The notes beneath the pieces are model-generated. The model made no database searches. It saw only the letters and a program-made list of their open reading frames with translations, and was not told the origin of the DNA. A stretch of 38,738 nt of DNA from a virus: positions 1 to 38,738 of the IMG/VR virus record IMGVR_UViG_3300032069_000025; one strand, 5' to 3'. This document shows positions 1 through 38,738 of this stretch, in pieces; position 1 is the first letter of the stretch, and every line of letters starts with the position of its first letter. The position numbers were made by a program, and so were the translations under genes.

Positions 1-89
1 GTTGATTCCCTGCACCCGGCAGATGTCGCCGGGCGAGGTGAAGTCCTGGAGATGGTCAAGCACTGCTAGGACCCGGGTCAGGTGGCTCA
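1..89. repeat. Terminal direct repeat, left copy (circle closure)
   Basis: Bases 1-89 are identical to 38650-38738. The repeat lies inside one small leftward gene that reads continuously only when the two ends are joined. This is what an assembler leaves on a circular or circularly permuted molecule. A true short terminal repeat is possible but less likely, because the cut falls within a gene. Confidence 0.95.
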
Positions 90-90
90 T
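1..90 (-). CDS. Small winged-helix-like DNA-binding protein, N-terminal part (continues at the right end)
   Basis: The ATG is at 90-88 and the reading frame runs leftward off the window, then continues at 38649 down to a TGA at 38554-38556. The joined product is 61 residues, beginning MSHLTRVLAVLDHLQDF. The start overlaps the stop of the upstream leftward gene as ATGA (87-90), which supports this start and suggests translational coupling. It is the last gene of the leftward operon. See the right-end entry for the protein description. Confidence 0.6.
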   Translation of the reverse strand, partial: MSHLTRVLAVLDHLQDFTSPGDICRVQGIN

Positions 91-320
91 GCTGTGTTCC
101 CCTTCCGGGATTTCGTCGCCCGTTTCTCTGCAACGGCCAGTCGCACGGCCTGGGCGTAGCACCATCCAAGCGGCAACCAATATGTGCGCCGCTCGCCCTT
201 GAGCCGCAGGCCCAATACATCGCCGGGGGGCTTCAGGCTGACTACAATCGGGCGGCAGCGGCCCTGAGAAAAAAGGGCGGTAGATACGATCCTGACTACC
301 GGCCGTCGTAGGGTTGTCAT
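87..320 (-). CDS. Conserved-looking small phage protein, 77 aa
   Basis: The ATG at 320-318 follows a GGAGG ribosome site (about 329-333). The product is small, basic and probably a beta fold, with the pattern RPIVVSLKPPGDVLGLRLKG followed by RRTYWLPLGWCYAQAVRLAV. I recognise this type of protein from tailed phages but know no function for it. Its start overlaps the stop of the 113-residue gene (ATGA at 317-320) and its stop overlaps the start of the HTH gene, so the three are probably translated together. A longer reading to base 371 in the same frame lacks the good ribosome site. Expression is from the divergent region near 906-1250. Confidence 0.65.
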   Translation of the reverse strand: MTTLRRPVVRIVSTALFSQGRCRPIVVSLKPPGDVLGLRLKGERRTYWLPLGWCYAQAVRLAVAEKRATKSRKGNTA

Positions 321-658
321 GCTGTTACCTCCTTTGGCCTCGGCTGTGGCCCCTCGGGCCACTGCGAGCAAAACGCTCGCGCGGCGTCCGTATCGATTGG
401 GTGGATCGTGCCCCCATCCCCATCGACCCCTGGACCGAAATCAACACATCGGACGACGAGGCTCGCAGCTCGCTCGCCGGCACAATAGTCTGCGGGGCCA
501 CATATTATGCCCCGTTCCAGGCCGGCGAACCCCGGAGGCTCCACCCCAGGCCACTGCGCCGGAGCCCTCAAGATCACGACTGGCGCCCCGTGGCACGAGA
601 TGCCAGCCCGCGTTTCCAAATATGCTTCGACCCCATTTGGGTATGTGTAGATTTTCAT
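317..658 (-). CDS. Hypothetical protein, 113 aa, leftward operon
   Basis: It starts at ATG 658-656, 5 bases after a strong AGGAGGAG site. The longer in-frame version to base 850 would bypass that site and overlap the upstream gene. The product begins MKIYTYPNGVEAYLETRAG and is rich in Gly and Pro, with three Cys in the first two thirds (GISCHG, GIICGPADYC). No domain is recognised. The stop overlaps the next gene as ATGA. Position in a leftward operon that converges on the HNH cassette suggests early or lysogeny-associated expression, but nothing in the sequence gives a biochemical role. Confidence 0.6.
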   Translation of the reverse strand: MKIYTYPNGVEAYLETRAGISCHGAPVVILRAPAQWPGVEPPGFAGLERGIICGPADYCAGERAASLVVRCVDFGPGVDGDGGTIHPIDTDAARAFCSQWPEGPQPRPKEVTA

Positions 659-728
659 GGCATCTCCTCCTGCCCCTGTGGGCTGTTGGTTCGCGTCTCC
701 ATTCCCGCCGCACCATGCGGCGACCGAG

Positions 729-905
729 TTACGGAGTGGCAAAGCTGTATGCTGCCCTCTCTGCGTCTGCCCTCGTGGCGTAGACATAGCCATTGGCCAG
801 TATGCGACGCCCGTATGGGTCGCTCGCCAGTTGGTATCCCCCACTGGCAAGGGGAACTAGGTAGTACCAACCCCCTTCTCCACAGACGATCAGCTCTGTT
901 TTCAT
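729..905 (-). CDS. Hypothetical protein, 58 aa, first gene of the leftward operon
   Basis: The ATG at 905-903 is preceded by GGGAGGAG with good spacing, and the frame ends in TAA at 729-731. The product starts MKTELIVCGEGGWYYLVPLA and ends with a helical YATRADAERAAYSFATP tail. The 'VYATRADAERAA' pattern resembles the C-terminal part of small phage proteins of unknown role. No overlapping frame on either strand has a comparable ribosome site. It is the gene nearest the divergent control region, so it would be the first transcribed leftward. A 70-base gap separates it from the next gene. Confidence 0.6.
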   Translation of the reverse strand: MKTELIVCGEGGWYYLVPLASGGYQLASDPYGRRILANGYVYATRADAERAAYSFATP

Positions 906-1365
906 GTTGCTCCTCCCGTCGCGTGATTGATGCCTGTCATATCTGCACGCACGATGCCAAGTGTCGCGGATCAGCTAAGTGTGCGATTTTGCTGGCAAAA
1001 CTGTGTTTGTAGCATTATCGGTCATGGGACGCAACGTCACACGAAAATACCTGCAAATTGGCACTTTGCCCTTAAAAATCAAGCACTTACGAGCATTGGG
1101 GAAGGATTGCAAGCTGTCTGGGTGTTGGGACAAGATTGCAGGCTATTCTTCTTCACAAGCGCCACCTTGTGAATTTCACAAGCTTGAGCTTGTACGGAAC
1201 AAGCATGAGCTTGTGAAAACGAAACCCCACGAAATTTCACAAGCTCGATTTTGTGCTTGACACGGAGAAAATCCCGCGGTATGCGTACTACGCGCGCGTT
1301 TCCTCGGAGCGTAGCGACCCAAGCTCCAAGGTGACTACCCAGGATACACATCGGGGCAATCAGCC
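906..1365. promoter_or_regulatory. Divergent control region with a cluster of TTGTGAA/TTCACAA operators
   Basis: No convincing gene lies between the leftward start at 905 and the terminase small subunit at 1366. Between 1151 and 1246 lie repeated half-sites: TTCACAAGC at 1152-1160; a perfect 17-base inverted repeat CTTGTGAATTTCACAAG at 1166-1182; GCTTGT/ACAAGC at 1188-1204; and 12-base arms GAGCTTGTGAAA (1207-1218) and TTTCACAAGCTC (1235-1246) separated by 16 bases. Further left, ATTGCAAGCT and ATTGCAGGCT are repeated near 1107 and 1136. The arrangement looks like operators for a dimeric repressor; an origin with iterons is the alternative. A possible leftward -10 (GATAAT) lies at 1019-1014. 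Confidence 0.75.
1257..1285 (+). promoter_or_regulatory. Probable sigma-70 promoter for the terminase/structural direction
   Basis: There is a perfect -35 TTGACA at 1257-1262, a 17-base spacer and a weak -10 TATGCG at 1280-1285. It directly abuts the rightmost operator half-site, so a protein bound to the inverted repeats would reach or overlap the -35. The predicted start near 1292 leaves a leader of about 75 bases before the first gene. Confidence 0.5.
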
Positions 1366-1836
1366 ATGCCACTCACGGGTGAGGCCAAGCGACGGTATAA
1401 CGTGATGTACCACGCTCGGCGCACTGGCAAGCTCGATCACATCCGGCCGCGGGAGGTCAAGGTGATTGAGGGTATCGCCGAGGGCAAGAGCGTGGCGCAA
1501 GCGCTGCAGGGTGCTGGGTTCTCGGCTAGCTCTACCAGCTTGCGTGAGCGGTTGCGGCCCGGTGGTGATCTTGCGGAGGCACTGCGGGTCTTGCTGACTG
1601 CCAAGGGTCTGACCATGGACGCGTTGATCGGCAAGGCCAAGGATAAGCTTGATGCACAGCGTCGGTATGGCTCTGGAGAGGACGCGGTAATCGCGGATGA
1701 TAACGACGCGCAACTCCGAGCGGTCGAGATCGGTCTGCGACTCCACGAGCGCGCCGGCACGATCCCGGCGCAGGCACAGTCTGGTGCGGGCAATGTGTCG
1801 CTGACAGTGGTTGAGGTTAACTACCATCAATCGTAA
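1366..1836 (+). CDS. terS: Terminase small subunit
   Basis: The 156-residue protein has the usual small-terminase plan. A helix-turn-helix spans about residues 30-62 (VKVIEGIAEGKSVAQALQGA followed by a recognition-like helix). A helical oligomerisation region follows at about 75-135 (LTMDALIGKAKDKLDAQRR, and DAQLRAVEIGLRLHERAG). The C-terminus is beta-like, as in small terminases that contact the large subunit. It should bind the packaging site and regulate the large subunit, whose gene follows after 326 bases. The start chosen has only a weak GGGG ribosome site; residue 14 is an alternative Met. Assignment rests on fold pattern and position. Confidence 0.75.
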   Translation: MPLTGEAKRRYNVMYHARRTGKLDHIRPREVKVIEGIAEGKSVAQALQGAGFSASSTSLRERLRPGGDLAEALRVLLTAKGLTMDALIGKAKDKLDAQRRYGSGEDAVIADDNDAQLRAVEIGLRLHERAGTIPAQAQSGAGNVSLTVVEVNYHQS

Positions 1837-2162
1837 CTGTGTGGATTCATTGCGAGTAATGGCCCATCAGACACCATTGGTAATGCAGTCGAGCGGGGCC
1901 GAGCGGGCGCGGACCGAAAAATCTCAGGCGCGGTCGATACCCCCCCACCCCCCGCCGACCCGACGCTGCGTTACAACCCACTCCCGTTGGGTACACCCTC
2001 TGGAAGTATTTCGACTCTCTCCCGAGAAGCCAGCGTCATGGGTCGCTCCCATGCGTGAGGCTGGGTACAGACTGAATGCCCATGCGGCTCCATTCGGAGC
2101 CAAAGGAGAGGCGGCCAAGGCCCTAGGGAGAGTTTCCCCTTTCTTTCCCAATCGGAGCTCTG
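1837..2162 (+). other. Gap between terminase genes, no convincing gene
   Basis: These 326 bases contain a C-rich tract (about 1940-1956) and no frame with a ribosome site and a protein-like composition. A rightward open frame covers 1811-2173 but overlaps both terminase genes and codes a Pro/Arg/Ser-rich shadow-type sequence. A long gap is unusual in this compact genome. A packaging (pac or cos) site is a reasonable guess because such sites often lie by the small terminase gene, but nothing in the bases proves it. Confidence 0.4.
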
Positions 2163-3674
2163 ATGCCTCGTAACGCCCGCCGTGCCGCTGAGTCTCCAGG
2201 CCCCTCAGTACTCTACTTGCCCCAAGGTCCTACTCCCGGGTCTAAGTTTCTCCCCCGCTCGTACCAGTTGCCTGTGATTCAAGCCTGGGAGTCAGGCATC
2301 CGGCGTCTCGTTATCGTGTGGCCCCGCCGACATGGCAAGGACTTGGTGTCCCTCGCGATCACGCAGAAGTCCATGCTGCGGCGTCCAGGCCTCTACTGGC
2401 ACATCTATCCGACGAAGGTGCGAGGCCGGGAGGCGTTGTGGGATGGGAGCGACTTCGACAATGTGCCGTTCCGGAATCGGTGGCCGTCGGCGCTGATTGC
2501 GGACAGTCCGAACGGGCCGGGCGGGAAGGCGATCAACGACACGGAGATGCGGATTGACTTCAAGCCGTTTCCGGGGCAGCCTGCGGGCTCCTCGTGGCAG
2601 ATTATGGGCGGGGACAACCCGGATAATCTCGCGGGGCCGAATCCCGTCGGGGTGGTGTTCTCGGAGTACCAGTTGCACGATCCGAAATGCTGGACGAAGA
2701 TCGTGGAGCCGATCCTGGCGGAGAACGGGGGATGGGCGATCTTCGATTTCACGCCCGAAGGCAAGAACCACGCCTACGAGCTCTTTCGCATGGCGGAACG
2801 GGACCCGAAGTGGTTCGCGCAGCGACTCACGGTGGCGGAGGCGCGGCGGGATGCGCCGGGGGAGAAGTGGTTCGGCTCGCCGGTGATCCTGGAACAGGAC
2901 GATCCGGCCTTCCCCATGCGGGACTCCATTGACCAGATGCGGAGGAGCGGGACGCCCGAGGAGGAGATTCAGAGTCAGTACTACTGTTCGTTCGAGGGCA
3001 GCATTCGGGGGGCGATCTTCGGGGACCTGGTGGCGCGGGCGGAACAGGAGAAGCGCGTGGAGTTCTTGCCGTACCGGCCGGAGTTGCCGGTGGGGACGGC
3101 CTGGGACATCGGGCGTGACACGACGGCCATCTGGTGCTTCCAGGAGGTCGGGCAGGCATTACACTTCATTGACTACTTCGAGGAGGCGGGACAGGGGTTG
3201 GACTACTGGTCGCACTTCTTGAAGGAGCGGACGCTGTATCGGTTCGGGCTGCATCTGTTCCCGCACGATATGGCTGTAACGGAGTGGACGGCGACGGAGA
3301 GTCGGTTGGCGCGGGCCGAGACGCTGGGGCTCACGCCGGCCGAGGTGGCGCCGAAGGTGAGTCACGACGATGCGATTGACGCGACGCGGGTGATGTTCCG
3401 GCGGTTGCGGTTCGATGGCGCGAAATGCGCCCGCGGCTTGGATGCCCTGCGGTCCTACCAGTACGCCTGGGACGAGAAACGGCAGTCATTTTCGCGGGAG
3501 CCCGTGCACAATTGGGCGAGCCATGGATCCTCGGCCCTTCGCACACTGGCGGTGGCGTACCGGGCGGGGATGCTGGACGAGTTCGACGAGGAACCGCTCC
3601 AGCGGTATGCCCGGGCACAGACTGATCCGCTGGCGTCGTTTCGCTCGCAGCGGATGGTTCGGGGGAGCGTCTGA
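2163..3674 (+). CDS. terL: Terminase large subunit (packaging ATPase/nuclease)
   Basis: The 503-residue protein carries the two expected domains. In the ATPase, the Walker A-like WPRRHGKD lies at residues 53-60 and the Walker B-like GVVFSEYQ at 163-170, with Glu168 in the catalytic position. In the nuclease, AWDIGRDTTA (Asp315) and FPHDM (Asp369) supply the first two acidic residues. The usual third motif, HDWASHGADAFR in relatives I recall, reads HNWASHGSSALR here (449-460), so two Asp are replaced by Asn450 and Ser457. It would pump DNA into the procapsid and cut the concatemer. A GGAG site precedes the ATG, and the stop overlaps the next start (TGATG). Confidence 0.93.
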   Translation: MPRNARRAAESPGPSVLYLPQGPTPGSKFLPRSYQLPVIQAWESGIRRLVIVWPRRHGKDLVSLAITQKSMLRRPGLYWHIYPTKVRGREALWDGSDFDNVPFRNRWPSALIADSPNGPGGKAINDTEMRIDFKPFPGQPAGSSWQIMGGDNPDNLAGPNPVGVVFSEYQLHDPKCWTKIVEPILAENGGWAIFDFTPEGKNHAYELFRMAERDPKWFAQRLTVAEARRDAPGEKWFGSPVILEQDDPAFPMRDSIDQMRRSGTPEEEIQSQYYCSFEGSIRGAIFGDLVARAEQEKRVEFLPYRPELPVGTAWDIGRDTTAIWCFQEVGQALHFIDYFEEAGQGLDYWSHFLKERTLYRFGLHLFPHDMAVTEWTATESRLARAETLGLTPAEVAPKVSHDDAIDATRVMFRRLRFDGAKCARGLDALRSYQYAWDEKRQSFSREPVHNWASHGSSALRTLAVAYRAGMLDEFDEEPLQRYARAQTDPLASFRSQRMVRGSV

Positions 3675-3829
3675 TGCCTCTCGGCAAGGGCGTGCGCTAC
3701 CGGATGCGGCGGTTGCCCGGCGGCCGGATGCAGGGGCTAGCCTTCAAGGGCAAGCGCGTCGTGGAAGTGAAGGACATGAAGACCGGGAAGACGACCTTGA
3801 CCGGCAAAAGGCGGAAGCGCCGTGCCTGA
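3674..3829 (+). CDS. Small very basic protein, 51 aa
   Basis: The ATG overlaps the terminase stop (TGATG at 3673-3676) and the frame ends in TGA at 3827-3829, eight bases into the portal gene. The product has many Arg and Lys residues and almost no acidic ones (MPLGKGVRYRMRRLPGGRMQ at the start, GKRRKRRA at the end). Small basic genes between the large terminase and portal occur in BPP-1-like podoviruses, but I know no function. Tight coupling on both sides argues it is real despite its length. Confidence 0.6.
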   Translation: MPLGKGVRYRMRRLPGGRMQGLAFKGKRVVEVKDMKTGKTTLTGKRRKRRA

Positions 3830-5495
3830 CGTGGACGTGAAGTCCCTGATTGACCGCCACCAGCGGATGTTGAGCGACCGTCTCAACTATGAGCGGGACT
3901 GGCGGCTGCTGGCGGAATATCTCCAGCCGACGAAGCTCCCGCCCTTGACGGTCGAGAGCGAGCCCGGGTCGCGCAAGACCACGTTCATCTACGACTCGGA
4001 GGGCATGACGGCTCCGACGAAGCTGGCCGCCAATCTCCAGGGCAACCTCGTGAACCCGTCACAAAAGTGGCAGAGTATCAAGGCGTGGCCACCGGAACTG
4101 AACGAGAGAAACACCGCCCAGAACTGGTGCGAGTACGTCAGCACGGGCGTGAACTGGGCCATCGTCAGCAGCAACTTCCCCAATGTGGCCGGCGAGGTGC
4201 TCCATGAGGCACCGATATTCGGCACGGGCACCATGCTCCGCTTCAAGAAACGTCCTGAGCGTCCGGGCGAACGGGGGAAGCTGCTGTGGGAGGGCGTCCC
4301 TATCGGCACGTATTGCATCCAGGAGGACGCTGAGGGGCGGGTGGACACACTCGTTCGGAAGGTGAAGCTATCGCTCCGGGCGGCTTATCAGAACTGGGGC
4401 GAAGCCATTGGCCCGGACCTGGTGAAGGAATTTCTCAAGCGGCCCGACAAGCTGGAGACCTTCACCCAATGGATCATGCCCCGGCAGGACCGGAACCCGA
4501 CCAAGATGGATCGCAAGAACATGCCCTGGGCGAACCTCTGGATGTGGGAGGAGAAGGCCCATCTCATCCACGAGGGCGGATTCCGGCACAACCCCATCAT
4601 CTGCCTGCGGTGGCGGAAAGCCACCAATGAAGTCTGGGGCACCGGGCAAGGCCATCTCGCGCTCCCGGACATTCGCACGTTGAACCGCATTACCGAACTG
4701 AAGTTGCTCGGCGTGGCCATTGACATCGCTCCGGTGCTGTTCGCATTGCAAGGGCGCGTCGTCGGCGACCTGATCTGGGAGCCCTCAGCCGTCAACTGGG
4801 AGAAACAGGCCAACGCGGTGCGCACGATGGGCAGCGGCGGCCGCATTGATATCGCCACCCTGCAAGAGGACCGGCTGATTACGAAAATCCGGCAGGTCTT
4901 CTTCCTGGATCAGATCGAGGCGCTCCCGCCGCTGACCGAAGGTCCGCCCGGCGGCATGAGCCCCTACGAGATCGCCAAGCGCTACGAGCAGTACTACAAG
5001 CTCCTCGGCCCGATATACGGACGCCTCACCACAGAATTCCTGCAACCTATCGTGGAGGGGACGTTCTGGTCCTTGTGGGATGACGGGATGCTCCCGCCGC
5101 CGCCGCCGGAACTCCAGGGCGCCGAATTGCACATCCAGTACGAGGGGCCGCTGTCCAGGGCGCAACGCGCTGATGATGTTACGGGCATCGAACGGTGGCT
5201 CATGTGGGCGCAAAGCGTGATCAACATGACAGGCACTCAGGACGTCATGGATCAGGTGGACCTGGACGAGATGGGCTTGACGGTCGCGCAGGTGGTCGGC
5301 ATGCCGGCCCGCATCACGCGGGGCAAGGAGATCATCGCCCAAATCCGTCAGCAGCGGGCCGCCGCCATGCAGGCGCAGGCCCAAGCCCAAGCGGCGATGT
5401 CGGCGACGCAGGCGATGAAAAATGCCGCGCCGATGGTGAAAGCGCTCCAACCGGCGGGCGGTGGAGCGGGAGCGGCCGCGGGTGGGCAGGCGTAG
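3822..5495 (+). CDS. Portal (head-to-tail connector) protein, T7 gp8-like
   Basis: The 557 residues match the podovirus connector family in length and pattern. The N-terminus is helical with an RDWRLLAEYLQPTK-type segment. The core includes YDSEGMTAPTKLAANLQGNL (residues 57-76) and GTGQGHLALPDIRTLNRITE (about 276-295). The C-terminal tail is Ala/Gln-rich (QAQAQAQAAMSATQAM). It forms the dodecameric ring through which DNA enters and leaves the head and to which the tail tube attaches. The start is a GTG overlapping the preceding small gene by eight bases, with a GGCGGAAG-type site upstream. It should interact with the large terminase, the scaffold and the tail tube A protein encoded downstream. 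Confidence 0.9.
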   Translation: MPDVDVKSLIDRHQRMLSDRLNYERDWRLLAEYLQPTKLPPLTVESEPGSRKTTFIYDSEGMTAPTKLAANLQGNLVNPSQKWQSIKAWPPELNERNTAQNWCEYVSTGVNWAIVSSNFPNVAGEVLHEAPIFGTGTMLRFKKRPERPGERGKLLWEGVPIGTYCIQEDAEGRVDTLVRKVKLSLRAAYQNWGEAIGPDLVKEFLKRPDKLETFTQWIMPRQDRNPTKMDRKNMPWANLWMWEEKAHLIHEGGFRHNPIICLRWRKATNEVWGTGQGHLALPDIRTLNRITELKLLGVAIDIAPVLFALQGRVVGDLIWEPSAVNWEKQANAVRTMGSGGRIDIATLQEDRLITKIRQVFFLDQIEALPPLTEGPPGGMSPYEIAKRYEQYYKLLGPIYGRLTTEFLQPIVEGTFWSLWDDGMLPPPPPELQGAELHIQYEGPLSRAQRADDVTGIERWLMWAQSVINMTGTQDVMDQVDLDEMGLTVAQVVGMPARITRGKEIIAQIRQQRAAAMQAQAQAQAAMSATQAMKNAAPMVKALQPAGGGAGAAAGGQA

Positions 5496-5523
5496 TCAAT
5501 CGCTGCACCGCTGGAGGACGCGC

Positions 5524-5754
5524 ATGTACGGAAACGGCACAGAGTCAGTCGCCCCGCAGGACATCCGGCCGCTCATTATCAAGGTGCGAGCGGACGGGAA
5601 GGGCGTGGAGGTGACCGGACCGATTGTGAATAAGGAGTTGTGCTGGCGGATGCTGACGGATGCTGCGAGCGCCATCCTGAACTACAAGGCCCCGGCGGCG
5701 GGACTCGTTATCCCAACCATCGTACCGCCGACGGACATCGGGAGACCGCAGTAA
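5524..5754 (+). CDS. Hypothetical protein, 76 aa, head module
   Basis: The ATG at 5524 follows GGAGG at 5513-5517, an ideal site. A longer in-frame reading from 5461 overlaps the portal gene and is not needed. The sequence (MYGNGTESVAPQDIRPLIIK at the start, then VEVTGPIVNKELCWRMLTDA) suggests a beta segment followed by a helix. No family is recognised. Its stop overlaps the next gene start (TAATG at 5752-5756). Proteins of this size between portal and scaffold in related phages are usually uncharacterised. Confidence 0.65.
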   Translation: MYGNGTESVAPQDIRPLIIKVRADGKGVEVTGPIVNKELCWRMLTDAASAILNYKAPAAGLVIPTIVPPTDIGRPQ

Positions 5755-6077
5755 TGGAACGCGACGCCCGCGATCTCCGGCTATCACCCGACCCCGAGGC
5801 CCTGAAGCAGGATCGGGACCGGCGGGAGGCCCTGGCACAGCAATACCATTTCTGTTTTACGCAGTACCCCGAGGTGCTCCGGGACATTGAGCATCTCGGT
5901 GGCGTCGGAACGACGCTGTTGGCCACAGACGCCTCCGGGCACTTCGACCGGGACTTGACATTGGTGCGGCTCGGCGGGTATGAACTGGTGAACTTGATTC
6001 GGGGGATGGTCACGGCCGGTCGGCTGGGCTCGGAGGAGCAAACCGGCCATGGAGAGGTACAACGCTCGGCGGAGTGA
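5754..6077 (+). CDS. Bbp19-like small phage protein, 107 aa
   Basis: It is coupled to the previous gene by TAATG. After a charged N-terminus (MERDARDLRLSPDPEALKQD) the core has a pattern like the Bbp19 family of Bordetella phage BPP-1: an aromatic segment and a VLRDIEHLGG helix, a variable middle with FDRDLTL, and a closing GGYELVNLIRGMV helix. The function of this family is not established. The position after the portal and before the scaffold fits those phages. The family assignment is by eye and moderate; gene reality is well supported by coupling and codon pattern. Confidence 0.65.
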   Translation: MERDARDLRLSPDPEALKQDRDRREALAQQYHFCFTQYPEVLRDIEHLGGVGTTLLATDASGHFDRDLTLVRLGGYELVNLIRGMVTAGRLGSEEQTGHGEVQRSAE

Positions 6078-6094
6078 TCGCAGAGGGAGAAGTC

Positions 6095-6427
6095 ATGGCA
6101 GACACGAAAGTCATCGAGTACAAAGACCTGGGATTCGCCAACCAGTGGACGCAGATTCCCAAGGTCTACCAGAAGTGCCTCCTCGCGCAGCACAACCACC
6201 GGCAGATTCTCCTCACGGGCGGGCTGCACAAGATTCAGTGCGACGAATGCGCGTTCGAGTTCACGGAGGAAGGGGAAGCGCCGCTCCTCAAGCGGGAATT
6301 GCCGCTGCCGCCTCCGGCACCGACGCCCGCGTCCCCGGTGGACGTGCAGGCCATCATCCATGCTGCGGTGAGTGCGGCCCTGGCCGCGGTGGAAGCCCGC
6401 GAGAAGGCGAAAGAGCAACGCAAGTAG
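6095..6427 (+). CDS. Hypothetical protein with a CxxC pair, 110 aa
   Basis: The ATG at 6095 is preceded by GAGGGAGA at 6083-6090. An in-frame GTG 21 bases earlier is less likely. The N-terminal half carries one CDEC pair near residues 49-52 with nearby His and Cys residues, suggesting a small metal-binding or ribbon-like fold. A proline-rich linker (LPLPPPAPTPASP) and an Ala-rich charged helix follow, ending in KAKEQRK. No family recognised. It is the last gene before the intrinsic terminator at 6488. Confidence 0.6.
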   Translation: MADTKVIEYKDLGFANQWTQIPKVYQKCLLAQHNHRQILLTGGLHKIQCDECAFEFTEEGEAPLLKRELPLPPPAPTPASPVDVQAIIHAAVSAALAAVEAREKAKEQRK

Positions 6428-6487
6428 GCTGACGCACAACTGAGCCCAAGCCCCGCGTGATCAACGGGGTGGGGGAATCCCGAAAGG

Positions 6488-6526
6488 ACCGGCACCCGAG
6501 CGCTCGGCGGGTGCCGGTTCTTTTTT
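6488..6526 (+). terminator. Intrinsic terminator between portal-side genes and scaffold
   Basis: A perfect 11-base-pair stem, ACCGGCACCCG (6488-6498) with CGGGTGCCGGT (6508-6518), a nine-base loop, and then TC followed by six T. This is a textbook rho-independent terminator, placed 60 bases after the upstream stop and about 20 bases before the scaffold gene. In the middle of a head operon it probably sets a step-down or allows attenuation. No strong promoter was seen just after it. Confidence 0.9.
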
Positions 6527-6545
6527 GGGCCACCGAGGAGATGCA

Positions 6546-7427
6546 ATGCCAAAGACAGCAACGGTTGCCCCTGAGAACTCAGCAACGGCAACGGCGGATT
6601 CAGCGCAAGCACAGCCGGCGGCTCAGCCGACGGATTGGCGGGCCACGCTCCCCGAGGACCTCCGTGCGGAGAAGTCCCTGGAAAGTTACAAGGATGTCGC
6701 CGCACTCGCCAAGGCGTTCGTGGAGACGAAAAAACTCGTCGGGAAGAAGACGGACGGGATGGTGCGAATTCCCGGCGAGGCCGCGACACCGGAGGAACGC
6801 GCCGCATTCCACAAGGCGCTTGGAGTCCCGGACACGCCCGACGGCTACAAGTTCGATGTGGCTGAGGAATTCAAGCCCCTGCTCACGGACGAGGCCCTGA
6901 ACCGCTACCGGCCTATTTTCCACAAGTTGGGCATTCCGCCGCAGACGGCACAGCAACTCGCGCAATTCTACGCCGAGGATCAGGCGCAGCAGCGGGTGGC
7001 AACGCAGCAGGCATTGAAGGCCGAACAGGACAAGCTGCGGGAGAGCCTCGGGGAAGCGACGTGGGACCGGAACCTCGCGCATGCGGAGGCTGGCGTGGAC
7101 TACGTGGCCGCCAAGCTTGGCGAGGAGAAAGGCGAGCAGTTGAAGGCCCTTCTCGATTCCACGCTGCTTGGCGATCACCCGCTCCTCATCGAAGCCTTCA
7201 CCCTGATCGGCAGGGAACTCGCGGAGAGCGGGGCAGTCCAGGTGGAAGGCGTGGCGGGGAACATGCTGGACACGGCGAAGGAATATATCGTGGCAGCCCT
7301 GCAACCGGGGCATCCGGCGATGAACCCGGATCACCCGGAGCATGCGGCTGCGCTGGCAAAGCGACGGGAATACTACCAGCTCGTCAATCTCTACGACCCG
7401 AGGTGGCGAGCGGTTCCGAAGGAATAG
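6546..7427 (+). CDS. Scaffold (capsid assembly) protein
   Basis: The 293-residue protein is acidic, mostly helical and rich in Ala, Gln, Glu and Lys, lying directly before the capsid gene as scaffolds do. It begins with a low-complexity Ala/Thr/Pro/Gln segment (residues 3-30). Next comes a short motif resembling many phage scaffolds (DWRATLPEDLRAEKSLESYK then VAALAKAFVETKKLVG), with VPDTPDGYKF near residue 95. Coiled-coil-like helices rich in Gln follow. It should template procapsid assembly and be lost or ejected on maturation. GAGGAG at 6535-6540 sets the start at 6546. Confidence 0.82.
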   Translation: MPKTATVAPENSATATADSAQAQPAAQPTDWRATLPEDLRAEKSLESYKDVAALAKAFVETKKLVGKKTDGMVRIPGEAATPEERAAFHKALGVPDTPDGYKFDVAEEFKPLLTDEALNRYRPIFHKLGIPPQTAQQLAQFYAEDQAQQRVATQQALKAEQDKLRESLGEATWDRNLAHAEAGVDYVAAKLGEEKGEQLKALLDSTLLGDHPLLIEAFTLIGRELAESGAVQVEGVAGNMLDTAKEYIVAALQPGHPAMNPDHPEHAAALAKRREYYQLVNLYDPRWRAVPKE

Positions 7428-7617
7428 AGCATCAGGGCCGGAGGCCCTCTCGGATTCCCTCCGAACCTGATAGCGAGCACGGCGGGATTCGGCCTACGCC
7501 CCCCGCTGGCACCCCGGAAAGACGGGGCGAGGCGCGGCGATCCGCGAAGGGAGGCCCAGCGCTGGATTCCCTCCCGGTCCAGTGACGTGAAAGGAGGACA
7601 ACGCAAGGAGGAAGGCT
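7428..7617 (+). promoter_or_regulatory. Structured leader upstream of the major capsid gene
   Basis: This 190-base gap has no gene but many self-complementary segments. ATCAGG (7431-7436) pairs with CCTGAT (7465-7470), AGGGCC with GGCCCT, CCCCG with CGGGG, and there is a perfect ten-base palindrome CCAGCGCTGG (7556-7565). The 11-mer GGATTCCCTCC occurs twice (7452-7462 and 7564-7574). Two ribosome-like sites (AAGGAGG near 7590 and AGGAGGAA just before the start) close it. Structured capsid leaders can protect mRNA from decay or serve as processing sites. No U-run suggests termination. Confidence 0.5.
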
Positions 7618-8550
7618 GTGGCCTCACCCAACAGAACGGTTGATACCAGCTTTTACCGAGAGCTGGAGGACATGTTCTATGTCCTCACTCAGCAGAACAA
7701 ATCCAAGCTCGAAAACCTGGTCACGGTGCGGACCGGGATCAAGGCCAGGAGCTGGGACAAGAACCGCATTGACGCCACCGAAGCCTACGATGTCACGGCG
7801 GCGAATGCCGACACCATCCTGATCGAGCAGCCCTTCAGCCGCCGCCGGATGAACCTGCTTCCCCGCGCCTGGGCGGCCATGCTGGACGAATTCGACGAGG
7901 CGATGATGCTCCTGTCGCCGGAGTCCGAGTACGTCCGGTCCTGCGTCGCGGCGCTGAACCGCCGGAAGGACAACGTAATCATCGCGGCCATGACCGGAAC
8001 CGCGGTGTCGGTTGGGGCGGCGGACGATACGGCGGGCGGCTACACCAACGTGAGCCTGCCGACCACCGGGGGCGTCCTGGGCATCGGGCAGGTCATCGTG
8101 GATGGCGGCACGGGTCTCACCGTGGAGAAACTCCGCCAGGCGATGGCCATCTTGGACGCCAACGAGTTCCCGCCGCAGGATCGCCACATCGCATGGTCGC
8201 CGGTCGCCAAGATGCAACTCCTGCGGACGACCGAGGCCACCAGCACAGACTACAACACCGTCCGGGCGCTGGTGAACGGCGAGATTGACACTTTCCTGGG
8301 CTTCAAGTTCGTCACGTTCGGGACGAAGAGCCCCGGGTCGGCCAGCCTCAGCAAGAGCGGCAACATCCGGCAGTGCATCGCCTGGCACAAAAGTGCCGTG
8401 ACGTTCGGGTCCGGGGCTGTGCGGGAGCTCAGTCTCAAGCAGCGCGCGGACAAGAACGACAACTGGCAGGTGCTGGGGAAACTCCTGGCCGGGGCCGTCC
8501 GCATGGACGAGTACGGCGTGGTCAGGGTAGACGTGGACGAGTCGAAATAG
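7618..8550 (+). CDS. Major capsid protein (HK97-fold, podovirus type)
   Basis: The 310-residue protein starts at GTG 7618 after AGGAGGAA. Its length, position after the scaffold and sequence style fit podovirus capsid proteins of the BPP-1/'phage capsid protein' type. An N-terminal helical arm contains FYRELEDMFYVLTQQNKSKL. A conserved RSWDKNRIDATEAYDV region follows. The P-loop-like helical face includes LTVEKLRQAMAILDANEFPP. The C-terminus has KQRADKNDNWQVLGKLLAGA. It should form the icosahedral shell. The fold call is family knowledge; no cleavage or protease gene was seen nearby. Confidence 0.9.
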   Translation: MASPNRTVDTSFYRELEDMFYVLTQQNKSKLENLVTVRTGIKARSWDKNRIDATEAYDVTAANADTILIEQPFSRRRMNLLPRAWAAMLDEFDEAMMLLSPESEYVRSCVAALNRRKDNVIIAAMTGTAVSVGAADDTAGGYTNVSLPTTGGVLGIGQVIVDGGTGLTVEKLRQAMAILDANEFPPQDRHIAWSPVAKMQLLRTTEATSTDYNTVRALVNGEIDTFLGFKFVTFGTKSPGSASLSKSGNIRQCIAWHKSAVTFGSGAVRELSLKQRADKNDNWQVLGKLLAGAVRMDEYGVVRVDVDESK

Positions 8551-8586
8551 CCCAGCGCCTTAACCTGTGCGCTGAAAGGAGACAGC

Positions 8587-9078
8587 ATGACTGCGCTGAA
8601 TCAGAATTACACCACGGAATACAACCTCCAGACGGGGCCGCGGCGGGTGCCCTCGGGACAGTTCGACGCGCCGCTACGGGCCGCCTGGCTCCGCGAGGCG
8701 TATGTCACAGGCCAGGGCACGGTGAATGCGTTCGTCCTGCCGGCGGGGAACATCCGCATCTACCGAGACCCCTCCCGGCTGAGCACCGAGAACGCAGTAT
8801 GGACGAATGCGGGCGTGACTCTGGTGGTTGGGCACGCGGCGTATACCGACTACGCGGGTGTGGTCCAGTCCGCCGTGACCAACGCCTTCATCACCAGCCA
8901 GACGCCGCAGGCTGCCGCGTTGGACTTGGCGCTCACTCTGGGGACGGGAATCCTGTACAAGGATTACAACACCCAGAACGGGCTCACCATCACGTACACG
9001 ATTGGCACCGCTGATAAGGCGGCCGCCGACATCTTCAACCTGGTGATCGTGTACTCGGAGATCGGCATCGGCACGTAA
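8587..9078 (+). CDS. Probable head-associated structural protein, 163 aa
   Basis: AAAGGAG upstream gives a clear start. The protein is beta-rich with few charges (TVNAFVLPAGNIRIYRDPSR, later TYTIGTADKAAADIFNLVIV) and no Cys, typical of small virion decoration or stabilising proteins. It directly follows the capsid gene and precedes a stable hairpin at 9100. I do not recognise a family. A capsid-decorating role is an inference from position and composition only. Confidence 0.6.
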   Translation: MTALNQNYTTEYNLQTGPRRVPSGQFDAPLRAAWLREAYVTGQGTVNAFVLPAGNIRIYRDPSRLSTENAVWTNAGVTLVVGHAAYTDYAGVVQSAVTNAFITSQTPQAAALDLALTLGTGILYKDYNTQNGLTITYTIGTADKAAADIFNLVIVYSEIGIGT

Positions 9079-9099
9079 TCGGTGACACATACCTTGAGC

Positions 9100-9125
9100 G
9101 GGGCGGGGTCTTCGGGTCCCGCCCC
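9100..9125 (+). promoter_or_regulatory. Very stable UUCG-tetraloop hairpin at a ribosome binding site
   Basis: GGGGCGGGGTC (9100-9110) pairs with GGTCCCGCCCC (9115-9125) around the loop TTCG: eleven pairs, two of them G-U, closed by a C-G pair, the especially stable cUUCGg loop. It ends one base before AAGGAGGG, the ribosome site of the next gene. No T-run follows, so it is not a standard terminator. It may stabilise the 3' end of the upstream message or keep the downstream site open. Confidence 0.7.
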
Positions 9126-9138
9126 AAGGAGGGTTCAC

Positions 9139-9891
9139 GTGAAAAAGCTCTCACTCATTGCAGCGGTCCTGGCCCTCTTTGTCGCTGGAGTGCTCAGGGC
9201 TGATGACACCTTGAACCTGCCCGTTGCCACTCAAGGCGGGCTCGTCACGGGCGACATCATCTACGCCCGCGACGCGAACCATCTCGGCAACATCAGTGCC
9301 GTGGCGGTCGGGCAGGTGCTCACGTCTCAGGGGGCTGGGGCGAAGCCCGCCTACAGCGGGACGCTCCCGTCTGCGTTGGCATCTCCAGAGAAAACGGACG
9401 GCACTGTGTTCCTCCCAGCGTACAAGGCATGTCGGAGCGACAGCGCCAACCTCATCCTGGTTCGCTTGGCCGCGAACGATTGGGCGCTTGGCCGCACCGC
9501 AGCCGGGGCGGAGACCTACAACATCGTCTGTTCGCTTGACCTCGACCTTCAGCGCACCACGTCCGGCAAGGGCGTCAAGATCAACTCAATTGACGTGGTG
9601 TACCAGATCACGACGGCTGACCTAACCTCGCACACGTGGGGCAAGGTGGCCACCGTCACTTACGCGAACAACGCCGCGAACGTCGTCAGCGCGGCTCTCG
9701 ACACCCCCATTACGCTGAACACTACTGCGCGAGCGAACCCCTACGTCCAAAACGCGGCCATTGCGACGCCTGCCTATCTCCCATCAGCCAAACTCATCAC
9801 GATCAACGTCGAGTGGCAGGCGGTGATGCAAAACACCGGGGTCTATCGCGTGTACGGCATTGCGGTGAACTTCTCGCGGACGGACCTCTAG
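9139..9891 (+). CDS. Signal-peptide-bearing fibre-like protein, 250 aa
   Basis: The start is GTG 9139 after AAGGAGGG (9126-9133). The N-terminus MKKLSLIAAVLALFVAGVLR is a typical Sec signal (KK, hydrophobic core, probable cut after LRA). It is followed by GDIIYARDANHLG and AVGQVLTSQGAGAKPAYS, a pattern common in phage tail-fibre and spike proteins. The rest is beta-rich and Thr/Ala-rich. It could be a head fibre, a tail fibre or an exported surface protein. Its place between capsid and tail genes argues for a virion part; the signal peptide is odd for that. Confidence in the gene is high, in the role low. Confidence 0.65.
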   Translation: MKKLSLIAAVLALFVAGVLRADDTLNLPVATQGGLVTGDIIYARDANHLGNISAVAVGQVLTSQGAGAKPAYSGTLPSALASPEKTDGTVFLPAYKACRSDSANLILVRLAANDWALGRTAAGAETYNIVCSLDLDLQRTTSGKGVKINSIDVVYQITTADLTSHTWGKVATVTYANNAANVVSAALDTPITLNTTARANPYVQNAAIATPAYLPSAKLITINVEWQAVMQNTGVYRVYGIAVNFSRTDL

Positions 9892-9903
9892 GAGGGCGGT
9901 GTT

Positions 9904-10200
9904 ATGGCGAACGTGCTGACCGGCAGTCCCATCGTTCTCGACACCGCGGGGGCCACCTCGGCGATTGCCTCTCGCGTCAAGATTCAGGCGGTGAAGTGGG
10001 TAGGAAACACTCAGGCTGGCGATGTTTGCCTCCTGCATGATGCAAGCGGAGGCAATGTCGTGTGGCAGGCGAAGGCGGTCGGTGCCAATGCGGACATCTT
10101 CAACGTCTTTTCGCCGGCCATCCTTGTCAAGGGCCTCTATCTCACGACGCTGGCGAGTGGGACGCTCCTGGTGTACCTCTCGCCGGACACCGGAGGATAA
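9904..10200 (+). CDS. Small beta-rich structural protein, 98 aa
   Basis: GGAGGG sits just before the ATG. The protein (LTGSPIVLDTAGATSAIASR at the start, later VKWVGNTQAGDVCLLHDA) looks like a small all-beta barrel. It alternates hydrophobic and small residues and has a single Cys near residue 42. Similar-sized proteins lie between capsid and tail genes in many podoviruses. Role unknown; decoration or neck component is a guess from position. Confidence 0.6.
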   Translation: MANVLTGSPIVLDTAGATSAIASRVKIQAVKWVGNTQAGDVCLLHDASGGNVVWQAKAVGANADIFNVFSPAILVKGLYLTTLASGTLLVYLSPDTGG

Positions 10201-10203
10201 GCG

Positions 10204-10470
10204 ATGGCCCTTCTGAGTCCGTCTGATCCGGCGGGGGTGCGCTCCATCTCGTTGCAACCGTGGTTCATCCAGGTGGCGCTGACGCCGGGGCTCCTGACGG
10301 CGCAACTGGTCCTGCCCGTGGCCCTGCCGTTCTGGGTGATGATTGCCAACCCGAACTGGAACACCACGGTGTATATCGTGGACGGCACCCAGACCCAGAA
10401 GGGATGCACGCTCAAGTTTTCGACCGTCATCCCCGCGGGCGGGCAACTGAACGTCGCGGTGATTGGGTGA
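10204..10470 (+). CDS. Hypothetical structural protein, 88 aa
   Basis: The ATG comes four bases after the previous stop and uses the GGAGG inside that gene's end. The product is hydrophobic and beta-rich (QPWFIQVALTPGLLTAQLVL, PFWVMIANPNWNTTVYIVDG) with a single Cys and no clear membrane helix. It is almost certainly co-translated with the preceding 98-residue gene, and both end in similar beta-barrel-like patterns. No family recognised; a virion role is inferred from its neighbours. Confidence 0.55.
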   Translation: MALLSPSDPAGVRSISLQPWFIQVALTPGLLTAQLVLPVALPFWVMIANPNWNTTVYIVDGTQTQKGCTLKFSTVIPAGGQLNVAVIG

Positions 10471-10518
10471 TGCAGGCACAGGCGCGGGCGTCCGTCCCGC
10501 ACATAAAGGAGCGCAGTT

Positions 10519-10866
10519 ATGAGTGATGAGCCGATTACCGGCATTCTAGCAGGGATTGGGAGCACCCTGACTGCCGGTGCGGCCACCGGTGCCACGGCAA
10601 CAGCCATCGGCGGTGCCGCCGCAGCATCCACGGCAGCGGGGTTGGCATCAGCCGGTATGCAGATCGCTGGAGCCATCAAAGGACCGCCGAAGGCTCCTGG
10701 TTTGCCGTCTATTGGGCTCACGCCCGAGGAAGAGGCGAGACGGCAGGCAGACCTCGAAGCGGCCCGGCTGAGGGTAGGCCGGGGTGCAACGCTCCTGACA
10801 GGTGCCGCAGGCGGCCCAAGCCTCATGTCGCCTGGACGGCCGTTGAAAACGACGCTAGGCGGGTAA
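10519..10866 (+). CDS. Ala/Gly-rich small phage protein, 115 aa
   Basis: GGAGCG precedes the ATG. Residues 8-53 form a long Ala/Gly/Thr-rich hydrophobic stretch (GILAGIGSTLTAGAATGATA and onward) that could insert in a membrane or pack as helices. Then come a Pro-rich hinge (GPPKAPGLPS), a charged helix (TPEEEARRQADLEAARL) and a GRGATLLTGAAGGPS motif. The last is a pattern I recognise from small podovirus proteins encoded just before tail tube protein A. Function is not established. Confidence 0.65.
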   Translation: MSDEPITGILAGIGSTLTAGAATGATATAIGGAAAASTAAGLASAGMQIAGAIKGPPKAPGLPSIGLTPEEEARRQADLEAARLRVGRGATLLTGAAGGPSLMSPGRPLKTTLGG

Positions 10867-10872
10867 GACGCC

Positions 10873-11745
10873 ATGGCAATGGCTCTCGTGGATGTCATCA
10901 ACAGCGGATTGTCCCAGATCGGCGTCGCGCCGATTACGGCGGCAGACTTCGCCACGCCAGTTACGCCAATTGGCGTCATCCTGAACCGCGACGCCGTGAA
11001 CTGGATGCAGTCCGTGATGCGGGCGGTGGATTGGTCCTGTCTCACGGCCCGCCAAGTGCTCCAAAACAACGGCTCAGTGACCATGACCCTCTCGTCCGCT
11101 GCCGTCGGCACGGGCGTCACGGCGACCCCGGCGTCCGCGTACTTCAATGCCCGCGATGTCGGCCGGACGCTCTACGAAGTGGGGTACGGACTCAGTGGCG
11201 TGTACAAGATCACGTCGCTGGCGGGCAGTCCACTCGTGGCGACCGGCGAGGTGAAGGCCGCCTTTGCGGGCGTGACGCTCTTGGCCCAAGGGTGGACGCT
11301 GGCACCGCTGTCCGCATGGGACAGCGCCTATCTCCTGCCGTCGGACTCGCTGAAGGTCCGGGGAATCGCCGACGAAGACGGATTCTATGCATCGTGGCAT
11401 TACCGGAGAACCAGCGGATCCCCGATCCGGTGGGCGGTTGAAGGCCAACAGCTTCTCACGAATGCCATCCGGGCGACCGACCCCAACACGAACGCGAGCT
11501 CGACGTATCCCGTGGTGGTGTACACCTATTACGAGTCCAACCCGGATAACTGGGATGAACTCCTGCTCCAGGCGGTCGAGGCCAGGATCGCCGCCGAGAT
11601 GGCCTGGACCACGAAGAATCCGAAGCTCGTGGCCGACAAGTGGGCACTCTACAATGCCAAGATCGCTGAGGCGGAAGGGGCCACGCGCGATGAGCACCAG
11701 CGCCACGGGTATCCCCGTACCATCCTGTTAGACGTTCGGAGGTAG
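10873..11745 (+). CDS. Tail tubular protein A (T7 gp11-like)
   Basis: The N-terminal ALVDVINSGLSQIGVAPI and WMQSVMRAVDWSCLTARQVL, the central LPSDSLKVRGI and the C-terminal helices (DELLLQAVEARIAAEMAWTT) match the tail adaptor family. At 290 residues it is about 90 longer than T7 gp11. The extra length is an inserted beta domain at about 68-138 carrying YFNARDVGRTL, which resembles two segments in the next protein. It should form the ring joining portal and tail nozzle. Its stop is one base before the next ATG. Confidence 0.82.
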   Translation: MAMALVDVINSGLSQIGVAPITAADFATPVTPIGVILNRDAVNWMQSVMRAVDWSCLTARQVLQNNGSVTMTLSSAAVGTGVTATPASAYFNARDVGRTLYEVGYGLSGVYKITSLAGSPLVATGEVKAAFAGVTLLAQGWTLAPLSAWDSAYLLPSDSLKVRGIADEDGFYASWHYRRTSGSPIRWAVEGQQLLTNAIRATDPNTNASSTYPVVVYTYYESNPDNWDELLLQAVEARIAAEMAWTTKNPKLVADKWALYNAKIAEAEGATRDEHQRHGYPRTILLDVRR

Positions 11746-11746
11746 C

Positions 11747-14272
11747 ATGGCCTCCGCACCTCCCAAGATCATCCGCAACAACTTCAATGCGGGGGAAATC
11801 TCTCCGTTCGTCGTCGGGCGGATTGACCAGGAGCGCTATTACAATGCCCTGACGACATGTGAGAACTGGATTCCGCTCGTCCAGGGCGGTATCCAGGTGC
11901 GCCCCGGACTCATCTACGCGGGAGCCGTCAAACCCACCGGGGGCCGACCGCGGCTCATTCCGTTTGTTTTCGCCGCAGGCGATCAGGGCGTGATGGAGTT
12001 TGGGAATCAGTACATCCGCTTCTGGAAATTTGACGCGACGACCGGCCTGCCGGTGCAAGTCACGGATGGTGGCGGGACTCCTATCGAAGTCACGACGACG
12101 TACACCACTGCTGAGTTGCGGTCTATCCAGTACCGCCAGTCCGGGGATGTGGTCTTCCTCGCCCATGGCAACCATGCGCCAGCGGCACTGTCCCGCCTCT
12201 CTGCGGATTACAAAACTTGGTCCTTCGCGGACATCAGCTTTTCGCCTCCGCCGACCTATGAGGGCAAGACCGACTTTGCCACTGCCGTGACGCTGACCGT
12301 TGCTGTCAGTGGGGCGGCGAACAACGGTGCCGGGCTCATTCGGATTACGACAGCGACGAACCATCATCTTTCGACAGGTTGGACGGTTACGATTACCGGC
12401 GTGGTCGGCACGACTGAGGCCAACGGGACCTGGGTTGTGACCGTGATTGACGCCACCCACTTCGATTTGCAGGGCTCGGCGTTCGTCAACGCCTACGTCT
12501 CCGGCGGTACGGTCTTCGGGCATGTCTGGACAGTCACCGTGGACAAATTCCTTGCGGGCGATGTGGGTCGGGTGATCAAGACTTCAGATGGAGCCCGCGT
12601 GTCGATCACGGACTTCATTGACGCCCGGAACGTCCACGTCCAAGACATTCTCGCGCCGCCCGCCACCAGTTACACCTCCGGCAACTGGTGGCTTGAGGGC
12701 TCTCCGAGTAGCGTACTCTATCCGTCCATCGCGGGGCCAAAGGGCGCTATCGCTCTGCTGACTGCCAAGGCGTCGGTTAGCGGGGGGACGCAGGATGCGT
12801 TCCGCTCAACCGATGTGGGCAAGTATGTGATTATCCTTGGCGGCGTCTTGCACATCACGAGCTTCGTGAATGCCACACAGGTCTACGCCCAGATTTTGAA
12901 CACGCTGACGAATTGGACGAGCAGCGTCAACTATGCGCTCGGTGGGGAGTGGACGCTGGAACAGCCGATCTGGACGGCAAGCCTCGGCTACCCCCAAGTG
13001 ATTTCCCTCCATCAGCAACGGCTCTTATTCGGCAATTCGACGGCGGAACCGGACACCATTCGGGGGAGCCAGATTGGCGATTACTTCAATTTCGGCACGG
13101 GTCTTGTGGACAGCTCGGCATTGGAATTTGTGATGGCCACTGGTGCGGTCTGCCCCATCCAGTGGATGGAGCCTGTCCAAGCGTTGGCGGTCGGCACTCT
13201 GAGCCGGGGATTCTTTCTGGGGGATCGCCAGGGCACGCCGATTACACCGACCTCGCCCAAGATTTCCCCGCAGAACTCGGCCGGCGCGAACCTCATTGCA
13301 CCCGTCGTGTTGGAAAACAGCTTGCTCTTCATCGTGCGCGGGCAACGCTCTGTCGGCGAATGGCTCTACAACGTGCTGACCGACATCGCCGAGGTGTCCG
13401 ACCTGCTGGAATACGCGAATCACCTTACCATTGACGTGGCAAGCGACGGGGATCGCATCTTCCTGGAAAACGCCGCGCAGACGCAGCCCATGCCCATTGC
13501 GTGGTATGTCCGGCCCGATGGCACCCTGTGTGGTCTGGCCTACCGGCGCAAGCAGAATGTGGCCGCGTGGTTCCGGGTGACGACGTGGCGGGGGACGACG
13601 CAGGATGTGATTGAGTCTGTTGGGGTAATCCAGAATCCCGTCACGTTCAAGGATCAAGCGTGGTTGGCGATCAACCGGGGCGGTACGCGAAGCATTGAGG
13701 TGATGGATGCGATCCCGAATCCCGACCGGCACATGGATGCGTCCGTCAAGTACAGCGGCCCAGCCACAAGCACGATTACCGGCCTCGCCCATCTGAATGG
13801 TCTTTCCGTGGGCATTCGCGGCAAGGATGCAGGCGGGACGTGGCGGCTCTATCCGAATCAAACCGTTGCTGGCGGACAGGTGACTGGCCTGAATCCGACC
13901 GTGGTGGAAGCCGAGGTCGGGCTGGTCTTTCCCGCCACGGCGACCGTGCCCCCAGCAGAATTCCCCGGCGCCCAGACGATTCAGGGGAAGCCGAAGTCCT
14001 ACGGCCTGATGCAGGTGCGGACCTACGATACACCGTCGCTCAAAATCCAGAGCGTGCGGTATCCGAACGATGGGTACAGTGCCTCTGCTGTCTACGTCAT
14101 CCCGACCAGTGGGATTGCGCCGCTGGGGCCACTCTCGCCGGCGAAGGATTGGGCGGACTTCGAGTTGGCCACCATCGGCGTGGACCGCTTGGCGCAGGTG
14201 ACGTTTGTGCAGGATATTCCGTTGGGGGGCACCGTACTGATGTTCTGCGCGGACCTGGATGTGGGGGCGTAA
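11747..14272 (+). CDS. Tail tubular protein B (T7 gp12-like nozzle)
   Basis: The 841-residue protein opens with NNFNAGEISPFVVGRIDQER and NWIPLVQGGIQVRPGLIYAG, the signature of this family, and has the long beta-rich body expected of the tail nozzle. Residues about 185-256 form an inserted module (ATNHHLSTGWTVTITGVVG, then THFDLQGS). Two modules with DVGR or DVGK follow (about 262-306 and 338-390). After them the family sequence resumes (LHQQRLLFGNSTAEPDTIRG). It forms the hexameric tip of the tail with tail tubular protein A and is where the tailspikes probably dock. Confidence 0.87.
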   Translation: MASAPPKIIRNNFNAGEISPFVVGRIDQERYYNALTTCENWIPLVQGGIQVRPGLIYAGAVKPTGGRPRLIPFVFAAGDQGVMEFGNQYIRFWKFDATTGLPVQVTDGGGTPIEVTTTYTTAELRSIQYRQSGDVVFLAHGNHAPAALSRLSADYKTWSFADISFSPPPTYEGKTDFATAVTLTVAVSGAANNGAGLIRITTATNHHLSTGWTVTITGVVGTTEANGTWVVTVIDATHFDLQGSAFVNAYVSGGTVFGHVWTVTVDKFLAGDVGRVIKTSDGARVSITDFIDARNVHVQDILAPPATSYTSGNWWLEGSPSSVLYPSIAGPKGAIALLTAKASVSGGTQDAFRSTDVGKYVIILGGVLHITSFVNATQVYAQILNTLTNWTSSVNYALGGEWTLEQPIWTASLGYPQVISLHQQRLLFGNSTAEPDTIRGSQIGDYFNFGTGLVDSSALEFVMATGAVCPIQWMEPVQALAVGTLSRGFFLGDRQGTPITPTSPKISPQNSAGANLIAPVVLENSLLFIVRGQRSVGEWLYNVLTDIAEVSDLLEYANHLTIDVASDGDRIFLENAAQTQPMPIAWYVRPDGTLCGLAYRRKQNVAAWFRVTTWRGTTQDVIESVGVIQNPVTFKDQAWLAINRGGTRSIEVMDAIPNPDRHMDASVKYSGPATSTITGLAHLNGLSVGIRGKDAGGTWRLYPNQTVAGGQVTGLNPTVVEAEVGLVFPATATVPPAEFPGAQTIQGKPKSYGLMQVRTYDTPSLKIQSVRYPNDGYSASAVYVIPTSGIAPLGPLSPAKDWADFELATIGVDRLAQVTFVQDIPLGGTVLMFCADLDVGA

Positions 14273-14286
14273 AGAAAGGAGCTGCA

Positions 14287-14538
14287 ATGGACAGTCCATT
14301 TGATGCGATTCTCAGCGGCAGGATGCGAGATGACGTTTGTACCGAATTGTTTGCAAAGAACGCAACGTATTCCATCCTCGGACGGCTCGTGGGGATGGAC
14401 GGGCCATGGTATCAGATGAAGGAAGGCGTGTGGTTCGGCAATGTCCGAAGCGTACAAGACGTATTCATGTTGAAAGATCAAGTCGCTGCCGTGAGGTTCA
14501 CCAAATGTGACCCCGCTGAGTGGGCTGCGACTACCTGA
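14287..14538 (+). CDS. Hypothetical protein, 83 aa
   Basis: AAAGGAG at 14275-14281 sets the ATG at 14287. The product starts MDSPFDAILSGRMRDDVCTE and contains two short hydrophobic strands (YSILGRLVGMDGPWYQMKEG; VFMLKDQVAAVRFT). No family is recognised. The stop falls 17 bases before the acetyltransferase-like gene's start. Its place between tail tube B and the internal virion proteins suggests a small virion or assembly factor, but this is positional only. Confidence 0.6.
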   Translation: MDSPFDAILSGRMRDDVCTELFAKNATYSILGRLVGMDGPWYQMKEGVWFGNVRSVQDVFMLKDQVAAVRFTKCDPAEWAATT

Positions 14539-14555
14539 CTAAAGCTGGTGATGCG

Positions 14556-14969
14556 ATGCTCCGCGTGCGGCCGTTTGCGCCAGATGATCTCTGGACCTTC
14601 CCAGAATTGGCCGAGCAGTTGCGCGCCGAGGGCATCACCCAGATTTACGGACTGGCCTTCGCCGCAGAGGACGATTCGGGCGTCTTGGCGATTGGTGGTT
14701 TCGTACCCATGGGCGGGGGGACCTGCGAGGCATGGTTTCACTGTGCGCGGGACCTGGGCCAGGCAGGGACTCGCCTCGTGTGGGAGACCCGCGGGATGCT
14801 CCGGTCGCTGATGCGGGAACATCGGTGGATTCGCGTGCAGGCTCGGATTGATCCCACAAACGCGAAAGCCGTGCGCTTCATCAAGGCGATGCGGTTTGAG
14901 CGCGAGGGCACGATGCGCGCGTACTGGTACGGCAAGGATCGGGACTTGTACGCACGGGTGATCTTATGA
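14556..14969 (+). CDS. GNAT-like acetyltransferase-fold protein (T7 gp13-like)
   Basis: The 137-residue product has the pattern of phage proteins with a GNAT-type fold. MLRVRPFAPDDLWTFPELAE leads to strand-turn segments (VLAIGGFVPMGGGTCEAWFH), a helix-rich middle, then IDPTNAKAVRFIKAMRFERE, which matches the end of GNAT domains. T7 gp13 and relatives sit at the same place, just before the internal virion proteins. The canonical acetyl-CoA loop is not obvious, so it may be structural rather than catalytic. ATG 14556 is preferred; an in-frame GTG at 14520 overlaps the previous gene. Its stop overlaps the next start (ATGA). Confidence 0.72.
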   Translation: MLRVRPFAPDDLWTFPELAEQLRAEGITQIYGLAFAAEDDSGVLAIGGFVPMGGGTCEAWFHCARDLGQAGTRLVWETRGMLRSLMREHRWIRVQARIDPTNAKAVRFIKAMRFEREGTMRAYWYGKDRDLYARVIL

Positions 14970-15499
14970 CGCCGGAAACATTGAAACTGATCACGCCGGA
15001 AACATTGGGACTGACTATGGGTGGCTTTCGGGCGATTGGCGATGTCACCGCTGGCATCGGTGGATACCAGGCGGCTGGATACAACGCCCGGATCGCCAGG
15101 ATGCAGGCGGAGGTGGCCCGGCAGGTGGCCACCGACGAGGCTGAGTCCGCGCTTGCTGCCGGGGAAAGGCTGGTTGGAACCCAGCGGGCGGCCGCCGCCG
15201 CGTCCGGTGTGGACGTGAACGCCGGCTCTCCGATGCTGGCCGTCCTGGATACCATTACCAAGAGCCACCAGGAGGCGCAGCGGGCGCGCTTGCGCGGGGA
15301 GTACAGAGCATGGGGCCTGGAGAGTGAGGCGGGGCTTCAGAAGTGGCACGGCAGACAGACGCTCCTCGGCGGGTTCCTGCGCGGCTCAATGGATGTGCTC
15401 GGAGGCGTCGCTCGGTCGCAACTGCTCAAGAAAGCGTGGACTGCCGCTGAACTACAGGGGCTTGAGTCAAGCGGCAGCATTGGAATCATCGCCCGATGA
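14966..15499 (+). CDS. Internal virion protein B (T7 gp14-like)
   Basis: The 177-residue protein is mainly helical. A Gly-rich hydrophobic segment (RAIGDVTAGIGGYQAAGYNA) is followed by a long helix (IARMQAEVARQVATDEAESA). The motif RAAAAASGVDVNAGSPMLAV is characteristic of podovirus gp14-type ejection proteins. In T7 this protein leaves the head and forms a pore across the outer membrane. It overlaps both neighbours by ATGA, in the gp13-gp14-gp15-gp16 order known from T7. The near-repeat LITPETLGL/ TPETLKLITPETL at the N-terminus is a small tandem duplication. Confidence 0.8.
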   Translation: MTPETLKLITPETLGLTMGGFRAIGDVTAGIGGYQAAGYNARIARMQAEVARQVATDEAESALAAGERLVGTQRAAAAASGVDVNAGSPMLAVLDTITKSHQEAQRARLRGEYRAWGLESEAGLQKWHGRQTLLGGFLRGSMDVLGGVARSQLLKKAWTAAELQGLESSGSIGIIAR

Positions 15500-17064
15500 A
15501 GATTCCTGTCGCCGGACAACTGAGTGCGCTGCCGGAACTGCCTGCCGTCCGTGTTTCTATCGAGGCAGGCGAGCGGCCTGGCCGGGAACTCGCGCAGGTC
15601 GCTGGCGAGGGCGAACAGCTTGCTCGGCAGTGGCAAGCTGTCGAGCAGGAACTGGAGTTGGCGCGGGAGACTGCCAACACGTCCAAATTCCTGATGGAGA
15701 TGGACGAGGAAATGCAGGGTCGCCTGGAAAGGCCGGACACGACCGTGAGCCCCGCAGAGGCATCCGCGGCATTTCGGAAGGAATTCGCGCAGAAGGCAGA
15801 GCAATTCGTGGCACCCATGCCGAATGCCGTTATCCGATCCCGCATCCTGACGCAACTGAACCACCACATCAACACCCGCGCCATTGAGTATAGGACGCAG
15901 GCCGTGAAGGTCCACAGGGAGCAAATCCTTGGGGAATTCATTCAGGCGGGAGAAAAAGTCCAGCAGGAGTACGCGAGAACGGGAGACCGTGAAAAGGTGG
16001 CCCTGCACCTTGCGTGGCTTGACGATTTGGTCAGCACGGGCATCGTCCATGCAGACAAGGCGGCGGAGATTCGGCAGAAGTTCGTCGCAGCCGCCGAGAA
16101 TAACAGGGTAGACCACGATCTGATGGTCAATCCCTATCAGACGCTCAAGGACATCGCAGACGACAAATATCTCCTTGATGAGGACCAGAAATTCGCAGGC
16201 AGTACGCGCGCTCAGGCGCGGATCACACATTTGAATACGCAGAACAAGGAAGCCAGAAACGCTGCCGAGGATGATTTCAAGCGAGACATGATACTTGCTC
16301 TCGAAGCGGGTGTGTTTGGCACGGGCGACAAGATTGACAAGGCTAGGATTCTTGGGCTTCTGCGTGGTCACACGAGCGGCGCAGTGGACCATGTGCTCGC
16401 CAAGGTCGCCAGCGTAGAGAAGGCCGAGAATAAGCTGGAGATGAAAGCCTCTGGTGATCTTGCCAGCGAATATCGAAGGAAAATTCGTGACACCACGACT
16501 GCGGCACAGGCGACGGGATTGATGCGGGCCGCCGAACTAGAAAACATGCTGCCGAAGGATTTGGAGGCCGTGGATACGGCATATCAGCACCAGCTCACCC
16601 ACCTCGACGCGATGACCAAACGTGCTACTGATGAACAGAGCAATCGGATCAAGGAGCAGGAAGCCCAAAAAGCCCAAGCACGACACGAAGCCAACATCTG
16701 GCTACCGAGTCTTCATGCTTATGAGATTAAGGCAGACCCAGATATGTACGATGCCCGGGCGAAAACCCAGGATCGGATTGAGGCGTCAATTGACCAAGAA
16801 GCGTCTGCTGGACGCAATCCGGTTGAATGGGTCCGCAAGAACCGAGTGTCGATCCAACTGGGTTTCTACAAGAGCGCTGAGGCAGCCTACAACGCGAAAA
16901 AGAGCGAACTATTATCCTACGGATACAAGACACCTGACGAGCTTCGTGCGGCCATTATGTCCGGGAGGGTGCCTCCCGAGCAAGCAAAGCACCTGAAGGA
17001 ATTAACCCGAAACCTGAAAGATTTGAATGAGTGGCTTGCCAAGAATAAGCCGGGGAAAGAATAA
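15496..17064 (+). CDS. Internal virion protein C-like ejection protein (T7 gp15 position)
   Basis: The 522-residue protein is almost entirely helical and charged, with long heptad-like stretches (VEQELELARETANTSKFLME, later RIKEQEAQKAQARHEANIW) and Lys/Glu-rich ends. Sequence likeness to T7 gp15 is not evident by eye. The call rests on order, size and composition. Proteins of this kind form part of the core over the portal and the periplasmic tunnel for DNA ejection. It starts in ATGA overlap with the gp14-like gene and ends in TAATG with the next. Confidence 0.68.
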   Translation: MKIPVAGQLSALPELPAVRVSIEAGERPGRELAQVAGEGEQLARQWQAVEQELELARETANTSKFLMEMDEEMQGRLERPDTTVSPAEASAAFRKEFAQKAEQFVAPMPNAVIRSRILTQLNHHINTRAIEYRTQAVKVHREQILGEFIQAGEKVQQEYARTGDREKVALHLAWLDDLVSTGIVHADKAAEIRQKFVAAAENNRVDHDLMVNPYQTLKDIADDKYLLDEDQKFAGSTRAQARITHLNTQNKEARNAAEDDFKRDMILALEAGVFGTGDKIDKARILGLLRGHTSGAVDHVLAKVASVEKAENKLEMKASGDLASEYRRKIRDTTTAAQATGLMRAAELENMLPKDLEAVDTAYQHQLTHLDAMTKRATDEQSNRIKEQEAQKAQARHEANIWLPSLHAYEIKADPDMYDARAKTQDRIEASIDQEASAGRNPVEWVRKNRVSIQLGFYKSAEAAYNAKKSELLSYGYKTPDELRAAIMSGRVPPEQAKHLKELTRNLKDLNEWLAKNKPGKE

Positions 17065-20000
17065 TGCCGAGACTTGACGCCAGTTACATTGACGCCCGCG
17101 AGAAGGTGTACAACGAGCAACTCGACGCGGATTTCGATAAGATTCGCGGCAACTCGTGGGACTTCACCGGCTCTGAGACCCCGCCGCCACCCAAGCCAAC
17201 GACGATCAGACAAAGAATGTGGAAACCCGCTGCGGACATTTTGGCCGATCCTGCGGCATCTCGCGTGGAGCGATTCTTGGCCGGTGTCGCACGGGGGATT
17301 CAACTGACACCTAGTCTCTTTCGGCCAATTGAAGACACCCCAACCGACAATCCCTTTACCAGAATAGGGGAAGCTTTCGCTTGGACCTTTACAACGTCCT
17401 TCAATGCGGTCAGCAAAGGATTGATTGAGGCGGGGATTATCAGACCCGAATTCGCTGAAGAGGTTGGGAGGTCGCTCGTCGGTGCATTGCCGGCGTTTTT
17501 CGGTCCAGAGGCTGCGGCACTGCGGAACATGCGATTTATCCGAGAGTCCAACAAAATCATCAATCGGTCTGTCCTTGACGACTCCGGGGTGCCGCGTCCC
17601 GAGCCAGCACCTATCGAGCCTGTAGCGCGAAACATCCAGCTTGAAGCGAAGCTGGCGAGACTCATCGGCGGCAAAGACGCCGTGGAATTCCAGTACGCCC
17701 AGCGGGCGAGAAGGTTGATCGAAGAGAATCCCGGCATGAGTGAAGCCGATCTCATTCGTAAGGCTCTCGGGGGACTCACTGAAGCCGAAGCCGGAGTGAC
17801 CGCGCAAGTGAGTCGTGGCAAAATCCTTGATCAGTTGTCCCCTGAGTCGCTGGCAGAGGTACGAGCGCAGGCAGAAGCTGGAGGACCATTCCCAATCAAA
17901 ACGGAATTCGGTGATATTCAGGGGCCAAAGGGCGAAGTGCTGAAGGCCATCCAATTGCAGGAACAAACACGCGGGATTCGCCGCGGGCCTGATGAACCGC
18001 CTCCGCCATCCGAGCCGCCGCCTCCGGGCCAACTGCCGCCTACAACGGGTGAACCGCCAGTAGAACCCCCGCCCCCTGCTGGCGAATCTGCCAAACTCGC
18101 CACAGACGCAAAGGCTGGCACCGCAGGTGAGCCCTCTCCGTATCAAGTGTGGCTAGAGAATGTAGGCAAACGACTACTCAGTGAGGAACAAGGCCAAGCG
18201 ATTTTAGAGCAGATGCACGAGAATCAGATTTCGCCCGCAGATGTACAACGTCAGTTCTGGTCGGATGTGTATCCGTTCCTGCCAGAAAATGTGCAACGAC
18301 GATTTGAAGGCATGCTTGCGAATCTCCTTGGAAGGCCATCGGAGGAACTCAGAACCGCTGAGGGCCGACGGGTGGCCCTTGCAAATTCCGACCTAGGGGC
18401 AGAGGCGCTTGAACTAGAGGGAACCGAACGAGGCTATGTATCTTCAATGAAGTATGGCCTTGATATGTTCCATAGAACGAAAGCGGGCACAGAAGCGGAG
18501 CGGGCAGGGAGAACGGTTCCCGCCATAGAACCGCCACTATCCGACTGGCAGAAGTCTATGGTGGAGCAGGCAGAGGCAGCGAAACAAGCCGAAGCACCCC
18601 AAACCGCTGTACCCGGAGTCCCCACAGCCGAACGGCCATTTTCCATCGTGGAGCCACCAGAGGGAGGTCCTACGGCCCCGCCCACTGGTCCAGAAGCGAA
18701 AGCACCATCTGGAGAAGCACCTACGCACCTCCCCGGCTTCAAGTATCCTGCTACCACAGGGATTGCGGAGGAATTGCAGCGCATCCAGCAAGATGCACAG
18801 AATATTGAGTTGTTAGGAATCCAAAAACGATGGGAGCAACCGGACCCCCAACGGCTTGCGGCAGCGACGAAGCTAATCGAGACGGGTGAAGTGACGCTGG
18901 AAACGACTGCGGGGCTTCAACCGGGCACCGTGCTCAATGCGGAGCAGGCAACGGCGCATATGGCCGTGGCAAACGCCGCCATGAACAATGCGCACCGGAT
19001 TATGACTGAGGCCCTTCAAGGCCGGTACGATCTCGGCGCGGCTGCGACTATCCAAGTCATGGCGGACTTGGCAGCGCGGAATGTCTCGGCCGCGGCGACG
19101 GAGTGGGGCCGGGTTGGCCGAGTCTTTCAAGAGCCTGGCGGGATCGCTCCTGCGAGAGCGATCACTGGGATGATGCCTCTTGATCCGTCGGGCGGTGGGA
19201 TCACTGATCCGATCTGGAATCTTCCTCCGAATGAACGAATCGCCGCACTCGCCACACGGCTTGTCTCGACCGCCGGAGGCCCCAAGGCATATCTGGAACA
19301 GCGAGCCATGCTGGAAACGCAAGCGCAACGGGCGTCCTTGGGGAGCCTACGATCCCGTCTGGGCCGGGCGACGATGGAGTTGGTCTATAACTCATACATG
19401 AGTATCCGCACCATGGGCAAGATCATTCGCTCGGGGCTCCTCGTGACTCCGACTATTCATCTTGCCGAGACGGCGATTGCGGAGGCGATTGGGCGGACCC
19501 GTCCGATGCTCAACGCCATCGCTCCGCACTTGGTGGATTCCGTGGGTGCGGTCGTCAAGGGCAGCGCGTGGGTCGAAGCCGCGATGTGGCGCGACGCATT
19601 AGCGGATGCCTTCCGGGGCTTGCAGCAGAGCTGGCACGCCACGGCGCGAGTGTATGCTGCCGAACTTGCCAAAGGCACGCCGAAGGCCCTTGCCTGGGCC
19701 ACGGCGGAGCAGCAATGGATGGATGCCCTGCGCGAAAGCAACCCGGCGTGGTCGCGGGTGATGGGCAAGAATCGCCTGCAACCAGCGATTACGAGGGGGG
19801 AACTTCCCGAAGTAGAATTGGCGGGAGAAGCATTCGCCAAGGCGATTGATTTTCTCGGCGCAGTCGGACGCCACAATACCGACGGAGTGTCCGCCGCTCA
19901 TGCCTTTACGCACACGTTCAATTTTCGCGTCGGGGCGAAGTTGGCAGCGCACAATGAAGCGGTACGTGCCGGCCTCGAACCTGGCACGGCTGCGTATGAG

Positions 20001-21347
20001 GCTCGCGTCGCTCAGTACATGAGAGAGTTGCCGCCTGAGATTTACGCACCTGCTATGTCCATGGCCAACGACAACACGTTCATAAACGTCGCGCACTCCA
20101 ACATGCTGGCAAAACTTCAACGGGTTATCGGCGGACAGGATGTGTTCTCGCGGATCGCCATTGCGGCGTTCACGCGCATGCCGATCAATAAGATTGAGTA
20201 CACACTGGAGCGGACGCCGATCATTCAATTTCTCATGCGCGGGTGGCAAGACCAGTTGAGGAATCCGAAGACCCGCGACCTGGCACTCGCCAAGGCCGGC
20301 CTCGGTACAGCTATCGCATGGGTGTTCACTGATCTAGCTGCACAAGGATATATTACGGGGTCTCCTCCTGCGCAAAAGTCAGAGCGCGGAGCCATGCACG
20401 ACGCGGGGATTCCGTATCGCTCCTGGTGGAATCCCGTCACACAGAAATGGAACAGTGCTGCCGAGATGGAACCGCTCGGGGATTTCGTGACAATCTACGC
20501 CGATGCTCTCAGGATTTCTCGGGACATCAAAGACCCGCACTTTTACGATTACATTGCGCCACTTGTCATCGCCTCGGGCTATGCGTTCTTTGAGCAGGGC
20601 ATGATGATGGGCCTCTCGAACTGGCACAACGTCTTTCACGGAGAGGACGAAAATAAGAGCATCAACGCCTTCTGGAATTCCGTGCGTCCCCCTATGCCAT
20701 TCCAGGGGGATTTACAAACCCTGTATCCGTATGCGGATGGACTGCGGCGCGAGATGCGGACATTAACTGACCGATACCTCGCGCTACTTCCAGGCAATAA
20801 TCTGCCCTTCGACCGGAACCGGATCACTGGAGAGCCGATGGAATACGAGGGCGCGTGGCCGACCGACATGCTTTCGGCCTTCCAGACGCGCACCATGACG
20901 AAGGACCCGGTGTTGCTGGAAATTCATCGCCTGCGAGGTGCCGGGATTGAGAAATTCCCCGACCACATCGGCGGTCCCCGGCCTGACCAATGGGTAGAGA
21001 TGCAACGTCCCGGCGTGGTCTCGGGCGTTGACCTGACGCCGCAGCAAGTGGATCGTGGGATTGTCTTCCAAACGCAGGAAGTCAAGATAGACGGCAAGAC
21101 GATGCACCAAAACATGACAGACCTAGTAAAGAGCGAACGATACCGCAACCTTCCCGATGTTGAGAAGGCCACGCGGCTGAATCACCTCTACCTGGTGTAC
21201 CAGCATGCGGCCATCATTCGCTTGCTCGGGGAGAATCGCGACCTTCGGGATGCCCTGCGAGGCGTCCAGAAAGAGAAGATCGAGATGCGGAAGCCGCAAC
21301 AGCCTGCGGCCCGAGAGGGCGCAGGCATCGTCGGCCTGGGACGCTGA
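17064..21347 (+). CDS. Giant internal virion/ejection protein (T7 gp16 position), 1427 aa
   Basis: It is the largest gene. The N-terminus is helical. A proline-rich linker lies near residues 312-345 (PPPSEPPPPGQLPPTTGEPP), followed by a charged helical middle with a second Pro-rich hinge near 525-560. The C-terminal third, from about 980, resembles the large polyvalent-protein domain found at the ends of such phage proteins (RMPINKIEYTLERTPIIQF, then GYITGSPPAQKSERG). No lytic transglycosylase motif was seen, unlike T7 gp16. It should be packaged in the head and ejected ahead of the DNA. It is coupled to the ATP-grasp gene by TGATG. Confidence 0.72.
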   Translation: MPRLDASYIDAREKVYNEQLDADFDKIRGNSWDFTGSETPPPPKPTTIRQRMWKPAADILADPAASRVERFLAGVARGIQLTPSLFRPIEDTPTDNPFTRIGEAFAWTFTTSFNAVSKGLIEAGIIRPEFAEEVGRSLVGALPAFFGPEAAALRNMRFIRESNKIINRSVLDDSGVPRPEPAPIEPVARNIQLEAKLARLIGGKDAVEFQYAQRARRLIEENPGMSEADLIRKALGGLTEAEAGVTAQVSRGKILDQLSPESLAEVRAQAEAGGPFPIKTEFGDIQGPKGEVLKAIQLQEQTRGIRRGPDEPPPPSEPPPPGQLPPTTGEPPVEPPPPAGESAKLATDAKAGTAGEPSPYQVWLENVGKRLLSEEQGQAILEQMHENQISPADVQRQFWSDVYPFLPENVQRRFEGMLANLLGRPSEELRTAEGRRVALANSDLGAEALELEGTERGYVSSMKYGLDMFHRTKAGTEAERAGRTVPAIEPPLSDWQKSMVEQAEAAKQAEAPQTAVPGVPTAERPFSIVEPPEGGPTAPPTGPEAKAPSGEAPTHLPGFKYPATTGIAEELQRIQQDAQNIELLGIQKRWEQPDPQRLAAATKLIETGEVTLETTAGLQPGTVLNAEQATAHMAVANAAMNNAHRIMTEALQGRYDLGAAATIQVMADLAARNVSAAATEWGRVGRVFQEPGGIAPARAITGMMPLDPSGGGITDPIWNLPPNERIAALATRLVSTAGGPKAYLEQRAMLETQAQRASLGSLRSRLGRATMELVYNSYMSIRTMGKIIRSGLLVTPTIHLAETAIAEAIGRTRPMLNAIAPHLVDSVGAVVKGSAWVEAAMWRDALADAFRGLQQSWHATARVYAAELAKGTPKALAWATAEQQWMDALRESNPAWSRVMGKNRLQPAITRGELPEVELAGEAFAKAIDFLGAVGRHNTDGVSAAHAFTHTFNFRVGAKLAAHNEAVRAGLEPGTAAYEARVAQYMRELPPEIYAPAMSMANDNTFINVAHSNMLAKLQRVIGGQDVFSRIAIAAFTRMPINKIEYTLERTPIIQFLMRGWQDQLRNPKTRDLALAKAGLGTAIAWVFTDLAAQGYITGSPPAQKSERGAMHDAGIPYRSWWNPVTQKWNSAAEMEPLGDFVTIYADALRISRDIKDPHFYDYIAPLVIASGYAFFEQGMMMGLSNWHNVFHGEDENKSINAFWNSVRPPMPFQGDLQTLYPYADGLRREMRTLTDRYLALLPGNNLPFDRNRITGEPMEYEGAWPTDMLSAFQTRTMTKDPVLLEIHRLRGAGIEKFPDHIGGPRPDQWVEMQRPGVVSGVDLTPQQVDRGIVFQTQEVKIDGKTMHQNMTDLVKSERYRNLPDVEKATRLNHLYLVYQHAAIIRLLGENRDLRDALRGVQKEKIEMRKPQQPAAREGAGIVGLGR

Positions 21348-23671
21348 TGGACTACAAGGACAAGTCGGTGTGCGTGGTGGATAACGGGCTCTTCATGGAC
21401 TTGGCCGCCGACCTTGCCAAGCACTTCGGCACGGTATACTACACGTCCCCCTGGGTGGACGAATTCCCCGACTCCAACGCGATGATTCTGGGCAAGGGCC
21501 TCCCCGACGTGAACCGAGTTGACGACATCTGGCCGCTGATAGACAAAGTAGATTTGTGGTGTTATGACGACCAAACTCAGATCCTCACTGAGAATGGCTG
21601 GAAGTACTTCAGAGAGCTATTGCACCATGAGGCGATAGCAACGCTGTCGCCGTCTGGACACTTGGAATATCAGGTGCCAATTGGCTACATTTCGTACCAT
21701 TATAAGGGAGATTTGTGTTCGGTTGAGTCTTCTCGGATCAATTTTGCCGTGACCCCCAACCACCGGATGTATATCAAGCGGGCGAGCCAGGCGAAATTTG
21801 AACTCAGGCCAGCGCAGGATTGTTTTGGCATGTCAAATATAGAATTCGCCAAAACAGCGGAATGGACAGGCATTGAAACCGACACAGTGACCATTCCTCC
21901 TGTCGAGGCGACATGGACCATTAACCATAATCGTGGTGGACGCCGCTGGAAAACACATCAGCGCAAACAGTGGCCGAGATTATGCGTCAGAACCGATGCC
22001 CTGATGGCTGTCATCGGGTTTTACCTAGCTGAAGGGTCTCTCTGTCGTCGCAATGGTGGGCGGGTGTGTGGACTGGAGTTCGGTCAGAATGATGGAAACA
22101 CGCTCAACCAATTTCTTGCGATTCTCAAAGAATGCGAATTTCCTTATACCGTGAACAAAAAAGGCAAACGATTTCGGATCGTGCGGATACATAGCACGCA
22201 GATTGGAAGATATTTTTCCCAATTTGGCGAGCGAAAACGCAAAACGATTCCGCGATGGATTCGAGAATTATCAAAGAGGCATCTGAAGGTTCTTTTTGAT
22301 TGGTATATGCTGGGAGACGGCTCCACCAGCGGTTATACGTTTAGCACGGTGAGCCGGTCTCTCGCCGACGGCCTCGAAGAAGTGGCGCTCAAATTGGGAT
22401 ACGCGATTTCCGAAAAGCCCATAAGCTATAAATGGCACAGGTCTCCCAATAGGCAGACGTATCTTTGTGATCAAGGGTATAGAGTTAACATTAGCCGAAA
22501 ATACGTAACGCCAGCGGTAAGAAAATCTCATTGGAAGCGCATCCCATATGACGGGCAAGTCTATTGTGTCACGGTTCCGAATGGGATTGTTTATGTTCGC
22601 CGAAACGGTGTACCAATTTGGTGTGGCAACTGCTTTCCTGACGTGTACTACGGTCGTCTCCAACTCTACCTGGAGAAGATCAGCAAGCGCGTGTGGGGTG
22701 CGCGCATGGGCGAAGAGTTGGAGCTAGATCGGGCCGCCTCCAAGCGGCACATGGAGAAGTTGGGCATCCCCGTTGGGGAGTACGTCGTTTTGAAGGGCAT
22801 AGATGCCCTGCGGGAACATCTGAAATTCCACAAGGATCAATGGGTGAAGATTTCCCTAACGCGCGGGGACAAGGAAACGTTCTTGTCCCCAAACTACAAA
22901 CAGATTGAGTCCGTGTTAGACGAACTAGCGATGAAACTCGGCGTTGTGAAGGCCACCAAAGAATTCATCGTTGAGCGGAACATCCCGGACGCCATCGAAA
23001 TCGCCTACGATGGCTATTCAGTGGACGGGCAATTCCCCCACGCTGCGATGGTGGGCCTGGAAGTGAAAGGAAAGTGCTACATCGGCATCTTCCAGGACGA
23101 GGACGATATGCCCTGGCAGATCACCGAAGTGAACAGGAAGCTCGCTCCGACCCTGCAACGATACCGCTACCGGCAATGGCTGGCGTTGGAGATGCTCATT
23201 ACCGAGGACGGCGACTACGCCGTAACCGATCCATGTGCCAGATTTGGCAGTCCTCCTGGCGAAGTGGTGCCCCTGATGTACACCAACCTCCCGGACATCT
23301 TGTGGTATGGGGCCGAGGGGACGCTTGTGGAACCGATGCCCGGCGGCAAGTACGCCGTGGAACTGCGCATGGAGTCCTGGTGGGCGCGGGATCACCCCTT
23401 GGCGGTGTACTTCCCAGCAGACATCAGTGATCACGTCTGCCTGCGGCATGTGTGCCTCATCAACAATCAGCCGTACATCGTCCCGCAGAACGCCAAGATC
23501 GAGTGCATCGGCTCGGTGGTGGCCGTAGGCGATGATTTGCAGGAGACGATGGATGAGGTGAAGGAGTACGGCAAACAGGTGGAAGCCTACGGCCTGGAGA
23601 TTGACTACGACAGCCTGGACGAAGCCGTGGAGAAAATCGAAACGCTCAAATCCTATGGCGTAGAATTGTGA
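21347..23671 (+). CDS. PurD-like ATP-grasp enzyme interrupted by an intein
   Basis: The 774-residue precursor would splice to a 417-residue ATP-grasp protein (71 N-terminal plus 346 C-terminal residues). Extein features resemble phosphoribosylamine-glycine ligase: an N-terminal Rossmann-like strand (KSVCVVDNGLFMDLAADLAK), an ATP-grasp lid (LDRAASKRHMEKLGIPVGEY, then QWVKISLTRGDKETF), and near the end of the fold TDPCARFGSPPGEVV, equivalent to the metal-binding ARFG.PE motif. The substrate is unknown; such enzymes join a carboxylate to an amine using ATP. It lies between the ejection protein and tailspike genes. I recall similar ATP-grasp genes there in related phages, without known role. Confidence 0.8.
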   Translation: MDYKDKSVCVVDNGLFMDLAADLAKHFGTVYYTSPWVDEFPDSNAMILGKGLPDVNRVDDIWPLIDKVDLWCYDDQTQILTENGWKYFRELLHHEAIATLSPSGHLEYQVPIGYISYHYKGDLCSVESSRINFAVTPNHRMYIKRASQAKFELRPAQDCFGMSNIEFAKTAEWTGIETDTVTIPPVEATWTINHNRGGRRWKTHQRKQWPRLCVRTDALMAVIGFYLAEGSLCRRNGGRVCGLEFGQNDGNTLNQFLAILKECEFPYTVNKKGKRFRIVRIHSTQIGRYFSQFGERKRKTIPRWIRELSKRHLKVLFDWYMLGDGSTSGYTFSTVSRSLADGLEEVALKLGYAISEKPISYKWHRSPNRQTYLCDQGYRVNISRKYVTPAVRKSHWKRIPYDGQVYCVTVPNGIVYVRRNGVPIWCGNCFPDVYYGRLQLYLEKISKRVWGARMGEELELDRAASKRHMEKLGIPVGEYVVLKGIDALREHLKFHKDQWVKISLTRGDKETFLSPNYKQIESVLDELAMKLGVVKATKEFIVERNIPDAIEIAYDGYSVDGQFPHAAMVGLEVKGKCYIGIFQDEDDMPWQITEVNRKLAPTLQRYRYRQWLALEMLITEDGDYAVTDPCARFGSPPGEVVPLMYTNLPDILWYGAEGTLVEPMPGGKYAVELRMESWWARDHPLAVYFPADISDHVCLRHVCLINNQPYIVPQNAKIECIGSVVAVGDDLQETMDEVKEYGKQVEAYGLEIDYDSLDEAVEKIETLKSYGVEL
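21560..22630 (+). mobile_element. Intein with LAGLIDADG homing endonuclease, 357 aa
   Basis: The insert starts at Cys72 of the precursor (CYDDQTQILTENGW, block A) and ends at Asn428, followed by Cys429. Within the intein, block B is VTPNHRMYI (64-72, with Thr65 and His68). The two dodecapeptide motifs are ALMAVIGFYLAEGS (147-160) and VLFDWYMLGDGS (244-255), with acidic residues Glu158 and Asp253. Block F is VYCVTVPNGIVYVRR (334-348) and block G is VPIWCGN. The penultimate residue is Gly rather than the usual His. The segment is visibly richer in A and T than its flanks, as expected of a transferred element. Confidence 0.95.
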
Positions 23672-23685
23672 AAAGGAGAGTGCCC

Positions 23686-25530
23686 ATGTTCCGCCGAATC
23701 TGCCTTGCGCTCGCTGCTATTGCCGCGCTTACTGTGCCTGCGTTCGCTCAGGATTATGGCTTCTTCTACGGCACTGACTGTAGCACGCTGACCCCCGTTG
23801 CCTATCAGACTTGGTGCGGCAAGAATGACGGAAGCTGGCTTGTCTGGAATGGCTCAAATTGGGTGCCGCAACTTGGGCCTACAATTCCATCTTACACCCT
23901 CGCCACCCTCCCTCCCGCTGGCACCGCCGGTCGGCTGGCGCGGGTGACGGATAATATTCGTGGCGTCTGGATGGACGACGGTGCGCAATGGGTCAGCGTT
24001 ACCGGCGTCGCCAATGTTAAGGACTTCGGTGCCAATGGCAACGATATCACAGACGATACGGCGGCGATTCAAGCCGCGATTGCAGCAGTTAATAGTATCG
24101 GTGGTGGCACGGTTTATTTCCCAGCCGGAACATACCGCCATACCGGCTTGACTCTTCCCCGTTTCGTGAATCTCCTCGGAATTGGCAGCAACCGCAACGC
24201 CGCTGGCACAAGCGGAGCCGTCTCTGTCCTCAAAAATATGTCTTCGGTTGGCAGCGCCAACATTACCGTGGACTTTTCCGCCGGGACACTGCTTGGAACG
24301 TCCATTCGTGGACTCGCGTTGGTCGGGGGTGGCACCAATACGGGGGACGGCCTTCGCATCTGGGGAAACCCGGGAGTGCTCGGTGGCGCGACAGAGTTAA
24401 CCCTGGATGACCTAATGATCTTCGGTAACGGTGGAGATGGCCTCTCGATCAAGTACTCCTGGGTCATTCGGGTCCAAAACTCGTTCATCTCCGCGAACAG
24501 CGGCTACGGCGTTAATCTTTTCGCGGACGCCAACGCTATCACGTTCGTGGGCGTGCATATCCAAGGCAACTTTAAGAGCGGTGTGTACGCGAGGAACACG
24601 CTAGGGGGTCTTGCCTTTTTAGGCTGCACCATTGAAGGCAATAGCAATGGCACAACCACTTACTTTGAGGTGGAACTCCAGAATGTGCATGGGGTCTCCT
24701 TCAACGGCTGCTATTTCGAGAGGAACCCCAGTGGTGCTGCCACCTTCGTGGACATCGGCCCCGCTTCGCGTGGTGTGTCCTTCGACGGGTCTCAGTTCTC
24801 TATGGGATTAAACCAGACGGCCATCCACGCCAAGGGAGGGAACACCTATGAAGTAACACTCTCGGTCAAGAATACAGCGTTCCGCACTGACACCGGGGGG
24901 ACGGCGATTTATCTAGAGGATTTCGTGGAAGCTGAGATCGGGCCGAACTATTACAGCCCCAGTCTTACTGCGAAGATACAGGATGGCGGGACCTTGCAGA
25001 CCGTTTTCACCGACGCCAACTCCACAATCGGGGAATGGGCGTTCGGGCGCAATATCCCAAGTATACGTGGGCAGGCTCTTACGTCCTTTGTCGTTGGCAT
25101 TTTTAACGATGCCGGAACACTAAAACATAAGATCGTTGCGGGCAGCGCCAATGCAGTCGCTGGCAGCTATCAATCAAAGATTGTCGGCGCATCAACGACT
25201 TACGTGGCCACCCCGAGCGTGGGTGCGGGTGTGGACTTTACAAATGGCGTCGGGATCGTCGCTGCTTCCCCCTACATCCTATCTTTCAACACAGCGGCCC
25301 AAATCGGAGCCAATCTGGTGGCCTGGGCGTTCGTTGAATCCTACGGAGGCGGCGTGTCTGTACCCTTGCTAGCTACTGAGTTTACCTCAAGAAACGTGAA
25401 CGGCACAACACAAGTTCGCCTAGAATTGGAATTCTCAACACCCCTCACGGCTGCGCCTTGGAACATCAATACCACTAACATTCCGGCGGGGACGGCAATA
25501 TATGTGCGGGTAGTTGCATTTTTGAGGTAG
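23686..25530 (+). CDS. Tailspike with right-handed beta-helix, predicted signal peptide
   Basis: The 614-residue protein has a pectate-lyase-3-type start of helix at residues 110-160 (NVKDFGANGNDITDDTAAIQ, then GGGTVYFPAGTY). Short beta-helix rungs with Asn and Gly follow to about 430, and the C-terminal domain is beta-rich. This is the classic receptor-binding/depolymerase spike that cuts capsule or O-antigen. AAAGGAGAG at 23672-23680 sets the ATG at 23686, giving an unexpected Sec signal, MFRRICLALAAIAALTVPAF, with likely cleavage after AFA. Two Cys (32 and 44) follow. Spikes normally assemble in the cytoplasm, so the signal is unusual. Confidence 0.85.
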   Translation: MFRRICLALAAIAALTVPAFAQDYGFFYGTDCSTLTPVAYQTWCGKNDGSWLVWNGSNWVPQLGPTIPSYTLATLPPAGTAGRLARVTDNIRGVWMDDGAQWVSVTGVANVKDFGANGNDITDDTAAIQAAIAAVNSIGGGTVYFPAGTYRHTGLTLPRFVNLLGIGSNRNAAGTSGAVSVLKNMSSVGSANITVDFSAGTLLGTSIRGLALVGGGTNTGDGLRIWGNPGVLGGATELTLDDLMIFGNGGDGLSIKYSWVIRVQNSFISANSGYGVNLFADANAITFVGVHIQGNFKSGVYARNTLGGLAFLGCTIEGNSNGTTTYFEVELQNVHGVSFNGCYFERNPSGAATFVDIGPASRGVSFDGSQFSMGLNQTAIHAKGGNTYEVTLSVKNTAFRTDTGGTAIYLEDFVEAEIGPNYYSPSLTAKIQDGGTLQTVFTDANSTIGEWAFGRNIPSIRGQALTSFVVGIFNDAGTLKHKIVAGSANAVAGSYQSKIVGASTTYVATPSVGAGVDFTNGVGIVAASPYILSFNTAAQIGANLVAWAFVESYGGGVSVPLLATEFTSRNVNGTTQVRLELEFSTPLTAAPWNINTTNIPAGTAIYVRVVAFLR

Positions 25531-25535
25531 CCTCC

Positions 25536-25763
25536 GTGGATCAGAGCACAGACTTCGGCTACATCAAAGCACGCCTGGAAGACATCTCCCGGGTCCAGGG
25601 CGAACAGCGCCAGGAGATTCAAGAGGTCCGGTCGGAGGTGGCCTCCCTTCGCGTGGAAATTGGGGCGCTGAAGGCCACGGCACGGGTGTGGGGCATGATC
25701 GCGGGAGCCCTGTCCGGGATTCTCTCTGCGCTCGCCGCAGTCCTGGGGTGGAGAGTACGATGA
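25536..25763 (+). CDS. Coiled-coil plus membrane-anchor protein, lysis cassette (XhlA-like)
   Basis: The product has 75 residues from a GTG start. Residues 8-50 form an amphipathic coiled coil (ARLEDISRVQGEQRQEIQEV then ASLRVEIGALKA). One membrane helix follows at about 53-72 (WGMIAGALSGILSALAAVLG), ending in WRVR. This arrangement resembles XhlA-type holin partners and other small lysis proteins. The stop overlaps the start of the lysozyme gene (ATGA at 25760-25763), tying it to lysis. It could be a holin or a holin accessory protein. Confidence 0.65.
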   Translation: MDQSTDFGYIKARLEDISRVQGEQRQEIQEVRSEVASLRVEIGALKATARVWGMIAGALSGILSALAAVLGWRVR

Positions 25764-26212
25764 GCATTCGAGATCAGCTTGTCCGCCATGAAGGACTGCA
25801 TCTCAAGCCGTACCGGGACACGGTGGGCAGGCTGACGATCGGGGTTGGCCGGAATCTTGACGACGTGGGGATCACCCGCGACGAGGCGATGATCCTCCTC
25901 GACAATGATATTCTGCGCGCGCAGACTGCCGTGATTCACGCGTTGCCATGGGCCGTGAATCTGGACCAGCCGCGGCTCGATGTGCTGGTGAACATGACGT
26001 TCAACATGGGCATTGGCGTAGTCCTTGGCTTCGCGGCGTTCCTGGGTGCCCTGGAGCGAGGCGACTACGAGATGGCCGCTCGGGAGATGCTCGCAAGCAA
26101 ATGGGCAACGCAGGTGGGGAACCGAGCCGTTGAGTTGGCGGAGATCATGCGAACAGGTGTGGACCCTTTCACGAATGGGAAATCCGGCTCTGGTGCTGGT
26201 GGTGGTAGATGA
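25760..26212 (+). CDS. Endolysin, GH24 lysozyme (muramidase)
   Basis: The 150-residue enzyme carries the T4-lysozyme-type catalytic triad in RHEGLHLKPYRDTVGRLTIG: Glu11, Asp20 and Thr26. VNMTFNMGIG and AAREMLASKWATQVGNRAVE follow, which match the C-terminal lobe of GH24 enzymes. It cleaves the MurNAc-GlcNAc bond of peptidoglycan. No signal peptide or signal-anchor is seen, so it needs a holin. The gene is coupled to the preceding membrane protein by ATGA. The C-terminus ends in a Gly/Ser-rich tail (GKSGSGAGGGR). Confidence 0.93.
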   Translation: MSIRDQLVRHEGLHLKPYRDTVGRLTIGVGRNLDDVGITRDEAMILLDNDILRAQTAVIHALPWAVNLDQPRLDVLVNMTFNMGIGVVLGFAAFLGALERGDYEMAAREMLASKWATQVGNRAVELAEIMRTGVDPFTNGKSGSGAGGGR

Positions 26213-26412
26213 TGGCGCGGATTCCAAAAGTCGTAGGCGTGCGAAAGTACACAAGCGAAGGCTTGTACCGCGATGTCGCAGCGCCGCTCCAAGGCCAGTT
26301 CCTTGGGCGCACCTGGCGATCCTCGCGTGAGCGGGCAATGCGGGGAGTTCGGCATGCAAGCAGCACCGCCCGGCTTCTGCGGGCCTTCCGAGACGAAGAT
26401 GCAGCCACTTGA
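26212..26412 (+). CDS. Possible small basic protein, 66 aa
   Basis: It begins at the ATG overlapping the lysozyme stop (ATGATGG, 26209-26215; the first ATG would add one Met). It is Arg-rich (MARIPKVVGVRKYTSEGLYR, later STARLLRAFRDED) and matches nothing I know. It shares most of its length with another frame (26273-26488). Only one may be real. Kept because of the stop-start overlap. Confidence 0.3.
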   Translation: MARIPKVVGVRKYTSEGLYRDVAAPLQGQFLGRTWRSSRERAMRGVRHASSTARLLRAFRDEDAAT

Positions 26413-26488
26413 CAGCAGAGTATATTTGAGGCACTATCTGGTCCGCCCATTCGGGGGAGCGGTTGCCGCCGCCCTGGTGAGGGCATGA
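26273..26488 (+). CDS. Possible small Gly/Cys-containing protein, 71 aa
   Basis: This frame has higher third-position GC than the overlapping frame at 26212 and ends in a TGA that overlaps the next start (ATGATGA, 26485-26491). It lacks an obvious ribosome site and matches no family I know. Two Cys occur (SGQCGEFG and PPGFCGPSE). One of the two overlapping frames is probably the true gene of this interval. Confidence 0.3.
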   Translation: MSQRRSKASSLGAPGDPRVSGQCGEFGMQAAPPGFCGPSETKMQPLDSRVYLRHYLVRPFGGAVAAALVRA

Positions 26489-26703
26489 TGACTGATTTTG
26501 ACGCCAATATGTTTGAACACGATTACATCATTCGAGTCCTGGAATCATTTGCCTTCGATCTCCGCGAGCGCGTCTCGCGGGGGATTGTTTCGGAGGCCGA
26601 AATCATAGACCGCTACGCAGTGCAGTTGACCGCATTCATGTGTGGGGAAATACGCCAAGCGGTGAGCGATGCCCTTGGCGCACAAGTGGGGCGGCGCTCA
26701 TAG
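26488..26703 (+). CDS. Hypothetical acidic helical protein, 71 aa
   Basis: Two consecutive ATGs occur at 26485 and 26488; the second has better spacing from GAGGG (26479-26483). The product is acidic and helical (MTDFDANMFEHDYIIRVLES, then LRERVSRGIVSEAEIIDRYA) with one Cys. It has no membrane segment. No family recognised. It lies inside the lysis cassette between lysozyme and the two-helix membrane protein. Confidence 0.55.
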   Translation: MTDFDANMFEHDYIIRVLESFAFDLRERVSRGIVSEAEIIDRYAVQLTAFMCGEIRQAVSDALGAQVGRRS

Positions 26704-26745
26704 TGAGCCCGCCATAGGTGCCCCGTAGAGGGCGAGGAGATTGAG

Positions 26746-26937
26746 ATGAGTGCGTTGTTCGGTAACTGGCGTACCACGTTGTTCGGGGTGATCACTGGGG
26801 CCGCTACGTACCTGCTCTTCTCCGGTGTGCAGTTCCCCCAGAGCAAGGCTGACTGGGGCGCGTTTGTGGTTGGGTTGCTCCAGGCCATCTGGGGCGCGGT
26901 CCAGAAGGACTCTGCGACCGGCAGCCAGCCAAAGTAA
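26746..26937 (+). CDS. Small two-helix membrane protein, probable holin
   Basis: GAGGAGA precedes the ATG. The 63-residue product has two hydrophobic segments (LFGVITGAATYLLFSGV near 12-28 and WGAFVVGLLQAIWGAV near 37-52). It ends in QKDSATGSQPK, a tail I recognise from small phage membrane proteins encoded near lysozyme genes. Size and topology fit a class II-type holin, making the membrane lesion that lets the lysozyme out. The coiled-coil membrane protein at 25536 is the other candidate. Confidence 0.65.
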   Translation: MSALFGNWRTTLFGVITGAATYLLFSGVQFPQSKADWGAFVVGLLQAIWGAVQKDSATGSQPK

Positions 26938-26975
26938 TCCGCATGCGCGGTAGGTAGCGAGCGGGGGCCAAGGCG

Positions 26976-27131
26976 ATGGGACAGGGTCTCGCGCGATACG
27001 ACGCAGCGGAAGAGCGAATCAAGGCCGAAGAGCGGCTTGAGGAGCTCTTCCGCCGGGTGGCGGCGTTGGAGGCGAAGATCGACTCGGTCGAGACTCAGCT
27101 GAGGCTCAGAGGGATTCTCTATGCCAAGTAG
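26976..27131 (+). CDS. Small coiled-coil protein, 51 aa
   Basis: The product (MGQGLARYDAAEERIKAEER, then ELFRRVAALEAKIDSVETQL) is a single charged amphipathic helix with clear heptads. Its last ten bases overlap the start of the inner spanin-like gene (27121). The ribosome site is weak (AAGG). Coupled position within the lysis genes suggests a lysis accessory, but no function is known. Confidence 0.55.
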   Translation: MGQGLARYDAAEERIKAEERLEELFRRVAALEAKIDSVETQLRLRGILYAK

Positions 27132-27366
27132 TTACGGCTGGGCGGCACTGGCGGGGATCCTCCTGGCGATCGTGATTATGATCGCGGTATGGATTCGGCA
27201 GGGGAAGCGCGCGGCGGTCAAGAGTGCAGAGCGCGCGGGCGCGGCCGAGGACGCGGCGCGGAAGGCGGTGGAGCATGAGGTCGTGGCGGACGTGGAGCGG
27301 CGCGATCTGCCTGCTGGGGTTGCTGGCGGGCGGGTGCGCGACGTTCACAAGCCGTTCGGCGGCTAA
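27121..27366 (+). CDS. Rz-like inner-membrane spanin subunit
   Basis: The 81-residue product has an N-terminal membrane helix (YGWAALAGILLAIVIMIAVW, residues 5-24). An Arg/Lys-rich border and an Ala/Glu-rich helix (AAVKSAERAGAAEDAARKAV) follow in the periplasm. It is short for an i-spanin. The call rests on the next gene, a lipoprotein starting inside it in another frame, the signature of overlapping Rz/Rz1 pairs. Together they fuse inner and outer membranes in the last step of lysis, implying a Gram-negative host. Confidence 0.65.
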   Translation: MPSSYGWAALAGILLAIVIMIAVWIRQGKRAAVKSAERAGAAEDAARKAVEHEVVADVERRDLPAGVAGGRVRDVHKPFGG

Positions 27367-27652
27367 ACATCCTGTGCCGCCAGCCCTCGAGTGGCCGGCC
27401 TTCGACCGCGAGGTTCTGCGCGAGCCAGCGAGCGCGCGGCTTCCGGGCGGGACGGCGATCTATTCGCTACCAAGCGAGACGGCCATCGCTCCAGCCGATC
27501 TGTGGTCCGTGGGGGCGGCGCAGCAGCGAGACGCCTTCTGGGAGCGGGTTCTGCGCGACCGTTGCGCCATGCGTGAGGCGCTCCAAGTAGCCAATGGCGA
27601 GGCTCCCACGCCCGATGGCGTGTGTCTTCCTGCGCGATCCATAGCCAAGTAA
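27275..27652 (+). CDS. Rz1-like outer-membrane lipoprotein spanin
   Basis: The ATG at 27275 follows GGTGGAG. The N-terminus is a lipoprotein signal (MRSWRTWSGAICLLGLLAGG, then Cys21) with lipobox LAGGC. The mature part is Pro-containing (KHPVPPALEWPAF) and 105 residues long, longer than classical Rz1. It overlaps the Rz-like frame by 92 bases in a different frame. The C-terminal part has two more Cys (RDRCAMREAL and DGVCLPARS), possibly a disulfide. A lipoprotein of another function is possible, but the overlap favours the spanin role. Confidence 0.7.
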   Translation: MRSWRTWSGAICLLGLLAGGCATFTSRSAAKHPVPPALEWPAFDREVLREPASARLPGGTAIYSLPSETAIAPADLWSVGAAQQRDAFWERVLRDRCAMREALQVANGEAPTPDGVCLPARSIAK

Positions 27653-27705
27653 AGCCCCGCAAAATCGCGGACTTACAGATTTTTCCCGCCTAGTGCATTT
27701 TTCGC

Positions 27706-27734
27706 TTGACACAATCGGGAAAATTTCCTATGTT
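27706..27734 (+). promoter_or_regulatory. Strong sigma-70 promoter with palindrome in the spacer; leaderless start
   Basis: TTGACA (27706-27711), a 17-base spacer and TATGTT (27729-27734). The spacer holds the inverted repeat GGAAAATTTCC (27718-27728), and a further TTTTCCCG (27681-27688) pairs with CGGGAAAA (27716-27723). The initiation point, six or seven bases after the -10, coincides with the ATG at 27741, so the message would be leaderless, as for lambda cI from PRM. The palindrome is a likely operator. Confidence 0.8.
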
Positions 27735-27740
27735 TTATCC

Positions 27741-27917
27741 ATGATAACAATTGAGCGTGCCGAAGAGGTACGGAAGGCCAAAGGGTTCACGCCGGAGAAA
27801 TTTTCCGTGTGTCTGGGTTACTCGGCCAGCGCGTATCCAAAAGCGTTGTCCCGAAAGCGCCTGTCCCGGTGGATGGCCCGGGAAATCCAGTTGCGTTTCC
27901 GCGTGAAATCCGACTGA
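27741..27917 (+). CDS. Small Cro-like helix-turn-helix regulator, 58 aa
   Basis: The start is taken at the ATG sitting at the predicted transcription start; the in-frame extension upstream would lie within the promoter. The product is basic. Its HTH-like pattern is EEVRKAKGFTPEKFSVCLGY followed by SASAYPKALSRKRLSRW, where the second helix would read DNA. It probably binds the palindrome in its own promoter (GGAAAATTTCC) and governs the lysogeny switch or the integrase just downstream. Whether it is a Cro, repressor or excisionase type cannot be told by eye. Confidence 0.65.
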   Translation: MITIERAEEVRKAKGFTPEKFSVCLGYSASAYPKALSRKRLSRWMAREIQLRFRVKSD

Positions 27918-27921
27918 TCCC

Positions 27922-28021
27922 ATCCGGGTCCCCGTCCTGGTTCGCGACTAGGACGGGGGGCAACTGGCACCCCCCCCTGCCAGCCCGGATTCCTCAGTTG
28001 CGGGGGGCAGCAAGGGGGTGC
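27922..28021 (+). promoter_or_regulatory. Foldable leader of the integrase gene (three-way junction; ribosome site pairing)
   Basis: Bases 27922-27928 (ATCCGGG) pair with 27984-27990 (CCCGGAT). Inside are a nine-pair hairpin (CCCCGTCCT 27930-27938 with AGGACGGGG 27950-27958) and a six-pair hairpin (CTGGCA 27964-27969 with TGCCAG 27978-27983). Alternative pairings exclude these: GCAACTG (27960-27966) with CAGTTGC (27995-28001), and GCACCCCC (27967-27974) with GGGGGTGC (28014-28021). The last overlaps the integrase ribosome site, AAGGGGG. This looks like a switchable structure. Confidence 0.6.
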
Positions 28022-28025
28022 TGTT

Positions 28026-28871
28026 ATGAAAACCATCGGGCACATCTTGAGTGCCTATCGTGCTTCCCGTCAACAGGCTGGCTGCAAGGGCCAGTCAATT
28101 GCGTCGGTGCTCAAAGATTTGGCGGTCCGCTTGGGCGACAAACCCGTCAGTTCACTCTGCACGCAGGACATCGAACAGATGGTTGCCGCGATGCAGGCTG
28201 AGGGCTACAAGCCCTCCACGACCCAGGGCCGCGTCAGCTACCTGCGGGCGGCCATGCGGTACGGGCAGCGATGTGGCCTCGTAAATTCCCTGCCTTATTT
28301 TCCCTCGCTCAAATTCCACAACGCCCGTCAGGGCTTCTTCGAGGCGGACGAATTCGAACGGATCGTCTGCCGTCTCAGCCCGCCCTTTGACGATGTTGCT
28401 AGGTTCGGGTACGAGACTGGCTGGCGACTATCCGAAATCTTAGGACTCCGATGGTCCCAGGTAGACCGCCAACATGGCGTGATCGCCCTGCCGGATAGCA
28501 AGAATGGACAGGGCCGGACACTGCCGCTCCGCAACGGGCGCGCCGAAATCATTGACCGCCAATGGCAGGGACGGCCATATGGCGATGCTCTCTCGCAGTG
28601 GGTTTTCCATATTCGGGGACAAAGGATTACGAGGGACCGCTTCTGGCGGACGTGGAAGGTCGCAAGGGAGGCTGCTGGCCTACCCAATAAGTTGTTCCAT
28701 GATTTCAGACGCACGGCGGCCCGTGATATGGTCGCCGCAGGCGTGGATTACCATACGGCCATGCAGGTAACAGGCCACAGGACAATGAGTATGTTCCTCC
28801 GATACCAGATCACGGATATGCGCAGTATGGTGCGGGGCTTGGACGCCCTAGATCGGCACCGAGCAGCGTGA
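28026..28871 (+). CDS. int: Tyrosine-type site-specific integrase
   Basis: The 281-residue protein has an N-terminal helical core-binding region (residues 1-95) and a catalytic domain. Its tyrosine-recombinase residues are Arg134 (ETGWRLSEILGLRW), Lys159 (PDSKNGQGR), His225 and Arg228 (FHDFRRTAARD), His251 (TGHRTMS) and Tyr260 (MFLRYQ). It joins phage and host attachment sites to establish and leave lysogeny. It lacks a separate arm-binding domain, so it is a short integrase. AAGGGGG lies seven bases before the ATG within a structured leader. No attachment core was identified. Confidence 0.95.
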   Translation: MKTIGHILSAYRASRQQAGCKGQSIASVLKDLAVRLGDKPVSSLCTQDIEQMVAAMQAEGYKPSTTQGRVSYLRAAMRYGQRCGLVNSLPYFPSLKFHNARQGFFEADEFERIVCRLSPPFDDVARFGYETGWRLSEILGLRWSQVDRQHGVIALPDSKNGQGRTLPLRNGRAEIIDRQWQGRPYGDALSQWVFHIRGQRITRDRFWRTWKVAREAAGLPNKLFHDFRRTAARDMVAAGVDYHTAMQVTGHRTMSMFLRYQITDMRSMVRGLDALDRHRAA

Positions 28872-28887
28872 CCGCGGGGAGGGCGGG

Positions 28888-29091
28888 ATGACGATACTCA
28901 CATTAGCTATCGTTTGGTACGGATGCGGCACGTCTGGTTTCATTTTCTGGTGGACAAAGGAGTTTGATTTCAGGACCTCCGATCTGCCCATTGCCATATT
29001 CATGGGCATCGTTGGTCCCCTAGGTTGGCTGATTGGTTGGTTTATTCATGGCGGGAACGATCGCGTTCTCTTCCAGAGGTGGGGACGATGA
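28888..29091 (+). CDS. Small two-helix membrane protein, 67 aa
   Basis: GAGGGCGGG precedes the ATG. There are two hydrophobic segments (ILTLAIVWYGCGTSGFIFWW near 3-22, and LPIAIFMGIVGPLGWLIGWF near 33-52) with a charged loop between them. The stop overlaps the next gene (ATGA, 29088-29091). I recognise similar small proteins from temperate podophages without known function; superinfection exclusion is a possibility, inferred only from size and place near the integrase. Confidence 0.65.
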   Translation: MTILTLAIVWYGCGTSGFIFWWTKEFDFRTSDLPIAIFMGIVGPLGWLIGWFIHGGNDRVLFQRWGR

Positions 29092-29741
29092 CCATTCGGT
29101 ATAAACTGACGGACGCTCAGGGTCGGACCTACGGGGGCACGCAGTGGGGGCCTGGCGTCACGCATACCGCGCCTGGAACCGGAGAGTTATGTGGGCCTGG
29201 CTGGATTCATGTCTACGCTAGCCCCCTACTAGCGGAGTTGCTAAATCCCATTGGTGCAAACTACAAACCGCATCTACTGTGGGAATGTAGTGTGCAAGGG
29301 AGGTCAAAGACTGACCACGGACTGAAAGAAGGATGGGAGCGGGTGACGACCGAGCGCCAGATTCCGCTACCGACGATCAGCGGAGGGCAGCGGGTGCGGT
29401 TCGCACTTGAATGCGCACTCTCTGTGTGCAAAAGCCCGAGTTTCGTTCGCTGGGCCTCTAGCTGGCTCAGAGGTGAGAATCGTTCTGCGGCGACTGCGTG
29501 GTCGATGTCGAAATCGGCGTCGGTATGGGGTCGGGTGGGGGCAACGGAGGCCTGGGCGGCGTCCTGGGCAGCGGCTGCTGCGGCGGCGTACGCTGCTCCG
29601 GCGGTGAGGGCGTCGGAGGCGGAGGAAGCAGAGGAGGCCGCGGCTTGCGCGGCGGCCGAGGCAATTCGGAAAACCGCGATAATTTCCAGTGGCAAGGAAG
29701 GATTCTCTCTTGTGGCCTTGGCTGAGCAGGCATGTGCATGA
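29088..29741 (+). CDS. Conserved phage protein with TQWGPGVTH motif and Ala-rich C-terminus
   Basis: The ATG at 29088 overlaps the preceding stop and follows GGGGACG. The first 120 residues form a compact domain with TYGGTQWGPGVTHTAPG, GPGWIHVYASPLLAELLNPI and an LLWECS segment, a family I have seen repeatedly in phages but whose function I do not know. From about residue 125 it becomes an Ala/Trp/Ser/Glu repeat region (ATEAWAASWAAAAAAAYAAP). Short AAWA-type units vary in number in relatives. It may be a helical or solenoid repeat. Confidence 0.65.
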   Translation: MTIRYKLTDAQGRTYGGTQWGPGVTHTAPGTGELCGPGWIHVYASPLLAELLNPIGANYKPHLLWECSVQGRSKTDHGLKEGWERVTTERQIPLPTISGGQRVRFALECALSVCKSPSFVRWASSWLRGENRSAATAWSMSKSASVWGRVGATEAWAASWAAAAAAAYAAPAVRASEAEEAEEAAACAAAEAIRKTAIISSGKEGFSLVALAEQACA

Positions 29742-29762
29742 TCTCCAGGGAGGGCAAGAGCG

Positions 29763-30032
29763 ATGGGCAAGGTTTATCAGATCGGTGGCGTGCGATTTAC
29801 CCAGAAGCAAGAACCTGGTCCTCGACAGATCGGCCTACTTCCCTACGCGCCTATGTCAGGAGTTGATCCCGACGCGGATGAGTACGAGCGACGCAGGGGG
29901 TTGCTTGCGAAAGCGAAAGAAGGCAACGAAGAGGCTCTGGCTGGCTTGCGGAACGGCTATCGTGTGACGACACTCGTGATTGACGGGCGGCCTTTGATCA
30001 AAGAAGGCGTGCTCGTGGGGGTCAAGCGATGA
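29763..30032 (+). CDS. Hypothetical protein, 89 aa
   Basis: It starts at ATG 29763 after GGAGGG. The product (MGKVYQIGGVRFTQKQEPGP, then LAKAKEGNEEALAGLRNGYR and VTTLVIDGRPLIKEGVLVGV) has a central helix and closing strands. It has no Cys and no membrane segment. Its stop overlaps the start of the 33-residue membrane protein (ATGA). No family recognised. Confidence 0.55.
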   Translation: MGKVYQIGGVRFTQKQEPGPRQIGLLPYAPMSGVDPDADEYERRRGLLAKAKEGNEEALAGLRNGYRVTTLVIDGRPLIKEGVLVGVKR

Positions 30033-30130
30033 TCTATCACATCCTCTGGTTCCTCTGGTGGTGGTTCTGGCTGGCCGTCCTCGTGGGCCTTATCTTCGGC
30101 GAGTTGGTGCGCAGAGGATGGGTACAATGA
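30029..30130 (+). CDS. Tiny tryptophan-rich membrane protein, 33 aa
   Basis: The start overlaps the previous stop (ATGA at 30029-30032) and the stop overlaps the next start (ATGATAA region at 30127-30130). The product is MIYHILWFLWWWFWLAVLVG followed by LIFGELVRRGWVQ: one membrane helix with six Trp, and positive charges after it, which predicts a cytoplasmic C-terminus. Coupling on both sides argues for translation. Role unknown. Confidence 0.55.
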   Translation: MIYHILWFLWWWFWLAVLVGLIFGELVRRGWVQ

Positions 30131-30249
30131 TAACTTGGGCCGAAGCCCTTTTTGTCTTCGCCACCGCCATCTGGATTCTCTCCACTGTGGCTCTGGCGAT
30201 TTCCGTCCTGTACGAGGCCGCCATGTGGGTCTGGAGGAAAATCAGGTGA
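30127..30249 (+). CDS. Tiny membrane protein, 40 aa
   Basis: The start overlaps the preceding tiny gene. The single helix spans residues 5-31 (AEALFVFATAIWILSTVALA onward) and ends in YEAAMWVWRKIR. It carries the ribosome site (GGAGG, 30233-30237) for the following receiver-domain gene, whose GTG start overlaps its stop. It may pair with the 33-residue protein; no function is known. Both sit directly before a signalling-type protein. Confidence 0.55.
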   Translation: MITWAEALFVFATAIWILSTVALAISVLYEAAMWVWRKIR

Positions 30250-30917
30250 TCCCTGTCCTGCCGGCGGACCGATATGAGCATGTGGGGGAGTTGTTTGTGG
30301 CGCTGGACGTGCGGGTCGGATGTTCGCCGGCCCTGTGGGGCGTGTTCCCAGTGTCCGTTAATCCGCACGACTTGGCGGAGCGGCTGACTACCGTGCTTCG
30401 GGAGGAGGTGGCGAAGGCCGGCCTTCGGTCCACCATGTCCGACGCACCCTCGTTTGAGGTACACCCGGCGACGGGCATTATTCAGGAAGAGGAGGTCGAG
30501 GAGGCCGAATTCAGGTCGGAGCTCGACCGACTCGGACCACTCCCGACCGTACTGATCGTTGAGGACGATCCCTCCACGCGCGAGTACCTTCGCGCCGCGT
30601 TAGAGGCGGAGGGCTGCGAGGTTCTAGAGGCCGCGTATCAGTTAGGTGTCGAGGCAATGGCGCTTTCGCCATCGCCGATAAAGGCTGTGCTGCTAGATGG
30701 GAATGTCCCATTCGCGGATGGTCAGATGCCGACTGCAACTCTCCCGCTGGCACTACGTCTTCAGGCAGCGGGGATTCCAGTCATCATCCATTCGGGTGAC
30801 GATAAGATAAACGAGGACGCGCGAGAACATGGCCTACGGGTCGTGCCCAAGGGTAGTTCACTCAGCGACCTCCTGCGTGCCGTACAATCCTGTGTCGAAG
30901 GTGCGCCCGAGGGATAG
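30246..30917 (+). CDS. Stand-alone response-regulator receiver (REC) domain protein
   Basis: The start is GTG 30246, eight bases after GGAGG. The N-terminal part (1-98) is of unknown fold with an acidic stretch (GIIQEEEVEEAEFRSELDRL). The REC domain spans about 99-216: TVLIVEDDPS with acidic pair Asp107/Asp108, AVLLDGNVP with phosphoacceptor Asp151, PVIIHSGDD with switch Ser183, and VVPKGSS with Lys202. All key positions are kept. It has no DNA-binding output domain, and no histidine kinase was found in the window. It could receive phosphate from host kinases, or act as a decoy. Confidence 0.85.
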   Translation: MIPVLPADRYEHVGELFVALDVRVGCSPALWGVFPVSVNPHDLAERLTTVLREEVAKAGLRSTMSDAPSFEVHPATGIIQEEEVEEAEFRSELDRLGPLPTVLIVEDDPSTREYLRAALEAEGCEVLEAAYQLGVEAMALSPSPIKAVLLDGNVPFADGQMPTATLPLALRLQAAGIPVIIHSGDDKINEDAREHGLRVVPKGSSLSDLLRAVQSCVEGAPEG

Positions 30918-30986
30918 GATAGGTGGGGCCGGATGCCTCCCTCCACGACCCCACCCTAACGTAAGGAAGGTAACCCGGAATGCTCT

Positions 30987-31142
30987 ATGTCTTTCCCCCA
31001 CCGTGGGGACGGCCCCGGAACGTTCCGAGAGTGTGCCGAGCGAGCAAAGGCGTGGATTGACCAGGTTGTCGAGAGGCTTGAGTCCGAGGCGGCTCTTGTT
31101 CCTGATACAAGCTATCCCGTCTTCGGAAGGAGCAACAAATGA
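30987..31142 (+). CDS. Small hypothetical protein, 51 aa
   Basis: It ends in TGA overlapping the next start (ATGA at 31139-31142). The start with ATG 30987 has only a GGA upstream; AAGGAAGG at 30963 is rather far. The product (MSFPHRGDGPGTFRECAERA, then KAWIDQVVERLESEAAL) is a helix with a Cys. No family recognised. It also contains the ribosome site for the next gene (GGAAGGAG). Confidence 0.45.
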   Translation: MSFPHRGDGPGTFRECAERAKAWIDQVVERLESEAALVPDTSYPVFGRSNK

Positions 31143-31393
31143 AACTAGGCGCAGAGGCGACCTTGGAAGTCGTTGGGTACCAAGGGAACGCTCATACGGA
31201 AATCGAACTGGAAGAAGCGCTCGTCTGCGAAGCGCTTGTTCGGGAAATCGGCCAAGCGACGCGCTGGTCTGCTGCCCTTGACGCATGGAACGCGCTTATG
31301 CATGTACGCAAGATGGCCTACTCCCGAAGGAGAGAGCAGGAGAAGTGCTTTGAAGTACAGCAGCAGACGGGCAGATCGAGTGAGAGCGTCTAG
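31139..31393 (+). CDS. Hypothetical protein, 84 aa
   Basis: It has a strong GGAAGGAG seven bases upstream and an ATGA overlap. The product begins MKLGAEATLEVVGYQGNAHT and continues with acidic helices (EIELEEALVCEALVREIGQA) and a basic helix (ALMHVRKMAYSRRREQEKCF). Two Cys occur. No family recognised. It is part of the accessory gene run after the integrase. Confidence 0.55.
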   Translation: MKLGAEATLEVVGYQGNAHTEIELEEALVCEALVREIGQATRWSAALDAWNALMHVRKMAYSRRREQEKCFEVQQQTGRSSESV

Positions 31394-31410
31394 AGGCGAA
31401 AGGTGCTCAG

Positions 31411-31770
31411 ATGTGCCAATGGGGAATCACGGAAACGGTCCGCGTCCTCATCCCGGCTGATCTTGCATCTGACGGGGTGGAGAAGTGGAAGGCCGCCGAG
31501 ATCGATGCCTGCATCGCGCCGCTCGTTCGGGCGTTGCAGCAAGGCGGCATAAACATGCGCGGGTCATGCTGCGGCCACGGCAAAGTGCTTGGTCACATTG
31601 ATCTGGCCGACGGAGGGGGTCTGGTGATTTTGAGTAAGGAGCAGAATGCCTGCTGGCTGCGAGACATTTCGGCGCAGAATGCTTGGCACATACTTTGGGA
31701 TTTAACCACGGATCCCGCGAAGGGGGAGCGGAGGAGCCGGATCAGCTCGCTCGCGGTGGACACGGGATAA
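31411..31770 (+). CDS. SCCGHG-motif phage protein, 119 aa
   Basis: It starts MCQWGITETVRVLIPADLAS and has IDACIAPLVRALQQGGINMR followed by GSCCGHGKVLGHIDLADGGG. Proteins with this 'opening MCxWG, central CIxPxVxALxxxGI, SCCGHG' pattern are common in phages. Cys34, Cys53, Cys54 and His56 probably bind a metal. Function is not established. AAAGG precedes the start. The last 30 residues (DPAKGERRSRISSLAVDTG) look less conserved. Confidence 0.65.
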   Translation: MCQWGITETVRVLIPADLASDGVEKWKAAEIDACIAPLVRALQQGGINMRGSCCGHGKVLGHIDLADGGGLVILSKEQNACWLRDISAQNAWHILWDLTTDPAKGERRSRISSLAVDTG

Positions 31771-32018
31771 CTCGGCGGGGCCGACGGTCGTGTAGTTGGC
31801 CGACCGCCGCCGATGCCAGGGCCACCTGGGCTGAAAGGCGACTTACCGCGAGAGAAGCGAGGAGCCCCGGACGTTGTACCGCGACCCCACATGTGACTGA
31901 CGCACGGGGATCCCGGAGAGAGGCGGCCTCCTCCGGGATTCCACAAATCTTGGGACGCGAAGCATGAGTAGGGTGAACACGTGAGCTTGCCCAACATAGG
32001 CCAAGTGGTTTTGCCGCT
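31771..32018 (+). other. Gene-poor, hairpin-rich interval
   Basis: No frame has both a ribosome site and a protein-like composition. Structures seen include TCGGCGG (31772-31778) with CCGCCGA (31807-31813) and, inside it, CGGTCG (31785-31790) with CGACCG (31801-31806). Another is ATCCCGGAG (31910-31918) with CTCCGGGAT (31931-31939) around a 12-base loop. It may be a structured leader or small RNA, or just GC-rich spacer. A leftward open frame covers it but has no start signals. Confidence 0.4.
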
Positions 32019-32132
32019 ATGATCTTCCTTTGGCCCCGCACTTGGCCCGGTCCCGGATGGCAACTCGTGGGGGCGCGGACAGGCTGGGGATGGCGAAACT
32101 ATCTGTGGAGGCGAGTGGACGGACAACGATGA
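32019..32132 (+). CDS. Possible tiny Trp-rich protein, 37 aa
   Basis: ATG 32019 to TGA 32130-32132, the stop overlapping the next start (ATGA). The product (MIFLWPRTWPGPGWQLVGAR, then TGWGWRNYLWRRVDGQR) has seven Trp and many Arg. No clear ribosome site. Kept because of the overlap with the following gene and because similar tiny overlapping genes occur nearby. Confidence 0.35.
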   Translation: MIFLWPRTWPGPGWQLVGARTGWGWRNYLWRRVDGQR

Positions 32133-32347
32133 TTACGAGGACGTATACGATGCGACCAGGACCGAGAGAGATAACGCCTGAGCGTATCAAAGAGATTCTT
32201 GCCACTTTCCCCTGCGGTTGTGTGGCCTACGAAGAGCACATGGGCAGCACGATAGTGTGGGGTGTGCGACGGTGTGAGACCCATTTTGAAACTAAGACCT
32301 TGCCGCGAGGGGCGGAGAAGTATTTCGGATTAAGGTTGGACACATGA
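32129..32347 (+). CDS. Hypothetical protein with CxC and CxxH, 72 aa
   Basis: The chosen ATG overlaps the preceding stop; ATG 32150 is an alternative. The product has a helix (REITPERIKEILATFPCGCV) and then VWGVRRCETHFETK. The spacing C-x-C ... C-x-x-H suggests a small metal site. The stop overlaps the RusA gene start (ATGA at 32344-32347), placing it in the recombination operon. No function known. Confidence 0.55.
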   Translation: MITRTYTMRPGPREITPERIKEILATFPCGCVAYEEHMGSTIVWGVRRCETHFETKTLPRGAEKYFGLRLDT

Positions 32348-32733
32348 TCAGCTTCTTCGTCGCGGGCATCCCTCGGCCAACGCAGACCGGCTCGGTCATC
32401 CGTCCTGGAGGCGGCAAACGGGCCTTCCCTATGTATCGCAATACCGAGTGGGCATCGTATTGTCGCTTGGTGGCCTCGCAGCAGAAGGTGGAGCCGCTGG
32501 CTGGGCCACTGAGCGTTTGTCTCTCATTTTACTTGCCACGGCCCAAGAAGCCAAAGTGCGAGCGGCCAATTACGAGACCAGACCTTGATAATCTTGAGAA
32601 GAAACTGCTGGATGCTTGGAATGGTATCTTGTGGCACGATGACGCACAGGTTGTCATCAAGATGGTGGAGAAGTGCTACGCAACAGCATCTACGCCTCCA
32701 GGCCTCTGGGTGATCGTTCAGGAGTCCATCTAA
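32344..32733 (+). CDS. rusA: RusA-family Holliday junction resolvase
   Basis: The 129-residue protein shows the RusA pattern: an N-terminal strand region (MISFFVAGIPRPTQTGSVIR), a basic PRPKKPKCERP segment, then TRPDLDNLEKKLLDAWNGIL and WHDDAQVV. The last two carry the catalytic Asp residues (Asp80, Asp82 and Asp99 or Asp100). It cuts four-way junctions formed during phage recombination or replication so that DNA can be packaged. It is upstream of the exonuclease and ERF genes, forming a recombination module with them. Confidence 0.88.
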   Translation: MISFFVAGIPRPTQTGSVIRPGGGKRAFPMYRNTEWASYCRLVASQQKVEPLAGPLSVCLSFYLPRPKKPKCERPITRPDLDNLEKKLLDAWNGILWHDDAQVVIKMVEKCYATASTPPGLWVIVQESI

Positions 32734-32734
32734 G

Positions 32735-32932
32735 ATGAGCCGCCGAGTCATCGCACCCAGCCCGACTTATGGGCCGTTTTATCTCATCAGCCCAACGGGC
32801 CGCACCGTGAAGCTGGTCGGGCCGGGCGCACGAGCGTTGCTGTATTACCACGTCGTGGAATTGGATTTCCGGATTTGCACCCACAGAGAGTGGCAGGCTG
32901 CGAGGCGTAAGCAACGAAAGGGGGCCACATGA
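32735..32932 (+). CDS. Hypothetical protein, 65 aa
   Basis: The start is one base after the RusA stop, so translation is probably coupled. The product (MSRRVIAPSPTYGPFYLISP, then GRTVKLVGPGARALLYYHVV) is mainly beta with a basic C-terminal tail (EWQAARRKQRKGAT) and one Cys. No family recognised. Its stop overlaps the next start (ATGA at 32929-32932). Confidence 0.5.
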   Translation: MSRRVIAPSPTYGPFYLISPTGRTVKLVGPGARALLYYHVVELDFRICTHREWQAARRKQRKGAT

Positions 32933-33141
32933 AGCGCAGGGTGCCGAGAATTGAATTCGCCGAAGTGTGGGGGAAGGTGTGTCGGTGGCCGGAAAAGGAC
33001 CGAGGGGATTTGGTGCAGTTGCTCAACGGCATCACGGCTACTCCGCCGACTGAGGGCAAGGAGCGCAAGACCCGCAAGCCGCGAGAGAAGGGCGTGGACA
33101 CAAAGAACTCTGACGCGGAGAAAATCGGGGGCACTGCGTGA
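32929..33141 (+). CDS. Hypothetical basic protein, 70 aa
   Basis: ATGA overlap at the start and an AAAGGGGG ribosome site. The N-terminal half looks folded (RIEFAEVWGKVCRWPEKDRG, then DLVQLLNGIT). The C-terminal half is a disordered, Lys/Arg-rich tail (GKERKTRKPREKGVDTKNSD). The first half is a helix with hydrophobic spacing. A DNA- or protein-binding role beside the exonuclease is possible but not shown. Confidence 0.5.
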   Translation: MKRRVPRIEFAEVWGKVCRWPEKDRGDLVQLLNGITATPPTEGKERKTRKPREKGVDTKNSDAEKIGGTA

Positions 33142-33162
33142 ACGTGCGCAAGGAGAACATGG

Positions 33163-33789
33163 ATGCCAACGCCGAAAGCTGGATACCATCTGAAGAGCGG
33201 CGAAAAGGTTCCTGGCGTCACGACCATCATCGGTGGTCAGTTGGCCTGGTCCAAGGGTGCGCTGATGTACTGGGCCTGGAGCCAGGGGAAGGAAGGGAAG
33301 GATTTCCGAGAGACGAAAGACGAGGCGGCGGACCTCGGCACCCGCGTCCACGCCCTCATCGAAATGGAGATGCGGGGCCAGAGGCCGACGGAGATTCCCG
33401 CGGACTGTGAATCCTCACTCCTGGCGTTCTATGAGTGGCGGGAGGCATTTCGACTCCAATCCACGGGCAGTGAGATCGCGCTCGTGTCCGAGAAATACCG
33501 CTATGGCGGCACCATTGATTACCCCGCGCTCCTCAACGGTCGGCGCTGCATCCTCGACCTGAAAACGTCCAAGGGCGTGTACCCCGATCATCGCATTCAA
33601 TTGGCCGCCTACGGGCAGTTGTGGGACGAGGCACACCCAGACGATCCTGTCACCGGGTATCACCTGCTCCAAGTCGGAAAAGAAAACGGCTCCTTTGGAC
33701 ATTACTACTGGCCATCGCTCGCCAAGGAATTCGAGGCGTTCTTCCTGCTTCGTAACCTGTACGACTTGCAGAAGGAGATCGGGAAATGA
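33163..33789 (+). CDS. PD-(D/E)XK exonuclease, RecB/Cas4-like
   Basis: The 208-residue protein has the RecB-nuclease order. GTRVHALIE supplies His63, GGTIDYPAL supplies Asp119, ILDLKTSKG supplies Asp132 and Lys134, and RIQLAAYGQLW supplies Gln146 and Tyr150. It should degrade one strand of double-stranded DNA ends to feed the ERF annealing protein encoded next, a phage two-component recombination system. AGGAG lies seven bases before ATG 33163. Its stop overlaps the ERF gene start (ATGA), supporting joint function. Confidence 0.88.
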   Translation: MPTPKAGYHLKSGEKVPGVTTIIGGQLAWSKGALMYWAWSQGKEGKDFRETKDEAADLGTRVHALIEMEMRGQRPTEIPADCESSLLAFYEWREAFRLQSTGSEIALVSEKYRYGGTIDYPALLNGRRCILDLKTSKGVYPDHRIQLAAYGQLWDEAHPDDPVTGYHLLQVGKENGSFGHYYWPSLAKEFEAFFLLRNLYDLQKEIGK

Positions 33790-34622
33790 CAGACGTTAAG
33801 GCTCTCGTCCGCATTGATCCCCAATACCTGCTTCAGAAGGCCGTGGAGTCCAACGCCAGCATCGAAACGCTGGAACGCTTGGTGGCCCTTGCAAAGGATG
33901 TCCGCGAAGTCCAGGCCCGCGAAGCCTGGCATGCGGCAATGGCTGAGTTCCAACGGCGGTGCCCGCCCATCAAGAAGACGAATACCGCTCAGATTGCTAC
34001 CGCCAAGGGGTACTACTACGAGTATAGGTACGCCGCTCTAGACGAAATCATGGAAACCATCCGACCCTTGCTTGGAGAACTTGGGCTATCGGTGTCCTGG
34101 TCCTCCCGGGTAGAGCCGCAGCGCGTTGTGGTCTCATGCCGCATCGCACATGCGCTGGGCTACTCGGAGAATTCCGGCGAGATTTCGATGCCCGTACCGG
34201 ATTCCCAAGATCGCGGCGGGGCCAATCCCGCACAGCGGGTCGGAAGCGCCCTAACGTATGCACGGCGCTACTCCCTGCTTCAGGTCACGGGACTGGCACC
34301 AGAAGATGATGACGATGCGCAAGCCACCGGGAAGCCTGAGCGACACGCGCCATCAGAATCGCCAGCAGCGACCCAACCCGAAAAGGGTGTCACCAAGGGG
34401 TCTGGCGATGGAAAAGAGTCCGAGCGTTCCTCTCCTGGCGATATTCCGACCGTGGATGACTGGCGGGAACGGTACGACGCCGCAAGAAATATGTCCGATT
34501 TCGCCGCGCTCGAAGGCGCGCTGAAAGAAATCTGGTCGCAATATTCAGGCGAGGAAAAAACTGCGCTGAAATTCATCCGAGACAAGGCGAAGACCGCTCT
34601 ATCGGGAGGAATGCCGGCATAA
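33786..34622 (+). CDS. erf: ERF-family single-strand annealing protein
   Basis: The N-terminal half is a clear ERF domain: LERLVALAKDVREVQAREAW, YYYEYRYAALDEIMETIRPL, then the ARRYSLLQVTGLAPEDDDDA signature at residues 159-178. A Ser/Pro/Gly-rich linker (about 180-220) follows, and a small helical C-terminal domain (DWRERYDAARNMSDFAALEG to the end). It binds and anneals single-stranded DNA for recombination, circularisation or replication restart. It is translationally coupled to the exonuclease by ATGA, which is the usual pairing in phages. Confidence 0.93.
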   Translation: MTDVKALVRIDPQYLLQKAVESNASIETLERLVALAKDVREVQAREAWHAAMAEFQRRCPPIKKTNTAQIATAKGYYYEYRYAALDEIMETIRPLLGELGLSVSWSSRVEPQRVVVSCRIAHALGYSENSGEISMPVPDSQDRGGANPAQRVGSALTYARRYSLLQVTGLAPEDDDDAQATGKPERHAPSESPAATQPEKGVTKGSGDGKESERSSPGDIPTVDDWRERYDAARNMSDFAALEGALKEIWSQYSGEEKTALKFIRDKAKTALSGGMPA

Positions 34623-34690
34623 GATTGCCCGCCGCAGGACGCGGACAACGACGAGAAGATCGGCCGAACCGATCCAGATTAGGTAAAGCC

Positions 34691-35026
34691 ATGAAGAAGT
34701 GGCATATCGGGTGGAAGGTTGTCCGAGTTGTCAAGGGGCGGCTGTTCAGCGCCTTTTGTGGAATGGGCGAGGTGGAATATAAGATCGGCCAGTTGACTGT
34801 ACCGCGCACAGGTTGCGGCCCACTGGCAGTCTTCGATTGCTTCAACGCGGCACACAGCTTTGTGCGGATGCTTACTGAGTCGCATGTGAAGTGCCAGATC
34901 GTTCCGTGTAAATATCGGTTAAGCCGTTTTCGTCGTATGTGGGATAGAGATATCTGCCAAACATTGAAGGTCTTGCCTCTGGGGACGAGGCTAGCTGATA
35001 AGGTGATGTTGGTAAAAGAGAAGTAG
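34691..35026 (+). CDS. Conserved-looking phage protein, 111 aa
   Basis: The ATG at 34691 has AGGTAAAG upstream. The product (MKKWHIGWKVVRVVKGRLFS, then VEYKIGQLTVPRTGCGPLAV and FDCFNAAHSF) follows a pattern of 'WKVV..RLFSA ... VEY..GQ...P..GCGPLAVF' that I recognise from many phage proteins of unknown function. Five Cys occur, with CQIVPCKY near the C-terminus. No catalytic motif is apparent. It follows the ERF gene with a gap of about 70 bases. Confidence 0.6.
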   Translation: MKKWHIGWKVVRVVKGRLFSAFCGMGEVEYKIGQLTVPRTGCGPLAVFDCFNAAHSFVRMLTESHVKCQIVPCKYRLSRFRRMWDRDICQTLKVLPLGTRLADKVMLVKEK

Positions 35027-35030
35027 GGCA

Positions 35031-35101
35031 TTGCCCGTCCTGGCCGTAAAGGTGTAACGAGCGTATGAAGGGCGGCCTCGTCCTGCGGGCAGGACGGGTA
35101 A
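35031..35101 (+). promoter_or_regulatory. Alternative-pairing hairpins with a repeated CCCGTCCTG motif
   Basis: CAGGACGGG (35090-35098) can pair with CCCGTCCTG at 35034-35042 (extending to 12 pairs with one G-U), or locally with CGTCCTG at 35079-35085 around the loop CGGG. The same CCCGTCCTGG ten-mer occurs in the leader of the integrase (27931-27940), also in a hairpin. The element lies between the genes ending at 35026 and starting at 35125. Confidence 0.5.
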
Positions 35102-35124
35102 TCTTTCAGAAGGGACAGGTAACG

Positions 35125-35301
35125 ATGAGGAAGCTAGGATTATTCAAGCTCACATTGGGTATTGACGAACCCGAAAACCAGAGCGACTTTTCCTATTCAA
35201 CCGTCGTTTTGGCCCGGGACGCCGTGGACGCCATCAAGAAAGTCAAGATCGGCAAGAAGGAATATGTAACCTCGGTGTCCTTACTTGGACGAGAAGACTG
35301 A
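35125..35301 (+). CDS. Hypothetical protein, 58 aa
   Basis: The start at 35125 has AGGGACAGGT before it; an in-frame ATG at 35065 lies inside the hairpin loop and is less likely. The product (MRKLGLFKLTLGIDEPENQS, then STVVLARDAVDAIKKVKIGK) shows a beta-alpha-beta pattern, with VLARDAVDAIKKVK forming a helix. It resembles small phage proteins without known function. Downstream of it no gene is clear until 35455. Confidence 0.5.
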   Translation: MRKLGLFKLTLGIDEPENQSDFSYSTVVLARDAVDAIKKVKIGKKEYVTSVSLLGRED

Positions 35302-35454
35302 GGACCGACCAGGGCGGGCAATCACACTGAAAGGCGGTGAGGTTTATGGCAACGCCTCGTAGCTTCACCATTCCGCTTGATGCGGGGAGCAGGTTTGCCC
35401 GCCCTCCGGCGCGACAAAGACCGACGAGGAACGCGCAAGAGAGCGGAGGTCCAG

Positions 35455-35700
35455 ATGAAAGACGAAGCCGGAGTGGAATTGGTGCGTTGCCACTGCGAGG
35501 ACGGACATTGGTACGCAGAGTGTTGTGATGGCAGCGGTGGTTGTAGTTGCGGCGGGCGGGCAATGGACATGGGGATTTGTAATGTCTGCGGCGGTTCGGG
35601 TTGGAGAAGGCCGGACGCGGACCTGACGGCCAACGCCAAAACTATCCGATCCTGTTTTCTCGGCTCAGGCCCGCGTACAGGGTATTGGGCTGGTAAATAG
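35455..35700 (+). CDS. Cys-rich zinc-binding protein, DnaJ-type motifs, 81 aa
   Basis: GGAGG seven bases upstream sets ATG 35455. The protein has Cys at 12, 14, 23, 24, 30, 32, 42 and 45, including a CNVCGGSGW unit like the CxxCxGxG repeats of DnaJ. At least one, probably two, zinc sites are expected. It likely binds nucleic acid or protein in the early region. A different frame (35346-35528) covers part of it but has no comparable motif. Role unknown. Confidence 0.6.
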   Translation: MKDEAGVELVRCHCEDGHWYAECCDGSGGCSCGGRAMDMGICNVCGGSGWRRPDADLTANAKTIRSCFLGSGPRTGYWAGK

Positions 35701-35748
35701 ATGCGGACAGCGTACTTGGGGAGAACGAGGACGAACAAGGAGGCAACG

Positions 35749-35970
35749 ATGAGGAGGGCAGTCATTAAGGATAATGTCGAAGAGGCACCAATCGTGTATT
35801 CCCTCAGCCAGCACAGTCCTACTGGCCCCGTTGAGCTAAAAGCACGTGTAGGTGCCCTGGAGCAGACACTACTATTTCTCTACTCTGATCACGTGGTTGC
35901 CGCAACAGAGATCAGTGCCGCGCTTGGACTACCGCTGAAGGGTAGTGGCATCTTGAGAATTGAGGAGTAG
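35749..35970 (+). CDS. Hypothetical protein, 73 aa
   Basis: The start chosen is ATG 35749 after GGAGG; an in-frame ATG at 35701 directly follows the previous stop but lacks a site. The product (MRRAVIKDNVEEAPIVYSLS, then LKARVGALEQTLLFLYSDHV) has a short coiled coil in the middle and a small helical C-terminus (ATEISAALGLPL). No family recognised. It lies among small early genes before the replication protein. Confidence 0.5.
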   Translation: MRRAVIKDNVEEAPIVYSLSQHSPTGPVELKARVGALEQTLLFLYSDHVVAATEISAALGLPLKGSGILRIEE

Positions 35971-35972
35971 CG

Positions 35973-36224
35973 ATGAAGCTGCTACGTGATGGTTTGTACC
36001 GCGTTCAGACGCCAGATTTTTGTGCCGGGTTTTTGGTCGAGGGTGGGAAAGTAACACAATGCGCCCCCATTCTGCGCCGGAAAATTGGATTCTGGCTCAG
36101 GCTGGCTGAACGGGGCGGGGTAGGGAATATTCACCTTGAACCCCTGTACAGTGGGCCACGGCCAGCCGCTTCTTCCTTTCAAGAGATAATCGGAACGCGC
36201 TGTCCGGGCGGTTGTGCTTATTGA
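35973..36224 (+). CDS. Conserved-looking small phage protein, 83 aa
   Basis: GAGGAG lies before ATG 35973, two bases after the previous stop. The opening MKLLRDGLYRVQTPDFCAGF, followed by EGGKVTQCAPILRRKIGFWL, is a recurrent phage pattern ('YRV.T....AGF.V..G.V..CAPIL') without known function. The C-terminus (GTRCPGGCAY) has a CxxxC pair. Early-region position only suggests a role around host takeover or replication. Confidence 0.6.
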   Translation: MKLLRDGLYRVQTPDFCAGFLVEGGKVTQCAPILRRKIGFWLRLAERGGVGNIHLEPLYSGPRPAASSFQEIIGTRCPGGCAY

Positions 36225-36231
36225 GGCGGGC

Positions 36232-37029
36232 ATGCCAACACAACGATCCGTAGCGACACGATTTTGGACGAGTCCCACCCTGCGGAATGTCTCTCCCTAT
36301 ACGAAATTGCTCATGCTCTATTGCCTCACGTGCCCGCGGTCTACCTTCATCGGGTTCTTCCGATTCTCGATGGACGACTGCATGGACGAAACCGGACTGA
36401 CGAGGAAGCAAATTGAGTCCGCCATGCGCGAGGCGGAATCCGTGGAATTCCTTGAATGGGATAGGGATACCCATTATGTATGGGTATGCAAAAGGGTCTA
36501 TTACGAGTTCCCAAAAGGCGAGATTTCAGCCAGACAACAAGAGGGAATTCGTCGGATTCTGGACGATGCTCCAAAGAGCTCAATAAAATTCAAGCTTTGC
36601 GAGAAATACAAAGGGTATGGTAAACCCTTTATGGATGGGTATGGTAATGGGACCGATCCGGCTTCCGGCTCTCTGCTCCCGTTACCAGATCCTAATACTC
36701 CTCCTCCTCCTTCGGATTCCTGGGGGAATCCGGCGGACCTGGTGGAGTTATACAACACGATGGCCCCGGATAACGTGGCTGCCGTAAAGACAGTCAAAGG
36801 CTCCCGCCTGGAAAAGATAAAGCGCTACCTGCGACTATTCCCGGATCGCGAGTGGTGGGTGGCTACGTTCGACCAGTACAAGCATTCGCGGTTTCTCTCC
36901 GGCAAGGTCGCTCCTGAGCCCGGCCACAGATCCTTTCAGCCTGACCTAGACTGGCTCTTGTCAAAGGGCAAGGACGGGACGGATAATTGCGTCAAGGTGC
37001 ACGATGGCCGTTATCGAGATGGGAGTTAG
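36232..37029 (+). CDS. Replication-initiator-like winged-helix protein
   Basis: The 265-residue protein begins MPTQRSVATRFWTSPTLRNV, then PYTKLLMLYCLTCP and FSMDDCMDETGLTRKQIESA, the winged-helix pattern of phage replisome organisers, followed by a basic helical region and a Pro/Gly-rich linker (LLPLPDPNTPPPPSDSWGNP, about 148-167). The C-terminal domain (LVELYNTMAPDNVAAVKTVK, then WWVATFDQYKHSRFLSGK) resembles those of phage replication proteins that bind helicase or loader. It would recognise the phage origin and recruit host DnaB. No helicase or polymerase gene is present, so it depends on the host replisome. Confidence 0.72.
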   Translation: MPTQRSVATRFWTSPTLRNVSPYTKLLMLYCLTCPRSTFIGFFRFSMDDCMDETGLTRKQIESAMREAESVEFLEWDRDTHYVWVCKRVYYEFPKGEISARQQEGIRRILDDAPKSSIKFKLCEKYKGYGKPFMDGYGNGTDPASGSLLPLPDPNTPPPPSDSWGNPADLVELYNTMAPDNVAAVKTVKGSRLEKIKRYLRLFPDREWWVATFDQYKHSRFLSGKVAPEPGHRSFQPDLDWLLSKGKDGTDNCVKVHDGRYRDGS

Positions 37030-37076
37030 TATGATCGCTAGTTCAATCCGGGCAGCGCGACGCAGGAGGTATCGAG

Positions 37077-37523
37077 ATGCCTAGGGACAGAACTAGAGAG
37101 GAGATTGAACAAAAAGAATCCAGCGTCAAGTGCTGCCTCTGCGGAGAGCACGTCTTGGCGTCGGGATGGTGCTGGAACTGTCGGACTTGGCCGATCAACA
37201 TCACGCCACGGCGATGGTGCCCACAAGCGCATCCGGTGGACCAGGACGGCTTTTGTGGTCAATGTCAGACATATGTGCTGACTCGCCTGGAAGCCGAAAA
37301 CGGCGAGTGGACGGATACTGGCAAGGTGCCGCAGTTGCTCAGCCGGGAGGAAAACCTCCGCCGGCTGAGGTTGCTCGATCTCGCAATGCGTAGTGTAGGG
37401 TCGCTCACGGTTGATAAGCACTTCCGCCCACGGACCCAGCGCAGCCGGGAGGAGATCGACCGGCAGAAAGAGTTGCTCCTGCGCATGGATGGGAAGCCCG
37501 CGGCGGAGGCGGTGCCGTTCTAG
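37077..37523 (+). CDS. Zinc-ribbon protein, 148 aa
   Basis: It carries two probable zinc sites: Cys19, Cys22 with Cys32, Cys35 (KCCLCGEH; WCWNCRTW), and Cys48 with Cys60, Cys63 (RWCPQAHP; GFCGQCQTY), with a His at 52 as an alternative ligand. The C-terminal half is charged and helical (LLSREENLRRLRLLDLAMRS, then SREEIDRQKELLLRMDG). AGGAGG lies nine bases before the ATG. It lies just after the replication-initiator gene, which suggests replication or transcription control. No more precise function can be read. Confidence 0.6.
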   Translation: MPRDRTREEIEQKESSVKCCLCGEHVLASGWCWNCRTWPINITPRRWCPQAHPVDQDGFCGQCQTYVLTRLEAENGEWTDTGKVPQLLSREENLRRLRLLDLAMRSVGSLTVDKHFRPRTQRSREEIDRQKELLLRMDGKPAAEAVPF

Positions 37524-37553
37524 GGCAGTGCGAGCACTGCGAGGAGATAGATT

Positions 37554-37820
37554 ATGCCAGTGCTAAGTCAGCGCAATTACCAGCGTGCGGAAGAGATTCT
37601 GGCCAGCGACGCATGGAGTCCCGGGGAAAAGGTGATCGTTGAATGGCAATGCGGAATGCTCGCGGGTTTCACGCGCACCCTAATGGAGGCCATTGCGAAA
37701 GCGGACGATAAGAACCTCGGGCGACTTGCAAGCGGCTTTCCGGAGGAAGTGGTCGGCTTCCTTGCCTGGAGCCGGGGCAATTTGGCTCAGCGCCTCCGGG
37801 ATGCGGGATTGGACATCTAA
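37554..37820 (+). CDS. Hypothetical protein, 88 aa
   Basis: GAGGAGATAG stands upstream of ATG 37554. The product is helical throughout (MPVLSQRNYQRAEEILASDA, then WQCGMLAGFTRTLMEAIAKA and GFLAWSRGNLAQRLRDAGLD) with one Cys and a mix of charges. No family recognised. It is the last gene of the rightward early run before the strong promoter at 37856. Confidence 0.5.
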   Translation: MPVLSQRNYQRAEEILASDAWSPGEKVIVEWQCGMLAGFTRTLMEAIAKADDKNLGRLASGFPEEVVGFLAWSRGNLAQRLRDAGLDI

Positions 37821-37855
37821 CCAGTGACGCAACACCAGATGGCCAAAATATCCAC

Positions 37856-37884
37856 TTGACAGGCGCGTAATTGCGTTTTATACT
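37856..37884 (+). promoter_or_regulatory. Near-consensus sigma-70 promoter for the HNH cassette
   Basis: TTGACA (37856-37861), 17-base spacer, TATACT (37879-37884): 11 of 12 consensus bases. It is the best promoter seen in the window. Transcription would begin near 37891, 40 bases before the chosen start of the HNH gene. It overlaps the annotated frame only if the gene were started too far upstream. It allows this unit to be expressed independently of the phage programme, as in morons. Confidence 0.85.
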
Positions 37885-37930
37885 CCGCCAAGGTGGAATT
37901 GTATGGATCGTGCCTGTGGCGGATGGAAGT

Positions 37931-38437
37931 ATGGGACGCTATCATCGTGATTTTACGTGGTTTGAGGCTGTTCGAGCATACAACCTCGACGGAATTGATT
38001 TCGATGCCTCTCCGTGCACGTATTGCGGCATGCCAGGCACAGACACGGAGCATGTCGTGCCGAAGTCTTTTGTGTCAAGCCTTTCAGACTTGCAGGATGC
38101 GCTTCCAAACCGACTTTCATTGGTGCCAGCGTGCCGAGAATGCAATCTTCTAGCGGCGAATCTAGTCTTTCCAAATATTGCGGCCAAACGGAAGTACATC
38201 CAAAAGAGGCTTCGCAAACGGTATGAGAAAATCTTGAGGATTCCAGAATGGGATGCGAGCGAACTCCGGGAGATTTCTCCAGCACTTGCCCAGTATGTGC
38301 GACGCGGCTTACGGTTGCGGGAGATCATCTTGAGCAGGTTGACATGGCCGCGGGGCAGCGTCCATGCGCGATGTGCGGAGTGGCGTTCCTGCCGTCAAGA
38401 GCATCGCAACGGTTCTGCACCAGTCGCTGCCGAATAA
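37931..38437 (+). CDS. HNH endonuclease, 168 aa
   Basis: HNH residues lie in CTYCGMPGTDTEHVVPKSF (Cys29, Cys32, Glu40, His41) and RLSLVPACRECNLLAAN (Cys68, Cys71, Asn72), with Asn60 between them. A helical C-terminal half follows, with a basic KYIQKRLRKRYEKILRIPEW region. It would cut DNA by a single metal-dependent HNH site. ATG 37931 has GGATGGAAG before it and lies downstream of the promoter's start; an upstream TTG reading would begin inside the promoter. The last 25 residues overlap the zinc-finger gene and look like out-of-frame sequence. Confidence 0.82.
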   Translation: MGRYHRDFTWFEAVRAYNLDGIDFDASPCTYCGMPGTDTEHVVPKSFVSSLSDLQDALPNRLSLVPACRECNLLAANLVFPNIAAKRKYIQKRLRKRYEKILRIPEWDASELREISPALAQYVRRGLRLREIILSRLTWPRGSVHARCAEWRSCRQEHRNGSAPVAAE

Positions 38438-38496
38438 GATTTCACAACGCAAGAATTTATGCAGCGCTCAAGCGGATCAAGGCGGATGGGTTGTAA
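38344..38496 (+). CDS. Small CxxC/CxxxC zinc-finger protein, 50 aa
   Basis: The product has RPCAMCGVAFLPSRASQRFC and then TSRCRIRFHNARIYAALKR, with Cys8, Cys11, Cys25 and Cys29 forming one zinc site followed by a basic helix. This matches the small 'CxxC..F.p.r..QrfCs..CR.r' finger found in phage and host genes. It overlaps the end of the HNH frame by 94 bases in the -1 frame. It may be a separate gene (ATG 38344, no strong site) or the original C-terminal end of the HNH protein reached by a frameshift. Confidence 0.6.
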   Translation: MAAGQRPCAMCGVAFLPSRASQRFCTSRCRIRFHNARIYAALKRIKADGL

Positions 38497-38505
38497 TCTG
38501 GCGGC

Positions 38506-38539
38506 CAAAAATATAAACGTCCCGGTCGGTGAGGCCGGG
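38506..38539 (-). terminator. Weak intrinsic terminator for the leftward operon
   Basis: Read leftward, the arms at 38535-38539 and 38521-38525 make a five-pair GC stem (CCCGG with CCGGG) with a nine-base loop, then ACG and a T-rich run (GTTTATATTTTT). It lies 15 bases after the stop of the last leftward gene and about 10 bases after the rightward zinc-finger stop, where the two directions meet. The stem is short. Confidence 0.5.
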
Positions 38540-38553
38540 GCGCTGAGGGGCGG

Positions 38554-38738
38554 TCAGCGCAGCCGGTGGAGCACTCGGCGGCCCTCCCGCCGGGACTCTA
38601 GCCGACCCTGCGCCCGGAGAGCCGCCAAGATGCGCTCGACGGCCCTCCGGTTGATTCCCTGCACCCGGCAGATGTCGCCGGGCGAGGTGAAGTCCTGGAG
38701 ATGGTCAAGCACTGCTAGGACCCGGGTCAGGTGGCTCA
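38554..38738 (-). CDS. Small winged-helix-like DNA-binding protein, 61 aa (start codon at the window junction)
   Basis: The first base of the ATG lies at base 90 of the left copy (base 38739 if the circle is closed). Everything else is here, to TGA at 38554-38556. The protein reads LTRVLAVLDHLQDFTSPGDI then NRRAVERILAALRAQGRL and a basic wing-like SRREGRRVLHRLR. Helix-turn-helix followed by a basic hairpin is the winged-helix plan. It is the last gene of the leftward operon, coupled by ATGA. It may act on the inverted repeats at 1151-1246, but that link is only inferred. Confidence 0.6.
   Translation of the reverse strand, partial: SHLTRVLAVLDHLQDFTSPGDICRVQGINRRAVERILAALRAQGRLESRREGRRVLHRLR
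38650..38738. repeat. Terminal direct repeat, right copy
   Basis: Identical to bases 1-89. One copy should be removed when the genome is circularised. The repeat carries the start of the leftward HTH gene. Confidence 0.95.

Follow-up and report, generated by a model that had tools for sequence, protein, structure and literature searches.

Homing inteins in phages, inteins ending in GN and insertion into conserved motifs are already known. The penultimate histidine of an intein normally aids cyclization of the terminal asparagine; its absence is a known exception among phage inteins, and a histidine in block F has been proposed as its stand-in (Kelley et al., 2016; PMC5050341). The RDF intein of mycobacteriophage Bethlehem (gp51), which has a penultimate glycine, splices completely, and its Gly-to-His mutant was found mostly as precursor, requiring more than 5 h to reach about half; other inteins without the histidine respond differently from the RDF intein (Kelley et al., 2016; PMC5050341).

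The intein analyzed here lies in a window of 38,738 nucleotides, the whole stretch of DNA that was analyzed (IMG/VR virus record IMGVR_UViG_3300032069_000025). The RDF intein of cluster A1 mycobacteriophages, compared here in the copy of phage Nepal (L191), is likewise a class 1 intein with a penultimate glycine, VPNG in block F and a GN end (GN|S), and it matches the window intein over its full length in tblastn; in contrast to the window intein, it lacks the VRRNG signature and resides in a metallophosphoesterase-like RDF, and the two are only ~20% identical (E about 4e-3). The intein in the flavin-dependent thymidylate synthase (ThyX) of Corynebacterium phage P1201, annotated as a hypothetical intein, belongs to the lineage of the window intein (LTSEGWK, end VPNHTLYVRRNGKPVWSGN|S, ~27% identity over the full length), although its host protein is a different one. 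The best solved structural and profile matches, the TliVMA and PI-PkoII inteins (7qsu, 2cw7), share the combination of a HINT fold with a LAGLIDADG endonuclease; unlike the window intein they are archaeal, and their identity to it by structural alignment is 12-15%. Very likely, the class 1 intein of the window is mobile, has a LAGLIDADG homing endonuclease that looks intact, and has recently homed into the gene for a PurD-like ATP-grasp protein of a temperate, podovirus-like phage.

The insert and its host protein

The precursor gene and its landmarks are located in the window as follows:

21347..23671, + strand: precursor gene, 774 aa, a PurD-like ATP-grasp protein with an intein insertion (ORF translation)
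21347..21559, + strand: N-extein, residues 1-71, ending ...KVDLW (alignment to the intein-free allele L001)
21560..22630, + strand: class 1 intein, 357 aa, from Cys1 to Asn357, ending WCGN (alignment, AlphaFold, Foldseek)
21560..21610, + strand: block A (CYDDQTQILTENGWKYF) with the Cys1 nucleophile (C1 in 62/62)
21749..21766, + strand: block B core VTPNHR with T65 and H68 (H68 in 62/62, T65 in 61/62)
22010..22039, + strand: LAGLIDADG motif 1, VIGFYLAEGS, acid E158 (Pfam, alignment, profile)
22295..22327, + strand: LAGLIDADG motif 2, FDWYMLGDGST, acid D253 (Pfam, alignment, profile)
22547..22630, + strand: blocks F and G, YDGQVYCVTVPNGIVYVRRNGVPIWCGN, in which Gly356 is penultimate and Asn357 terminal (alignment)
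22631..23671, + strand: C-extein, residues 429-774 and stop, starting at Cys429, the +1 nucleophile, CFPDVYYG (alignment to L001)
22631..22660, + strand: 30-nt stretch 3' of the insert, a possible co-conversion tract (holds 9 of the 77 bases that differ from intein-free L001)

The insert occupies codons 72-428 of the 774-aa open reading frame, in frame and without a stop; under a base-composition model, the chance of 357 open codons is ~4e-9. Cys1, the block B residues TPNH, the endonuclease motifs FYLAEGS/YMLGDGS, block F VYCVTVP and the end WCGN|C are conserved in 61 relatives. A penultimate histidine is typical of class 1 inteins but not strictly required; this hallmark is absent in the window intein, which has glycine instead, and the other class 1 features, C1, the block B TxxH and Asn357 ahead of precursor residue Cys429, are present, as are both LAGLIDADG catalytic acids. 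The G+C content of the insert is 48.6% (51.8% at third codon positions), compared with 57% in the exteins (76-85% at third positions). An AT content this high is reached by only ~0.1% of the 1071-nt stretches in the window, and the insert coincides with the window's most AT-rich segment of that size. The first-pass annotation of this DNA had called a full-length intein with exact boundaries, which translation, motifs and the 357-codon difference from L001 uphold; it had also listed blocks A, B, F and G, two LAGLIDADG motifs and cysteines at both junctions, all of which are present, and had correctly described the segment as richer in AT than its flanks.

The AlphaFold model of the window intein (pLDDT 95.3) has a HINT fold, as judged by Foldseek matches to solved inteins that combine HINT and LAGLIDADG domains; the top match was the TliVMA intein 7qsu (E=2.7e-14), and the intein profile matched the solved PI-PkoII and VMA inteins with E-values of 1e-18 to 1e-20. 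The LAGLIDADG_3 match exceeded the Pfam cut-off; the Pfam family Intein_splicing (PF14890) had no match anywhere in the record and is therefore too narrow here. A scan with the intein alignment yielded 312 related stretches. Among the relatives found for the window intein none was close, the best having 37% identity.

The host protein was not identified by single-sequence searches of Pfam, PHROGs and PDB with the extein, and tblastn of the extein against 50,697 phage records gave no match. A profile built from 44 extein sequences matched the solved structure of PurD, glycinamide ribonucleotide synthetase (2yw2), collinearly with E=3.9e-7. The AlphaFold model of the extein (pLDDT 95.3, pTM 0.92) found PurD structures as its best Foldseek matches over the whole length (E=4.7e-19, TM 0.65-0.73), so that extein and PurD appear to have their fold in common from end to end. 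Taken together, the profile match and the confident model with its PurD matches identify a PurD-like ATP-grasp protein, as the first-pass annotation had proposed. The name GAR synthetase should not be applied to it. Sequence identity to PurD is 14-18%, the PurD motif EfNxRfGDPE reads DPCARFGSPPGE in the window extein, and, at the metal-binding E..N motif of PurD, the ATP-grasp family conserves D271 and E258 and has Cys or Thr at the Asn position. The PurD-like family, which Pfam and PHROGs miss from a single sequence, is widespread in phages (246 related stretches in one viral scan); a further member lies close to a portal gene on the Bradyrhizobium contig L145.

Intein-free alleles and a second insertion site

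In L001, a contig from a related phage, the gene lacks the insert; its product is 417 aa long, i.e., 774 minus 357, and the two proteins are 95% identical. The L001 sequence KVDLW|VFPDVYYG corresponds to KVDLW|CFPDVYYG in the window after predicted splicing, and L001 aligns across W71|C429 without a gap, which bears out the earlier claim that removal of the 357 residues restores a continuous protein. The extein genes show 77 base differences between the window and L001, of which nine lie within the first 30 nt 3' of the insertion point and none within the 56 nt 5' of it. The nine are synonymous except for two, which change Val to Cys at the +1 position. Codon shuffling gave P=0.0003 for the 30-nt place 3' of the insert and 0.07 when all positions of the gene were allowed; in this one pair of alleles, the 3' cluster possibly reflects co-conversion of a short flank together with the intein.

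Scans with the extein alignment located 107 loci besides the window in viral contigs and bacterial genomes (108 in total, including the locus L014). All but two of these 108 ATP-grasp family members, the window and L014, are intein-free, a count in which occupied alleles may be under-represented since one of the two patterns in each scan extends across the insertion site and would not match them; a DNA-pattern scan found no further occupied allele at the W71|72 site. Among loci without an insert at the window's site, residue 72 is Val in 75, Ile in 27, Cys in three and Ala in one; the cysteine that splicing would leave is thus tolerated in this family.

L014, which was found via its intein, encodes a family member (L014:4164-6503; N-extein 39-40% identical to L001) with a related intein that ends in SGN|C and is inserted at DPTIR|CPYPPGE, in a region that corresponds to the conserved EfNxRfGDPE stretch of PurD. 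The two inteins thus share an ATP-grasp host family and interrupt different motifs (W71|72 in the window, R275|276 in L014), both of them conserved. Inteins favor conserved positions (PMC5050341; PMC2814812), and two conserved-motif sites within one gene family are typical of them. Derivation of the L014 intein from the window intein by a jump within the gene was considered and is unsupported: the two do not group together in a tree in which many deep forks lack resolution, and P0002 groups with L011 and L024 (96/89).

No earlier report of an intein in an ATP-grasp gene was found in the open literature, judged by title and abstract; as far as the literature was searched, ATP-grasp enzymes represent a previously unreported type of intein host. 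With insertions at two separate motifs, they extend the range of host proteins of phage inteins.

The penultimate glycine and competing explanations

The GN end occurs in 79 of the 83 related phage inteins that could be read to their end in the intein-alignment scan, two further ones breaking off just short of it, and Gly356 and Asn357 are invariant (62/62) in alignment A4; GN was not a search pattern in choosing these relatives. It was found in all eight relatives checked in annotated phages, namely in mycobacteriophage nucleotidyltransferase and RDF, P1201 ThyX, Pectobacterium phage nucleotidyltransferase, Prevotella phage Lak-A1, Tenacibaculum phage NrdB, Escherichia phage ThyX and Staphylococcus phage phosphoribosyltransferase, and in L010 as well. 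Since GN is nearly universal among the relatives and the His mutant of the RDF intein is slow, the glycine is a feature of the lineage; by these alignments it is the standard residue of the related phage inteins and not the oddity that it had initially been taken for. It characterizes a large lineage of phage inteins and is no rare defect, which should alter the annotation of such ends. More tentatively, and with somewhat less than even probability, the GN-ending phage inteins may constitute one large mobile lineage with a His-less route of Asn cyclization, in which the usual histidine harms splicing and whose hosts include portal, terminase, ThyX, nucleotidyltransferase, RDF and ATP-grasp proteins. 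Two other arrangements were observed elsewhere: a portal-like protein with two GN-type inteins (L003:1806-6167), and a single protein in which a canonical HN|C intein end is followed by a GN-type intein (L054:3261-7187).

The predicted course of events begins after translation, when Cys1 would make an N-S acyl shift; the N-extein would then pass to Cys429, and Asn357 would cyclize and free the intein, the lineage presumably managing this step without the penultimate histidine. The ligated product would have 417 residues, with Cys replacing the Val or Ile usual for the family at residue 72. During mixed infection, the target of the endonuclease would be the empty W|V site in related phages, such as those of the L001 type, and repair of the cut would copy the insert together with a short 3' flank, bringing along the Cys codon at +1.

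The first-pass annotation had suggested that the glycine slows Asn cyclization and makes splicing conditional, in which case splicing could regulate the ATP-grasp enzyme like a switch. This is very doubtful: the normal assistance of cyclization by the penultimate histidine would speak for it (PMC5050341), as would the glycine of the window intein at block F position 342, which is His in 27 of the 62 aligned inteins, but the Nepal RDF intein likewise has glycine at that position, so that both lack the proposed block F stand-in, the GN end is common to the lineage, and the RDF intein, which is of the same kind though only a distant relative, splices fully, with the Gly-to-His mutant as the slow form, in the opposite direction from the one suggested (PMC5050341). 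Nothing supports conditional splicing through the glycine. It is also highly improbable that the intein has decayed, so that it no longer splices and a dead 774-aa protein is made; the missing histidine fits such decay, whereas the nucleophiles, the block B TxxH, the terminal Asn and both LAGLIDADG acids are all kept, the 357 codons are free of stops, and the extein retains the invariant residues of its family, as far as compared with L001.

That splicing is intact and the endonuclease inactive, with vertical inheritance and no present mobility, is unlikely but deserves some weight, given that the window's site is occupied in only one of 108 family members and that the donor of the intein was not found. 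Three points speak against it: a pair of alleles as similar as that with L001 (95% identity) implies that the intein was gained or lost recently, the endonuclease retains its two catalytic acids, and the differences around the junction are asymmetric. The contig is of metagenomic origin and the occupied allele has no second copy, which leaves a barely conceivable joining of two genes by an assembly or binning artefact; yet the insertion is codon-exact and in frame, has perfect intein ends, and is flanked by extein that is collinear on both sides. The natural pair of occupied and empty alleles with its possible co-conversion footprint is the most useful feature, as it makes homing directly testable.

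Genomic setting

The window phage has genes for a podovirus-type connector, an integrase and ERF. Its ATP-grasp gene overlaps the end of the gene for a 1427-aa protein and the start of a tail-spike-like gene, a setting that is shared by the close relatives L001 and L089 and is missing in most of the ATP-grasp family. The earlier placement of the gene in a virion module consequently holds for the window phage and these two relatives, but it is not fixed across the gene family. A constant position between virion protein and tail spike can be rejected, since the neighbors are the same as in the window at just 2 of 79 and 2 of 94 loci. The 1427-aa protein itself (17064-21347) has no Pfam match and is, by its position, probably an internal virion protein. 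Elsewhere in the window, an open reading frame at 30135-30917 shows a weak match to a response-regulator receiver domain (E=3.2e-7, just above the cut-off).
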